Shown: piece after piece, positions 1 to 53,827 of the stretch
How positions within the stretch are numbered: the first letter of the stretch is position 1
Layout: each line of letters begins with the position of its first letter
From: Rhodococcus aetherivorans
Lineage (GTDB): Bacteria; Actinomycetota; Actinomycetes; Mycobacteriales; Mycobacteriaceae
Assembly (NCBI RefSeq): GCF_011058165.1
Contig: NZ_JAALEG010000033.1
Coordinates: forward strand, 1 to 53,827
Length of the DNA stretch: 53,827 bases
Reading direction: 5' to 3'
Notes under the pieces: model-generated
Seen by the model: only the letters and a program-made list of their open reading frames with translations
The model's database searches: none
What the model was told of the DNA's origin: nothing
Translations under genes and position numbers: made by a program

Positions 1-319
1 ACGGCCCAGAACCCTACCAGAAGATTCCGAACCGAACAATCAGGCGCCTGCGTCCAACCTCGTTGTCCCGAGCCCCTGCGGGCCGGGTCGGTGTCCGTGT
101 CGCTCTGACCTGGAATAAGTTACGTGAGGAACAAGCGTGCGCCAAATCCGCTGGTCAAGCTCCGATGCGGCACTGTTTTCCCAGTTCGCGGGCCGCCCCC
201 AGCCCCGCCTCCGCGCTGTCACTCCACCGTGATGCGCGGCACATTCGGACGAGCCATGTCGTCCACCCGCCCGTTTGAGCCCGAAATGACTGAGGCACAG
301 CCGATTTCGGCGCTCCGCA
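1..319 (-). promoter_or_regulatory. Probable rRNA operon promoter/leader region downstream of murA
   Basis: No gene is supported here. In mycobacteria and relatives the rRNA operon lies directly behind murA on the same strand, so this stretch should hold its promoter, with 16S beyond the left edge. On the minus strand I see -35 TTGGCG (145-140), a 17-nt spacer and -10 TAACTT (122-117). A second TTGACC lies slightly upstream. The short ORFs crossing this stretch look like chance frames. The rRNA link is inferred from synteny; the hexamers are only moderate matches. Confidence 0.4.
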
Positions 320-1582
320 TCAGGAGTCGGAGTTGACCCGCTCGATGACGCCACCGAGCTCCTCGATGATCTCCACGAATCTCGGGTAGCCGCGGTCGAT
401 GTGGTAGACGTCGTGCACCTCGGTGACGCCGTCCGCACACAGCCCGGCCAGGACCAGTCCGGCACCGGCACGGATGTCCGACGACCACACCGGCGCACTC
501 GACAGCTCCTCGACACCGCGGACCACGGCATGGTGCCCGTCGGTGCGCGCATCGGCGCCGAGCCGGATCATCTCCTCGACGAACCGGAACCGCGCCTCGA
601 AGACGTTCTCCGTGATCATCGACGTGCCGTCGGCGACCGCCGCGAGCCCGATCGCCATGGGCTGCAGGTCGGTCGGGAAGCCGGGATACGGCAGGGTCGC
701 GAAGTTGACCGCCCGGGGACGGTCGTGCTGAACAACCCGGAAGCCGTCCACCTCGGGCGTCACCTCCGCGCCGGCGGCACGGAGCTTGTCGAGGACGAGG
801 CTCAGGTGCTTCGGGTTGACGCCGCGCACGCGGACGTCGCCGCGTGTCATCGCCGCCGCGATCCCCCACGTCGCCGCGACGATGCGATCCCCGATGACGC
901 GGTGGGTGGTGGGTTCGAGCCGGGGGACGCCCATGATCGTCAGCGTCGAGGTGCCGGCCCCGGAGATGCGGGCACCCATCTGGACCAGCATGGTGCACAG
1001 GTCGACGATCTCCGGCTCCCGAGCCGCGTTGTCGATCGTGGTCTCTCCGCTCGCGAGAACGGCGGCCATCAGGATGTTCTCGGTGGCCCCCACCGACGGA
1101 AAGGCCAGGCGGATCGCGTTGCCGTGCAGGTCGTCGGCCTCGGCCACCACACAGCCGTGCTCGATCGTGCTGTGCGCCCCCAGCAGGCGGAGCCCCGTCT
1201 GGTGCATATCGAGCGGCCGCGAGCCGATCGCATCGCCGCCCGGCAGCGCGACGACGGCCTTGCGGCACCGAGCCACCAGCGGTCCGAGGACACACACCGA
1301 CGCACGGAATTGCCGGACGGCGGCGAAATCTGCCTGGTACTTCGGCTGCGCGGGGGTCGTGATGCGTACCTCGTCACCCTCGAGCTCCACGTCGCATCCG
1401 AGCCCGCGGAGAACCTCGGCCATCAGCGGCACGTCGAGGATGTCCGGGCAGTTGGTGATGACGCTCGTCCCCTCCGCCAACAGGGCGGCTGCCATCAGCT
1501 TGAGCACGCTGTTCTTGGCGCCCCCGACGACTACCTCACCGACAAGCCGGTTACCACCGGAGACAAGAAAGCGATCACTCAC
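320..1582 (-). CDS. murA: UDP-N-acetylglucosamine 1-carboxyvinyltransferase MurA
   Basis: MurA transfers enolpyruvate from PEP to UDP-GlcNAc, the first committed cytoplasmic step of peptidoglycan synthesis. The 420-aa product matches the actinobacterial family end to end, with [13 protein letters not shown] near residue 20 and [17 protein letters not shown] in the C-terminal half. The active-site loop reads [13 protein letters not shown], with Asp at about residue 117 where E. coli has the Cys that fosfomycin alkylates. This is the Asp form of M. tuberculosis, so intrinsic fosfomycin insensitivity is expected. The GTG at 1582 is chosen because it gives the conserved [12 protein letters not shown] start; the ATG at 1606 would add eight unconserved residues. 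It is divergent from the adenosyltransferase gene. Confidence 0.95.
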
Positions 1583-1629
1583 AACGCCACAGCCTATCGA
1601 CCACACTGCGGGAATACGGGAGCGGTACC

Positions 1630-2211
1630 GTGACCTGCATGGCTGTCCATCTCACACGGATCTACACCCGCACCGGCGACGACGGTACGACGGGCCTCAG
1701 CGACTTCTCGCGGGTGTCGAAGAACGACCCGAGGCTGATCGCCTACGCGGACTGCGACGAGACGAATGCGGCGCTCGGCGTGGCGCTGGCTGTGGGCGAC
1801 GTACCGGAACGGATGGTGCCGGTCCTGCGCCAGATCCAGAACGACCTGTTCGACGCCGGAGCCGACCTGTCGACGCCGGTGGTGCCGGAGCCGAAGTATC
1901 CGCCGCTGCGGATCACGCAGGGGTACATCGATCGGCTCGAGCGCTGGTGCGACGAGTTCAACGAGGAACTGGCGCCGCTCGATTCCTTCATTCTCCCCGG
2001 CGGCACCGCGCTGGCGGCCCTGCTGCACACGGCCCGGACGGTGGCACGGCGGGCGGAGCGCTCCGCCTGGGCGGCGGTGGCCACCCACCCGGACGACACG
2101 AATGTGCTGCCGGCGAAGTACCTCAACCGGCTGTCGGATCTGCTCTTCATCCTCGGTCGCGTCGCGAACCCGGATGGTGACGTGCTCTGGAAGCCGGGCG
2201 CGGGCGCGTGA
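1630..2211 (+). CDS. Corrinoid (PduO-type) ATP:cob(I)alamin adenosyltransferase
   Basis: Transfers the adenosyl group of ATP to cob(I)alamin to make coenzyme B12, for example for methylmalonyl-CoA mutase. The N-terminus has the PduO-type ATP-binding loop [19 protein letters not shown]. Later come [22 protein letters not shown] and the conserved C-terminal segment [10 protein letters not shown]...[14 protein letters not shown]. Length is about 190 aa, usual for the family. The GTG at 1630 has GGGAG seven bases upstream; the ATG at 1639 (MAVHLTRIY) is where the M. tuberculosis homologue Rv1314c begins and may be the real start. It is divergent from murA (47 bp) and convergent with the DUF2550 gene (19 bp). 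Confidence 0.92.
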
Positions 2212-2230
2212 GGACCCGGTCGGCCGGACC

Positions 2231-2665
2231 TCAGTTCGGCCGGCCGCGCAGGGATCGGTCCGAGGGCCGGGATTCGAGCCAGGACAGGAAGGCGGTGAGC
2301 GCACCGCTGTCGAGAGCGATCTCGAAGTTGTTTGCGCCGTCCTGGATTTCGAGGATCACGATGTCCTCGGTCATGATGTCGTGCTCACTGCCCTCGGGCG
2401 CGCGACGGCTGCGCACCTCGACTCCCTGCCGGGCGAGGCGCGAGTCCGGGCCCGGGCGCAGGCTGGAGAGCTTGTAGAAGACGAGCGTGCGCTCGCCGTA
2501 ACGGATGACGCCGTGCCGCCACCCGGCGCCGGCGCCGTTGGGCAGGCGCCGCAGGATCGCGGCGGTGCCGCCGCCCCGCAGGGTGACGAGGCGATAGAGA
2601 AAAGCCGCGACGGCAGCCGCGAGCAGTATCACCAGAACGATGAGAACAATCATTCCAACTGACAC
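2231..2665 (-). CDS. DUF2550 membrane-anchored protein
   Basis: A 144-aa protein of the DUF2550 family (M. tuberculosis Rv1312), found just after atpC in mycolic-acid actinobacteria; function unknown. Residues about 5-25 form one strongly hydrophobic helix (IVLIVLVILLAAAVAAFLY). A soluble domain follows with GWRHGVIRYGE, the DIMTEDIVILEIQD strand and EIALDSGALTAFLSWLESRP at the C-terminus, so it is probably a single-pass protein with a cytoplasmic domain. The GTG at 2665 is preferred because GGAG lies ten bases upstream and the SVGMIV start is conserved; ATG 2653 is the alternative. The conserved position suggests a link to ATP synthase, but that is inference. Confidence 0.85.
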   Translation of the reverse strand: MSVGMIVLIVLVILLAAAVAAFLYRLVTLRGGGTAAILRRLPNGAGAGWRHGVIRYGERTLVFYKLSSLRPGPDSRLARQGVEVRSRRAPEGSEHDIMTEDIVILEIQDGANNFEIALDSGALTAFLSWLESRPSDRSLRGRPN

Positions 2666-2700
2666 TGCTCGTCGGCTCCGTCGCGGCTTCTCGTGTCCGG

Positions 2701-3066
2701 TCAGGCCCGCTCGACAGCCCGGAGCCGGCCCCGCGCCGCGGCGATCTCGGCCTCGTCCCGGCTTTCGCTCAGCACGGCGCGCGCGGACTCGACGTCGATG
2801 TTCTCCGTCAGCTCCGCGGCCTCGGCGAGGATCGTCACCGTCGTGGCGGTCACCGAGAGGAAGCCGCCGTGCACGGCCGCGACGACGCGCTCGCCGTCGC
2901 CGGTCGTGATGGAGACGACGCCGCCCTCCACGAGCTGGCCCAGGACAGGCTCGTGGCCCGGCATGACACCGATCTCGCCCTCGGTCGTCTGGGCGCTGAC
3001 CAGCCGGGCGGTGCCCGACCACAGGCGCTCCTCGACGGCAACGAGGTCCACGGTCATTTCAGCCAT
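2701..3066 (-). CDS. atpC: ATP synthase epsilon subunit
   Basis: Epsilon subunit of the F1 central stalk (121 aa), coupling c-ring rotation to F1 and damping ATP hydrolysis. The N-terminal beta-sandwich is visible in [23 protein letters not shown] and the [12 protein letters not shown] strand. The C-terminal helical part is short, ending near RAVERA, as in other actinobacteria, where latent hydrolysis is depends less on a long helix pair. It is the last atp gene, six bases after atpD. Confidence 0.95.
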
Positions 3067-3072
3067 CGCGGA

Positions 3073-5512
<2,440 letters not shown>

Positions 5513-5560
5513 TCGTCGATCACACTCCCTTCACAGGACGCTGGGTCATGGTCTCCACGC

Positions 5561-7204
5561 TCACTTGCGAACAGTGGTGCGCTTGACGGAAACCTGCTCC
5601 TGCTCGACCTCGTCGGCGCCCAGGGCCTCGGCCTCGGCCTCGTTCACGACGCGGGTTCCGTCGGAGGCGATGAAGCCCTCCTTGAACTTGTTGGTCGCGG
5701 CGAGCAGCGCGGATGCGGAGTCGTCGGTCAGCGCCTTGCCGCCGGCGATCTGCTCGTAGACGCCCGAGGCGCTGTGGTGCAGGTCCTCGAGCAGCTCGGC
5801 CTCGAAGCGGCGCACGTCGCCGACGGGAACCGAGTCGTAGACGCCCTCACCCGCGAGGTAGATCGACACGATCTGGTCCTCGACGGCGACCGGGGAGTAC
5901 TGGTCCTGCTTGAGGAGCTCGACCAGACGCTGGCCACGCTCGAGCTGCGCCTTCGAGGCCGCATCGAGGTCGGAGGCGAAGGCGGCGAACGCCTCGAGCT
6001 CACGGAACTGCGCGAGCTCCAGACGCAGCGAGCCGGACACCTTCTTCATGCCCTTGGTCTGCGCCGCGCCACCGACTCGGGACACCGAGATACCGACGTT
6101 GATGGCGGGGCGGATGCCCTTGTTGAACAGGTCGGACTCGAGGAAGACCTGGCCGTCGGTGATGGAGATGACGTTGGTCGGGATGTAGGCCGAGACGTCG
6201 TTGGCCTTGGTCTCGATGATCGGCAGGGCCGTCAGCGAACCGCCACCGAGCTCGTCGGACAGCTTGGCCGAGCGCTCCAGCAGACGGGAGTGCAGGTAGA
6301 ACACGTCGCCCGGGTAGGCCTCACGTCCCGGCGGGCGGCGCAGCAGCAGGGAGATCGCGCGGTACGCCTCGGCCTGCTTGGTCAGGTCGTCGAACACGAT
6401 GAGCACGTGCTTGCCCTGGTACATCCAGTGCTGGCCGATGGCCGAGCCGGTGTAGGGGGCGAGCCACTTGAAGCCGGCGGAGTCGGAGGCGGGGGCCGCG
6501 ACGATGGTGGTGTACTCCATCGCGCCGTGCTCCTCGAGGGCGGCCTTGACGCCCGCGATGGTGGAGCCCTTCTGGCCGATCGCGACGTAGATGCAGCGGA
6601 CCTGCTGCTTCGGGTCGCCGGAGGCCCAGTTGGCCTTCTGGTTCAGGATCGCGTCGACGCAGACGGCGGTCTTGCCCGTCTTGCGGTCGCCGATGACCAG
6701 CTGGCGCTGGCCGCGGCCGATCGGGGTCATCGCGTCGATGGCCTTGATGCCGGTCTGCAGCGGCTCCTCGACCGGCTGGCGCTGCAGCACGGTCGCGGCC
6801 TGCAGCTCGAGGGCCCGGTTCTCGGTCGCCTCGATGTCGCCGAGGCCGTCGATCGGCTGGCCCAGGGGGTTCACGACGCGGCCGAGGTAGCCGTCGCCGA
6901 CCGGCACCGACAGAACGTCGCCGGTCCGCTTGACTTCCTGGCCCTCTTCGAGGTCCTGGTAGTCGCCGAGGATGACGGCACCGATCTCGGTGGCGTCGAG
7001 GTTCAGGGCCACGCCCAGCACACCGCCGGGGAACTCCAGCAGCTCGTTGGCCATCGCCGACGGCAGACCGCTGATGTGCGCGATGCCGTCACTGGTGTCG
7101 GCGACCACGCCGACCTCCTCGCGGGAGGCCTCCGGGGAGTAGCTCGCGGTGTAGTTGTCGATCGCGCTACGGATCTCGTCGGAGGAGATCGTCAGCTCCG
7201 CCAT
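5561..7204 (-). CDS. atpA: ATP synthase alpha subunit
   Basis: Non-catalytic nucleotide-binding alpha subunit (547 aa). The Walker A motif is [10 protein letters not shown]. The alpha-specific segment [15 protein letters not shown] and the [26 protein letters not shown] block are present. The C-terminus runs past the E. coli end into an acidic tail ([22 protein letters not shown]), the position of the C-terminal extension that in mycobacteria suppresses ATP hydrolysis. A similar role here is inference. ATG at 7204; AGGAAG lies just upstream. Confidence 0.97.
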
Positions 7205-7268
7205 GTTCTTCCTGCTCTCGGTATCTGGTCTTCGAAAAGATCGCTATGTGTGTGTGTTCGGTAGTGGA

Positions 7269-8117
7269 CTACGTGAGGCTCTTGCGCACTGCGGCGAGTC
7301 GACCCGCGGCGGTGCCGTCGATGACCTCGTCGCCCACCCGGACGACCAATCCACTGAGAAGCTCGGGAACCACCTCGACGTGCACCGTGACCGGTTTCCC
7401 GTACGTTCTGGTCAGGATACCGGTGAGCCGTTCGGCCTGCGCCGCGCTGAGAGGTGCCGCGCTGCGCACGTGGGCGACGGCGCGGTCCCGCTGGGTGGCG
7501 GCGAGGTTCGACAGTGCGTCGAACGCGTCGGCCGGGGCCTTGTCCTTCAGCCGTCCGACGGCCTGCACGGCCAGGGCCTCGGTGATCGCCGTGGACTTGC
7601 CGTAGAGCAGACGCGAGAGGAACTCCCGCTTGGCCGCCAGCGGCTTGGTGCGATCGGAGAGGGCCTGTTCGAGTTCGGCGTTGCCGGCCACGATGCGACC
7701 GAGCCGGAACAGCTCGTCCTCGACGGTGTCGAGCTGGTTCTGGTCCGCCGCCGCCGACAGGAGGGCTTCGCGGCCCAGCTGAACGAGGGAGTTGGTCAGG
7801 TCGGACTGGGTCGACCAGTCCTGCCCGGCCGCCGCCTTCAGGGTCGCGAGGGTGACGGGCGAGACCTTGCTCCCGAAGACCCGCTCGGCCAGTGCCTGCC
7901 GACCGGCTGCCGGGGCCGAGGCGTCGGCCAGCGCACTCCGCAGGGTGCGCTGATCGTCGAGCACCTCGACCACCGAGAACAGCTCGGAGCCGGCCTGCGC
8001 CGCAGCTGCAGTTGCGGCACCCGCGGCAGCGGATGCGGTGCTCGACGCCAACGCGCCCTGCAGCGCGGAACGCGTCTGAGCGAGTGCCTCACGGCTTGCT
8101 GCGTACATGGTGCTCAC
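7269..8117 (-). CDS. atpH: ATP synthase delta subunit (unfused, long actinobacterial form)
   Basis: Delta subunit of the peripheral stalk (282 aa). At about 100 residues longer than E. coli delta it carries the long actinobacterial form, but unlike the mycobacterial protein it has no b-type transmembrane domain fused in front. Conserved C-terminal segments are [20 protein letters not shown] and [26 protein letters not shown]. The GTG at 8117 overlaps the atpF stop by four bases (GTGA). The ATG at 8108 ([11 protein letters not shown]) is an equally plausible start because relatives begin there. Confidence 0.93.
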
Positions 8118-8674
8118 TTTCGGGATGCAGAGTCAGCGCTGAGGGAGTCGAGCTCGCTGAGGAAGCGGTCGATCGAGCCGGCACGCTTGACGTCGTCGGA
8201 GAGGGACTCCCCGATGACCTTCTCGGCCAGATCCACGGCGGTGCGTCCGAGATCGCCGCGCAGCTCGGTCACGATCTGCTGGCGCTGGGCCTGCAGCTGG
8301 TTGTGACCGGCAGCGACGATGCGGTCGCTCTCCTCCTGGGCCTGGGCCTTCATGTCCGCGATGATCTGCTGGCCCTGGGCACGGGCCTCCTCGCGGATCT
8401 GCGCCGCCTCGGTGCGGGCCTCGGCGAGCTGCGCGCGGTACTGCTCGAGCGCGGCCTTTGCCTCGGCCTGAGCTTCCTCGGCCTTCTTGATGCCGCCTTC
8501 GATCAGCTCCGAACGCTCGTCGAGCACCTTCTGGAACAGCGGAAGCACGTACTTCCAGAAGACGAGCCCGACGATGATCAGGGCGACCAGCGACCAGACG
8601 ATGTCATACGTCGCGGGGAGCAGAGGATTTTGGTCCTCCGCCTCCGCCGCGAGCAACAGGATGCTGTCAGCCAT
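8114..8674 (-). CDS. atpF: ATP synthase subunit b
   Basis: Subunit b of the peripheral stator (186 aa). A short N-terminus is followed by one membrane helix ([22 protein letters not shown], about residues 25-46). Then comes a long charged coiled coil rich in Ala, Glu and Gln ([33 protein letters not shown]) that reaches up to delta. Ten bases separate it from atpE, and it overlaps atpH by four bases. Confidence 0.95.
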
Positions 8675-8684
8675 GGTCGTCAGA

Positions 8685-8987
<303 letters not shown>

Positions 8988-9025
8988 TCAGTCTGTGTGT
9001 TGTGTGGGTAGTGCCGGTCGGCGCG

Positions 9026-9874
9026 CTAGTGCTCTTCGGCGTGCAGCGCCAGGTCGATGTACACCGCCGTCAACAGCGAGAAGATGTACGCCTGCAGGAC
9101 GATCACCAGCAGCTCGAAGAAGGTGAACGCGACGCCACCGATCAGCGAGCCGATGCCGAAGATCTTCATCGCGCCTTCGGAGCTGAAGAAGAAGAACTGG
9201 GTTGCGCTGAAGAACAGCACCAGCATGATGTGGCCGGCCAGCATGTTCGCCATGAGACGGATGGTGAGCGTGAACGGGCGCAGCAGGAACGTCGAGATGA
9301 ACTCGATCGGGATGACCAGCACGTGCAGCGCGGGGGGCAGGTTCGGGACGACGATGCTGCTCTTGACGTAGCGGAAGAACCCGTACTTCTTGATGCCCAC
9401 GTAGTTGAAGACGACGTAGGCCAGCGCGGCCAGCACGATCGGCATACCGATGCGCGCGTTCGACGAGATGTTCAGGAACGGGATGACCGACGTCAGGTTG
9501 AGACCGACCACGAGGAAGAAAATGGTCACGAGCACCGGAAGGAATCGGCGGCCCTGCTGCTTGCCGAGGATGTCCTCGGCGATGTTGATCCGCACGAAGT
9601 CGATCATGATCTCGGCGACGTTCTGCACACCGCGGGGCACAATCTTCGGGCTGCGCATCGCGAGCGCGAAGAACAGCGCCACGAGCACGGCCACGACGAC
9701 GCGGATGAGCATCAGGCGGTCCATTTCGAAGGGGGTGCCTTCGAACAGAACTGCTGGGGGGAAGAAATCGGCTAGTGACGGCGCGTGGAATTCTCCGGCA
9801 GCCAAGGTGGTGACGCTCAGCGCTCTCTCCCGTAGTCGGCCGCAGGCATTGCCGTCTGCGGTTCGATCGGACAT
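9026..9874 (-). CDS. atpB: ATP synthase subunit a
   Basis: Membrane subunit a, forming the proton half-channels. Several hydrophobic helices are evident, with the essential Arg in the segment FTLTIRLMANMLAGHIMLV and the C-terminal helix GGVAFTFFELLVIVLQAYIFSLLTAVYIDLAL. Relatives begin close to TTLAAGEFHAPSLADFFPPA. No ATG, GTG or TTG lies there: the codon at 9820 is CTG, with GGGAG six bases upstream. The nearest canonical in-frame start upstream is ATG 9874, with no convincing ribosome-binding site. I give the ATG boundary; CTG 9820 is a serious alternative. Confidence 0.9.
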   Translation of the reverse strand: MSDRTADGNACGRLRERALSVTTLAAGEFHAPSLADFFPPAVLFEGTPFEMDRLMLIRVVVAVLVALFFALAMRSPKIVPRGVQNVAEIMIDFVRINIAEDILGKQQGRRFLPVLVTIFFLVVGLNLTSVIPFLNISSNARIGMPIVLAALAYVVFNYVGIKKYGFFRYVKSSIVVPNLPPALHVLVIPIEFISTFLLRPFTLTIRLMANMLAGHIMLVLFFSATQFFFFSSEGAMKIFGIGSLIGGVAFTFFELLVIVLQAYIFSLLTAVYIDLALHAEEH

Positions 9875-10133
9875 TGACGATCCAACAAGTCGACCAGGTC
9901 GGCTCGCGTATTCGCCAGCTGCTGTCGGCTCCCGATCGGGGCCAGCGTCTGTCGGTGTCGGCGACTCTCGTCGACTCGGCGGCCATTCGAACACGACCGC
10001 CTGCGAGGGCACAACCGCACTCGACTCCTCCGGAATCGCAGGCAGTCGCACTCGCTTGGGACGACCTTATCAACACTTCTACGACGTTGTGTAGGCGGGT
10101 GCCCGTACCGCCAGGTCATTGACAACGGCGGTA
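9875..10133 (-). other. atpI-atpB intergenic leader with hairpin
   Basis: No gene is supported in this 259-base gap. Immediately behind the atpI stop codon lies a perfect 8-bp inverted repeat, GTACCGCC (10105-10112) and GGCGGTAC (10127-10134), with a 14-nt loop. No T-run follows on the minus strand, so it is not a simple intrinsic terminator. It may be an RNA-processing or stabilising hairpin ahead of atpB. A clear sigma-70 promoter for atpB was not found. Confidence 0.4.
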
Positions 10134-10601
10134 CTACCGCTCGTCGTTGTTCCCCTGCTCAGCGCTACCGGCAGGCTCCACGTACAGCGCCCGCTGCGAC
10201 AGCACACCGTAGGTCTCGGCCCCCAGGACGATGAGCAGCGCGAAGACGATGGTGAGCACCAGCGCACCCTTGTCGTAGAAATCGAGCGGCTTGAGCAGCA
10301 TCATCACCACGATCGCGAGGATCAGCTTGAGCAGCCAGGTGCCCAGCAGCACCGCGCCCGCCGTCGTCGCCGGGAGCCGGGCGGTGAGCAGCACGCCGAG
10401 AGCGGTGAAGAGAATGAACCCCCCTCCCACGGCCGCGCCGATCAGCGCGCCCCACACGCCCGGCAGGCCGGCGACGAGGCCGCCGATCACCGTCGCGACG
10501 ATCGTCAGTGCGATCAGTCCGAGCACGCCGTAGCGGACGGCGGCGCGCATCGGCGCGGAAGAGTCGGGCAGGGCGGGCAGGGGCCGATCCGGGGAGGTCA
10601 C
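10134..10601 (-). CDS. atpI: ATP synthase protein I-like membrane protein
   Basis: A 155-aa protein with four predicted membrane helices (YGVLGLIALTIVATVIGGLV, GALIGAAVGGGFILFTALGVLL, GAVLLGTWLLKLILAIVVMMLL, ALVLTIVFALLIVLGAETYGV). It sits where AtpI (Rv1303) sits in relatives. AtpI proteins help assemble the c-ring in some bacteria; sequence conservation is weak, so the call rests on topology and position. The GTG at 10601 is chosen because it follows the wecA stop by 11 bp and begins TSPDRPLPALPDS. The longer upstream reading frame is only an overlap with wecA. Confidence 0.8.
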   Translation of the reverse strand: MTSPDRPLPALPDSSAPMRAAVRYGVLGLIALTIVATVIGGLVAGLPGVWGALIGAAVGGGFILFTALGVLLTARLPATTAGAVLLGTWLLKLILAIVVMMLLKPLDFYDKGALVLTIVFALLIVLGAETYGVLSQRALYVEPAGSAEQGNNDER

Positions 10602-10612
10602 GGGAATCAAGC

Positions 10613-11818
10613 CTAACGGACCCGGCGCCGGCCCCAGCGTCGCCGGGGACGGTCGGCGTCCTCGTGACGCAGCGACGGCACCGCCGTGACGACCAGCGCG
10701 AACACCAGTCCACCCGCCACGAGCAGCACGACGGCCCGCCGGTCGAGCAGGGAGGAGCCGACGGCCCCGAACGCGAGCACCCCGACCCACAGGTAGATCA
10801 GCAGCACCACCCGGCGGTGCGAGTGCCCGATCTGCAGCAACCGGTGATGCAGGTGCATCTTGTCGGGACTGAAGGGGCTGACCCCGGCCCGGGTGCGCCG
10901 GACGATCGCCAGCAGCAGGTCGAGAATGGGGATGAACATGACAGCCCCGACGAGGATCAGCGGGGAGAGCAGGCCGAGCAGGTCGCGGGTGCCGTAGGCG
11001 GCCAGGGGGATGCGTCCCGACGCGCTCGTCGAGGTCGCCGCCAGCATCAGGCCGATCAGCATCGATCCGGAGTCGCCCATGAAGATCCGGGCCGGCTGGA
11101 AGTTGTGCGGCAGGAAGCCGAGGCAGGCGCCGGCGAGGGCCGCGGCGATCAGGGCGGGCGGATACGCGCTGACGTCGCCGCCCTGGTCGTGCAACAGCCC
11201 GACGGAGAACGCACAGATCGCGACGGCTGCGATCAGTCCCAGGCCGGCCGCGAGCCCGTCGAGGCCGTCGACGAAGTTCATCGCGTTGATCATCACCACC
11301 GCGACCAGCACGGTGAACAGCCCCGCCTGCAACTGGTCGAGGATGAGGGTGCTGCCGCCGAACGGCTCGTAGATGACGATCCAGCTCACGCCCATCACGA
11401 CGAGCACGCCCGCCGCCGTGACCTGCCCGACGAACTTGGTCAGGGCGTCGAGTCCCCAACGGTCGTCGATGATCCCGACGATCACGATGATGGTGCCCGA
11501 CACCAGCGCCGCACCCATGTCGGGGGTGTACTCGAAGCCTCTGGTCAGCGCCGGCAGCTGCTGGGCGAACAGCAGGCCCGCCACCAGCCCGATGTACATG
11601 CCGACGCCGCCGAGCCGTGGCGTCGGCTGGACGTGCACGTCGCGGTCCCGGGGCACCGCGACGGCACCGAACCGGATCGCGGCGATCCGCACGGCCCCGG
11701 TCGAGAGGAAGGTGACGACCGCGGCGGTGAGGAGCACGAGCAGCAGCTCACGGATGGGCACGCCGGCGCCGCGGCCCGACTGGGCCAGCACCAGGGATGC
11801 CGTGTCGGCGGCAGTCAC
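10613..11818 (-). CDS. wecA: WecA-like undecaprenyl/decaprenyl-phosphate GlcNAc-1-phosphate transferase
   Basis: Membrane glycosyltransferase (401 aa) that puts GlcNAc-1-P on a polyprenyl phosphate, starting the arabinogalactan linker unit (M. tuberculosis Rv1302). Roughly ten or eleven hydrophobic segments are seen. Family motifs are PTPRLGGVGMYIG, the Asp pair in VGIIDDRWGLDALTKF, INAMNFVDGLDGLAAG, ARIFMGDSGSMLIGL, and the basic loop SPDKMHLHHRLLQIGHSH that binds the nucleotide sugar. The Arg-rich tail ends RRRWGRRRVR. GTG start; tsaC ends 18 bp upstream. Confidence 0.93.
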   Translation of the reverse strand: MTAADTASLVLAQSGRGAGVPIRELLLVLLTAAVVTFLSTGAVRIAAIRFGAVAVPRDRDVHVQPTPRLGGVGMYIGLVAGLLFAQQLPALTRGFEYTPDMGAALVSGTIIVIVGIIDDRWGLDALTKFVGQVTAAGVLVVMGVSWIVIYEPFGGSTLILDQLQAGLFTVLVAVVMINAMNFVDGLDGLAAGLGLIAAVAICAFSVGLLHDQGGDVSAYPPALIAAALAGACLGFLPHNFQPARIFMGDSGSMLIGLMLAATSTSASGRIPLAAYGTRDLLGLLSPLILVGAVMFIPILDLLLAIVRRTRAGVSPFSPDKMHLHHRLLQIGHSHRRVVLLIYLWVGVLAFGAVGSSLLDRRAVVLLVAGGLVFALVVTAVPSLRHEDADRPRRRWGRRRVR

Positions 11819-11836
11819 TTCGCCCGGTCCCCGCCG

Positions 11837-12499
11837 TCACTCCCCGCCGGCACGCAGCTGCGCCGGGTCCTCGCCCAGCACCTCCGCGATGTCCTCGACC
11901 GCCACGGCGCCCTCGCGCAGCACGCGGGGCCGGTCGGCGGTCAGGTCGACGATGGTGGAGGCGACGGCGTGTTCGGCCGGTCCGCCGTCGAGGTACACGC
12001 TCGCCGACCCGCCGAGCTGGGTGCGCGCCTCGTCCACCGTGGTGGCCGGCGGACGGCCGGAGACGTTCGCGCTCGACACGGCCAGCGGGCCCACCTCGCG
12101 CAGCAACTCGAGCACAACGGGGTGCAACGGCATGCGCAGCATCACGGTGCCGCGCGTGTCCCCCAGGTCCCATGCGAGCGAGGGCGCTTGGTGCACAACG
12201 AGACTGAGACCGCCGGGCCAGAAGGCACGGATGAGTTCCCGCGCCTGCGGACGAACGGTGTTCACCAGGCCGTCGATCGTGTTCCACGAGCCGACCAGCA
12301 CCGGCACCGGCATGTCCCGGCCCCGGCCCTTGGCGCGCAGCAGACTGGTCACCGCATCGCTGTCGAAGGCATCCGCCGCGATCCCGTACACCGTGTCCGT
12401 GGGCACGACGACGAGCCGTCCGGCCTTGAGCGCACCCTTGGCGGCGGTCAGACCGGCGGCGCGGGAATCGGGGCGACTGCAGTCGTAGACGGTGCTCAC
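11837..12499 (-). CDS. L-threonylcarbamoyladenylate synthase (Sua5/YrdC/TsaC family)
   Basis: Makes threonylcarbamoyl-AMP from threonine, bicarbonate and ATP for the t6A modification of ANN-decoding tRNAs. The 220-aa protein carries the YrdC fold signatures VVVPTDTVYGIAADAFD near residue 30, KGRGRDMPVPVLV, FWPGGLSLVV and the SSANVSGRPPATT loop. It has no C-terminal Sua5 domain, so it is the short TsaC-like form. GTG start; 36 bp behind prmC, an order conserved with M. tuberculosis (Rv1301 after hemK). Confidence 0.93.
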   Translation of the reverse strand: MSTVYDCSRPDSRAAGLTAAKGALKAGRLVVVPTDTVYGIAADAFDSDAVTSLLRAKGRGRDMPVPVLVGSWNTIDGLVNTVRPQARELIRAFWPGGLSLVVHQAPSLAWDLGDTRGTVMLRMPLHPVVLELLREVGPLAVSSANVSGRPPATTVDEARTQLGGSASVYLDGGPAEHAVASTIVDLTADRPRVLREGAVAVEDIAEVLGEDPAQLRAGGE

Positions 12500-12535
12500 G
12501 GGTTCATCCTTCCACTGCCGCGAACGTGTCCGGCA

Positions 12536-13456
12536 TCACACACCCGTCCCGCCCTGGGATCCGCCGCGCCGCGCCTCCACGTCGGTCGGCACCCGGCGGG
12601 CGACGACGAACCGCGGCCGGCCCGCCAGATCGGGGTGCTCGGTCACGTCACCGAACACGCGGCGCTGCGCGAACAGCTCCGCGACCTGGGCACCGTTCGT
12701 GTCGTCGTGCTCGACGCCGACGGCACCGCCGATCCGCAGCCAGCGGGCAATGTTCGACACCATCGGCTTGATCACCGACAGCCCGTCGGGACCGCCGAAC
12801 AGCGCCGAGTGCGGGTCGTGCTCGATCACCTCGGGCGGGAGGTCGGTGCCCTCGGGAATGTAGGGCGGATTCGACACCACGATGTCGACCCGGCCCTCGA
12901 GCGAGGTGAGCAGGTTGCGGTCCGTCACGTCGCCCTGATGCAGGAGGATCGGCGTGTCCCCCGCCGCCGCGCAGCGTTCCGCGTTCCGCCGCGCCCAGGC
13001 CAGGGCGTGGGGCTCGAGTTCGACGGCGTGGACGACCGCGTCGGGCCGGGCGTGCGCAACGGCCAGCGCGAGGGCGCCCGAGCCGGTGCACAGGTCGAGC
13101 ACCACCGGCGGATGCTCCTGGAGTCCTTCCAGGTACGCCAGGGCCCAGGCCAGCAGCAGCTCGGTCTCGGGCCGCGGGACGAAGACGCCGGGGCCGACCT
13201 CGATGTCGATCTCCCCCATCCCCGTGCTGCCGGTGATGTACTGCAGCGGGATCCGCTTGGCACGCTGCGCGATCATCGCGCGGTACGCGTCGACCATGGC
13301 GGGGTCGACGAGCGGCACGAGCCCGAGACGGGTGCGCTCGATGCCGAGCAGATGCGCGGCGAGCAGCTCGGCGTCCACACGCGGGCTGGGGACACCGGCT
13401 TCCTCGAGCACCGACACCGCTTCGAGGATCGCCAGGCGCAGGGGTTGACGAGTCAC
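12536..13456 (-). CDS. prmC: Peptide chain release factor N5-glutamine methyltransferase PrmC
   Basis: SAM-dependent methyltransferase (306 aa) that methylates the Gln of the GGQ loop in PrfA and PrfB, raising termination efficiency. The N-terminal helical domain (LRLAILEAVSVLEEAG) is followed by IPLQYITGSTGMGEI, VFVPRPETELLL, the SAM motif VVLDLCTGSGALALAVA and the catalytic VVSNPPYIPEG. GTG 13456 (TRQPLRLAI) is preferred over the 13522 start, which adds an unconserved Cys-rich stretch. Its substrate gene prfA is close by but separated by an opposite-strand gene. Confidence 0.95.
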   Translation of the reverse strand: MTRQPLRLAILEAVSVLEEAGVPSPRVDAELLAAHLLGIERTRLGLVPLVDPAMVDAYRAMIAQRAKRIPLQYITGSTGMGEIDIEVGPGVFVPRPETELLLAWALAYLEGLQEHPPVVLDLCTGSGALALAVAHARPDAVVHAVELEPHALAWARRNAERCAAAGDTPILLHQGDVTDRNLLTSLEGRVDIVVSNPPYIPEGTDLPPEVIEHDPHSALFGGPDGLSVIKPMVSNIARWLRIGGAVGVEHDDTNGAQVAELFAQRRVFGDVTEHPDLAGRPRFVVARRVPTDVEARRGGSQGGTGV

Positions 13457-13575
13457 GGCGTACAGACTGCCATGCCGGTCACCACACGGAAACGGACAGG
13501 TCACGCATCCGGTCTGCGGCATGATCGAGATCGTCCGTGTCAGGCAGCACTACGGAACTACGGAAGGATCTTCCT

Positions 13576-14046
13576 GTGACGAAGTCGGGATTCGCGGTTC
13601 GGGCAGCGGCCGTCGTCGCGCTCGGAGCCGCCGGCAGCCTCGCAGCGCCCGGACTTGCCTCCGCATCGCCGATCGACGTCCAACCCACGCCGCTGCTCTG
13701 CAGCTACGTCGCGCCGATCCACAGCGTGACCGAGACGGACAGCGACGCCCTCGAGGAGGGTCGGCTGTTCTTCGCCGTCGGCGAGCAGAAGGCGCAGAAC
13801 GGTCAGGTGGGCTGGGTCAACACGGCCACCTGGCAGACGGGGGGCGCCTCGTTGACCGCGACACCGCAGAGCAGCGACGTCCCGGTCGCGCTGCTGAACA
13901 CCGGGCCGGGCACCGTCGTGTCCGCCGTGTGGGGACCGCATCAGAACGCGAAGGGCGAGAGCTGCTTCCTGCTTCCCGGCATCGACATCTCGCAGGTGCC
14001 CGGGGACGACGATCCGGGCGACGAACCCGGCGAGACCGCGCAGTAG
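13576..14046 (+). CDS. Small secreted protein of unknown function
   Basis: I do not recognise this 156-aa protein. GTG 13576 has GGAAGGA seven bases upstream. The N-terminus is a Sec signal peptide: basic TKSGFAVR, a hydrophobic AAAVVALGAAGSLAAPG, then a likely cut after LASASA-type residues (about 29-31). The mature part is about 125 aa, with two Cys (LLCSYV and ESCFLLPG) that could form one disulfide, and an acidic tail (GDDDPGDEPGETAQ). It lies on the opposite strand between prfA and prmC, which are adjacent in M. tuberculosis, so it looks like a later insertion. Confidence 0.8.
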   Translation: MTKSGFAVRAAAVVALGAAGSLAAPGLASASPIDVQPTPLLCSYVAPIHSVTETDSDALEEGRLFFAVGEQKAQNGQVGWVNTATWQTGGASLTATPQSSDVPVALLNTGPGTVVSAVWGPHQNAKGESCFLLPGIDISQVPGDDDPGDEPGETAQ

Positions 14047-14070
14047 CCGCCCGGGGCCCGGCTCACGGCG

Positions 14071-15150
<1,080 letters not shown>

Positions 15151-15205
15151 GTGATTCGCTCCACTCGTCCGTCGTGCCGATCCGTGCCGCGCCCGGATCG
15201 GGATG

Positions 15206-15254
15206 GAAAAAGGCCGACGCCCGGTCTGTGGCTGAGACAGAACCGGGCGTCGGC
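15206..15254 (-). terminator. Intrinsic terminator behind rpmE
   Basis: A perfect 13-bp inverted repeat (GCCGACGCCCGGT at 15213-15225 with ACCGGGCGTCGGC at 15242-15254) is extended inside by CTGT/ACAG. On the minus strand the stem is followed by five T (complement of 15207-15211). It begins seven bases after the rpmE stop codon and separates rpmE from prfA. Confidence 0.85.
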
Positions 15255-15261
15255 GAGACAG

Positions 15262-15495
15262 CTACTTGTCGGCAGCAGCCTTCTTGGTGTCGCGCTTGCC
15301 GTAGCGGGCCTCGAAGCGGGCGACGCGTCCGCCGGTGTCGAGGATCTTCTGCTTGCCCGTGTAGAACGGGTGGCACTGCGAGCAGACCTCGACGGTGATC
15401 CGTCCCGACTCTGCGGTGCTGCGCGTCTCGAACGTGTTCCCGCAACCGCAGACGACGGTGGTCGTCACGTAGTTCGGGTGGATTCCTGCCTTCAT
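15262..15495 (-). CDS. rpmE: 50S ribosomal protein L31, zinc-binding type
   Basis: L31 of the large subunit (77 aa) with the full zinc ribbon: CGC near residues 16-18 and CSQC near 38-41, so this is the C+ form. The start [14 protein letters not shown] is the family N-terminus. The upstream in-frame start at 15615 only adds unrelated residues. It lies between rho and prfA as in M. tuberculosis. C+ L31 is often paired with a zinc-independent paralogue elsewhere under Zur control; none is in this window. Confidence 0.97.
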
Positions 15496-15580
15496 GGTGT
15501 CCCTTTCGTGGCCGCCGGGTCGCCTCCGCGGATCGGAGACGTGAACCGGGACCGGACTGAGCTGTTCGATTATGCCAAAC

Positions 15581-15617
15581 GCATGCCCGGGGGAAGAAAT
15601 TCCGCCCCCGGGCATGC
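15581..15617 (-). terminator. Hairpin downstream of rho
   Basis: A perfect 13-bp inverted repeat, GCATGCCCGGGGG (15581-15593) and CCCCCGGGCATGC (15605-15617), with an 11-nt loop, starts 19 bases after the rho stop. The downstream tract on the minus strand (GTTTGGCATAAT) is only mildly T-rich, so the hairpin is clear but its efficiency as a terminator is uncertain. Confidence 0.65.
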
Positions 15618-15636
15618 GGCGCCGCTGCCGCGGCGA

Positions 15637-17622
15637 TCAGTCGTCGAGCGCTCCCGGTGCCGTCTTCGACACCTGCAGGAGGAACTCGATGTTGCTCTTG
15701 CTCTTCTTGAGCCGGTCGATGAGCAGATCGATGGCCTGGTGCGAGTCCAGACCGGAGAGCACGCGGCGCAGCTTGTGCACCACCGCGAACTCGTCGGGGC
15801 TCATCAGCAGCTCGTCCTTGCGCGTACCGGAGGGGTTGACGTCCACCGCCGGGAACACGCGCCGCTCGGCGATCTTGCGGTCGAGCTTGAGCTCGGCGTT
15901 GCCGGTGCCCTTGAACTCCTCGAAGATCACCGTGTCGCCCGTCGAACCCGTCTCCACCATGGCCGTGGCGATGATGGTGAGCGAGCCGCCGTTCTCGATG
16001 TTGCGAGCCGCGCCCAGGAACCGCTTCGGCGGGTACAGGGCGGTCGAGTCGACACCACCGGAGAGGATGCGGCCCGACGCCGGCGACGAGTTGTTGTACG
16101 CGCGGCCGAGGCGCGTGATCGAGTCGAGCAGGACGACCACGTCGCGGCCCTGCTCGACGAGCCGCTTGGCCCGCTCGATCGCAAGCTCGGCGACCGACGT
16201 GTGGTCCGACGGCGGCCGGTCGAAGGTCGAGGCGATGACCTCGCCCTTGACCGAGCGCTGCATGTCGGTGACCTCTTCGGGCCGCTCGTCCACCAGCACG
16301 ACCATGAGGTAGCACTCGGGGTTGTTGGTCGTGATCGCGTTCGCGATGTCCTGCATCACCGTCGTCTTGCCGGCCTTAGGCGGCGAGACGATCAGGGCAC
16401 GCTGGCCCTTGCCGATCGGCATGATCAGGTCGATCACGCGGGTGGTCAGGATGTTCGGGGTGGTCTCGAGCCGCAGCCGCTGGTTCGGGTACAGCGGGGT
16501 GAGCTTGTTGAACTCCGGGCGGCGCTTGGCGGCCTCGACGTCGCCGCCGTTGACCGTGTCGAGCCGGACCAGCGGGTTGAACTTCTGGCGCTGGTTGCCC
16601 TGCTCCCCCTCGCGCGGCACGCGGACCGCACCGGTGATGGCGTCGCCCCGGCGCAGGCCGTTCTTGCGCACCATGTTCATCGAGACGTACACGTCGTTGG
16701 GGCCGGCCAGGTACCCGGAGGTCCGGACGAACGCGTAGTTGTCCAGGACGTCGAGGATGCCGGCGACCGGCTGCAGGACGTCGTCCTCGCGGATCTCGGG
16801 CTCGCGTGTGTCACCGCCGGCCTCGCCGCGGTCACGTCCGCGACGACGCTCACGGAAGCGGCGCCCGCGGCGCCCGCGGCCGTCCTCGTCGTCCTCGCCA
16901 CCCCGGCCGTCGCGGCCGTCCTGACGGGGGCCCTGACCACGGTCCTCGCGGCGGCGTTCCCCCTGGTCGCGCTGGCCGTCGCGCTGGTCGCGCTGGCCGT
17001 CGCGCTGACCGCGCTCGCGCCGACCGCCGTCGGACGGCTCGACCTTCTCCTCGGTCTTCTCCTCGGCGCGCGGCTTCTCGTCGGTCCGCGCCTCGGCGGC
17101 GTCCTTCGGGGCCTCGGCGGTGGTCGTCTCGGCGGCCTGGTCGCCACCTCGGCGACCGCGACGCTGACGACCCCGGCGGCCACCCTCGGCCTCGCCGTCG
17201 GCGGGCTGCTCCGCCACCTCGGCGGGCTGCTCGGGCGCCGTCGTCGCGGCGGGCCGCGCCTGGGCCGGCTCGGCGGCGGGGGCGGCGGTGTCGGCCGGGG
17301 CCGCGTCCTGGGCGGCACCACGGGCGCGACGAGCCCGGACGGGCCGGGCCGGCTGTTCCGGCGCAGGAGCCGTCTCGGCGGCTCCGCCGCCCTGACGCTC
17401 CTTGATCGCGGCGATGAGATCGCCCTTGCGCATCCCGGAGGTTCCCTTGATGCCGAGTTCGGCCGCGAGAGTCCGCAGCTCGGCCAGCACCATGCCGGAG
17501 AGACCGGCGCCACGCCGCCCACCGGCACGCGGTGCAGTCTGTGCAGGATCGGTGGCCTGCGCTCCCGCGGACGAATCCGTGGTATCGAGAACAGGCGTAG
17601 CGATCAGGTCCGTATCTGTCAC
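15637..17622 (-). CDS. rho: Transcription termination factor Rho, with long disordered insertion
   Basis: RNA-dependent ATPase hexamer that ends transcription. At 661 aa it is far longer than E. coli Rho (419). The N-terminal SAP-like helices (VLAELRTLAAELGIKG, SGMRKGDLIAAIKERQ) are followed by an Arg/Asp/Gln/Gly-rich, Ala-rich insertion from about residue 75 to 290, then the RNA-binding fold (DDVLQPVAGILDVLDNYAFVR). The Walker A motif is SPPKAGKTTVMQDIA, then the LVDERPEEVTD and LLDSITRLGRAYN motifs. The insertion is typical of actinobacteria and binds structured RNA in M. tuberculosis Rho. It contains a 21-bp tandem duplication at 16965-17006. GTG start with AAGGA just upstream. Confidence 0.96.
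   Translation of the reverse strand: MTDTDLIATPVLDTTDSSAGAQATDPAQTAPRAGGRRGAGLSGMVLAELRTLAAELGIKGTSGMRKGDLIAAIKERQGGGAAETAPAPEQPARPVRARRARGAAQDAAPADTAAPAAEPAQARPAATTAPEQPAEVAEQPADGEAEGGRRGRQRRGRRGGDQAAETTTAEAPKDAAEARTDEKPRAEEKTEEKVEPSDGGRRERGQRDGQRDQRDGQRDQGERRREDRGQGPRQDGRDGRGGEDDEDGRGRRGRRFRERRRGRDRGEAGGDTREPEIREDDVLQPVAGILDVLDNYAFVRTSGYLAGPNDVYVSMNMVRKNGLRRGDAITGAVRVPREGEQGNQRQKFNPLVRLDTVNGGDVEAAKRRPEFNKLTPLYPNQRLRLETTPNILTTRVIDLIMPIGKGQRALIVSPPKAGKTTVMQDIANAITTNNPECYLMVVLVDERPEEVTDMQRSVKGEVIASTFDRPPSDHTSVAELAIERAKRLVEQGRDVVVLLDSITRLGRAYNNSSPASGRILSGGVDSTALYPPKRFLGAARNIENGGSLTIIATAMVETGSTGDTVIFEEFKGTGNAELKLDRKIAERRVFPAVDVNPSGTRKDELLMSPDEFAVVHKLRRVLSGLDSHQAIDLLIDRLKKSKSNIEFLLQVSKTAPGALDD
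16965..17006. repeat. 21-bp perfect tandem duplication inside rho
   Basis: Two identical adjacent 21-bp units (16965-16985 and 16986-17006) encode a repeated seven-residue QRDGQRD-type unit in the disordered Rho insertion. The length is a multiple of three, so the frame is kept. Confidence 0.9.
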
Positions 17623-17923
17623 GGAGATCCTTTCCTTCCCTCACTCGCGCCACGCAGAGTCGAGGGTTCGTTCCGCAGATCTTGCGTCGATCTGGGATTG
17701 CCGTACGTGTTCACGGATCGAACGGTCGGCACGTCCGCCATCACGCCATCCTCCGGCAGGTGCGGTCGGTCCATCTCCCCGAAACGAGGTCAGGTGAGGA
17801 TCGATCCAGGATCGATCGCCCCGATGGATCTGGAGTGAATGCCCTGGAAAAGCCAGCGACTGAAACGCACGACGTGCGGACTAAGCACAGAATAGCGACG
17901 AACTGTACGTTGAGCAAGAAGAA
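17623..17923 (-). promoter_or_regulatory. rho upstream leader region
   Basis: No gene is supported in these 301 bases. They must hold the rho promoter and leader. The only structure I can point to is the direct repeat AGGATCGATC at 17797-17806 and 17808-17817, one base apart, which together form a partly palindromic GATCGATC cluster. No riboswitch or attenuator is recognised. Rho autoregulation through the leader is known in other bacteria but is not shown here. Confidence 0.35.
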
Positions 17924-17948
17924 GCCCCCGGGCGCGTCGCCCGGGGGT
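17924..17948 (-). terminator. Hairpin terminator behind thrB
   Basis: GCCCCCGGGCG (17924-17934) pairs with CGCCCGGGGGT (17938-17948) around a 3-nt loop, ten Watson-Crick pairs plus a G-U. On the minus strand the stem is followed by CTTCTTCTTG, a moderately T-rich tail. It starts 30 bases after the thrB stop, closing the hom-thrC-thrB operon before rho. Confidence 0.75.
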
Positions 17949-17978
17949 TCGCGCCCGACTCGAGAGGTTCGGGCTCGC

Positions 17979-20034
<2,056 letters not shown>

Positions 20035-20038
<4 letters not shown>

Positions 20039-21360
20039 TCGGCGGATCCCTCCAGTCTCAGGACGCTGGTCACAGCGATCACGGATTCGAGTTGGTCGAG
20101 CGCTGCGACGGTGTCCGACAGCGCCTTGTCGGTGGCGCAATGGGTCAGCACCACCAGGCGGGCTCCGTCGCCGGCGCCCTCCTGGCGCACGGCGGCGATG
20201 CTCACGTCCCGCTTGGCGAACTCCGCGGCCACCGCCGAGAGCACGCCGGCCCGGTCCGCGACCTGCAGGTTGACGTAGTAGCGGGTGACGATGTCGCTCA
20301 TCGGGGCGATCTCGAGGTCGGCGTACCGTGATTCGCGCGGGCCCCGGCCCCCGTGCACCCGGTTGCGGGCGGCCATCACGAGGTCGCCCATCACCGCGGA
20401 GGCGGTGGGCGAACCGCCGGCACCCTGGCCGTAGAACATCAGACGGCCCGATGCCTCGGCCTCGACGACGACCGCGTTGAACGCACCGTTGACGGCGGCG
20501 AGGGGATGCTCGCGCGGCACCAGGGCCGGGTAGACGCGCGCCGAGACCCGGTCCTTGCCGTCGGTGGTGATCCGCTCGCAGATGGCCAGCAGCTTGACGG
20601 TGCAGTTCAGCGCCCGCGCGGTGGTCAGGTCGGCGGCGGTGATCTTCGAGATGCCCTCGCGGTAGACGTCGCCGGCGGTGACGCGGGTGTGGAAGGCGAT
20701 CGAGGCCAGGATCGCAGCCTTGGACGCGGCGTCGAAGCCCTCGACGTCGGCCGTCGGGTCGGCCTCGGCGTATCCGAGCCGGACCGCCTCGGCGAGGGTC
20801 TCGGCGTAGTCGGCGCCGGTCTCGTCCATGGCCGAGAGGATGTAGTTGGTGGTGCCGTTGACGATGCCGAGGACCCGGTTCACCTTGTCACCGGCGAGGG
20901 ACTGGGTGAGGGGCCGGATGACCGGGATGGCGCCGGCGACGGCCGCCTCGAAGTACAGGTCCACGCGCTTGGCCTCGGCGGCCTCGGCGAGCTCGCCCGT
21001 GTACTCCGCGAGCAGGGCCTTGTTGGCGGTGACCACGGATTTGCCCGAGTCCAGGGCCGTGCGGACGAGCTTGCGCGGCAGTTCGATGCCGCCGATGACC
21101 TCCACCACGATGTCGACGTCGTCGCGGGCGATCAGGCCCTCGGCGTCCGTGGTGAGCAGGTCCTGCGGGATGCCGCGGTCGTCGCGGACGGTGCGCACGG
21201 CCACGCCCCGCAGCTCGAGCGGCGCGCCGATGCGCGCCTCGAGATCGGTGGCATCGTCGCGGATGATGCGCACGACCTCGGCTCCGACGGTGCCGTGCCC
21301 GAGCACAGCCACACCGATCGGGCGCTGCCCCGGTTCGTTGGTCACCGCTTCGGTCGTCAC
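20035..21360 (-). CDS. hom: Homoserine dehydrogenase with ACT domain
   Basis: NAD(P)-dependent enzyme (441 aa) reducing aspartate semialdehyde to homoserine, the branch point to Thr and Met. The Rossmann motif [15 protein letters not shown] lies near residue 20. Catalytic-domain segments include [14 protein letters not shown] and [21 protein letters not shown]. The C-terminal ACT domain ([22 protein letters not shown]) implies threonine feedback. The GTG start overlaps the lysA stop as GTGA; thrC follows with another four-base overlap. Confidence 0.96.
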
Positions 21361-22778
21361 TCCGTAACCTCCAAGCTGAGCAGATCTTCCACGGTTTCCC
21401 GACGCAGGACGACGCGGGCGGCGCCGTCCTTGACCGCCACGACGGCGGGCCGGGGCAGCAGGTTGTACCTGCTGGACATCGAGTAGCAGTATGCACCGGT
21501 CGCGGCGACGGCCAACAGGTCGCCGGCTTCGAGGTCGGCGGGCATCCAGGCGTCGCGGATGACGATGTCGCCGCTCTCGCAGTGCTTGCCGACGACGCGG
21601 GACACGACGGGCTCCGCGTCGCTGGACCGCGACACCAGGCGGGCCTCGTACTCGGCCTGGTACAGGGAGGTGCGGATGTTGTCGCTCATGCCGCCGTCGA
21701 CGCTGATGTAGCGGCGTGCCTGGTGAGCCCCCACCGCGACGTCCTTGATGGTGCCCACCTCGTAGAGGGTCACGGTGCCGGGGCCGGCGATCGCGCGTCC
21801 GGGCTCGACCGCGAGCGTCGGCTCGGGCAGGCCGGCGAGTGCGGACTCGGTCTGCACGATGTGCCGCAGCTTGGCAGCGAGTTCCTCCACGGGCGGCGGG
21901 TCGTCGCTGGGCACGTAGGAGATGCCGAGGCCGCCGCCGAGGTCGACGATGTTCATCTGCGCGGTCTTGTCGACGCCGAATTCGTGGACGGCATCGCGCA
22001 GCAGGCCGATGACCCGGTGCGCGGCGAGCTCGAACCCGTCGACGTCGAAGATCTGCGAGCCGATGTGGCTGTGCAGGCCGACCAGGCGCAGGTGATCGCT
22101 CGCGAACACCTTGCGGACCGCGGCCATGGCCACCCCGCCGGCCAGGGACAGCCCGAACTTCTGGTCCTCGTGCGCGGTGGAGATGAACTCGTGGGTGTGC
22201 GCCTCGACGCCGACCGTGACGCGGATCAGCACGTCCTGCACGACGTCGAGTTCGGCGGCGACCGCGTCGAGCAGGTCGATCTCCGACATGGAGTCCAGGA
22301 CGATGTGCCCGACGCCTGCGGCGACGGCGGTCCGCAGCTCGGCCACGGACTTGTTGTTGCCGTGCATGGCGATCTTCCCCGCCGGGAAGCCGGCGCGCAG
22401 CGCGACGGCGAGCTCACCGCCGGTCGAGACGTCGAGGGACAGGCCCTCCTGCTCGACCCAGCGCGCGATCTCGGTGCACAGGAACGCCTTCGACGCGTAG
22501 TGCACCTTCGCGCCCGGCCCGAACGCGGCCGCGATGTCCCGGCACCGGGAGCGGAAGTCGTCCTCGTCGACGACGAAGAGCGGGGTGCCGTATCTCTCCG
22601 CGAGTTCGGTGACGGGCACGCCGGCGATCGTCACGACGCCGTCGTCGCCGCGCCGCGCGTTGCGGGGCCACACGTTCGGGTGCAGCAGGTTCAGCTCGCC
22701 GGCGTTCGCGGGCCGCTCGGTCAGGCCCGGTGCGTGCGGGATCTCGGCGTGCCGGGGACCGGCGGGGTGCGCGTTCAC
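21357..22778 (-). CDS. lysA: Diaminopimelate decarboxylase
   Basis: PLP enzyme (473 aa) of fold type III that decarboxylates meso-diaminopimelate to lysine. The PLP Lys is in [13 protein letters not shown]. Other conserved parts are [15 protein letters not shown], the [11 protein letters not shown] loop, [20 protein letters not shown] and [21 protein letters not shown] 22778 ([17 protein letters not shown]) overlaps the argS stop by four bases. Upstream in-frame starts would run far into argS. Confidence 0.96.
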
Positions 22779-24487
22779 ATCCGCTCCGGGGCGCTCACGC
22801 CGAGCAGTCCGAGCCCGTTGGCCAGCACCTGACGGGTCGCCGCGCACAGCGCGAGCCGCGCCGCGTGCAGCGGGCCGGGCTCCTCGTCGCCCTGCGGCAG
22901 GATGCGGCAGGAGTCGTAGAAGCGGTGGTAGGTGCCGGCGAGTTCCTCGAGGTACCGCGCGACGCGGTGCGGTTCCCGCAGTTCGGCGGCCTTGGCGAGG
23001 ACGCGCGGGTACTCGCCGATCGTGCGGATCAGGTCGCCCTCGCGCTCGTGGGTGAGCAGGGCCAGGTCGGCGTTCTCGGCGCCGAGACCGAGCTCGGCGG
23101 TGTTCTCGGCGCCGAGACCGAGCTCGGCGGTGTTCTCGGCGCCGAGACCGAGCTCGGCGGCGCCCCGGGCGATGGACGAGAGCCGGGCGTGCGCGTACTG
23201 GACGTAGTAGACCGGGTTCTCGTTGGTGGTGCTGGCCCACAGCTCGAGGTCGATGTCGATGCTCTGGTCCACCGACGAGCGCACCAGCGCGTAGCGGGCG
23301 GCGTCCACGCCGATCGCCTCGACGAGGTCGTCGAGGGTGATGACCGTGCCGGCGCGCTTGCTCATCTTCACGGCGACGCCGCCGCGCACGAGGTTGACCA
23401 TCTGCCCGATCATCACCTCGACGGTGTCCGGGTCGTCGCCGAACGCGGCGGCCGCGGCCTTGAGCCGGCCGATGTAGCCGTGGTGGTCCGCGCCGAGCAT
23501 GTAGATGCACAGGTCGAAGCCGCGCGACCGCTTGTCCTGGAAGTAGGCGATGTCACCGGCGATGTAGGCGGCGTTGCCGTCGCTCTTGATGACGACGCGG
23601 TCCTTGTCGTCGCCGAAGTCGGTGCTCTTGAGCCACCACGCGCCGTCCTGGTGGTACAGGCTCCCGGAGGTCTTGAGTGTCTCGACGGCCTTCTCCACGG
23701 CGCCGGACTCGAACAGGGAGTTCTCGTGGAAGTACACGTCGAAGTCGACACCGAACTCGTGCAGGGTGCGCTTGATGTGCGCGAACATCAGTTCGACGCC
23801 GATCGAGCGGAACACCTCGTGCCGCTCCTCTTCGGGCAGCGCGAGCGCGTCCGGGCGCTGCTGCAGCACGGCCTGCGCGATGTCGGCGATGTACGCGCCG
23901 GCGTAGCCGTCCTCCGGCGCGGGCTGCCCCTGTGCCGCGGCGATCAACGAGCGGGTGAACCGGTCGATCTGGGCGCCGTGGTCGTTGAAGTAGTACTCGC
24001 GGGTGACGTCGCCGCCCTGCGTGGTGAGGATCCGGCCGAGGGCGTCGCCGACCGCGGCCCAGCGGGTGCCGCCGAGGTGGATGGGCCCCGTGGGGTTCGC
24101 GGAGACGAACTCGAGGTTGATGCGGGTTCCGGCCAGCGCGTCCGAGTTGCCGTACGCGGCGCCCTCGGTGAGCACCTGGGCGACGATCGCGCCCTGGGCG
24201 TCGGCGGCGAGGCGGATGTTCAGGAAGCCCGGGCCGGCCACCTCGGCGGACTCGATGCCGTCGGCGGCGGTGAGGGCCTCGGCGAGCCAGCCCGCGAGTT
24301 CCCGCGGATTGACGCCGGCCTTCTTCGCGACCTGCATCGCGACGTTGGTCGCGTAGTCGCCGTGCTCCGGGTTGCGCGGCCGCTCGACCGTCAGGGTCTC
24401 GGGCAGGACGGACACGTCGAGGTCGCGCTCGGCGAGCACCCTCGCAGCGGTTCCGTGGAGCAATTCGGCAAGGTCGGCAGGAGTCAC
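22775..24487 (-). CDS. argS: Arginyl-tRNA synthetase, with internal 10-residue triplication
   Basis: Class I synthetase charging tRNA-Arg (570 aa). The HIGH-type motif is [13 protein letters not shown] near residue 135 and the KMSKS-type motif is [14 protein letters not shown]-terminal Add-1 and C-terminal helical anticodon-binding domains are present. Residues about 443-472 are three copies of AELGLGAEN(T/A) encoded by three 30-bp repeats, in the linker after [12 protein letters not shown]. In a typical protein that helix leads straight into [16 protein letters not shown], so two copies look extra. GTG start; first gene of the argS-lysA-hom-thrC-thrB cluster. Confidence 0.96.
23071..23160. 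repeat. Three 30-bp tandem repeats in argS
   Basis: Units at 23071-23100, 23101-23130 and 23131-23160 are identical except for the first base (C, T, T). Each contains the palindrome CTCGGCGCCGAG. Unit length is a multiple of three, so the argS frame is preserved and each unit encodes AELGLGAEN plus one residue. Confidence 0.97.
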
Positions 24488-24667
24488 GGGTCTCTATCCT
24501 ATTGGCTCCGTCCCACCCGGCGTGACGCCGGTCCGGCCTGTTGTCGCGGTCACGGCCCGCCCGCCGCGGGGATGCCTGCCCGCCGCCCGCCCGTAGAGTT
24601 GACAGAGCACGCGCGGACCGAGCGTCGTGCGCCCTCTGTTGTCCATCCGTCGAAAGAGCACCCAACG

Positions 24668-25501
24668 ATGCCCAGCGGTTCGGTAAGTGGCGGTTCCGGC
24701 AAGAAGTCCGGTGCCAAGTCTGCGAAGGCGATCAAGGCCGCCCAGAAGAAGAGCGGCGGTCGCGGCCTGCCCAAGCAGCGGCAGATTCCGTGGCTTCTGA
24801 TCGGCGGCGTGGTCGCGGTGGTCGCGCTGGTCGCGGTCATCGCCGCCAGCATCATCCCGAAGTACCAGGACTCCCAGGCGCTCGCGGAGTGGACGCCGTC
24901 CGAGTCGAATCAGGACCCGTCGACTGCGATCGAGGGGGTCGTGACGGTCGACTACCCCGCCGGTCAGCACATCGGGTCCACGCAGCGCGTCGCGTACGAC
25001 CAGAGCCCGCCGTTCGGCGGGCCGCACGACGCGATCTGGGCCACGTGCACCGGCACCGTGTACCCGGAGGCGATCCGCACCGAGAACGCCGTGCACTCGC
25101 TCGAGCACGGCGCGGTGTGGATCACGTACAACCCCGACCTGGTCGACCAGGCGGGCGTCGACGCGCTCGCGGCGAAGGTGGACGGCAAGTCCTACCTGAT
25201 GATGTCGCCGTACCCGGGCCTCGACGCTCCGATCGCCCTGCAGTCGTGGGGGCATCAGCTGAAGGTGGACGCCGCCGACGACGAGCGGATCGACCACTTC
25301 ATCGCGTCGCTGCGGCTGAACCGCTACGCCTACCCGGAGGTCGGCGCGAGCTGCTCCACGCTGCCCGGCTCGTACGACCCGAGCAATCCGCCGCCGTTCG
25401 ATCCCTCCGCCCCCGGTCCGGACGCGGTGCCGATGGACGGCGGCACGGTGGACGGCACCGAGCAGGTGCCGGCCGACATGCAGGCCCCGGCGGGGAGCTG
25501 A
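24668..25501 (+). CDS. DUF3105 single-pass membrane protein
   Basis: A 277-aa DUF3105 protein, function not established. A Lys/Ser/Gly-rich cytoplasmic N-terminus (KKSGAKSAKAIKAAQKK) precedes one membrane helix (IPWLLIGGVVAVVALVAVIAASII, about residues 40-63) and an extracytoplasmic domain. That domain has the family signature YDQSPPFGGPHDAIWATC and AVHSLEHGAVWITYNPDLV, whose His and Cys residues look like a possible metal site. The tail is Pro/Asp-rich. ATG 24668 is the first start after the argS divergence. The stop is one base before the DUF305 gene, so the two are almost certainly cotranscribed. Confidence 0.88.
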   Translation: MPSGSVSGGSGKKSGAKSAKAIKAAQKKSGGRGLPKQRQIPWLLIGGVVAVVALVAVIAASIIPKYQDSQALAEWTPSESNQDPSTAIEGVVTVDYPAGQHIGSTQRVAYDQSPPFGGPHDAIWATCTGTVYPEAIRTENAVHSLEHGAVWITYNPDLVDQAGVDALAAKVDGKSYLMMSPYPGLDAPIALQSWGHQLKVDAADDERIDHFIASLRLNRYAYPEVGASCSTLPGSYDPSNPPPFDPSAPGPDAVPMDGGTVDGTEQVPADMQAPAGS

Positions 25502-25502
25502 C

Positions 25503-26213
25503 GTGACGCACGATTCCGCTCCCACCGCCCAGGGGACTCCCACCCCCCAGGAGACGGGCCGACGCAGGGCGCTGCTGATCCTCGGTCTCGTCGCCGCCGT
25601 CGCGATCGGTTTCCTGCTCGGGTTCCTCGCCCGAATCCCGCTCGAGGACTCGCCGCCGGCGACGCCGGCCGCCGGCTCCGTCGACGTGGGATTCGCCCAG
25701 GACATGACCGTCCACCACAGCCAGGCGATCGAGATGGCCACCGTCGCGTTGACGGTGTCGGGCGACCAGCGGGTGCGCAACCTCGCGTACGACATTCTCA
25801 CCACCCAGCAGAACCAGGTCGGGCAGATGCAGGGCTGGCTGTCGCTGTGGGGGCAGCCGCTGCTGCCCACCGGTGACTACATGACGTGGATGACCGAGGA
25901 GTCCGGCCACGACCACGGGAGCACGAGCCACTCCGACGGCGGCGGCGCCGGCCGGATGCCCGGCATGGCGACGTCCGAGGACCTGGCGAACCTGCGCCGC
26001 GCCACCGGCCCGGAACTCGACGTGCTGTTCCTGCAGCTGATGCTGCGCCACCACGAGGGCGGGCTGCCGATGATGGAGTACGGCGCGCAGTACGCGGGCC
26101 AGCCGGCGGTACGGACCCTGGCGCAGACGATGGTCGACACCCAGACCAGCGAGTCGGAACTCATGACGTCGATGCTGGCGGAGCGGGGCGCGCAGCCGCT
26201 GCCGATGAACTGA
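25503..26213 (+). CDS. DUF305 membrane-anchored protein
   Basis: A 236-aa DUF305 protein: short cytoplasmic N-terminus, one membrane helix (ALLILGLVAAVAIGFLLGFLA, about residues 23-43), then an extracytoplasmic four-helix domain. His- and Met-rich motifs are FAQDMTVHHSQAIEMA in the first half and LFLQLMLRHHEGGLPMMEY in the second, with a His-rich linker (ESGHDHGSTSHSDGG) between. Some members are linked to copper or silver stress; that role is not shown here. GTG start, one base after the DUF3105 gene. Confidence 0.88.
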   Translation: MTHDSAPTAQGTPTPQETGRRRALLILGLVAAVAIGFLLGFLARIPLEDSPPATPAAGSVDVGFAQDMTVHHSQAIEMATVALTVSGDQRVRNLAYDILTTQQNQVGQMQGWLSLWGQPLLPTGDYMTWMTEESGHDHGSTSHSDGGGAGRMPGMATSEDLANLRRATGPELDVLFLQLMLRHHEGGLPMMEYGAQYAGQPAVRTLAQTMVDTQTSESELMTSMLAERGAQPLPMN

Positions 26214-26228
26214 CCGACCGGACCCGCG

Positions 26229-26261
26229 GACGGGGGACGGCCCACCGGGCCGTCCCCCGTC
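26229..26261. terminator. Bidirectional hairpin between DUF305 gene and phosphoketolase
   Basis: GACGGGGGACGGCC (26229-26242) pairs perfectly with GGCCGTCCCCCGTC (26248-26261); one further C-G pair closes a 3-nt loop. It lies between two convergent genes. No T-run follows on either strand, but the 15-bp GC stem is a strong transcription block candidate for both. Confidence 0.65.
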
Positions 26262-26304
26262 GGTGTCTACCGTCCGGGTCCCCCGTCGGTGTCTACCGTC
26301 CGGC
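26253..26304. repeat. 26-bp tandem duplication at the 3' end of the phosphoketolase gene
   Basis: Copies at 26253-26278 and 26279-26304 differ only in the last base. The second copy contains the xfp stop codon and last codons. The first copy provides the right arm of the 26229-26261 hairpin. Because 26 is not a multiple of three, the copies are read in different frames, and only the first-met stop matters. Confidence 0.95.
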
Positions 26305-28683
26305 CCGGCCCCACTCCCAGTCGCGGATGTCGGGCATGTCCTCCCCGTGGGTGCGGATGAACTGGTGGTGCTCGACCAGCCGGTTCTTCAGGTGCTCGCG
26401 CGCGTACGCGGAGATCGGATACAGACGGGGCACCCGGTCGACGACGTCCATGGCGAGGTCGAACCGGTCGATCTGGTTGAGCACGCACATGTCGAACGGC
26501 GTGGTGGTGGTGCCCTCCTCCTTGTACCCGCGCACATGGATGTTGTCGTGGTTGGTTCGCCGGTACGTCAGGCGGTGGATCAGCCACGGGTAGCCGTGGT
26601 AGGCGAAGATCACCGGCTTGTCCGTGGTGAACAGCGAGTCGAATTCGCGGTCCGACAGTCCGTGCGGATGCTCCGTGTGGTCCTGCAGCCGCATCAGATC
26701 CACGACGTTCACGACGCGGATCTTCAGGTCGGGGAACCATTCGAGCAGGATCTCCACGGCGGCGAGGGTTTCCATGGTGGGCACGTCGCCGGCGCAGCCG
26801 AGCACCACGTCGGGTTCGGCCCCCTTGTCGGTACCCGCCCAGTCCCAGATCCCGATTCCCTTGGTGCAGTGCACGATTGCCGCATCCATGTCGAGGTACT
26901 GCAGTTGCGGTTGCTTGCCGGCGACGATCACGTTGACGTACTGCCGGGTGCGCAGGCAGTGGTCGGCCACCGACAGCAGGGTGTTCGCGTCCGGCGGCAG
27001 GTACACGCGGATGACGTCGGCCTTCTTATTGACCACGTGGTCGATGAAGCCCGGGTCCTGGTGCGAGAAGCCGTTGTGGTCCTGCCGCCACACGTGCGAG
27101 GTGAGCAGGTAGTTCAGCGACGGGATCGGCCGGCGCCAGTCGATGCCGTTGGTGGTGCGCAGCCACTTGGCGTGCTGGTTGAACATCGAGTCGACGATGT
27201 GGACGAAGGCCTCGTAGCAGGAGAAGAAGCCGTGCCGGCCGGTCAGCAGATAGCCCTCGAGCCAGCCCTGGCAGGTGTGCTCGGACAGGATCTCCATCAC
27301 CCGCCCGTCGGGGGCGAGCCGGTCGTCGGTGGGCAGGATGCGGGCGTTCCAGGTGCGTGCGGTGGCCTCGAGGACGGGACCGAGCCGGTTGGAGTTGTTC
27401 TCGTCCGGGGAGAACACACGGAAGGTGGTCGCGTTCTCGCGCATGACGTCGCGCAGGAAGGTACCGAGCACGCGGGTCGATTCGACGCTGCCGGTACCGG
27501 GCGCCTCGACCGGCACGGCGTAGTCGCGGAAGTCCGGCAACGCCAGGTCTCGTACGAGCGGCCCGCCGTTGGCATGGGGGTTGGCGCTCATCCGCCGCTC
27601 CCCCGCCGGGTGCAGGTCGCGGATCGCGGGCACGGGGGCACCGTGGTCGTCGAACAGTTCCTCGGGCCGGTAACTGCGCAGCCACTCCTCGAGAATCTTG
27701 CGGTGGCTTTCGTCGTCGCGGGCATTGGCGAAGGGCACCTGGTGCGAGCGCCAGTACCCTTCGACCGGGAGACCGTCGACCTCCTTCGGTCCGGTCCAGC
27801 CCTTCGGGGAACGCAGCACGATCATCGGCCAGCGCGGTCGCTCGGTGACCCCGTCGCGGCGGGCGCGGCGCCGGATCTCGAGGATCGCATCGACGCAGTG
27901 GTCCAGGGCCGCCGCGAACGCCTGGTGCATGCGCTCGGGATCGGAGCCCTCGACGAATACCGGATCGTGGCCGTAGCCGCGGAGCAGGTGCTCGAGTTCC
28001 TCGTGTTCGATGCGGGCGAGGACGGTCGGATTGGCGATCTTGTACCCGTTCAGGTGCAGGATCGGCAGCACGGCGCCGTCCCGGCGCGGGTCGACGAACT
28101 TGGTGGAGTGCCAGCTGGTGGCCAGCGGGCCGGTCTCGGCCTCGCCGTCGCCCACCACGGCAGCGACGATCAGGTCCGGGTTGTCGAACGCGGCCCCGTA
28201 GGCGTGCGACAGGGCGTACCCGAGCTCGCCGCCCTCGTGGATGGATCCGGGCGTCTCGGGGGCGACGTGGCTGGGAATCCCCCCGGGGAACGAGAACTGG
28301 GTGAACAGCCGCGCCATGCCGTCCGCGTCGCGGGAGATGTCCGGATAGATCTCGCTGTAGGTGCCCTCGAGCCAGGCTGCGGCGACCGGCCCGGGCCCGC
28401 CGTGGCCGGGGCCCATCACGTACATCATGTCCAGCTCGCGGGCGACGATGGCCCGGTTGAGGTGGGCGTAGACGAAGTTCAGCCCCGGGGTGGTGCCCCA
28501 GTGTCCGAGCAGCCGGGGCTTGATGTGCTCGGGACGCAACGGCTCGCGCAGCAGGGGGTTGCCCATGAGGTAGATCTGCCCCACCGACAGGTAGTTCGCG
28601 GCTCGCCACCAGGTGTCGAGCGCGGCGAGCTCCTCGGAGCTCAGCGGTCCGGTCCGAGTTGCCGTGTCGGATTCTGCGTCCAC
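26293..28683 (-). CDS. xfp: Phosphoketolase (xylulose-5-phosphate/fructose-6-phosphate)
   Basis: ThDP enzyme (796 aa) that splits xylulose-5-P or fructose-6-P with phosphate into acetyl-P and a shorter sugar phosphate. Signatures are [57 protein letters not shown] and the ThDP motif [13 protein letters not shown]. The C-terminal half has [15 protein letters not shown] and [15 protein letters not shown] 28683 has AGGAGAGG six bases upstream; the start at 28878 adds unconserved sequence. Neither ack nor pta is adjacent, so acetyl-P must be used by enzymes elsewhere. Confidence 0.95.
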
Positions 28684-28861
28684 GTACGGTCCTCTCCTGC
28701 GGGTGCGGTGTGGTCCGGTCTCGGGTTCGAGCCTGCCCCGGGCGGGTGGCCCACGCCGGCCGTTCCGGGAAACACTCGCCGAAGAGTTCCTCCCGGACGG
28801 CGCATCCGTGCCTGCCGGATACCCGACGAGCGCCGGAGAAACCCCCTCCGACCAGGCGATG

Positions 28862-28889
28862 TGGCGTATCGCCGACAATGCGCTACGCT
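28862..28889 (+). promoter_or_regulatory. Candidate promoter for tRNA-Arg
   Basis: TGGCGT (28862-28867), a 16-nt spacer and TACGCT (28884-28889) end 38 bases before the tRNA. The -10 fits TANNNT; the -35 is weak. Nothing else in the gap looks better. Confidence 0.35.
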
Positions 28890-28927
28890 AACTCCCGCCC
28901 CACCGAGCAACCGGTGGAGTCCGGAAC

Positions 28928-29003
28928 GCCCTCGTAGCTCAGGGGATAGAGCGCTTGCCTCCGGAGCAAGAAGTCGCAGGTTCGAATCCTGCCGAGGGCA
29001 CCA
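28928..29003 (+). tRNA. tRNA-Arg(CCG) with encoded CCA
   Basis: The acceptor stem GCCCTCG (28928-28934) pairs with CGAGGGC (28993-28999). Discriminator A is 29000, and CCA is encoded at 29001-29003. The D arm is AGCTCAGGGGATAGAGC, the anticodon stem is CTTGC/GCAAG around loop CTCCGGA (anticodon CCG, codon CGG), and the T arm is GCAGGTTCGAATCCTGC. All stems pair. Confidence 0.97.
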
Positions 29004-29047
29004 CGGGAACGGCCCCGCGTCGCAGTGCGACGCGGGGCCGTTCCCGT
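29003..29047 (+). terminator. Long hairpin terminator of tRNA-Arg
   Basis: The arms 29003-29024 and 29026-29047 are perfect inverse complements (about 20 formable pairs, tip CAGTG). The first arm begins at the A of the encoded CCA. Only TTCCCGTTCT follows, a weak T-tract. The stem is strong enough to act as the end of the tRNA transcript. Confidence 0.7.
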
Positions 29048-29159
29048 TCTGCGGCCCGGACCTGGCGCAGAGCGGCAGGACGTCGAGACCAGGTGTTGTG
29101 AAACGCGGACTCGTCACGAAGCAGGATGTGCGCATCGTCCACGCCCAGAGATTCTGTGT

Positions 29160-30337
29160 TCATCGTCCGATGTCACCGACTGCCGCCCCGTGCGAGAACC
29201 CGTACAGCATCAGCGCCACCGCGCTGAGCAGTGACACCGCCGCGGTGACGACGAGCAGCGACCCCAGACCGAGGGCGGGTATCGCGGCACCGGCGTGCTG
29301 CGACCGGGCTGAGGGCTCCCACGACCAGGCAGGCTGTGAACGCCGCACCGGCGCGCTCGGGTACCAGCTCGGCGGTCCAGACCGCGAGCACCGCGGATCC
29401 TGTCATGTACCCCATGCCGAAGATGCCCGCCGAGGGTGCGGTCGTGGCTACGGAGCCACCTGCCAGCCCGAGCAGCACCAGCGCCGCACCGACCGTTGCA
29501 AGGCACAGCGCGGCGACCCGGACGCTGCCCAGTCGCTGCCCGAGGGTTCCGGTCGCCACCCCCACCATGCCGGTGAGACCGAGGGCCGCGTAGAGAGCCG
29601 GGACGGCCGCCGCCGGGAGGGTGCCGCTGTCCAGGACGTCGGCGGCATAGGGGAAGTAGACGACCACGACCGCGAAGTAGACAACGGAGTAGGCTACCGG
29701 GACCCGAAGCGCTGCCACCAGCGAGGAGGCACCGGCTCGCCCCTCCGGACGTGGGGCCGACCCGGTCCGCGGCACCAGGCGCAGGTTCACGAGTGCGGCG
29801 GCCACGGCAGCGAGGGCGATGCCGGCCCACACCAGGCGCCACAAGCCCACCGCAGCCAGGACGGCCAGCGCGCCCAGCAGCACCAGTCCGCCGCTGGTGC
29901 CGGTGGTGATGATCGCCAACGCTCGGGGCTGCTGCCGCGAGGGCACCGATCGCGTCACTATGTCGGAGTAAGGCGCCCAGACCCAGCCACCGGCGCTGCC
30001 GGCCAAAACGACACCGACGGCAAGCAGCCCCGGGGACTGCGCGAAAGTCACGATCACCGCCCCCGCAGCGCCGCAGGCCCCGCCCGCTGTCGTCGGCGCG
30101 CGCGACCCGCGGCGAGCGGCGAGCCGCGGCGAGCGGCGAGCCGTCCGGCGAGCAACAGACCGGCCAGGTAGCCCGCAAACGTTGCGCTGGCGACGAGGCC
30201 GAGCACCAGCTCGGAGAGCCGCAGGTCTTCCCGGATATCGGGCAGTGTCAGGCCGTAGGCGTAGCGGGCCATGCCGAAGCGACTCCGACCACCGCAGCTC
30301 CGGCCAGGCCGATCCGCCCGCCTGGGGAGAGCGTCAT
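29160..30337 (-). pseudogene. MFS transporter pseudogene (three frameshifts)
   Basis: Three overlapping frames together encode one 12-helix major facilitator protein of the YbfB/YjiJ-like type. The start is ATG 30337 (MTLSPGGRIGLAGAAVVGV). Near 30284 a one-base loss moves the reading to FGMARYAYGLTLPDIREDL. At 30108-30141 a perfect 17-bp tandem duplication shifts it again; removing one copy joins AGRLAARRGS to RAPTTAGGACG...VIVTFAQSPG in frame exactly. A third shift near 29295 separates LVVGALSPVAA from QHAGAAIPALGLGSLL, and the remnant ends at 29160. No intact transporter can be made as read. Substrate unknown. Confidence 0.85.
30108..30141. repeat. 17-bp perfect tandem duplication in the MFS pseudogene
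   Basis: Units 30108-30124 and 30125-30141 are identical. Since 17 is not a multiple of three, the duplication shifts the frame; deleting one unit restores it. Confidence 0.97.
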
Positions 30338-30483
30338 GAATTCCCCTTCATGCCGTGGGCCCGGCTACGTCACGGACCTCGGCCCGACTCCCGGGAGCAT
30401 CGGCACTCACTGCGTGCATGCACCGACTCTCCCACGGCCGGATCAACTCGGTCACCTGCGGCCGACGACCGCGAGACCGGGTG

Positions 30484-30864
30484 TCAGTCCGCCGGATCCT
30501 GCTGGGCGGCCTCGGTGATCGGCGCCATGTCGAAGTAGTCGCGCCAGCCGGCGATCCTGCCGTCGACGACCTCGAAAGTCCCCATCACCGGCAGTTCGAC
30601 GGTCCGTCCCCCGAGCGTGAACACGTCGACCCGCTCGTTGAGCACCACGCCGCCGTGGACAGCCTGGTGCCGGATGCGGAAATCGATGCCGCCGAACGAG
30701 GCGACGAACCCGGCGATGAACTCCTCGATCGCCGCGCGCCCGCGCACCGGTTCCATCGGGATGTTGTGGTAGACGGCGTCGTCGGTGAAGTAGGACGCGA
30801 GCACGGCCGGGTCGGGATCGGCCCAACGGCGGCAGAATTCGGTGACGAGCTCGTCGGGGGTCAT
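30484..30864 (-). CDS. Limonene-1,2-epoxide hydrolase-family protein
   Basis: A 126-aa protein with the cone-shaped NTF2-like fold of the limonene-epoxide hydrolase family, which adds water to epoxides. The family Arg/Asp/Asp set is visible: Arg and Asp in LNERVDVFTLGGR and a later Asp in IAGWRDYFDMAP, with YFTDDAVYHNIPMEPVRGR near residue 30. M. tuberculosis EphG is a steroid-epoxide-active relative. It lies 13 bp behind the metallo-hydrolase gene, at the end of the cysD-led gene line. Substrate unknown; a non-catalytic SnoaL-like role cannot be excluded. Confidence 0.82.
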   Translation of the reverse strand: MTPDELVTEFCRRWADPDPAVLASYFTDDAVYHNIPMEPVRGRAAIEEFIAGFVASFGGIDFRIRHQAVHGGVVLNERVDVFTLGGRTVELPVMGTFEVVDGRIAGWRDYFDMAPITEAAQQDPAD

Positions 30865-30877
30865 GCGGTTCCTTCCG

Positions 30878-31873
30878 TCAGGCCCGGGCGAAGCGCGCCG
30901 GATCGGTGCCCGGGACCCGGCGCGCCCGGCCTCTCTCGATGAGGTGCCGCACGTGCGCCGAGGCCTCGGACAGCGCCATCTGCTTGCCCGTGGGCGGAGT
31001 CTGGTCCCAGGGGCGGTACCACGTCATCCGCTCGGCAGCCTGCCACAGCGTCAGCTCCTCGTCGCCGAACGCCGCGTACAGATCGTCGAGGCGTCGCTCG
31101 TGGTGCTCGACGAGCGCGTCGGTGCGGGCCGCGAGGTCGTCGATCGGCTGCCGGTGCGCGGGCAGGGTGCGCCGGGCCGGGAGCGTGCCGACGGCGCGCA
31201 GGGAGTCGATGAATTCGCCGAGGGCGTCGCGTTCGGGGAGGGGGAAATCGAAGTCGCCCACGTGCGGGGTCGTGGTGGCGAGGACGTGGTCGCCGCTGAA
31301 GAGGATGTCGTGCTCCTCGATGTAGAAGCAGGCGTGGCCGGGGGTGTGCCCGGGGGTGAACACTGTGCGCAGGGTGCGGCCGGCGAGCGTGATCCGTTCG
31401 TCGGTGGCGAGCTTGCGGTCGGGATGGACGTCGGGCTTGCCGGTTGCGCGTTCCCCGTTCACCCGGTCGAGGTAGGTGGTGATCTCGTCGTCCGGGGCGC
31501 CGGCGCGGCGCCACTGCTCGGCCTCCCACTCGGCGTTGCCGTCGCCGGAGATCATGAGCTCGAGCTGGCCGAAGTCGTCCTCGTGCATGCCGACCCAGCA
31601 GCCCGACGCCTCCCGGATCCGGCCGGTCAGACCGACGTGGTCGGGATGGAAGTGGGTGACGACGACCCCCTCGACGTCCGCGACGGAGGCGCCGACGGCG
31701 GCGAGGCCGTCCTGCAGCGCGGCCCAGGACGTGTCGTCGTTCCAGCCCACGTCGACGAGGACCAGCCCGCGCGGCGACTCCATCGCATACACCTGGGTGT
31801 CGCCGACCGGCAGGTCGCTCACCGGTACGGGGATGCGGTAGATGCCGTCGCCGATGTCGCGGGCGTGGTCCAT
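30878..31873 (-). CDS. Metallo-beta-lactamase-fold hydrolase
   Basis: A 331-aa MBL-fold hydrolase with a complete dinuclear metal site: THFHPDHVG (HxHxDH), TPGHTPGHA, FSGDHVL and LPAHRQP. A C-terminal helical region of about 100 residues (AAERMTWYRPWDQTPPTG, SEASAHVRHLIERG) matches the extension of many actinobacterial MBL hydrolases that act on thioesters or other acyl esters. The exact substrate is unknown. It begins 53 bp after cysQ, and that gap is AT-rich (GAACACAAACAGTAAACTATTT), so it may have its own promoter. Confidence 0.85.
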   Translation of the reverse strand: MDHARDIGDGIYRIPVPVSDLPVGDTQVYAMESPRGLVLVDVGWNDDTSWAALQDGLAAVGASVADVEGVVVTHFHPDHVGLTGRIREASGCWVGMHEDDFGQLELMISGDGNAEWEAEQWRRAGAPDDEITTYLDRVNGERATGKPDVHPDRKLATDERITLAGRTLRTVFTPGHTPGHACFYIEEHDILFSGDHVLATTTPHVGDFDFPLPERDALGEFIDSLRAVGTLPARRTLPAHRQPIDDLAARTDALVEHHERRLDDLYAAFGDEELTLWQAAERMTWYRPWDQTPPTGKQMALSEASAHVRHLIERGRARRVPGTDPARFARA

Positions 31874-31926
31874 GGGGTCCTCCGAGCTACTCGATCGTTA
31901 GCCATTCAATGAACACAAACAGTAAA

Positions 31927-33042
31927 CTATTTGGGTTCGTGCGGCTCGATGATCGCCATGATCGACCGGATCTCCCCCGCTGGGATGGCGAAGTGCTCGG
32001 TGACCGCCACGGTGAGGGTGCCGTCGCCGGCGTCGAGGTCGAGCAGGAACCGCGCGACGACGTTGTCGTCCCACTCGCGAAACGTCAGCTCCCGCACACG
32101 ACGGATCGAGCGGTACTCGGGGCCCTGCTCGAGCCGGTCGCGGATCTCGACGCCGCTGTCGCCGGTGCGCACGCCGTTCTCGACCCGCCACGCGTCGGCC
32201 GCGAGCCGCACGTGTGATGCGTCGTGTCCGACGAGGGAGCGGATGTAGGAGCGGGCCATGGCGACGCGGGCGCTGTCGGTGGGCGCGCCGGCATGCTCGG
32301 CGATCGCGGCCATCAGGGTCGGCGCCCAGTCCGGCCGGCAGATCACCAGGTCCGGCATGTAGGGGTGGGGGCGGTTGTACTCGAGCTCGCTGCCGTCGAT
32401 GCGGGCGCAGTACAGCCCCGCCGCCTGCGCGACCCCCACCGGCGCCGCGGAGTCCCACTCCCACTGCCCGCCGGCGTGCACGTAGGCATCGACGTCGCCA
32501 CGCACCACCGCCATGGCCTTGGCCCCGGCCGAACCCATCCGCACCACGTGGGCGCCGACGGCCCGGGCGACGTCGGCGACGAAGGCCGGCGGCCGGCTGC
32601 CGCTGACGACGATCCGGGGCCGTCGGCCGGCCAGCGGCCGCAGTTCGGCGGGACGGACGTCGTCGGTGCCGTAGACGGCACCGACGGCCGGCTGAGCGAC
32701 GGCGGCGGCGGTGATACCCCTGCCGGCCTCCCACAACGCGACGTGCACGGCCCAGTCCTCGTGGTCCGGCATGCCGTACTCCTTGGACCCGTCCAACGGG
32801 TCGACGATCCACACCCGCTTCGCGTGCACCCGCACCGGATCGTCGGCGGATTCCTCCGAGAGCACCGCGTCGCCGGGGCGCTCGGCGGCGAGCCGCTCGA
32901 GGATGTACGTATCGGCGGCGCGGTCGCCGCGGCGGCCGAGTTCGCGACCGGTGAGCGTGTCGGCCTCGGCCGCGCGGACGGTCAGCAACAGTTCGCCTGC
33001 AGCGGTGGCGATCTCGGCGGCGAGGGCGGCGTCATCGGTCAT
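31927..33042 (-). CDS. cysQ: 3'(2'),5'-bisphosphate nucleotidase CysQ fused to an NTF2-like domain
   Basis: The first 252 residues are CysQ of the inositol-monophosphatase fold, which removes the 3' phosphate of PAP (and PAPS) left by sulfotransferases. Metal-site motifs are [22 protein letters not shown] (DPxDGT/S type) and [20 protein letters not shown]. tuberculosis CysQ (267 aa) ends here. This protein runs on to 371 residues with an extra domain ([21 protein letters not shown] begins it) that resembles small SnoaL/NTF2-like proteins, with no stop or shift between. ATG 33042 overlaps the cysNC stop as ATGA. Confidence 0.9.
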
Positions 33043-34874
33043 GGGGCCAACAATTCCATGACCAGCCCGGCCTGTGCGACCGGATCGCCGTCCTGCGGCC
33101 GCAGCACCAGGTCCGGCCGGGTGGGCGCCTCGTAGGGGTCGTCGATACCGGTGAACCCGGTGATCTCCCCGGCCCGGGCCCGGGCGTACATGCCCTTCGG
33201 ATCGCGGGCCTCGCAGTCGGCGAGCGGGGTGTCGACGAACACCTCGAGGAACGGCAGCCCGGCCTCCCGGTGCTGCTCGCGGATCCGGTCCCGGTCGGAC
33301 CGGTACGGGCTGATGAGCGCGCAGATCGTCACCAGGCCCGCGTCGGCCATCAGCTGCGCCACCGCGCCGACGCGCCGGACGTTCTCCGCGCGGTCCCGCG
33401 GCCCGAAGCCGAGGTCGGCGTTGAGGCCGTGGCGCAGGTTGTCGCCGTCGAGCCGGTAGGCCGGGACACCGGCCGCGAGCAGGCGCCGCTCGAGCGCCGC
33501 GGCGACGGTGGACTTGCCCGACGCCGACAGGCCGGTCAGCCACACCGTCGCGCCGCGCGAGAGGCGTTCGGCGCGGGTCGCCTCCGCCGCGTGCCACACG
33601 ACGGGGGCGGCGGCGAGGGTGGGTCCGGTGATCATCCCGGCGGCGACGGTGCTGCCGGTCGCGTCGTCGACGAGCACGAAGCTGCCGGTGGTCCGGTTGC
33701 GCCGGTAGGGGTCGAACAGCACGGGACGGCGGGTCCGCAGCTGCACCCGTCCGATCTCGTTGAGGGTCAGCGATCGTGCCGTCCCGTCGCGGTGGAGGGT
33801 GGTGACGTCGAGCCGGTAGTCGAGCCGCACCACGTGCGCGGCGGTGGCGTTGGTGGTGTGCAGCAGGGTGTAGGTGGCGTCGGGTGCGAGACCCGGGCCC
33901 TCGGCGAGCCAGCACACCATCGCGTCGAGCTCGTGCCCGACGAGCGGGCGGTTCCCCGGGCGGCACAGCATGTCACCGCGGCCCACGTCGAGGTCGTCCT
34001 CGAGTTCGAGGCACACGGCGCTGCCCGCGAAGGCGCTCGGCACCGGGTCGCCGCCCGGTCCGTGGACGGCGCGCACACGCGTGCCGTAGCCCGAGGGCAG
34101 CACCACCACCTCGTCGCCGGGGGCGAACGCCCCGCTCGCGACGGTGCCGGCGTAGCCGCGGAAGTCGCGGTGCTCCCCGTGACCGGGGCGGAGCACGTAC
34201 TGGACGGGGAATCGCGCGTCGATGAGGTTGCGATCGGAGTCGATGTGCACCTGCTCGAGACGGTGCAGCAACGAGGCGCCCTCGTACCAGGTCATGGTGG
34301 TGGTGCGCGTGACGACGTTGTCGCCGAGCAGCGCCGACACCGGCACGAACGTCAGGTCGTGGATGTCGAGTTTGGCTGCGAACGAGGAGAATTCGGCGCA
34401 GATCTCGTCGAAGCGCTGTTGCGACCAGTCGACCAGGTCCATCTTGTTGACGCACAGCACGAGGTGGGGGACGCCGAGCAGGCTGGCGAGAAAGGCGTGC
34501 CGGCGGGTCTGCTCGACGATGCCCTTGCGGGCGTCGACGAGAATGAGGGCGAGGTCGGCGGTCGAGGCGCCGGTGACCATGTTCCGGGTGTACTGCTCGT
34601 GGCCGGGGGTGTCGGCGACGACGAAGGCGCGGTGCGGGGTACAGAAGTAGCGGTGGGCGACATCGATGGTGATGCCCTGTTCCCGCTCCGCCCGCAGTCC
34701 GTCGGTGAGCAGCGCCAGATCGGGGGTGTCCATGCCGCGCTCGCGGCTGGTGCGGGTGACGGCGTCGAGCTGGTCCTCGGGCACGGCCTTGGAATCGTGG
34801 AGCAACCGGCCGATCAGCGTGGACTTGCCGTCGTCGACGCTGCCGGCGGTGGCGATGCGCAGCAACCGGGTCAT
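33039..34874 (-). CDS. cysNC: Bifunctional sulfate adenylyltransferase GTPase subunit / APS kinase
   Basis: A 611-aa CysN-CysC fusion. The GTPase part (1 to about 420) has [28 protein letters not shown] and VNKMDLVDW, and drives APS formation with CysD. The APS kinase part starts at about residue 440 with its own P-loop, [15 protein letters not shown], then [10 protein letters not shown] and [12 protein letters not shown], and makes PAPS. ATG 34874 shares one base with the cysD stop (TGATG). With CysD and CysQ it forms a full PAPS-making and PAP-clearing set, with no reductase beside it. Confidence 0.96.
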
Positions 34875-35791
34875 CAGAAGTAGCCCTCCTTCTTGCGGTC
34901 TTCCATGCCGGCCTCGGAGATGCGGTCGTCGGCGCGGGTGGCGCCGCGCTCGGTGACGCGGCTGACGGCGACCTCGGCGACCACCTCGTCGGGGGTGGCG
35001 GCGGCGGATTCGACGCACCCCGTGCAGGTGGCGTCGCCCACCGTGCGGAACCGCACCAGCGCGTCGCGCGGCTCGTCGTCCGGCAGCAGAGCGAGGAACT
35101 CGTTGAGCGCCAGCAGCATTCCGTCGCGCTCGACGACGGTGCGGCGATGGGCGTAGTAGAGCGACGGCAGCTCGATGCCTTCGTCGCGGATGTAGTTCCA
35201 GACGTCGAGTTCGGTCCAGTTGGACAGCGGGAACACGCGGATGTGCTCACCGCGGCGGTGCCGGCCGTTGTACAGCTGCCACAGTTCGGGACGCTGCGCC
35301 TTGGGATCCCACTGCCCGAACTCGTCGCGGAAGGAGAACACGCGTTCCTTGGCGCGGGCCTTCTCCTCGTCGCGGCGGGCGCCGCCGAACACCGCGTCGA
35401 ATCCGCCTTCGCGGATGGCGCGCAACAGCGTTCGGGTCTGCAGCCGGTTGCGGCTCGCGCGCGGGCCGACGTCCTCGACGGCCCGGCCGGCGTCGATGTC
35501 GTCCTGCACCGAGGCGACCAGCAGGCGCACCCTCCGGCGGGCCGCCTCGGCGTCGCGGTAGGCGAGGACCTCGGGGAAGTTGTGGCCGGTGTCGATGTGC
35601 AGCACCGGAAACGGGATCGGCGCCGGCCAGAACGCCTTGGCCGCCACGTGCAGCATCACCGCGGAGTCCTTGCCTCCGGAGAAGAGCAGCACGGGACGTT
35701 CGAAGGTGGCCGCCACCTCCCGGAAGATGTGCACGGACTCGGCCTCGAGCGCGCGCAGCAGGGACAGTTCGTACGACGGCGTGAGGGTCAT
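34874..35791 (-). CDS. cysD: Sulfate adenylyltransferase subunit 2
   Basis: PP-loop adenylyltransferase (305 aa) forming APS from sulfate and ATP with CysN. The PP-loop is [16 protein letters not shown] near residue 38, then [32 protein letters not shown] and [15 protein letters not shown]. The C-terminus ends in the usual RKKEGYF. ATG 35791 has GGAG five bases upstream. It is first in the leftward operon; its promoter region carries a KstR-type box and a 20-bp palindromic element also found before the DUF1214 gene. Confidence 0.97.
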
Positions 35792-35812
35792 CGGGGCTCC
35801 AGCTCACGAGCG

Positions 35813-35832
35813 CCGGTCCAAATATGTACCGG
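35813..35832 (-). promoter_or_regulatory. 20-bp CCGGT-N10-ACCGG element upstream of cysD
   Basis: Read towards cysD the site is CCGGTACATATTTGGACCGG, with inverted 5-bp ends. It matches the site at 36972-36991 at 18 of 20 positions and in the same orientation to its gene. It lies 24 bases beyond the -10, so inside the predicted 5' leader. An operator for the neighbouring IclR protein is my inference. Confidence 0.7.
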
Positions 35833-35856
35833 CTCGGTCGAAAGGTTTCGCCCCGA

Positions 35857-35886
35857 ACAATAGAACGAGTTTCAGTTCCGGGTCAA
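35857..35886 (-). promoter_or_regulatory. cysD promoter
   Basis: On the minus strand: -35 TTGACC (35886-35881), 18-nt spacer, -10 TATTGT (35862-35857). The geometry is the same as at the DUF1214 promoter. A TNNAACNNGTTNNA palindrome overlaps the start of the -10. Confidence 0.7.
35861..35874. promoter_or_regulatory. KstR-type operator at the cysD promoter
   Basis: TAGAACGAGTTTCA fits TNNAACNNGTTNNA at all eight fixed positions. This is the consensus described for KstR, the TetR-family repressor of cholesterol catabolism in mycobacteria and rhodococci. It covers the spacer and the first two bases of the -10, a repressor position. Confidence 0.65.
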
Positions 35887-35979
35887 CGCCTCGCGGGGTG
35901 CGAGCGAATGTATCGCCCACTCGATCAGACCGACGGCATGATCCATTCGCTCGGTCCCCCGGGGCCGCAACACCCGGCC

Positions 35980-36027
35980 GTCACCGGGCCGGGCGACGCC
36001 CGCGTCACCGGGCCGGGCGACGCCCGC
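35980..36027. repeat. 24-bp perfect tandem duplication at the 3' end of iclR
   Basis: Units 35980-36003 and 36004-36027 are identical. The second holds the last codons (GRRPAR) and stop of iclR; the first repeats them just downstream. The coding sequence is not altered. Confidence 0.97.
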
Positions 36028-36919
36028 CGAGCTCGCGCGTGACGGCCTCGGCGGTGGCCACGAGGGCCGCCCCGCGCCGGGCGATCTCCCGGTTGGCCAG
36101 GGTCGCGCCCACGTGGAGCGTGAGCACCACCGACTGCCGCCCGTCCGCGTCGTAAGCGGGGGCGGCGAGCAGGTTCACCGGATGCTCGGCGTCGGCCGGT
36201 TCCGCCCCGGTCAGCAGCACCCGCTCCCCCAGGCTGGACACCATCTCCCCCAGCAGTTCGCGCAGCTCGGACGGCAGGTCGTGCGCGGCGACGCCCGCCA
36301 TGAGCGCGTGCAACCGCCGCCCGCCCGCGGTGAGCGACTCGACCAGGTATCCCGCGGTGCGGCACTCGTCGACCACGTCCCGCAGGCGGTCCCGGTCCAG
36401 CCGCACCGGAAGCGTCGGCTCGCGCGCGAGCCACTGCTCGAGCCGCTCGTCGGAGTCCCACAGCACGTACATCAGGCCCACCGGCGGCGCGAACGGATAG
36501 ACCTCTCCCACCCGCGCCCCGGCACCGTCCGGATCGGCCCCGGCGACGTCGAGGACCGCGATGCGGTCGCCCACCACCGCCGACGCGGCGCAGGTGGCAC
36601 CGAACTCGGCGCCGAGCGCGGCCAGGTGCCGGTGGGTGACGGGACCGACGGCGAAGCCGCGCTGCGCGGCGCGGCCCGCGACGATCAGCGCGGGACCGAG
36701 GCCGTACGTCCTGTCGGCGGGATGGCGCATCAGGTAGCCGGCCTCGGTCAGGGCGGTCAGGATCCCCAGGCACGTCGGCTTGCTCATGCCCAGCCGGCGC
36801 GCCAGCTCGGAGAGCCCGAACCGGGTCTCCGGGTGCGCGACCAGGTGGTCCAGGACCTGCACGACCCGATCGGTCGGCGGCGAACGCCGAGCGGACGACG
36901 TCGCGGCGGCCTCGGTCAT
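36005..36919 (-). CDS. IclR-family transcriptional regulator
   Basis: A 304-aa IclR regulator. The N-terminal winged helix-turn-helix is at about residues 17-75 (RVVQVLDHLVAHPETRFGLSELARRLGMSKPTCLGIL is its core, quoted here in parts: RVVQVLDHLVAH and LSELARRLGMSKPTCL). The C-terminal effector domain follows (HLAALGAEFGATCAASAV, VYPFAPPVGLMYVLW). ATG 36919 has AAGGAGG five bases upstream. It lies between two operons whose promoters share a 20-bp palindromic element, which makes it the obvious local regulator of both. Ligand unknown. Confidence 0.93.
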   Translation of the reverse strand: MTEAAATSSARRSPPTDRVVQVLDHLVAHPETRFGLSELARRLGMSKPTCLGILTALTEAGYLMRHPADRTYGLGPALIVAGRAAQRGFAVGPVTHRHLAALGAEFGATCAASAVVGDRIAVLDVAGADPDGAGARVGEVYPFAPPVGLMYVLWDSDERLEQWLAREPTLPVRLDRDRLRDVVDECRTAGYLVESLTAGGRRLHALMAGVAAHDLPSELRELLGEMVSSLGERVLLTGAEPADAEHPVNLLAAPAYDADGRQSVVLTLHVGATLANREIARRGAALVATAEAVTRELGGRRPAR

Positions 36920-36948
36920 TGACGCCTCCTTGGAACACGTTCTATCGT
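36919..36948 (+). promoter_or_regulatory. DUF1214-operon promoter
   Basis: On the plus strand: -35 TTGACG (36919-36924), 18-nt spacer, -10 TATCGT (36943-36948). It starts at the last base of the divergent iclR start codon. Geometry matches the cysD promoter. Confidence 0.7.
36931..36944. promoter_or_regulatory. KstR-type operator at the DUF1214 promoter
   Basis: TGGAACACGTTCTA fits TNNAACNNGTTNNA at all eight fixed positions and is close to a perfect palindrome. It covers the spacer and the first two bases of the -10, exactly as at cysD. Confidence 0.7.
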
Positions 36949-36971
36949 CGCTGCACCGAGAGCCTACCGCA

Positions 36972-36991
36972 CCGGTACATATTTGAACCGC
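36972..36991 (+). promoter_or_regulatory. 20-bp CCGGT-N10-ACCG element upstream of DUF1214 gene
   Basis: CCGGTACATATTTGAACCGC matches the cysD site at 18 of 20 positions. It begins 23 bases beyond the -10 and ends directly at the AAGGAG ribosome-binding site (36992-36997). It could be an IclR operator; it also lies in the leader, where it could affect initiation. Confidence 0.7.
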
Positions 36992-37002
36992 AAGGAGATC
37001 GT

Positions 37003-38169
37003 GTGCTCACCGATCCGCTCACATCCGCCATCGCCGAGGCCGAGAAGCTCGTCGCGACGGCGCCGCACATCCGCACCGAGCAGGACCTGATCGAGGGGTA
37101 CCGCTACCTCGCCGGCGGGATCACCGCCTGCGTCCACTCGGCGTGGGCGGCCGAGAGCCCCCACCCCACGTTCGTCACCGGCACCGGGCCCTACACGAAG
37201 ATGGGGCTCGACAACCCCGACACCCTCTACTTCGGGGCGCGCATCCGCGACGACGCCGAGTACGTCGTCACCGGCCGCCGCGGCACCACCTGCGACCTGA
37301 GCTTCCAGGTGCTCGCCGGCAACTACACCGACGCCGAGGTACCCGGCAACGTCACCGCGTTCGACGACCGCGAGCTGCGCATCGCCGACGACGGCACCTT
37401 CGAGGCCCGGTTCGGTCCCGGCCCTGCCGACCCCGGGAACAACTACTTCACCCTCGCCCCCGGCTCGTCCCAGCTCGTCGTCCGGGAGGTCTACAGCGAC
37501 TGGTCCCAGCGGCGCGGCACCCTGCGCATCGACCGGGTCGACGCGCTCGGCACACCGCCGCCCGAGCCGACGCAGGACGACGCCGCCGCTCGCTACCGGC
37601 GGGCCGGGCGCGCGCTCGTGTCCCGGGTGCGGACGTGGCTGCAGTTCCCGCAGTGGTTCTACCTCGACCTTCCGGTCAACACGGTCACCGAACCGCGGCC
37701 GACGCCCGGCGGCCTGGCCACCCAGTACTCGTCCGTCGGACACTTCGACCTGCGCGACGACGAGGCGATGATCCTCACCGTCCCCGCCTCCGACGCGCCC
37801 TACCAGGGCTTCCAGCTGGGCAGCCTCTGGTATATCTCGCTCGACTACATCCACCACCAGACGTCGCTGAACAACACACAGGCCCAGGTCGATCCGGACG
37901 GGATGATCCGCATGGTCGTCTCCGCCCGCAATCCCGGCGTCGCCAACTGGGTCGAGACCCTGGGCCGCAGCCGCGGGTTCCTGCAGTTCCGCTGGCAGCG
38001 CCTCTCCCGCGACCTCACGACCGCGGACGGCCCGACGGCCCGGGTGGTCCCGTTCGACGACCTGGCCGCGGCACTGCCGTTCCTCGACCACAACCGGGTC
38101 ACGCCCCAGCAGTGGTCCGCGCGGATCGCCGCCCGCCAGACCGCGATCGCCGACCGGATGCTCGGGTGA
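37003..38169 (+). CDS. DUF1214 domain protein
   Basis: A 388-aa protein of the DUF1214 type, biochemical role unknown. Conserved stretches are GYRYLAGGITACVHSAW near residue 33, GLDNPDTLYFGARI, FPQWFYLDLPVN and YQGFQLGSLWYISLDY in the C-terminal part. No signal peptide or membrane helix is evident. GTG 37003 has AAGGAG at 36992-36997; the frame is open further up, but that would run through the promoter. It is the first gene of a three-gene operon with an SDR enzyme and a sulfotransferase, overlapping the SDR gene by four bases. Confidence 0.85.
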   Translation: MLTDPLTSAIAEAEKLVATAPHIRTEQDLIEGYRYLAGGITACVHSAWAAESPHPTFVTGTGPYTKMGLDNPDTLYFGARIRDDAEYVVTGRRGTTCDLSFQVLAGNYTDAEVPGNVTAFDDRELRIADDGTFEARFGPGPADPGNNYFTLAPGSSQLVVREVYSDWSQRRGTLRIDRVDALGTPPPEPTQDDAAARYRRAGRALVSRVRTWLQFPQWFYLDLPVNTVTEPRPTPGGLATQYSSVGHFDLRDDEAMILTVPASDAPYQGFQLGSLWYISLDYIHHQTSLNNTQAQVDPDGMIRMVVSARNPGVANWVETLGRSRGFLQFRWQRLSRDLTTADGPTARVVPFDDLAAALPFLDHNRVTPQQWSARIAARQTAIADRMLG

Positions 38170-38969
38170 GCGCCGTGACCACCACCCCGAGCCCCCTGCT
38201 CGCCGGACAGACCGTCGTGGTCAGCGGCGTCGGGCCCGGACTCGGCCGCACCCTTGCGGTGCGGTGCGCCGAGCACGGCGCCGACGTCGTGCTCGCCGCC
38301 CGCACCGCCGCCCGCCTCGACGACGTCGCGGCCGAGATCACCGCCCTGGGCCGGCGCGCCCTGTCCGTCCCGACCGACATCACCGACACCGGCTCCGCGT
38401 CCCGGCTGGTCGAGACGGCCCTCCGCGAGTTCGGCCGGGTCGACACCCTGGTCAACAACGCCTTCTCGGTTCCGTCGATGAAACCGTTGGCACGCACCGA
38501 CTTCCAGCACATCCGCGACAGCGTGGAACTCACCGTCCTCGGCGCGCTGCGCCTGACCCAACTGTTCACCGACGCCCTGACCGAGACGAAGGGCTCGGTG
38601 GTGAACATCAATTCGATGGTGCTGCGACACTCGCAGGAGCGCTACGGCAGCTACAAGCTGGCCAAGTCGGCCCTGCTCGCGCTGTCACAGTCCCTCGCCA
38701 CCGAGCTCGGCCCTCACGGAATCCGAGTCAATTCCGTTGCCCCCGGCTATATCTGGGGAGAAACCCTGAAGGCGTACTTCGAGCACCAGGCAGAGAAGTA
38801 CGGCACCACCGTCGAACAGATCTACCAGCACACCGCGGCGGGCACCGACCTCAAACGCCTGCCCACCACCGAGGAGGTGGCCGACGCCGTGATCTTCCTC
38901 GCCTCCCCGCTGGCGCGGGCCGTCACCGGCCAGTGCCTGGACGTGAACTGCGGCGAATACCACCACTGA
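38166..38969 (+). CDS. Short-chain dehydrogenase/reductase
   Basis: A 267-aa classical SDR. The cofactor motif is VVSGVGPGLGRTLA (GxxxGxG) near residue 18, NNAFSVPS follows in place of the usual NNAG, and the catalytic Ser is in VVNINSMVLR with Tyr/Lys in YGSYKLAKSALL. APGYIWGETL sits in the substrate-loop region. Basic and Arg residues after strand 2 (LAARTAARLDD) suggest NADP(H), though this is uncertain. GTG 38166 overlaps the DUF1214 stop as GTGA. It probably oxidises or reduces the alcohol/ketone group of the molecule that the sulfotransferase then modifies (inference). Confidence 0.92.
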   Translation: MSAVTTTPSPLLAGQTVVVSGVGPGLGRTLAVRCAEHGADVVLAARTAARLDDVAAEITALGRRALSVPTDITDTGSASRLVETALREFGRVDTLVNNAFSVPSMKPLARTDFQHIRDSVELTVLGALRLTQLFTDALTETKGSVVNINSMVLRHSQERYGSYKLAKSALLALSQSLATELGPHGIRVNSVAPGYIWGETLKAYFEHQAEKYGTTVEQIYQHTAAGTDLKRLPTTEEVADAVIFLASPLARAVTGQCLDVNCGEYHH

Positions 38970-39030
38970 CCGGCCATGCGCGTTTTCGGTAGCCGGCACT
39001 ACCAGAAGCGCGCACAGGGAAGGGAGATCC

Positions 39031-40179
39031 ATGAGTGAACGCACCAGCGTCGGCACCGTCGAGGACCTGCACGCCTCCGCGACGCGGCTGACCGGCCTGA
39101 CCGACTTCGGCGACGACGACTACACCGGGGCCCTCGGCGTCCTCCTCGACTCGTATGCGCGCGACGAACACCTCACCCCGCTCGGCAGCAAGATGTCGCG
39201 GGTGTTCCTGCGCGGCGCCCTCGTCGCGCGGCTGCTGAGCGAATCGGCCTGGCGCGCGCACCCCGAGCACGCCGACGTCGCGATCGAACGGCCGATCTTC
39301 GTCACCGGCCTCCCCCGCACCGGCACCACCGCGCTGCACCGCCTGCTCACCGCCGACCCCGGCCACCAGGGACTCGAGATGTGGCTGACCGAGCTGCCGC
39401 AGCCACGGCCGCCGCGCGAGACGTGGGCCGGGAACCCGGCGTTCGCGGCCATCGAGGCCGGGTTCGCGCAGCACCACGTCGAGCACCCGGAGTTCATGGG
39501 TGTGCACTACATGTCCGCCGGCGAGGTCGAGGAGTGCTGGCAGCTGCTGCGGCAGTCCTTCCGATCGGTGTCCTACGAATGCCTCGCGCACCTGCCCACC
39601 TACTCGCGCTGGCTCGCGCGGCAGGACTGGACCGGAGCGTACGCCCGGCACCGCCGGAACCTGCAGCTGATCGGGCTGCCCGACGCCGGCAAGCGCTGGG
39701 TCCTGAAGAACCCGAGCCACCTGTTCGCACTCGACGAACTGCTCACCGTCTACCCCGACGCGCTGATCGTCGTCACCCACCGCGACCCGCGCACCGTGAT
39801 CCCGTCGGTGTGCAGCCTGGCCGCGCACGCCACCGACGGCTGGTCGCACACCTTCCGGGGCGCGAGCCTCGGGCGCAGCCAGCTCGACCTGTGGGCGCGC
39901 GGGCTCGACACGTTCACCGCGGCACGGAGCCGGCACCACCCGGATCGGTTCGTCGACGTGGACTACCGCGACTTCGTCGCCGATCCCCTCGGCACGGTCG
40001 GCGCGATCTACGACCGGTTCGGCATCCCGCTCACCGCCGGCGCCGAACAGGCGATGGCCGCGCTGCACGCCGAGAGCCGCAGCGGGGATCGCCGGCCGGC
40101 GCACCGCTACCGGCTCGAGGATTTCGGTCTGAGCGACGCCGAGGTGGACGAGCGGTTCCCGGACTACGCCTGTCGCTGA
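39031..40179 (+). CDS. PAPS-dependent sulfotransferase (Sulfotransfer_3 type)
   Basis: A 382-aa sulfotransferase moving sulfonate from PAPS to an acceptor hydroxyl. The 5'-phosphosulfate loop is IFVTGLPRTGTTALHRLL near residue 90. The 3'-phosphate region is VVTHRDPRTVIPSVCSLAA. KNPSHLFALDELLTVYPDA and VDVDYRDFVADPLGTV complete the fold. It is cytoplasmic, with no signal peptide. ATG 39031 is preceded by GGAAGGGAG. Together with CysD, CysNC and CysQ nearby it forms a complete PAPS cycle. The 3' end overlaps the convergent phosphatase gene by 16 bp. Acceptor unknown. Confidence 0.92.
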   Translation: MSERTSVGTVEDLHASATRLTGLTDFGDDDYTGALGVLLDSYARDEHLTPLGSKMSRVFLRGALVARLLSESAWRAHPEHADVAIERPIFVTGLPRTGTTALHRLLTADPGHQGLEMWLTELPQPRPPRETWAGNPAFAAIEAGFAQHHVEHPEFMGVHYMSAGEVEECWQLLRQSFRSVSYECLAHLPTYSRWLARQDWTGAYARHRRNLQLIGLPDAGKRWVLKNPSHLFALDELLTVYPDALIVVTHRDPRTVIPSVCSLAAHATDGWSHTFRGASLGRSQLDLWARGLDTFTAARSRHHPDRFVDVDYRDFVADPLGTVGAIYDRFGIPLTAGAEQAMAALHAESRSGDRRPAHRYRLEDFGLSDAEVDERFPDYACR

Positions 40180-40709
40180 CCCGCGGCTACCGCCGCGGCG
40201 GCGAGGACGTCGAGCAGCGGGAACAGCGCGGCGGCGATGAGATCTCCGGTCTCGACGAACGCCTGCTCGGACAGGCCGATCGGGTCGGGGATGTTCGGGG
40301 TGCGGGCCGCGCCGCTGGGATCCCGGCAGGCGTCGAGCCGGGCGATCGTCTCCGCACCGGTGACGGTCGCGATGCGGTGCGCCTCGGTCAGGGTGAACGA
40401 CTTCGCCGCGGCGCCGGCGGTCAGGCCGGCGACCCGGTCGCGCTGCTCCTCGCTCATGGTCAGGACCAGGTCGGCGCCCTCGACCATCGTCGCGGTCACC
40501 CGGCGGGCGCGGAAGTCGCTCGCGTCGGCGCCGAGACCGGCGATGACCGCGGCCGCCCGGGGTTCGACGGGATACCCGACGAGGGCCCGCGTGCCCGCGC
40601 TCTCGGCGGTCAGGTCGGCCCACCCCGATTCGCACGCGTAGGCCCGCGTCAGCCGCTCCGCGATCACGGACCGGCAGACGTTGCCGCTGCAGACGAACAG
40701 GATGTGCAC
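40164..40709 (-). CDS. Low-molecular-weight protein-tyrosine-phosphatase-like protein
   Basis: A 181-aa phosphatase with the P-loop VCSGNVCRSVIAERL (CX5R, Cys at about residue 7) at the N-terminus and the general-acid Asp in IPDPIGLSEQAF near residue 140. AESAGTRALVGYP is also typical. In mycobacteria related enzymes act on phosphotyrosine or phosphoribosyl products of wall synthesis; the substrate here is unknown. ATG start. It faces away from the MarR gene and its 3' end overlaps the sulfotransferase gene on the other strand. Confidence 0.9.
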   Translation of the reverse strand: MHILFVCSGNVCRSVIAERLTRAYACESGWADLTAESAGTRALVGYPVEPRAAAVIAGLGADASDFRARRVTATMVEGADLVLTMSEEQRDRVAGLTAGAAAKSFTLTEAHRIATVTGAETIARLDACRDPSGAARTPNIPDPIGLSEQAFVETGDLIAAALFPLLDVLAAAAVAAGQRQA

Positions 40710-40898
40710 GCGCGCACTCTAGCCGCCGCGAATCGGGCGGAGGGGACGCGATTTTCGGCGCCGTGCGATGTTCACGTGCCGTTCGCACGCGCGCCGCGTG
40801 TCGTTCACTCACGGCGGCCGGTTCGCGGGCCGCCCCGGCGGGGTCCGGAAGCCGTGTCCACGTCACGTCCAGACCGTGCGACATGGGATGATCGACGT

Positions 40899-41426
40899 AT
40901 GCCCGCACCCCTACCGCTCGATCCGATCGCCGAGGCCCACCGCCAGTGGACGGCCCACGGCTGGGGTGAGGTCGCGGACGGCATGGCCGCGGTGACCTCC
41001 GTGATGCGCGCGCAGCAGATCATGATGGCGCGGGTCGAGGAGGTTCTCAAACCGTTCGGGCTCACGTTCGCCCGGTACGAACTGCTGACCCTGCTGCACT
41101 TCACCAGGACCGGGGCGCTGCCCATGGCGAAGGCCAGCGCCCGGCTGCAGGTCCACCCCACCAGCGTCACCAATGCCGTGGACCGGCTCGAGACCGCGGG
41201 GCTCGTGCGCCGCACCCCGCACCCGAGCGACCGTCGCGCCACACTGGTCGAACTGACCGACGAGGGGCGGGCGCTGGCCGTCGAGACCACCGAGAAGCTC
41301 AACGCCGAGGTGTTCGCCCGGCCCGGCGTGCCCGACGACCAGCTCGAGACGCTGCTGCGGATCCTGGCCGGCCTGCGCCGCGACGCCGGCGACTTCGACA
41401 CCGGAGGCGATCCCACCAGGTGGTGA
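40899..41426 (+). CDS. MarR-family transcriptional regulator
   Basis: A 175-aa MarR regulator with the winged helix-turn-helix at about residues 50-115: FARYELLTLLHFTRTG, KASARLQVHPTSVTNAVDRLETAGLV and the wing TPHPSDRRATLVELT. ATG 40899 is the start giving the full N-terminal dimerisation helix. The 189-bp gap before it, shared with the divergent phosphatase gene, holds GTTCAC/GTGAAC-like half sites, but I could not define an operator. It is convergent with the valine operon. Confidence 0.92.
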   Translation: MPAPLPLDPIAEAHRQWTAHGWGEVADGMAAVTSVMRAQQIMMARVEEVLKPFGLTFARYELLTLLHFTRTGALPMAKASARLQVHPTSVTNAVDRLETAGLVRRTPHPSDRRATLVELTDEGRALAVETTEKLNAEVFARPGVPDDQLETLLRILAGLRRDAGDFDTGGDPTRW

Positions 41427-41430
41427 CACG

Positions 41431-41469
41431 GATCGGGGCCGTCCCGCAGGATGCGGAACGGCCCCGGTC
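41431..41469. terminator. Bidirectional terminator between marR and the valine operon
   Basis: GATCGGGGCCGT (41431-41442) pairs with ACGGCCCCGGTC (41458-41469), with one G-T pair, and an inner CCCGC/GCGGA helix carries one mismatch. It lies between two convergent stop codons, so it probably serves both. Confidence 0.75.
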
Positions 41470-41480
41470 GAGGACGACGA

Positions 41481-42257
41481 TCAGGCGTGCTTGAACTCCG
41501 GCGCGCGCTTCTCGACGAACGCGGCCATGCCTTCCTTCTGGTCGGCGGTGGCGAACGTCGAGTGGAACACCCGCCGCTCGAACTTCACGCCCTCGGCGAG
41601 GGTGGTCTCGAAGGACCGGTTGACCGCTTCCTTGGCCATCATCGCGACGGGCAGCGACATCGACGCCACCGTGGTCGCGGCCTCGAGCGCCACGTCGAAC
41701 AGGTCCGCGGCCGGCACGATGCGCGACACCAGGCCCGCGCGCTCGGCCTCCTCGGCGTCCATGTTCCGGCCGGTCAGGCACATGTCCATCGCCTTGGCCT
41801 TGCCCACGGCGCGGGTGAGCCGCTGCGAGCCGCCGATGCCGGGGATGACGCCGAGCTTGATCTCGGGCTGGCCGAACTTGGCGGTGTCCGCGGCGATGAT
41901 GAAGTCGCACAGCATGGCCAGTTCGCAGCCGCCGCCGAGGGCGTACCCGGAGACGGCGGCAATGATCGGCTTGCGGGCCGAGGAGAGCCGATCCCACTGC
42001 GAGAACAGGTCTTCCGCGTACACCTCGGAGAACGTCTTCGGCGCCATCTCCTTGATGTCCGCGCCCGCGGCGAACGCCTTCTCGGAGCCGGTGAGCAGGA
42101 TGGCGCCGATACCGGCATCCGCCTCGAGCTCCTCGACGGCCGCCACCACCTCACGCATCAGTTGGCTGTTGAGGGCGTTGAGCGCCTTGGGCCGGTTCAG
42201 CGTGATGATGCCGACGCGGTCCTTGCGGTCGAGCAGGATCGTCTCGAAGTCCGTCAC
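41481..42257 (-). CDS. Enoyl-CoA hydratase (crotonase family)
   Basis: A 258-aa crotonase hydrating short enoyl-CoA; in this operon the expected substrate is methacrylyl-CoA. The oxyanion segments are [10 protein letters not shown] and [14 protein letters not shown]. Both catalytic Glu are present (GGGCELAM and [16 protein letters not shown]). GTG 42257 overlaps the mmsB stop by four bases (GTGA); upstream starts lie inside mmsB. It is the last gene of the mmsA-led operon. Confidence 0.94.
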
Positions 42258-43162
42258 TGGGTTTCCTGTTCTGTCGAGCGGTTGCGGATCTCGGTGATGA
42301 TGGCCGAGAAGTCCAGTCCGCCGCCACCCGACTCGTTGAAGCGGTGGTAGATCTCCGCGGCCCGAAGCCCCAGCTCGGCGTCGACGCCGTTGGCGCGCAA
42401 CGCGTTCGCGGCCAGACCGAGGTCCTTGTCCATGAGCGCGGCGGCGAACCCGGGCTGGTAGTCGTTGTTGGCGGGGGTGGTGGGCACCGGCCCGGGCACC
42501 GGGCAGTTGCTGGTCAGCGCCCAGCACTGGCCGGAGGCGTTGGACGCGACGTCGAAGAGGGCCTGGTTGGTCAGTCCGAGCTTCTCGCCGAGCACGAAGG
42601 CCTCGCTGATGGCGATCATCGACACGCCGAGGATCATGTTGTTGCAGATCTTGGCGGCCTGGCCGACGCCGGACCCGCCGCAGTGCACGACCTTGCGACC
42701 CATCACCTCGAGCAGCGGCTTTGCGGCTTCGAAGTCCTCCTCCGACCCGCCGACCATGAAGGCGAGGGTGCCGGCGGCCGCACCGGCCACGCCGCCGGAG
42801 ACGGGCGCGTCGATGGCGCGGTGCCCGGCCTGCACGGCCTTCTCGTGGGCGGCGCGCGCGTCGGCGACGTCGATGGTGGAGCTGTCGACGAACAGCGTGT
42901 TCGGCCGGGCGGCCGGCAGGACCTCGTCGTACAGCTTCAGCACGAGGGCGCCGTTGGGCAGCATCGTGATCACGACGTCGGCGTCGCGGACCGCGTCGGT
43001 CGCGGACTCGGAGATCGTGAGGCCGTCGGCGCGGCCCTGTTCCTGGGCCGCCGGCACCGGGTCGAAACCGGTGACCGGGTAGCCGGCCTTGACGAGGTTC
43101 GCGGCCATCGGCCCGCCCATGTGGCCGAGACCGAGGAAGGCGACGTTCGGCAGTGTGCTCAT
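42254..43162 (-). CDS. mmsB: 3-hydroxyisobutyrate dehydrogenase
   Basis: NAD-dependent enzyme (302 aa) oxidising 3-hydroxyisobutyrate to methylmalonate semialdehyde. The Rossmann motif [17 protein letters not shown] is at the N-terminus, the substrate loop is [16 protein letters not shown], and the catalytic Lys is in [16 protein letters not shown] near residue 173. [19 protein letters not shown] is the family C-terminal motif. The ATG start is one base after the hydrolase gene. Confidence 0.95.
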
Positions 43163-43163
43163 G

Positions 43164-44225
43164 TCAGGCGGTTTCCTTCTCGGGTGCGACGAGCCCGAGT
43201 TCGAGCTCGCCGAGTGGCTGGAAGTACGCGTCGACGTCCGCGTCGGTGACGTCGGCGAGGGTCGCCGGCGACCACGCCGGGTTGCGGTCCTTGTCGACCA
43301 CCTGCGCGCGGATGCCCTCGACGAGGTCGTGCGAGCGCAACGACGCCAGGGACACCCGGTACTCCTCGTTCAGCACCTCTTCGAGGCTGCCGAGTTCGCG
43401 GGCGTGGCGCACCGATCGCAGGGTCACCTTCAGCGCGACGGGCGACTTGCCGAGGATCTGCTCGGCGGCCGCGCGGGCCTCGGGCTCCTCGGCGTCCTGC
43501 AGTCGGGCGACGATCTCCTCGACGGTCGGCGCCGAGTAGGCGGCGTCGATCCAGGAGCGCTGCGCGAGCAGCGGCGACTCCGGGGCCGGCTGGGCGAATT
43601 CGGCGAGCGCCTCGTCGACCGTGCCGGATTCGAGGGCGGCGACGAACTTGTCGAGCGCCTCGGACGGCACGAAGTGGTCGGCGAAACCGAGGGCGATGGC
43701 GTCGCCGGCCGTCATCCGGCCGGTGGTCAGGGCGAGGTGGGTGCCGAGCTCGCCCGGTGCGCGCGAGAGCAGCCAGGTGCCGCCCACGTCGGGGACGAAG
43801 CCGATGCCCACCTCGGGCATCGCGATCGTGGAGCGTTCGGTGACGACGCGGACGTTGCCGTGGGCGGCGATCCCGACGCCGCCGCCCATGACGATGCCGT
43901 CCATGAGCGCCACGTACGGCTTCGGGTAGCGGCCGATGGCGGCGTTGAGGATGTACTCGTCGCGCCAGAAGTCCTGCGAGCCGGTGCCCCCGTCGCGGGC
44001 GTCGTGGTAGATCGAGACGATGTCACCGCCGGCGCACAGGCCGCGCTCCCCCGCCCCGTCCACGACGACCGCACGGACCGAGTCGTCCCCGGCCCACTCG
44101 CCGAGCGCGGCGGCCGTCACCTTCACCATGTCGTAGTTCAGGGCGTTGATGGCCTTGGGCCGGTTCAGGGTGATCCGGCCGATGCCGCCGGAGACCCGGA
44201 CGAGGACGTCTTCCGTCTCGGTCAT
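43164..44225 (-). CDS. 3-hydroxyisobutyryl-CoA hydrolase
   Basis: A 353-aa crotonase-fold hydrolase releasing free 3-hydroxyisobutyrate from its CoA ester. The long C-terminal region and the motifs GLCAGGDIVSIYHDARD, DGIVMGGGVGIAAHGN and MPEVGIGFVPDVGGTWLLSR are of the hydrolase rather than the hydratase type. ATG 44225 overlaps the acyl-CoA dehydrogenase stop as ATGA. Free 3-hydroxyisobutyrate then goes to MmsB, the next gene. Confidence 0.93.
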   Translation of the reverse strand: MTETEDVLVRVSGGIGRITLNRPKAINALNYDMVKVTAAALGEWAGDDSVRAVVVDGAGERGLCAGGDIVSIYHDARDGGTGSQDFWRDEYILNAAIGRYPKPYVALMDGIVMGGGVGIAAHGNVRVVTERSTIAMPEVGIGFVPDVGGTWLLSRAPGELGTHLALTTGRMTAGDAIALGFADHFVPSEALDKFVAALESGTVDEALAEFAQPAPESPLLAQRSWIDAAYSAPTVEEIVARLQDAEEPEARAAAEQILGKSPVALKVTLRSVRHARELGSLEEVLNEEYRVSLASLRSHDLVEGIRAQVVDKDRNPAWSPATLADVTDADVDAYFQPLGELELGLVAPEKETA

Positions 44226-45376
44226 TTTGCTCCGTTCTGCGCCGCGGCCACCACGCTGCGCGCGACGACCACCCGCATGATCTCGTTGGTTCCTTCGAGG
44301 ATCTGATGCACCCGCAGATCCCGCACGATCTTCTCGAGCCCGTACTCGGCAAGATAGCCGTAGCCGCCGTGCAGTTGCAGCGCGTCGTTGGCGGCGTCGA
44401 AGCAGGCATCGGTGGCGAATCGCTTCGCCATGGCGCACAGCTCGACCACGTCGTCGGCATTCCGGTCCAGCGCGTCGGCCGCGCGCCACAGCAGGGTGCG
44501 GGAGGCCTCGATGCCGGTGCGCATGTCGGCGAGCCGGAACTGCAGGGCCTGCGAGTCGAGCAGCCGCTCGCCGAACGCCTTGCGTTCGGCGAGGTAGCCG
44601 ACGGTCTTGTCGAGCGCGGCCTGAGCGCCGCCGACCGAGCACGCGGCGATGTTGAGCCGGCCTCCGTTGAGCCCGTGCATGGCGATGCGGAAACCGCTGC
44701 CCTCCTCGCCGAGCAGGTTCTCGGCGGGCACCCGGGCACCGTCGAAGATCACCTGCCGGGTGGGCTGGGCGTTCCAGCCCATCTTCTTCTCGTTGGCGCC
44801 GAAGGACAGCCCGGGGGTGTCCTTCGGGACGATGATCGCGGAGATGCCGCGCGGGCCGGGCTCGCCGGTGCGGGCCATCACCACGTACACGTCCGACGTG
44901 CCCGCGCCGGAGATGAACTGCTTGGCGCCGGTGAGGACGTACTCGTCGCCGTCGCGGACGGCCCTGGTGCTCAGGGCCGCCGCGTCGGAGCCGGCGCCGG
45001 GCTCGGTCAGGCAGTAACTCGCGAGCTGGTCCATCGAGCAGAGCCCGGGGACCCAACGGCGGCGCTGCTCGTCGTTGCCGAACCGGTCGATCATCCACGT
45101 GACCATGTTGTGGATGGAGATGTAGGCGGCGATGGACGGGCAGCCCTTGGCGAGTTCCTCGAAGATCCGGACGGAGTCGAGGCGACGCAGGCCCGACCCG
45201 CCGACGTCCTCGCGGACGTAGATGCCGCCCATCCCGAGGGCCGCGGCCTTGCGCAGGACGTCGACCGGGAAGTGCTTGGTCTGGTCCCATTCGACCGCGT
45301 TCGGGGCGAGGAACTCGGCGGCGAAGTCGCGGGCGGTGTCGCGGATCGCCCGGTCGTCGTCGGTGAGGGTGAACAT
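44222..45376 (-). CDS. Acyl-CoA dehydrogenase (isobutyryl-CoA type)
   Basis: FAD-dependent dehydrogenase (384 aa); context points to isobutyryl-CoA to methacrylyl-CoA. Family signatures are SYCLTEPGAGSDAAALSTRA, KQFISGAGTSDVYVVMART and ALQLHGGYGYLAEYGLEKIVRD. The catalytic Glu is in QILEGTNEIMR near the C-terminus. ATG 45376. It lies 12 bp behind mmsA and is coupled to the hydrolase gene. Confidence 0.94.
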   Translation of the reverse strand: MFTLTDDDRAIRDTARDFAAEFLAPNAVEWDQTKHFPVDVLRKAAALGMGGIYVREDVGGSGLRRLDSVRIFEELAKGCPSIAAYISIHNMVTWMIDRFGNDEQRRRWVPGLCSMDQLASYCLTEPGAGSDAAALSTRAVRDGDEYVLTGAKQFISGAGTSDVYVVMARTGEPGPRGISAIIVPKDTPGLSFGANEKKMGWNAQPTRQVIFDGARVPAENLLGEEGSGFRIAMHGLNGGRLNIAACSVGGAQAALDKTVGYLAERKAFGERLLDSQALQFRLADMRTGIEASRTLLWRAADALDRNADDVVELCAMAKRFATDACFDAANDALQLHGGYGYLAEYGLEKIVRDLRVHQILEGTNEIMRVVVARSVVAAAQNGAK

Positions 45377-45388
45377 CGGTATCTCGTC

Positions 45389-46894
45389 CTAGTCCATCGT
45401 CGGGATGACGAAGTGGTCGGCGTTCTCCTTCAGGCCGGAGAACCAGCGCTGCGTGACGGTCTTGGTCTTGGTGTAGAAGCGGATCGAGTCCGGGCCGTGC
45501 TGGTTGAGATCGCCGAAGCCGGACCGCTTCCAGCCGCCGAAGGTGTGGTACGCGATCGGCACCGGGATCGGCACGTTCACGCCGACCATGCCGACGTTGA
45601 CGCGGTTGGTGAAGTCGCGGGCGGTGTCGCCGTCGCGGGTGAAGATGGCCACGCCGTTGCCGTACTCGTGCTCCGAGGGCAGCCGCAGGGCCTCCTCGTA
45701 GTCGTGCGCGCGGACGACGATCACGACGGGACCGAAGATCTCCTCGCGGTAGATCTTCATCTCCGCGGTGACGTTGTCGAACAGGGTGGCGCCGGAGAAG
45801 AAGCCGTTCTCGTGGCCCTCGAGCACGAAGTCGCGCCCGTCGACGACGAGCTCTGCGCCCTCGTCGATGCCGGACTGGATGTAGTCGTGCACCCGCTGGC
45901 GAGCCTCGGCGGTGACGAGCGGGCCGAAGTCGGCGTTCGGGTCGTCGCTGCGGCCGACCTTCAGCTCGGCGACGCGTTCCTTCAGCTTGGCGACGAGAGC
46001 CTCGGCGGCCTCCTCGCCGACGGGCACCGCGACGGAGATGGCCATGCAGCGCTCACCGGCGGAGCCGTAGCCGGCGCCGACGAGGGCGTCGGCCACCTGG
46101 TCCATGTCGGCGTCGGGCATGACGATCGCGTGGTTCTTGGCGCCGCCGAAGCACTGGGCGCGCTTGCCGTGGGCGGCGGCGGTCTCGTAGATGTACTGGG
46201 CGATCGGCGTGGAGCCGACGAAGCCGACGGCCTTGACGCGCTCGTCGGTCAGCAGCACGTCGACGACGGTCTTGTCGCCGTTGACGACGTTGAACACGCC
46301 GGCGGGCAGCCCGGCCTCGATGAACAGCTCCGCCAGGCGCAGCGGCACCGACGGGTCGCGCTCGGAAGGCTTGAGCACGAACGCGTTTCCGCACGCGATG
46401 GCCGGTCCGGCCTTCCACAGCGGGATCATCGCGGGGAAGTTGAACGGGGTGATGCCGGCGACGACGCCGAGCGGCTGGCGCATCGAGTAGACGTCGATGC
46501 CGGTGCCGGCGGAGTCGGTGAACTCGCCCTTGAGCAGGTGCGGGATGCCGGTGGCGAACTCGATCACCTCGAGGCCGCGCTGGATGTCGCCCTTGGCGTC
46601 GGCGACGGTCTTGCCGTGCTCGGAGGACAGCAGCCGCGCGAGGTTGTCCATGTCGTCCTGCACGAGCTGCAGGAACTTCATCAGCACGCGGGCGCGCTTC
46701 TGCGGGTTGAACGCGGCCCATTCCTTCTGAGCCTCGACGGCGTTCGCGATGGCGGCCTCTGCCTCGGCGACGTCGGCGAGCGGAACCCGGGCCTGCACCT
46801 CGCCGGTGTTGGGGTCGAAGACGTCGGCGAACCGGTCGGAGGCACCGGGGATGTGCTTGCCCCCGACGAAGTGGGTGAGTTCTCGAACGCTCAT
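45389..46894 (-). CDS. mmsA: Methylmalonate-semialdehyde dehydrogenase (acylating)
   Basis: CoA-dependent aldehyde dehydrogenase (501 aa) turning methylmalonate semialdehyde into propionyl-CoA and CO2. The segment GVVAGITPFNFPAMIPLWK, the NAD motif VGFVGSTPIAQYIYE and the catalytic Cys in GSAGERCMAISVAVPVG are all present; YHTFGGWKRSGFGDLNQHG marks the C-terminus. It is first in a five-gene operon that covers valine breakdown from isobutyryl-CoA. Confidence 0.96.
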   Translation of the reverse strand: MSVRELTHFVGGKHIPGASDRFADVFDPNTGEVQARVPLADVAEAEAAIANAVEAQKEWAAFNPQKRARVLMKFLQLVQDDMDNLARLLSSEHGKTVADAKGDIQRGLEVIEFATGIPHLLKGEFTDSAGTGIDVYSMRQPLGVVAGITPFNFPAMIPLWKAGPAIACGNAFVLKPSERDPSVPLRLAELFIEAGLPAGVFNVVNGDKTVVDVLLTDERVKAVGFVGSTPIAQYIYETAAAHGKRAQCFGGAKNHAIVMPDADMDQVADALVGAGYGSAGERCMAISVAVPVGEEAAEALVAKLKERVAELKVGRSDDPNADFGPLVTAEARQRVHDYIQSGIDEGAELVVDGRDFVLEGHENGFFSGATLFDNVTAEMKIYREEIFGPVVIVVRAHDYEEALRLPSEHEYGNGVAIFTRDGDTARDFTNRVNVGMVGVNVPIPVPIAYHTFGGWKRSGFGDLNQHGPDSIRFYTKTKTVTQRWFSGLKENADHFVIPTMD

Positions 46895-46982
46895 GTCCGG
46901 ATCCGTCCTAACTGGTCGAATTCTCGTGTTTCGGTGGGATGATCGGGGGCAGCGGACGACACCCCCGGCAATGTGTGCTCAT

Positions 46983-47010
46983 CCTATAGTTGGAAGTCCA
47001 CGTATGTCCA
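46983..47010 (-). promoter_or_regulatory. Candidate promoter of the mmsA operon
   Basis: On the minus strand: -35 TGGACA (47010-47005), 16-nt spacer, -10 TATAGG (46988-46983), 88 bases before the mmsA start. Both hexamers are good matches in an otherwise GC-rich gap. A regulator site was not recognised. Confidence 0.5.
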
Positions 47011-47025
47011 TAGGCGGCTGCGCCG

Positions 47026-47071
47026 CCGGTGCGTCCTTCGGGTCGCTCCAGCCGCCCAAAGGACGCACCGG
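47026..47071 (-). terminator. Hairpin behind the SWIM-domain gene
   Basis: CCGGTGCGTCCTT (47026-47038) and AAGGACGCACCGG (47059-47071) form a perfect 13-bp stem with a 20-nt loop, starting 12 bases after the SWIM-gene stop. No T-run follows, and a second small hairpin (GGCG/CGCC near 47012-47026) adjoins it. It could be a terminator or a dispersed REP-like element. Confidence 0.55.
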
Positions 47072-47083
47072 CCGAGGAGCGGC

Positions 47084-47842
47084 CTATCGCAGCCGCCGGT
47101 ACATCTCTTCCAGGTCGGCGGCACCGCGGATGACCACCGACTCGTCGGTGCCGCCGGCCCGCAGGACCCGCCGCAACAGCATCGGATCGAGATCGTCCAG
47201 CGCGGGCCGGTACGGCTCGGCCGGCAGATCCGGCAACCGGATCGCGTCCCCGTAGAAGTCCTCGTCGTCGGTCTCGGCGGCGTCCACCCCGCCGATCAAT
47301 GCGTTCAGGTCGACCCCGCGCAGGGTGAGCACCGCCAGCGGCTGCTCGTCGACGTGCTCGGCCAGCAGGTACCCGACCGCCGCCGCGTGTTTGCACGGCC
47401 ACCCGTCGTCCGGGCACGTGCAGTCGAAGTCCAGTTCACCGGCGCGCCGCGGCAGCAGCAGCGGACCCAGTTCCTCCGGCAGCGCACCACCCGCGAGCCG
47501 GACCAGCATGCCCGGAGCCGACCGCACCCGGTCGATCAGCTCCGCGACCGCCTCCTCGTCGAGCGTGCGGATCGAGACCGTCGAGGTGAACGGGCGCAGC
47601 TGACTGCCCTGCACCTCCCCCACCGCCACGCCGGGCTCGAGCCGCATCGAGACCACCTGTCCCGACCGGGCGTAGGTCCGGCCACGCGCCAGCCGGCCCT
47701 TGTCGGCGACCTGCTCCATCGCCGAGACCAGCTCCTTCGACCACCAGGTGCGTCCGATCGACCCGCGCTTCGTCCGCGCCTCGATGCCGCCGACGACCCG
47801 CCGGCGCTTGCCGTAACGGTCGAACCCGCCGGCCGGGCTCAC
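47084..47842 (-). CDS. SWIM zinc-finger protein
   Basis: A 252-aa protein with a SWIM zinc finger in FDCTCPDDGWPCKHAAAVGYLLAEH (quoted in part: CTCPDDGWPCKHAAAV, i.e. CxC...CxH). Around it are RTWWSKELVSAMEQ, RGRTYARSGQVVSMRLEPG and a C-terminal helical tail. SWIM proteins of this type sit next to SNF2 helicases in actinobacteria and probably act with them on DNA. GTG 47842 overlaps the helicase stop by four bases, supporting a joint role. Confidence 0.9.
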   Translation of the reverse strand: MSPAGGFDRYGKRRRVVGGIEARTKRGSIGRTWWSKELVSAMEQVADKGRLARGRTYARSGQVVSMRLEPGVAVGEVQGSQLRPFTSTVSIRTLDEEAVAELIDRVRSAPGMLVRLAGGALPEELGPLLLPRRAGELDFDCTCPDDGWPCKHAAAVGYLLAEHVDEQPLAVLTLRGVDLNALIGGVDAAETDDEDFYGDAIRLPDLPAEPYRPALDDLDPMLLRRVLRAGGTDESVVIRGAADLEEMYRRLR

Positions 47843-50643
47843 TCGCCCACCGCCTCGTCGCCCAGGGACAGCAGCGAGTGCAGCTGCTCGGTGGACAGCT
47901 CGGTGATCCAGTTCTCGCCCGCTCCCACCGCAAGCTCCGCCAATTCCTGTTTCCCCGCGATCATTTCGTCGATCCGTTCCTCCAGCGTGCCGACGCACAC
48001 GAGCTTGCGGACCTGCACGTCGCGGCGCTGGCCGATGCGGAACGCCCGGTCGGTGGCCTGGTTCTCCACCGCCGGATTCCACCAACGATCCAGGTGCACC
48101 ACGTGATTCGCGGCCGTCAGGTTCAGGCCCGTGCCGCCGGCCTTGAGCGAGAGCAGCATCATCGGCGGGCCACCGTCGCCCTGGAACGCGGCGACCATCG
48201 CGTCGCGCCGGCCCTTGGACACCCCGCCGTGCAGAAACGGCACCGTGGTGTCGAACCGCTCGGCGAGATACGGGGCGATCAGCTCACCGAACTCCCGGAA
48301 CTGGGTGAACAGCAGCGCCTTCTCGCCGTCGGCGAGGATCGACTCGACAATGTCCTCCACCAGCCCGAGCTTGCCCGAACGGTGCCGGCCCCGCCGCAGC
48401 ACCCCGGAGCCGTCGCCCAGGTAGTGCGCGGGGTGATTGCACACCTGCTTGAGCCGGGTCAGCGCGGCGAGCACCGCGCCCTTGCGGGCCATGCCCTCCT
48501 TGTCCCGGATCTGCCGCATCATCTCGTCGACCACCGCCCGGTACAGCGCCGCCTGCTCGGCGGTCAGGTTGGCCCGCACCGTCTGCTCGAACTTCTCCGG
48601 CAGGTCCGAGATCACCGACGGATCGGTCTTGACGCGGCGAAGCACGAACGGCGACGTCAACGCCCGCAGCCGCGCGGCGGCGGCCGCGTCGCGCTCCCGC
48701 TCGATCGGGACGGCGAACCGGGCCCGGAACGTCGACGGCGAACCCAGCAGGCGGGGATTGGCGAAGTCGAGGATCGATCGCAGTTCCTCGAGCCGGTTCT
48801 CCACGGGGGTGCCGGTGAGCGCGACGCGGTGCCGCGCGGGGATCGCCCGCGTCGCGCGGGACTGCGCGGTCGCGGCGTTCTTCACGTGCTGGGCCTCGTC
48901 GAGCACCACCCGGCCCCAGCGCAGCGACCTCAACGGCGCCACGTCACGCGCGACGAGCGCGTACGTCGTGATCACCAGGTCGCTGTCGGCGACCGCCGCG
49001 GCCAGCGCGGCGTCGCGCAACCGCGCCGGGCCGTGGTGGACGTGCACGCGCAGGCCCGGGACGAACCGCTGGGCCTCGCGCTGCCAGTTGCCCACCACCG
49101 ACATCGGGCACACCAGCAACGTCGGGGGCACGTCGTCGCCGCCCGCCCGTTCGTGGGCGAGCAGCGCGAGCACCTGCACGGTCTTGCCGAGGCCCATGTC
49201 GTCGGCCAGCACCGCGCCCAGCCCGAGGCCGCTCATGAACGCCAGCCACTCCAGGCCGCGCTGCTGGTACGGACGCAAGGTCGCGTGCAGGCCGGGTGGG
49301 GGCGACACCGGTTCGGGCCGGACCTGCCCGTCGAGCAGGGTCGCCACCCAGCCGGTCGCGGCGACGTCGGTGACCTCCACCGGGGGCGGCTCGTCGCCGG
49401 TGAACCTGCCGAACAACGTCGCCAGCGTCGCGTCCGTCGCGCCCTGGCCGGCGACGTAGCGGGCGGCCCGCGCGAGCGCGATCGGATCCGCCTGCACCCA
49501 CTTGCCGCGCAGCTTGACCAGGTCGCTGTTGGCCGCGATCAGCCGTTCCATCTCGGCGGGGGTGAGCAGCATGTCGCCCACGGCAAGCTGCCACTCGAAC
49601 GAGACGAGCGCGTTCATGCCGACGGTGTCGTCCTCGGCGGCGACGGGTGCGACCGGCGAGGACACCTGCAGCCGCAGCGACGGCTCGAGCCGCGCCCACG
49701 CGCGCGGCAGCAGCAACGCGACGCCGGCCTCACCCAGCGCACGGCCACCGTGCTCCACGAGGTCGGTCACGACCCCCGTCGGCAGCAGCAGGTCCAGGCT
49801 GTCCGGGTCGCGCGGCACGTCCTGCAGCCGCGGATACGCCTTCAGGGCGGCGCCGAGCTTGCGGATCCCGATCTGCAGCAGCTGCGCGTCGGAGCCGTCC
49901 ACCGGCACCGGCACCGGCGCCTGCCCCTCCGACCGCAGGCACACCTCGAGCCGCCACAGCGTGTCGGCGCCGATGCCGTCCTCCTCGTCGTCCGGTTCGA
50001 CGAGCCGCAGCACCAGGTCGGGCTCGTTTCCGGCGAGCGAGGCCCGCCATTCGTCCAGCGCCTCGGCCATGCGCTGGGAGCCGCTGTGGTGCGGCTGCCC
50101 CTCGGCCAGGGCGGCGATCAGCGGATGCAGCGAGGTACCCACGTTGCCGATCAACGCCCGGGTGATCGGATCGGTGAGCTCGGTGGCGAGGTCGTCGAGG
50201 AGCGCCGCGGGCCGGCCGGCCTGCCGCTGCACCGGCGGCATCGCGGCGGACAGCTCGGCCGTCCAGGCCCGGATCCGGTCGCCGCCGAGCAGGCGCCACC
50301 GGGCCCACCACTGCCCGTCGGCGCGGTGCAGTTCCGGGGCCACCCGCCCGGCCTGCGCCCAGCGCTCGATGCCGCGGGCGACGTGGGCGAGGTAGCGCAG
50401 GTCCCCGGCCACCCCCTCGGCGTGCCGCGGCAGCGCCAGCAGCAGCTCCGCGGCGTCGGGCGGCGCGACCGCCACCGCGGGGATCCGCCGCGGAGCGTCG
50501 TCGCCGGGCAGACGCAGCTCGACGCGGTGCCGGAACGGCCGGTCGATCCATCGTCGCAGTACAGCGGGTGTGTCGTCGGGCGGGTCGTCGCCGTCGCGCC
50601 ACAGCATCAGGCCCGCTCCCGGTGACCACAGCCCGTGCAGCAT
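47839..50643 (-). CDS. SNF2-family DEAD/DEAH-box helicase
   Basis: A 934-aa SNF2-type ATPase (M. tuberculosis HelZ/Rv2101 type). The N-terminal half (to about residue 470) is a family-specific region; the motor follows with LRPYQQRGLEWLAFM, ADDMGLGKTVQVLALL (Walker A), RVVLDEAQHVKN, TGTPVENRLEELRSIL, LLFTQFREF, and motif VI NQATDRAFRIGQRRDVQV. The start MLHGLWSPGAGLML (ATG 50643) is conserved; ATG 50652 and GTG 50649 are in-frame alternatives. The open frame runs on upstream only as an accident of GC content. Coupled to the SWIM gene. Confidence 0.93.
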   Translation of the reverse strand: MLHGLWSPGAGLMLWRDGDDPPDDTPAVLRRWIDRPFRHRVELRLPGDDAPRRIPAVAVAPPDAAELLLALPRHAEGVAGDLRYLAHVARGIERWAQAGRVAPELHRADGQWWARWRLLGGDRIRAWTAELSAAMPPVQRQAGRPAALLDDLATELTDPITRALIGNVGTSLHPLIAALAEGQPHHSGSQRMAEALDEWRASLAGNEPDLVLRLVEPDDEEDGIGADTLWRLEVCLRSEGQAPVPVPVDGSDAQLLQIGIRKLGAALKAYPRLQDVPRDPDSLDLLLPTGVVTDLVEHGGRALGEAGVALLLPRAWARLEPSLRLQVSSPVAPVAAEDDTVGMNALVSFEWQLAVGDMLLTPAEMERLIAANSDLVKLRGKWVQADPIALARAARYVAGQGATDATLATLFGRFTGDEPPPVEVTDVAATGWVATLLDGQVRPEPVSPPPGLHATLRPYQQRGLEWLAFMSGLGLGAVLADDMGLGKTVQVLALLAHERAGGDDVPPTLLVCPMSVVGNWQREAQRFVPGLRVHVHHGPARLRDAALAAAVADSDLVITTYALVARDVAPLRSLRWGRVVLDEAQHVKNAATAQSRATRAIPARHRVALTGTPVENRLEELRSILDFANPRLLGSPSTFRARFAVPIERERDAAAAARLRALTSPFVLRRVKTDPSVISDLPEKFEQTVRANLTAEQAALYRAVVDEMMRQIRDKEGMARKGAVLAALTRLKQVCNHPAHYLGDGSGVLRRGRHRSGKLGLVEDIVESILADGEKALLFTQFREFGELIAPYLAERFDTTVPFLHGGVSKGRRDAMVAAFQGDGGPPMMLLSLKAGGTGLNLTAANHVVHLDRWWNPAVENQATDRAFRIGQRRDVQVRKLVCVGTLEERIDEMIAGKQELAELAVGAGENWITELSTEQLHSLLSLGDEAVGE

Positions 50644-50832
50644 GCCCACCATGGTGCCAGCCGCGACCGACACCGTCGTGACGGGCTGGGGCGCACGCCC
50701 GCCGTCGTGGCGGGTGGGCCCGCGCGGGACGGTCGTGCCGAGCGTGCGCCGAGCGCCGGTGACGATCGGCCCTGGATCGGGCTCGCTCCCCGGAGGACAC
50801 TGGGCTGCAGGTGCACCCACCAGGAGACTGCG

Positions 50833-51159
50833 ATGTCGATCATGATCCAGGTCCTCGAACAGGCCTACAGCGCCCACACCCCTTGGGAGCAGGTCAAGTA
50901 CGCGTTCGTCGACTCCGAGCACATCACCACGATGCGGCTCGACGGCCAGTGCGGCGTGTGGCTCGACGGGACGAAACACGGTGAGTCCCACCGGCTCGCC
51001 GCCACCGCCACCGCGGAGCAGGCGGTGTTCTTCCTGCTGACCGTGTTCGACCGGATCGCCGAGTGCAGGCAGCACGGGGGGTCGTGGATCGTCGGGCACG
51101 ACGGCCGCACCATCGAGTCCATCCACGCGACGCGGTTTCCGCTGACGACCGACGGCTGA
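50833..51159 (+). CDS. Small hypothetical protein
   Basis: I do not recognise this 108-aa protein. ATG 50833 has AGGAG six bases upstream, which supports it as a real gene. The sequence is mixed alpha/beta with no signal peptide or membrane helix: QAYSAHTPWEQVKYAFVDSE, GVWLDGTKHGESHRLAATA and a Phe-rich helix EQAVFFLLTVFDRIAECR. Two Cys are present, not in a metal motif. It is divergent from the helicase gene, about 190 bp away. Confidence 0.75.
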   Translation: MSIMIQVLEQAYSAHTPWEQVKYAFVDSEHITTMRLDGQCGVWLDGTKHGESHRLAATATAEQAVFFLLTVFDRIAECRQHGGSWIVGHDGRTIESIHATRFPLTTDG

Positions 51160-51207
51160 GCGGGCACCGGCGCCGCCGCTGTCGGTGCGGTCGGTGAGAA
51201 TGTCCGC

Positions 51208-52275
51208 GTGCGAGGGGGCGCAGCGTTCTGGGGGCTGGTGGTGGCGGTCGCGATCGCCGTGTCGTGGGGTTGGGACCGGATCGAGTCGAACGCACCACCG
51301 GCACCGGGCAGCCCCGGCCGCGGCGAGCTCGAACAGTTGCTGGCGCGGGCGGCGGTGGTGCCGCACCGGCCGCAGGTGCCGGGGTACGAGCGGGGGTGCG
51401 GACCGGGCGAGGGGTGCGTGTTCGGGGAGGCGTGGTCCGACGACCATCCGGGACCAGGCGGCCGCGACGGGTGCGACACCCGCAACAACGTGCTCGCCCG
51501 CGATCTGCGCGACGTGGCGTTCCGGCCCGGCACCGGCGACTGTGTCGTCCTGTCGGGCACGCTGACCGACCCGTACACCGGGGCGCGGCTCGAATTCCGT
51601 CGCGCCGAGGGCCGGGCCGTCCAGATCGACCACATCTACCCCCTGGCGGCGGCGTGGGACCTCGGGGCGGCGGCCTGGCCGGCCGAACGGCGCCGGCAGT
51701 TCGCCAACGACGTCGCCTACAACCTGATCGCGGTGGACGGCCCGGCGAACGAGGACAAGCGCGATCACACCCCGGCCGAGTGGCTGCCGCCGGCGGCGGC
51801 GTATCGCTGCTGGTTCGCGGGCAAGTACCTGTCGGTGGCGGTGCGCTACGGGCTGCCGATCACGGTGGCCGACCGGCGGGCGCTGGCGTCGACGATCTCC
51901 GCGTGCCGAGCCCGTCGTCGCGGCGATCGCCCGCTCGTCGGTCGGACCCATCCACGAATTGCCCGCGCGGACGCCCGGTGGTCGCGCGGCTGCCGCCCTC
52001 CGGCGCCGTGCCCCGCATCCGGGCGCAGGGAACTAGCGTGGCACTCATGGTTTCGCGCATCACCAAGGACACCCGCCTGTGCATCTCGCTGTCGGGCCGC
52101 CCGAGCAACATCGGCACCCGCTTCCACAACTACCTCTACGACGAACTCGGCCTGGACTTCGTGTACAAGGCGTTCACGACGACCGACCTGCCGGCGGCAG
52201 TGGCCGGGATCCGCGGCCTCGGCATCCGCGGGTGCGGGGTGTCGATGCCGTTCAAGGAAGCGGTCATTCCCCTGA
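51208..52275 (+). CDS. Secreted HNH endonuclease (DUF1524/GmrSD C-terminal type), with abnormal C-terminal run-on
   Basis: The first 233 residues are a typical actinobacterial secreted nuclease: N-terminal signal/anchor helix (AFWGLVVAVAIAVSWGW), DCVVLSGTLTDPYTG, then the His-Asn nuclease core IDHIYPLAAAWDLGA, FANDVAYNLIAVDG and NEDKRDHTPAEWLPP. After ISAC (near 51905) the frame stays open for about 120 Arg/Pro/Ala-rich residues that overlap the AroE-like gene by over 220 bp. Family members normally end near ISAC, so the stop looks lost or shifted; the +1 frame stops at 52035, just before the next gene. GTG 51208 lacks a strong ribosome-binding site. Confidence 0.75.
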   Translation: MRGGAAFWGLVVAVAIAVSWGWDRIESNAPPAPGSPGRGELEQLLARAAVVPHRPQVPGYERGCGPGEGCVFGEAWSDDHPGPGGRDGCDTRNNVLARDLRDVAFRPGTGDCVVLSGTLTDPYTGARLEFRRAEGRAVQIDHIYPLAAAWDLGAAAWPAERRRQFANDVAYNLIAVDGPANEDKRDHTPAEWLPPAAAYRCWFAGKYLSVAVRYGLPITVADRRALASTISACRARRRGDRPLVGRTHPRIARADARWSRGCRPPAPCPASGRRELAWHSWFRASPRTPACASRCRAARATSAPASTTTSTTNSAWTSCTRRSRRPTCRRQWPGSAASASAGAGCRCRSRKRSFP

Positions 52276-52871
52276 TCGACGAGCTGCACGACTCGGCGCG
52301 GGCCATCGAGTCGGTGAACACCGTCGTCAACGAGAACGGGGTGCTGCACGCCTACAACACCGACTACCAGGCGGTGGTGGATCTGCTGCGCGAGCACGAG
52401 GTCGACCCCGCGTTGCCGGCCGCCGTCGCCGGCAGCGGCGGGATGGCAAAGGCGGTTGTGGCGGCCCTGCGCGACAGCGGGTTCGCGAACGTGTCGGTGA
52501 TCGCCCGCAACGAGAAGACCGGTCGCCCGCTCGCGCAGCAGTACGGGTTCGACTGGCGGCCCGAGCTCGGCGAGCTCGCTCCGGGCCTGCTCGTCAACGC
52601 CACGCCGATCGGGATGGCGGGCGGGCCGGAATCCGGGCAGCTGCCGTTCCCCGAAGCCACGGTGGGCGCGGCGACGACGGTGTTCGACGTGGTGGCGATG
52701 CCCCCGCAGACGCCGCTGATCCGCGCGGCCCAGGAGCGGGGACTGCCCGTGATCACCGGCGCCGAGGTCATCGCCCTGCAGGCGGCGCAGCAGTTCGCGC
52801 TGTACACCGGCGTGACTCCGACGCCCGAGCAGGTGCGCCGCGCGTCGGAGTTCTCCCGATCCGCGGCCTGA
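52038..52871 (+). CDS. Shikimate 5-dehydrogenase-like protein
   Basis: A 277-aa AroE-fold oxidoreductase. The Lys/Asp pair is seen in CGVSMPFKEAVIPLID and AYNTDYQAVVDLL, the NADP loop is VAGSGGMAKAVVAALRDSG, and NATPIGMAGGPES follows. The N-terminal substrate loop reads CISLSGRPSNIGTRFHNY instead of the usual HSLSP...HN pattern of shikimate-binding AroE, so the true substrate may be another molecule. GTG 52038 has AGGG seven bases upstream; ATG 52047 (VSRITKDTRL next) is a common annotated start. It is convergent with the sulfurtransferase, 10 bp apart. Confidence 0.85.
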   Translation: MALMVSRITKDTRLCISLSGRPSNIGTRFHNYLYDELGLDFVYKAFTTTDLPAAVAGIRGLGIRGCGVSMPFKEAVIPLIDELHDSARAIESVNTVVNENGVLHAYNTDYQAVVDLLREHEVDPALPAAVAGSGGMAKAVVAALRDSGFANVSVIARNEKTGRPLAQQYGFDWRPELGELAPGLLVNATPIGMAGGPESGQLPFPEATVGAATTVFDVVAMPPQTPLIRAAQERGLPVITGAEVIALQAAQQFALYTGVTPTPEQVRRASEFSRSAA

Positions 52872-52881
52872 GCCCCGGCAT

Positions 52882-53718
52882 TCACGCCCCGGTGGCGATC
52901 TCCCGGGCCGGGTCCCGGCACCACTGCGACCACGACCCCGGGAACAGGGCTGCGTCGATCCCGGCGAGGGCGAGCGCCGCAATCTGATGGGTCGCGGTCA
53001 CCCCGGATCCGCAGTAGACGGCGACGGGACCGTCCCCGCACACGGTCGCGAAGCGGTCGGCGAGTTCCTCGGCGGTCCGGAACGTGCCGTCCTCGCGGAG
53101 GTTGTCCGTGGCGGGGGCGCTGACCGCGCCGGGGATGTGGCCGGCGCGCGGATCGACGGGCTCCTCGTCGCCCCGGTACCGCGCCGCGGCCCGCGCATCG
53201 AGCAGGGTTCCCCGCGAAGGGAACTCGGCCGCCTCGTCGATGCCGACGGTGGACATCCGGCCGCCGCGCAGGGTCACCGATCCCGGCTTCACGGCCTCCC
53301 CCGGCCCGGCCGCGAGGCCATGTCCCGCCGCCGTCCACAGCGACAGCCCGCCGTCGAGCAGGCGCACGTCCCGAAGGCCCGCCCAGCGCAGCAGCCACCA
53401 GGCCCGGGCGGCGGCGAGGCCCCCGGTGTCGTCGTAGACGGCGACGGTGTCGCCGTCGTCGATCCCCCACCGTCGCGCGTGGTCCTGCAGCCGCACCACG
53501 TCCGGCAGGGGGTGACGGCCTCGCTCGGGCGAGCCCGGATCGGCGAGCTCGGTCTCGAGGTCGACGTACACCGCTCCGGGGATGTGACCCTCGTGGTAGC
53601 GGTCCTCGCCGTTCGGGTCGTCGAGCGACCAGCGCACGTCCAGCAGAACCGGCGGCCTGCCCACCTCGACGAGATCGGCCAGTTCGCGCACGGTCATCAG
53701 CACGGGATTCGCAACCAT
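52882..53718 (-). CDS. Thiosulfate/3-mercaptopyruvate sulfurtransferase
   Basis: A 278-aa two-domain rhodanese. The inactive N-terminal domain has DVRWSLDDPNGEDRYHEGHIPGAVYVD; the C-terminal domain carries the active loop VAVYCGSGVTATHQIAALA. The six-residue CGSGVT loop is the mercaptopyruvate-sulfurtransferase type, not the basic rhodanese (CRxGx[RT]) type. It can move sulfur from 3-mercaptopyruvate to thiols or cyanide. ATG 53718 is used. Confidence 0.92.
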   Translation of the reverse strand: MVANPVLMTVRELADLVEVGRPPVLLDVRWSLDDPNGEDRYHEGHIPGAVYVDLETELADPGSPERGRHPLPDVVRLQDHARRWGIDDGDTVAVYDDTGGLAAARAWWLLRWAGLRDVRLLDGGLSLWTAAGHGLAAGPGEAVKPGSVTLRGGRMSTVGIDEAAEFPSRGTLLDARAAARYRGDEEPVDPRAGHIPGAVSAPATDNLREDGTFRTAEELADRFATVCGDGPVAVYCGSGVTATHQIAALALAGIDAALFPGSWSQWCRDPAREIATGA

Positions 53719-53792
53719 GGCTCCGATCCTGGCACGCCCGCGCGGTGGGCGCCGCGCGACACGGGAGGTGCGGCGGCGTCCACTGCGGCAGA

Positions 53793-53827
53793 ATGCCGCC
53801 CGTGTCAGATGCTCCCGCGCCCACCCG
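53793..53827 (+). CDS. Possible 5' end of a further gene, cut by the window
   Basis: ATG 53793 and GTG 53802 share one open frame to the right edge, reading (MPP)VSDAPAPTR. GGGAGG at 53763-53768 is too far for an ideal ribosome-binding site. Only 11-12 codons are visible, so neither reality nor function can be judged. Confidence 0.25.
   Translation, partial: MPPVSDAPAPT

What the first reader, a model, noticed from the sequence alone, without database searches (positions are those of the whole stretch)
35857..36948. Twin promoters with KstR-type operators drive both arms of the sulfation locus
The cysD and DUF1214 promoters have TTGAC(C/G)-N18-TAT(C/T)GT. In each, a perfect TNNAACNNGTTNNA palindrome (35861-35874 and 36931-36944) ends on the second base of the -10. 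At about 70% GC, eight fixed bases should occur by chance well under once in this window, yet two occur, both in promoters and with identical geometry. That consensus belongs to KstR, repressor of cholesterol catabolism. It implies that sulfate activation and sulfotransfer here are induced by steroids or a related acyl-CoA signal.
Basis: partly seen in the sequence, partly recalled or inferred. Interest (0 to 1): 0.85.

Follow-up and report, generated by a model that had tools for sequence, protein, structure and literature searches.

The report
Steroid-switch operators on a sulfation locus
In a Rhodococcus-type bacterium, the two promoters that drive genes for making and using activated sulfate carry the docking site of the steroid-sensing repressor KstR, plus a second docking site probably read by a regulator encoded between them, which suggests that sulfation is tied to steroid breakdown.

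Summary
KstR is the best-supported binder. The genome encodes a KstR equivalog. Named relatives have a KstR-like box at 64 of 79 DUF1214-arm and 47 of 58 cysD-arm promoters, including loci without the local iclR. The M. smegmatis orthologue of the DUF1214-like gene is published as KstR-repressed, so that arm was known; I found no report for the cysD arm. A laxer form occurs in 41 of 52 iclR-bearing and 0 of 27 iclR-less DUF1214 arms, 44 bp from the box in 35 of 47. Best reading: two-signal control, KstR on the -10 and IclR just downstream. Against: the window boxes rank 15th and 17th of 38 by a mycobacterial matrix, and boxes are themselves commoner beside iclR (Fisher 0.006). Binding, ligand and sulfated product are untested.

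The parts
35861..35874 (-). KstR-type operator of the cysD promoter, overlapping its -10
   Evidence: matrix score 20.5; box above the control cut-off in 47 of 58 cysD promoters of named relatives
35857..35886 (-). cysD promoter TTGACC-N18-TATTGT
   Evidence: TTGAC 11-12 bases before the box at 44 of 47 boxes of relatives
35815..35830 (-). candidate IclR operator (dyad GGTACATATTTGGACC) in the cysD leader
   Evidence: lax form in 18 of 47 iclR-bearing and 0 of 11 iclR-less cysD arms
34874..35791 (-). cysD, sulfate adenylyltransferase subunit 2; another copy lies on C166
   Evidence: TIGR02039 449 bits, cut-off 396.6
33039..34874 (-). cysNC, sulfate adenylyltransferase subunit 1 fused to APS kinase
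   Evidence: start overlaps cysD stop
31927..33042 (-). inositol-monophosphatase-family gene (CysQ-like)
   Evidence: PF00459, run on 31927-33000; ATGA overlap with cysNC
30878..31873 (-). metallo-beta-lactamase-fold hydrolase
   Evidence: PF00753
30484..30864 (-). limonene-epoxide-hydrolase/SnoaL-like protein
   Evidence: PF07858, PF12680
36005..36919 (-). IclR-family regulator between the two promoters
   Evidence: PF09339 36.1 bits, cut-off 22; 46 of 47 matches of at least 47% identity in 101 family genomes lie beside a DUF1214-like orthologue (counted by hand)
36931..36944 (+). KstR-type operator of the DUF1214-arm promoter, overlapping its -10
   Evidence: matrix score 19.5; box in 64 of 79 named loci
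36919..36948 (+). DUF1214-arm promoter TTGACG-N18-TATCGT
   Evidence: TTGAC 11-12 bases before the box at 60 of 64 boxes of relatives
36974..36989 (+). candidate IclR operator (dyad GGTACATATTTGAACC) in the DUF1214-arm leader
37003..38169 (+). DUF1214-like protein, orthologue of the KstR-repressed MSMEG_5932
38166..38969 (+). short-chain dehydrogenase/reductase (my reading of the sequence; no family search run on it)
   Evidence: reading frame, overlap, co-occurrence
39031..40179 (+). PF13469 sulfotransferase with PAPS-binding loop GLPRTGTT
   Evidence: 212.9 bits; loop in the window protein, strict in 70 of 79 named relatives and with P changed to V or S in the other 9

Best explanation
The two palindromes are KstR operators. 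KstR sits on the -10 and spacer of both promoters and blocks RNA polymerase until a CoA thioester of an early cholesterol metabolite releases it (ligand class as named in PMC8228715, passage seen). A second dyad, about 44 bp further on in both leaders, is the operator of the IclR-family protein encoded between the arms, so the locus needs two signals: steroid catabolism through KstR and a local metabolite through IclR. When both are relieved, cysD-cysNC makes PAPS and the divergent DUF1214-like/SDR/sulfotransferase operon uses it on a steroid or a steroid-induced acceptor. Shown by computation: the sites, the KstR gene, conservation, co-occurrence and separate absence of each site. Published: KstR repression of the orthologue in M. 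smegmatis. Inferred: KstR binding here, IclR binding, the sign of its effect, PAPS use and the product.
For: KstR equivalog at C216:107879-108424, 332 bits (cut-off 280), just behind a perfect box and on the same contig as HsaA. Boxes above the control 99th percentile at 47 of 52 iclR-bearing and 17 of 27 iclR-less DUF1214 promoters, and at 42 of 47 and 5 of 11 cysD promoters; the iclR-less ones with a box include 9 of 9 Mycobacterium and 4 of 4 Prauserella. MSMEG_5932 is 6-fold de-repressed without KstR; its printed primers encode TSLNGT and KGYLQF, motifs of this protein family. DUF1214-like orthologue in 70 of 78 family genomes with KstR, 0 of 23 without. Lax dyad in 41 of 52 iclR-bearing and 0 of 27 iclR-less arms, 4 of 1457 control windows; two exact strict dyads in the genome, both here. 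L099 has no iclR hit, a perfect box and a degenerate dyad; L112, L120 and L124 have iclR and the dyad but no box on the DUF1214 arm, though their cysD arms keep one. The other cysD copy (C166) has no box within 1.5 kb: best score 0.3.
Against: Window boxes score 20.5 and 19.5, near the floor of the published training set (19.1 to 33.1, median 26.5), 15th and 17th of 38. Boxes are also commoner beside iclR (47 of 52 against 17 of 27, Fisher 0.006). In the family set 17 of 24 iclR-less loci have no box just upstream; 13 of those 17 have a consensus site 2.9 to 3.0 kb further up and 4 none in the 3.5 kb held. L118 has iclR but no box in either arm; cysD-arm boxes also fail in L102, L107, L114 and L161, and two counted cysD boxes are doubtful (L117 at 9.1, and L130, a turned-round Nocardia). 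The lax dyad is in only 18 of 47 iclR-bearing cysD arms, none of them Nocardia or Amycolatopsis. A KstR-like paralogue (198 bits) sits beside two boxes at C99. Counts are not corrected for phylogeny, and the named and family sets share species. No binding or expression datum exists for this locus.
Confidence: 0.75

Rival explanations
1. The IclR-family protein itself binds the TNNAACNNGTTNNA boxes, and KstR has no part.
For: The iclR gene lies between the boxes, and boxes are commoner in iclR-bearing loci (47 of 52 against 17 of 27, Fisher 0.006). Some IclR-family sites have TGAAAC-type half-sites (recalled).
Against: Boxes are present without iclR in 17 of 27 named loci, including 9 of 9 Mycobacterium. 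L112, L120 and L124 have iclR but no box on the DUF1214 arm. A different dyad tracks iclR more tightly (41 of 52 against 0 of 27). KstR binds this consensus in print.
Confidence: 0.06
2. A KstR paralogue (such as the 198-bit protein at C99:75482-76024) rather than KstR controls the twin promoters.
For: It is KstR-like (197.8 bits, below the 280 cut-off) and has two boxes beside it.
Against: Sub-cut-off hits above 150 bits are listed for only 13 of 101 family genomes (counted by hand), while boxes occur in others too, such as G021, G064 and G015. The published repressor of the M. smegmatis orthologue is KstR.
Confidence: 0.1
3. KstR works here, but the dyad is an RNA hairpin or other leader element and not an IclR operator.
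For: It lies in the leader, about +20 to +35 of the start inferred from the -10.
Against: Among 69 dyad copies (21 distinct) stem position 4/13 is unpaired in 31 and 7/10 in 60. Its presence tracks the iclR gene.
Confidence: 0.12
4. The boxes are chance or generic promoter matches.
For: The pattern has 8 fixed bases, and 38 sites exist in 6.43 Mb, some of them inside long open frames.
Against: 0.05 expected in the window; conserved across genera at the same promoter position.
Confidence: 0.01

Closest known systems
KstR regulon of M. tuberculosis and M. smegmatis (Kendall 2007, PMC1995591; passages and section 10 seen)
   Same: Same consensus, operator over a putative -10, same repressor equivalog, and the same DUF1214-like gene as a target (MSMEG_5932, which shares footnote m with Rv3531c).
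   Different: Here the operon is on another contig than kstR, with its own cysD-cysNC, an IclR-family gene and a second shared operator. My searches found no report of a KstR box at cysD.
IclR-family local regulators (PcaR/PobR, KdgR, BhcR models)
   Same: IclR helix-turn-helix domain, gene divergent from an operon, short dyad as likely operator.
   Different: The three named family models matched are far below their cut-offs; the dyad lies downstream of the promoter, and both arms also carry a KstR box.
CysN2C/CysD2 with a sulfotransferase in R. qingshengii IGTS8 (PMC8557817, passages seen)
   Same: A second, APS-kinase-fused sulfate activation complex coded beside a sulfotransferase, proposed to supply PAPS.
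   Different: Found in dibenzothiophene desulfurization; the passages seen name neither KstR nor iclR, and the sulfotransferase, called Stf0, is coded next to cysD2. Probably another locus; not tested.

Membership tests
KstR regulon | TNNAACNNGTTNNA box in the promoter | tested here: met
KstR regulon | KstR encoded in the same genome | tested here: met
   NF033703, 332 bits against cut-off 280
KstR regulon | Site score within the range of published sites | tested here: met
   20.5 and 19.5 against 19.1 to 33.1, at the low end
KstR regulon | Site conserved at the same gene in relatives | tested here: met
   64 of 79 DUF1214-arm and 47 of 58 cysD-arm promoters of named loci; 45 of 70 DUF1214 arms in the family set
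KstR regulon | Binding by KstR and release by a steroid-CoA | not testable with these tools
   needs a gel shift; only the mycobacterial orthologue has data
IclR-family regulator with its own operator | HTH_IclR domain | tested here: met
   PF09339 36.1 bits, cut-off 22
IclR-family regulator with its own operator | A dyad that co-occurs with the gene | tested here: met
   DUF1214 arm: 41 of 52 against 0 of 27 named; 41 of 46 against 0 of 24 in the family set
IclR-family regulator with its own operator | Effector-binding C-terminal domain recognised by Pfam | tested here: not met
   no IclR effector-domain match at 1e-3; so I call it IclR-family by its HTH only, and the ligand class is open
PAPS-dependent sulfotransferase (PF13469) | Family match and 5'-PAPS loop | tested here: met
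   212.9 bits; GLPRTGTT in the window protein; strict loop in 70 of 79 relatives, TGL(V/S)RTGTT in the other 9, 8 of them Mycobacterium
DUF1214 (PF06742) | Score over the curated cut-off | tested here: not met
   18.9 bits against 25; hence 'DUF1214-like'

The most novel reading that the evidence does not exclude
Steroid catabolism in many actinobacteria includes a productive or detoxifying sulfation step. A KstR-controlled DUF1214-like/SDR/sulfotransferase unit, of unknown function in mycobacteria, sulfates a steroid-derived hydroxyl. In Rhodococcus, Nocardia and Amycolatopsis it comes with its own KstR-controlled PAPS supply, and in many of them with a second regulator, IclR, that senses the substrate or product of that step.
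Probability: 0.35. Interest if true: 0.8.

Novelty: new variant of a known kind. Interest (0 to 1): 0.6.

Why it matters
A DUF1214-like gene of the KstR regulon, listed only as hypothetical in mycobacteria (Rv3531c in PMC6429209), is here tied to sulfate-activation genes of its own through shared operators. That turns 'unknown, KstR-controlled' into a concrete and cheap hypothesis: PAPS-dependent sulfation during steroid catabolism. The twin promoters with two separable operators also offer a compact two-input switch, with natural variants that hold only one of the two.

Tried and rejected
IclR as binder of the KstR-type box: disfavoured because boxes remain in loci without iclR and a different dyad tracks iclR more tightly, although boxes too are commoner beside iclR (Fisher 0.006). 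Chance: rejected. RNA hairpin for the dyad: disfavoured. A 'KstR absent, box lost' test could not be made: each of the 70 family genomes with a strong orthologue has KstR. For that count I dropped two of the 72 genomes: G008 (32% match only) and G014 (fragment, 66% complete genome); both have KstR. The label DUF1214 is not confirmed above cut-off. L063 (C216:55001-70000) was fetched and held no site.

Papers. Ten searches were run. Those pairing KstR or cholesterol with sulfotransferase, cysD, IclR or sulfate adenylyltransferase listed no paper whose title or abstract start describes this link; most listed papers were not opened. The library holds open-licence papers only, so for instance the RHA1 cholesterol transcriptome paper was not seen. 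Seen: PMC1995591 (passages and section 10); PMC6429209, PMC8228715, PMC3068626, PMC4810484, PMC8557817, PMC3161971, PMC4482099 and PMC8281962 (passages found by term); PMC7807495 (term search, no occurrence). All others: search listing only.

Full report
What is there. The window lies in a 6.43-Mb genome (G000). Contigs of two same-genus genomes have the lengths of named Rhodococcus records (G084, 125518 bases, as Rhodococcus sp. CH91; G098, 94761, as R. gordoniae), so I take the genus to be Rhodococcus. On the minus strand run cysD, cysNC, a CysQ-like gene, a metallo-hydrolase and an LEH/SnoaL-like gene; on the plus strand a DUF1214-like gene, an SDR (my reading) and a PF13469 sulfotransferase.

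Both sites, their promoters and their shared geometry read as stated. They are the only two matches in the window, with 0.05 expected. A matrix from published KstR sites puts them first and second of all window positions (20.5 and 19.5; the next is 12.5). In the genome there are 38 sites against 8 for the backwards pattern; the window sites rank 15th and 17th, each tied with the next. None of the other 36 sites has TTGAC at this distance.

Is KstR present? Yes. C216:107879-108424 matches the KstR equivalog model with 332 bits, cut-off 280. Residues 12-209 of its 221 align to solved M. tuberculosis KstR (E 7e-85), and the stretch VAVGTLYRYFPSK is identical. A perfect TAGAACGTGTTCTA starts 57 bases before its frame, and further boxes on the same contig stand beside HsaA and a steroid 3-ketoacyl-CoA thiolase. 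A weaker KstR-like paralogue sits at C99:75482-76024 beside two boxes.

Relatives. The two sets share species. With the control 99th percentile (8.1; 1427 control windows, whose maximum of 30.1 shows that some hold real boxes) as cut-off, the named set has a box at 47 of 52 iclR-bearing and 17 of 27 iclR-less DUF1214 promoters (one locus too short), and at 42 of 47 and 5 of 11 cysD promoters. Two counted cysD boxes are doubtful, L117 (9.1) and L130. Of the 10 iclR-less DUF1214 promoters without a box, 7 are Nocardia in which cysD-cysNC is turned round and another IclR-type gene of 30-33% identity stands near. In the family set the box is at 38 of 46 iclR-bearing and 7 of 24 iclR-less promoters; of the 17 without, 13 have a consensus site 2.9 to 3.0 kb upstream and 4 none in the 3.5 kb held. 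Where Nocardia with iclR, Amycolatopsis, Prauserella and Kibdelosporangium have a cysD box, it is a one-letter variant of the consensus.

Which protein binds which site. A second dyad is shared by both leaders: 35815-35830 and 36974-36989. GGTNCANATNTGNACC has no other exact copy in the genome. The laxer GNTNCANNNNTGNANC is in 41 of 52 iclR-bearing and 0 of 27 iclR-less named DUF1214 arms, in 41 of 46 and 0 of 24 of the family set, and in 4 of 1457 control windows (Fisher 1e-12, not corrected for phylogeny). The box is also commoner beside iclR, but less sharply (Fisher 0.006). One short contig with a dyad and no visible iclR (L125) begins just before the dyad, so it was left out. Nine of the 11 misses are Amycolatopsis with CG for CA; the other two, L117 and L118, read GTTCCATATTTCGAAC. 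The box-to-dyad distance is 44 bp in 35 of 47 and 43-46 in 45 of 47 DUF1214 arms; on the cysD arm it is 42-50 in 15 of 16. Four loci part the two sites: L099, with no iclR hit, has a perfect box and a degenerate dyad; L112, L120 and L124 have iclR and dyad without a DUF1214-arm box, though their cysD arms keep a box. 46 of 47 IclR matches of at least 47% identity stand beside a DUF1214-like gene (by hand). I conclude that the box most likely belongs to KstR and the dyad to the IclR protein.

Link to known biology. Kendall et al. 2007 (PMC1995591; passages and section 10) found the motif, its place over a putative -10, gel-shift binding at Rv3531c/Rv3532, and 6-fold de-repression of MSMEG_5932 in a kstR mutant. 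The printed primers for MSMEG_5932 encode TSLNGT and KGYLQF, which match QTSLNNT and RGFLQF, 38 residues apart, in the window protein and in the five Mycobacterium orthologues checked. So KstR control of the DUF1214 arm is known in mycobacteria. That Rv3530c and Rv3529c are its SDR and sulfotransferase is recalled; PMC6429209 lists them only as possible oxidoreductase and conserved hypothetical. The 9 named Mycobacterium loci do have SDR and sulfotransferase orthologues behind the gene. In the family sample 70 of 78 genomes with KstR have a strong DUF1214-like orthologue and 0 of 23 without KstR do (two weak or partial matches dropped, both in KstR genomes).

What the locus does. The other cysD copy, on C166 next to a weak CysD-like match that may be cysH, has no KstR box (best score 0.3) and no dyad in the 3.9 kb held. 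The sulfotransferase has the PAPS loop; in relatives it is strict in 70 of 79 and has P changed to V or S in the other 9. With the shared operators this points to a dedicated, steroid-linked PAPS supply and sulfotransfer. KstR would act by covering the -10; the dyad lies about +20 to +35 of the inferred start, a place more usual for a road-block repressor than an activator (inference). The ligand of IclR is unknown; Pfam found no effector domain.

Limits. Everything on binding and induction at this locus is inference. Sequence counts are not independent. The window sites are middling by a mycobacterial matrix. The literature searched is open-licence only.

Noticed in passing
G000:C99:75482-76024 and 76186-76221 (L007): A second KstR-like regulator (198 bits, below the KstR cut-off) with two adjacent KstR-type boxes; sub-cut-off hits above 150 bits are listed in 13 of 101 family genomes.
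   Followed up: partly
G000:C62:2740-2753 (L005): A box inside a longer inverted repeat, AACCTCCGTTGCTAGAACGTGTTCTAGCAACGGAGGTT, whose arms match fully apart from the two central bases.
   Followed up: no
L130, L135, L143, L149, L156, L165, L174: Nocardia loci where cysD-cysNC is turned round, with an IclR-type gene of 30-33% identity and another shared element (TCGAATATTCGA, one letter off in L156) in the cysD leader: perhaps a regulator swap.
   Followed up: no
G000:C205:34721, C206:20820, C210:11693 (L056, L058, L059): Three stretches identical over the 42 bases printed, each holding the same palindrome inside a long open frame; probably a repeated element.
   Followed up: no
L014 (C154:48108), L060 (C214:16304), L057 (C205:85716), L020 (C177:26710): High-scoring boxes beside an Rv3520c-type F420 oxidoreductase, a PaaE-like reductase, a wax-ester synthase and a FadD8-like ligase: likely further KstR targets.
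   Followed up: partly
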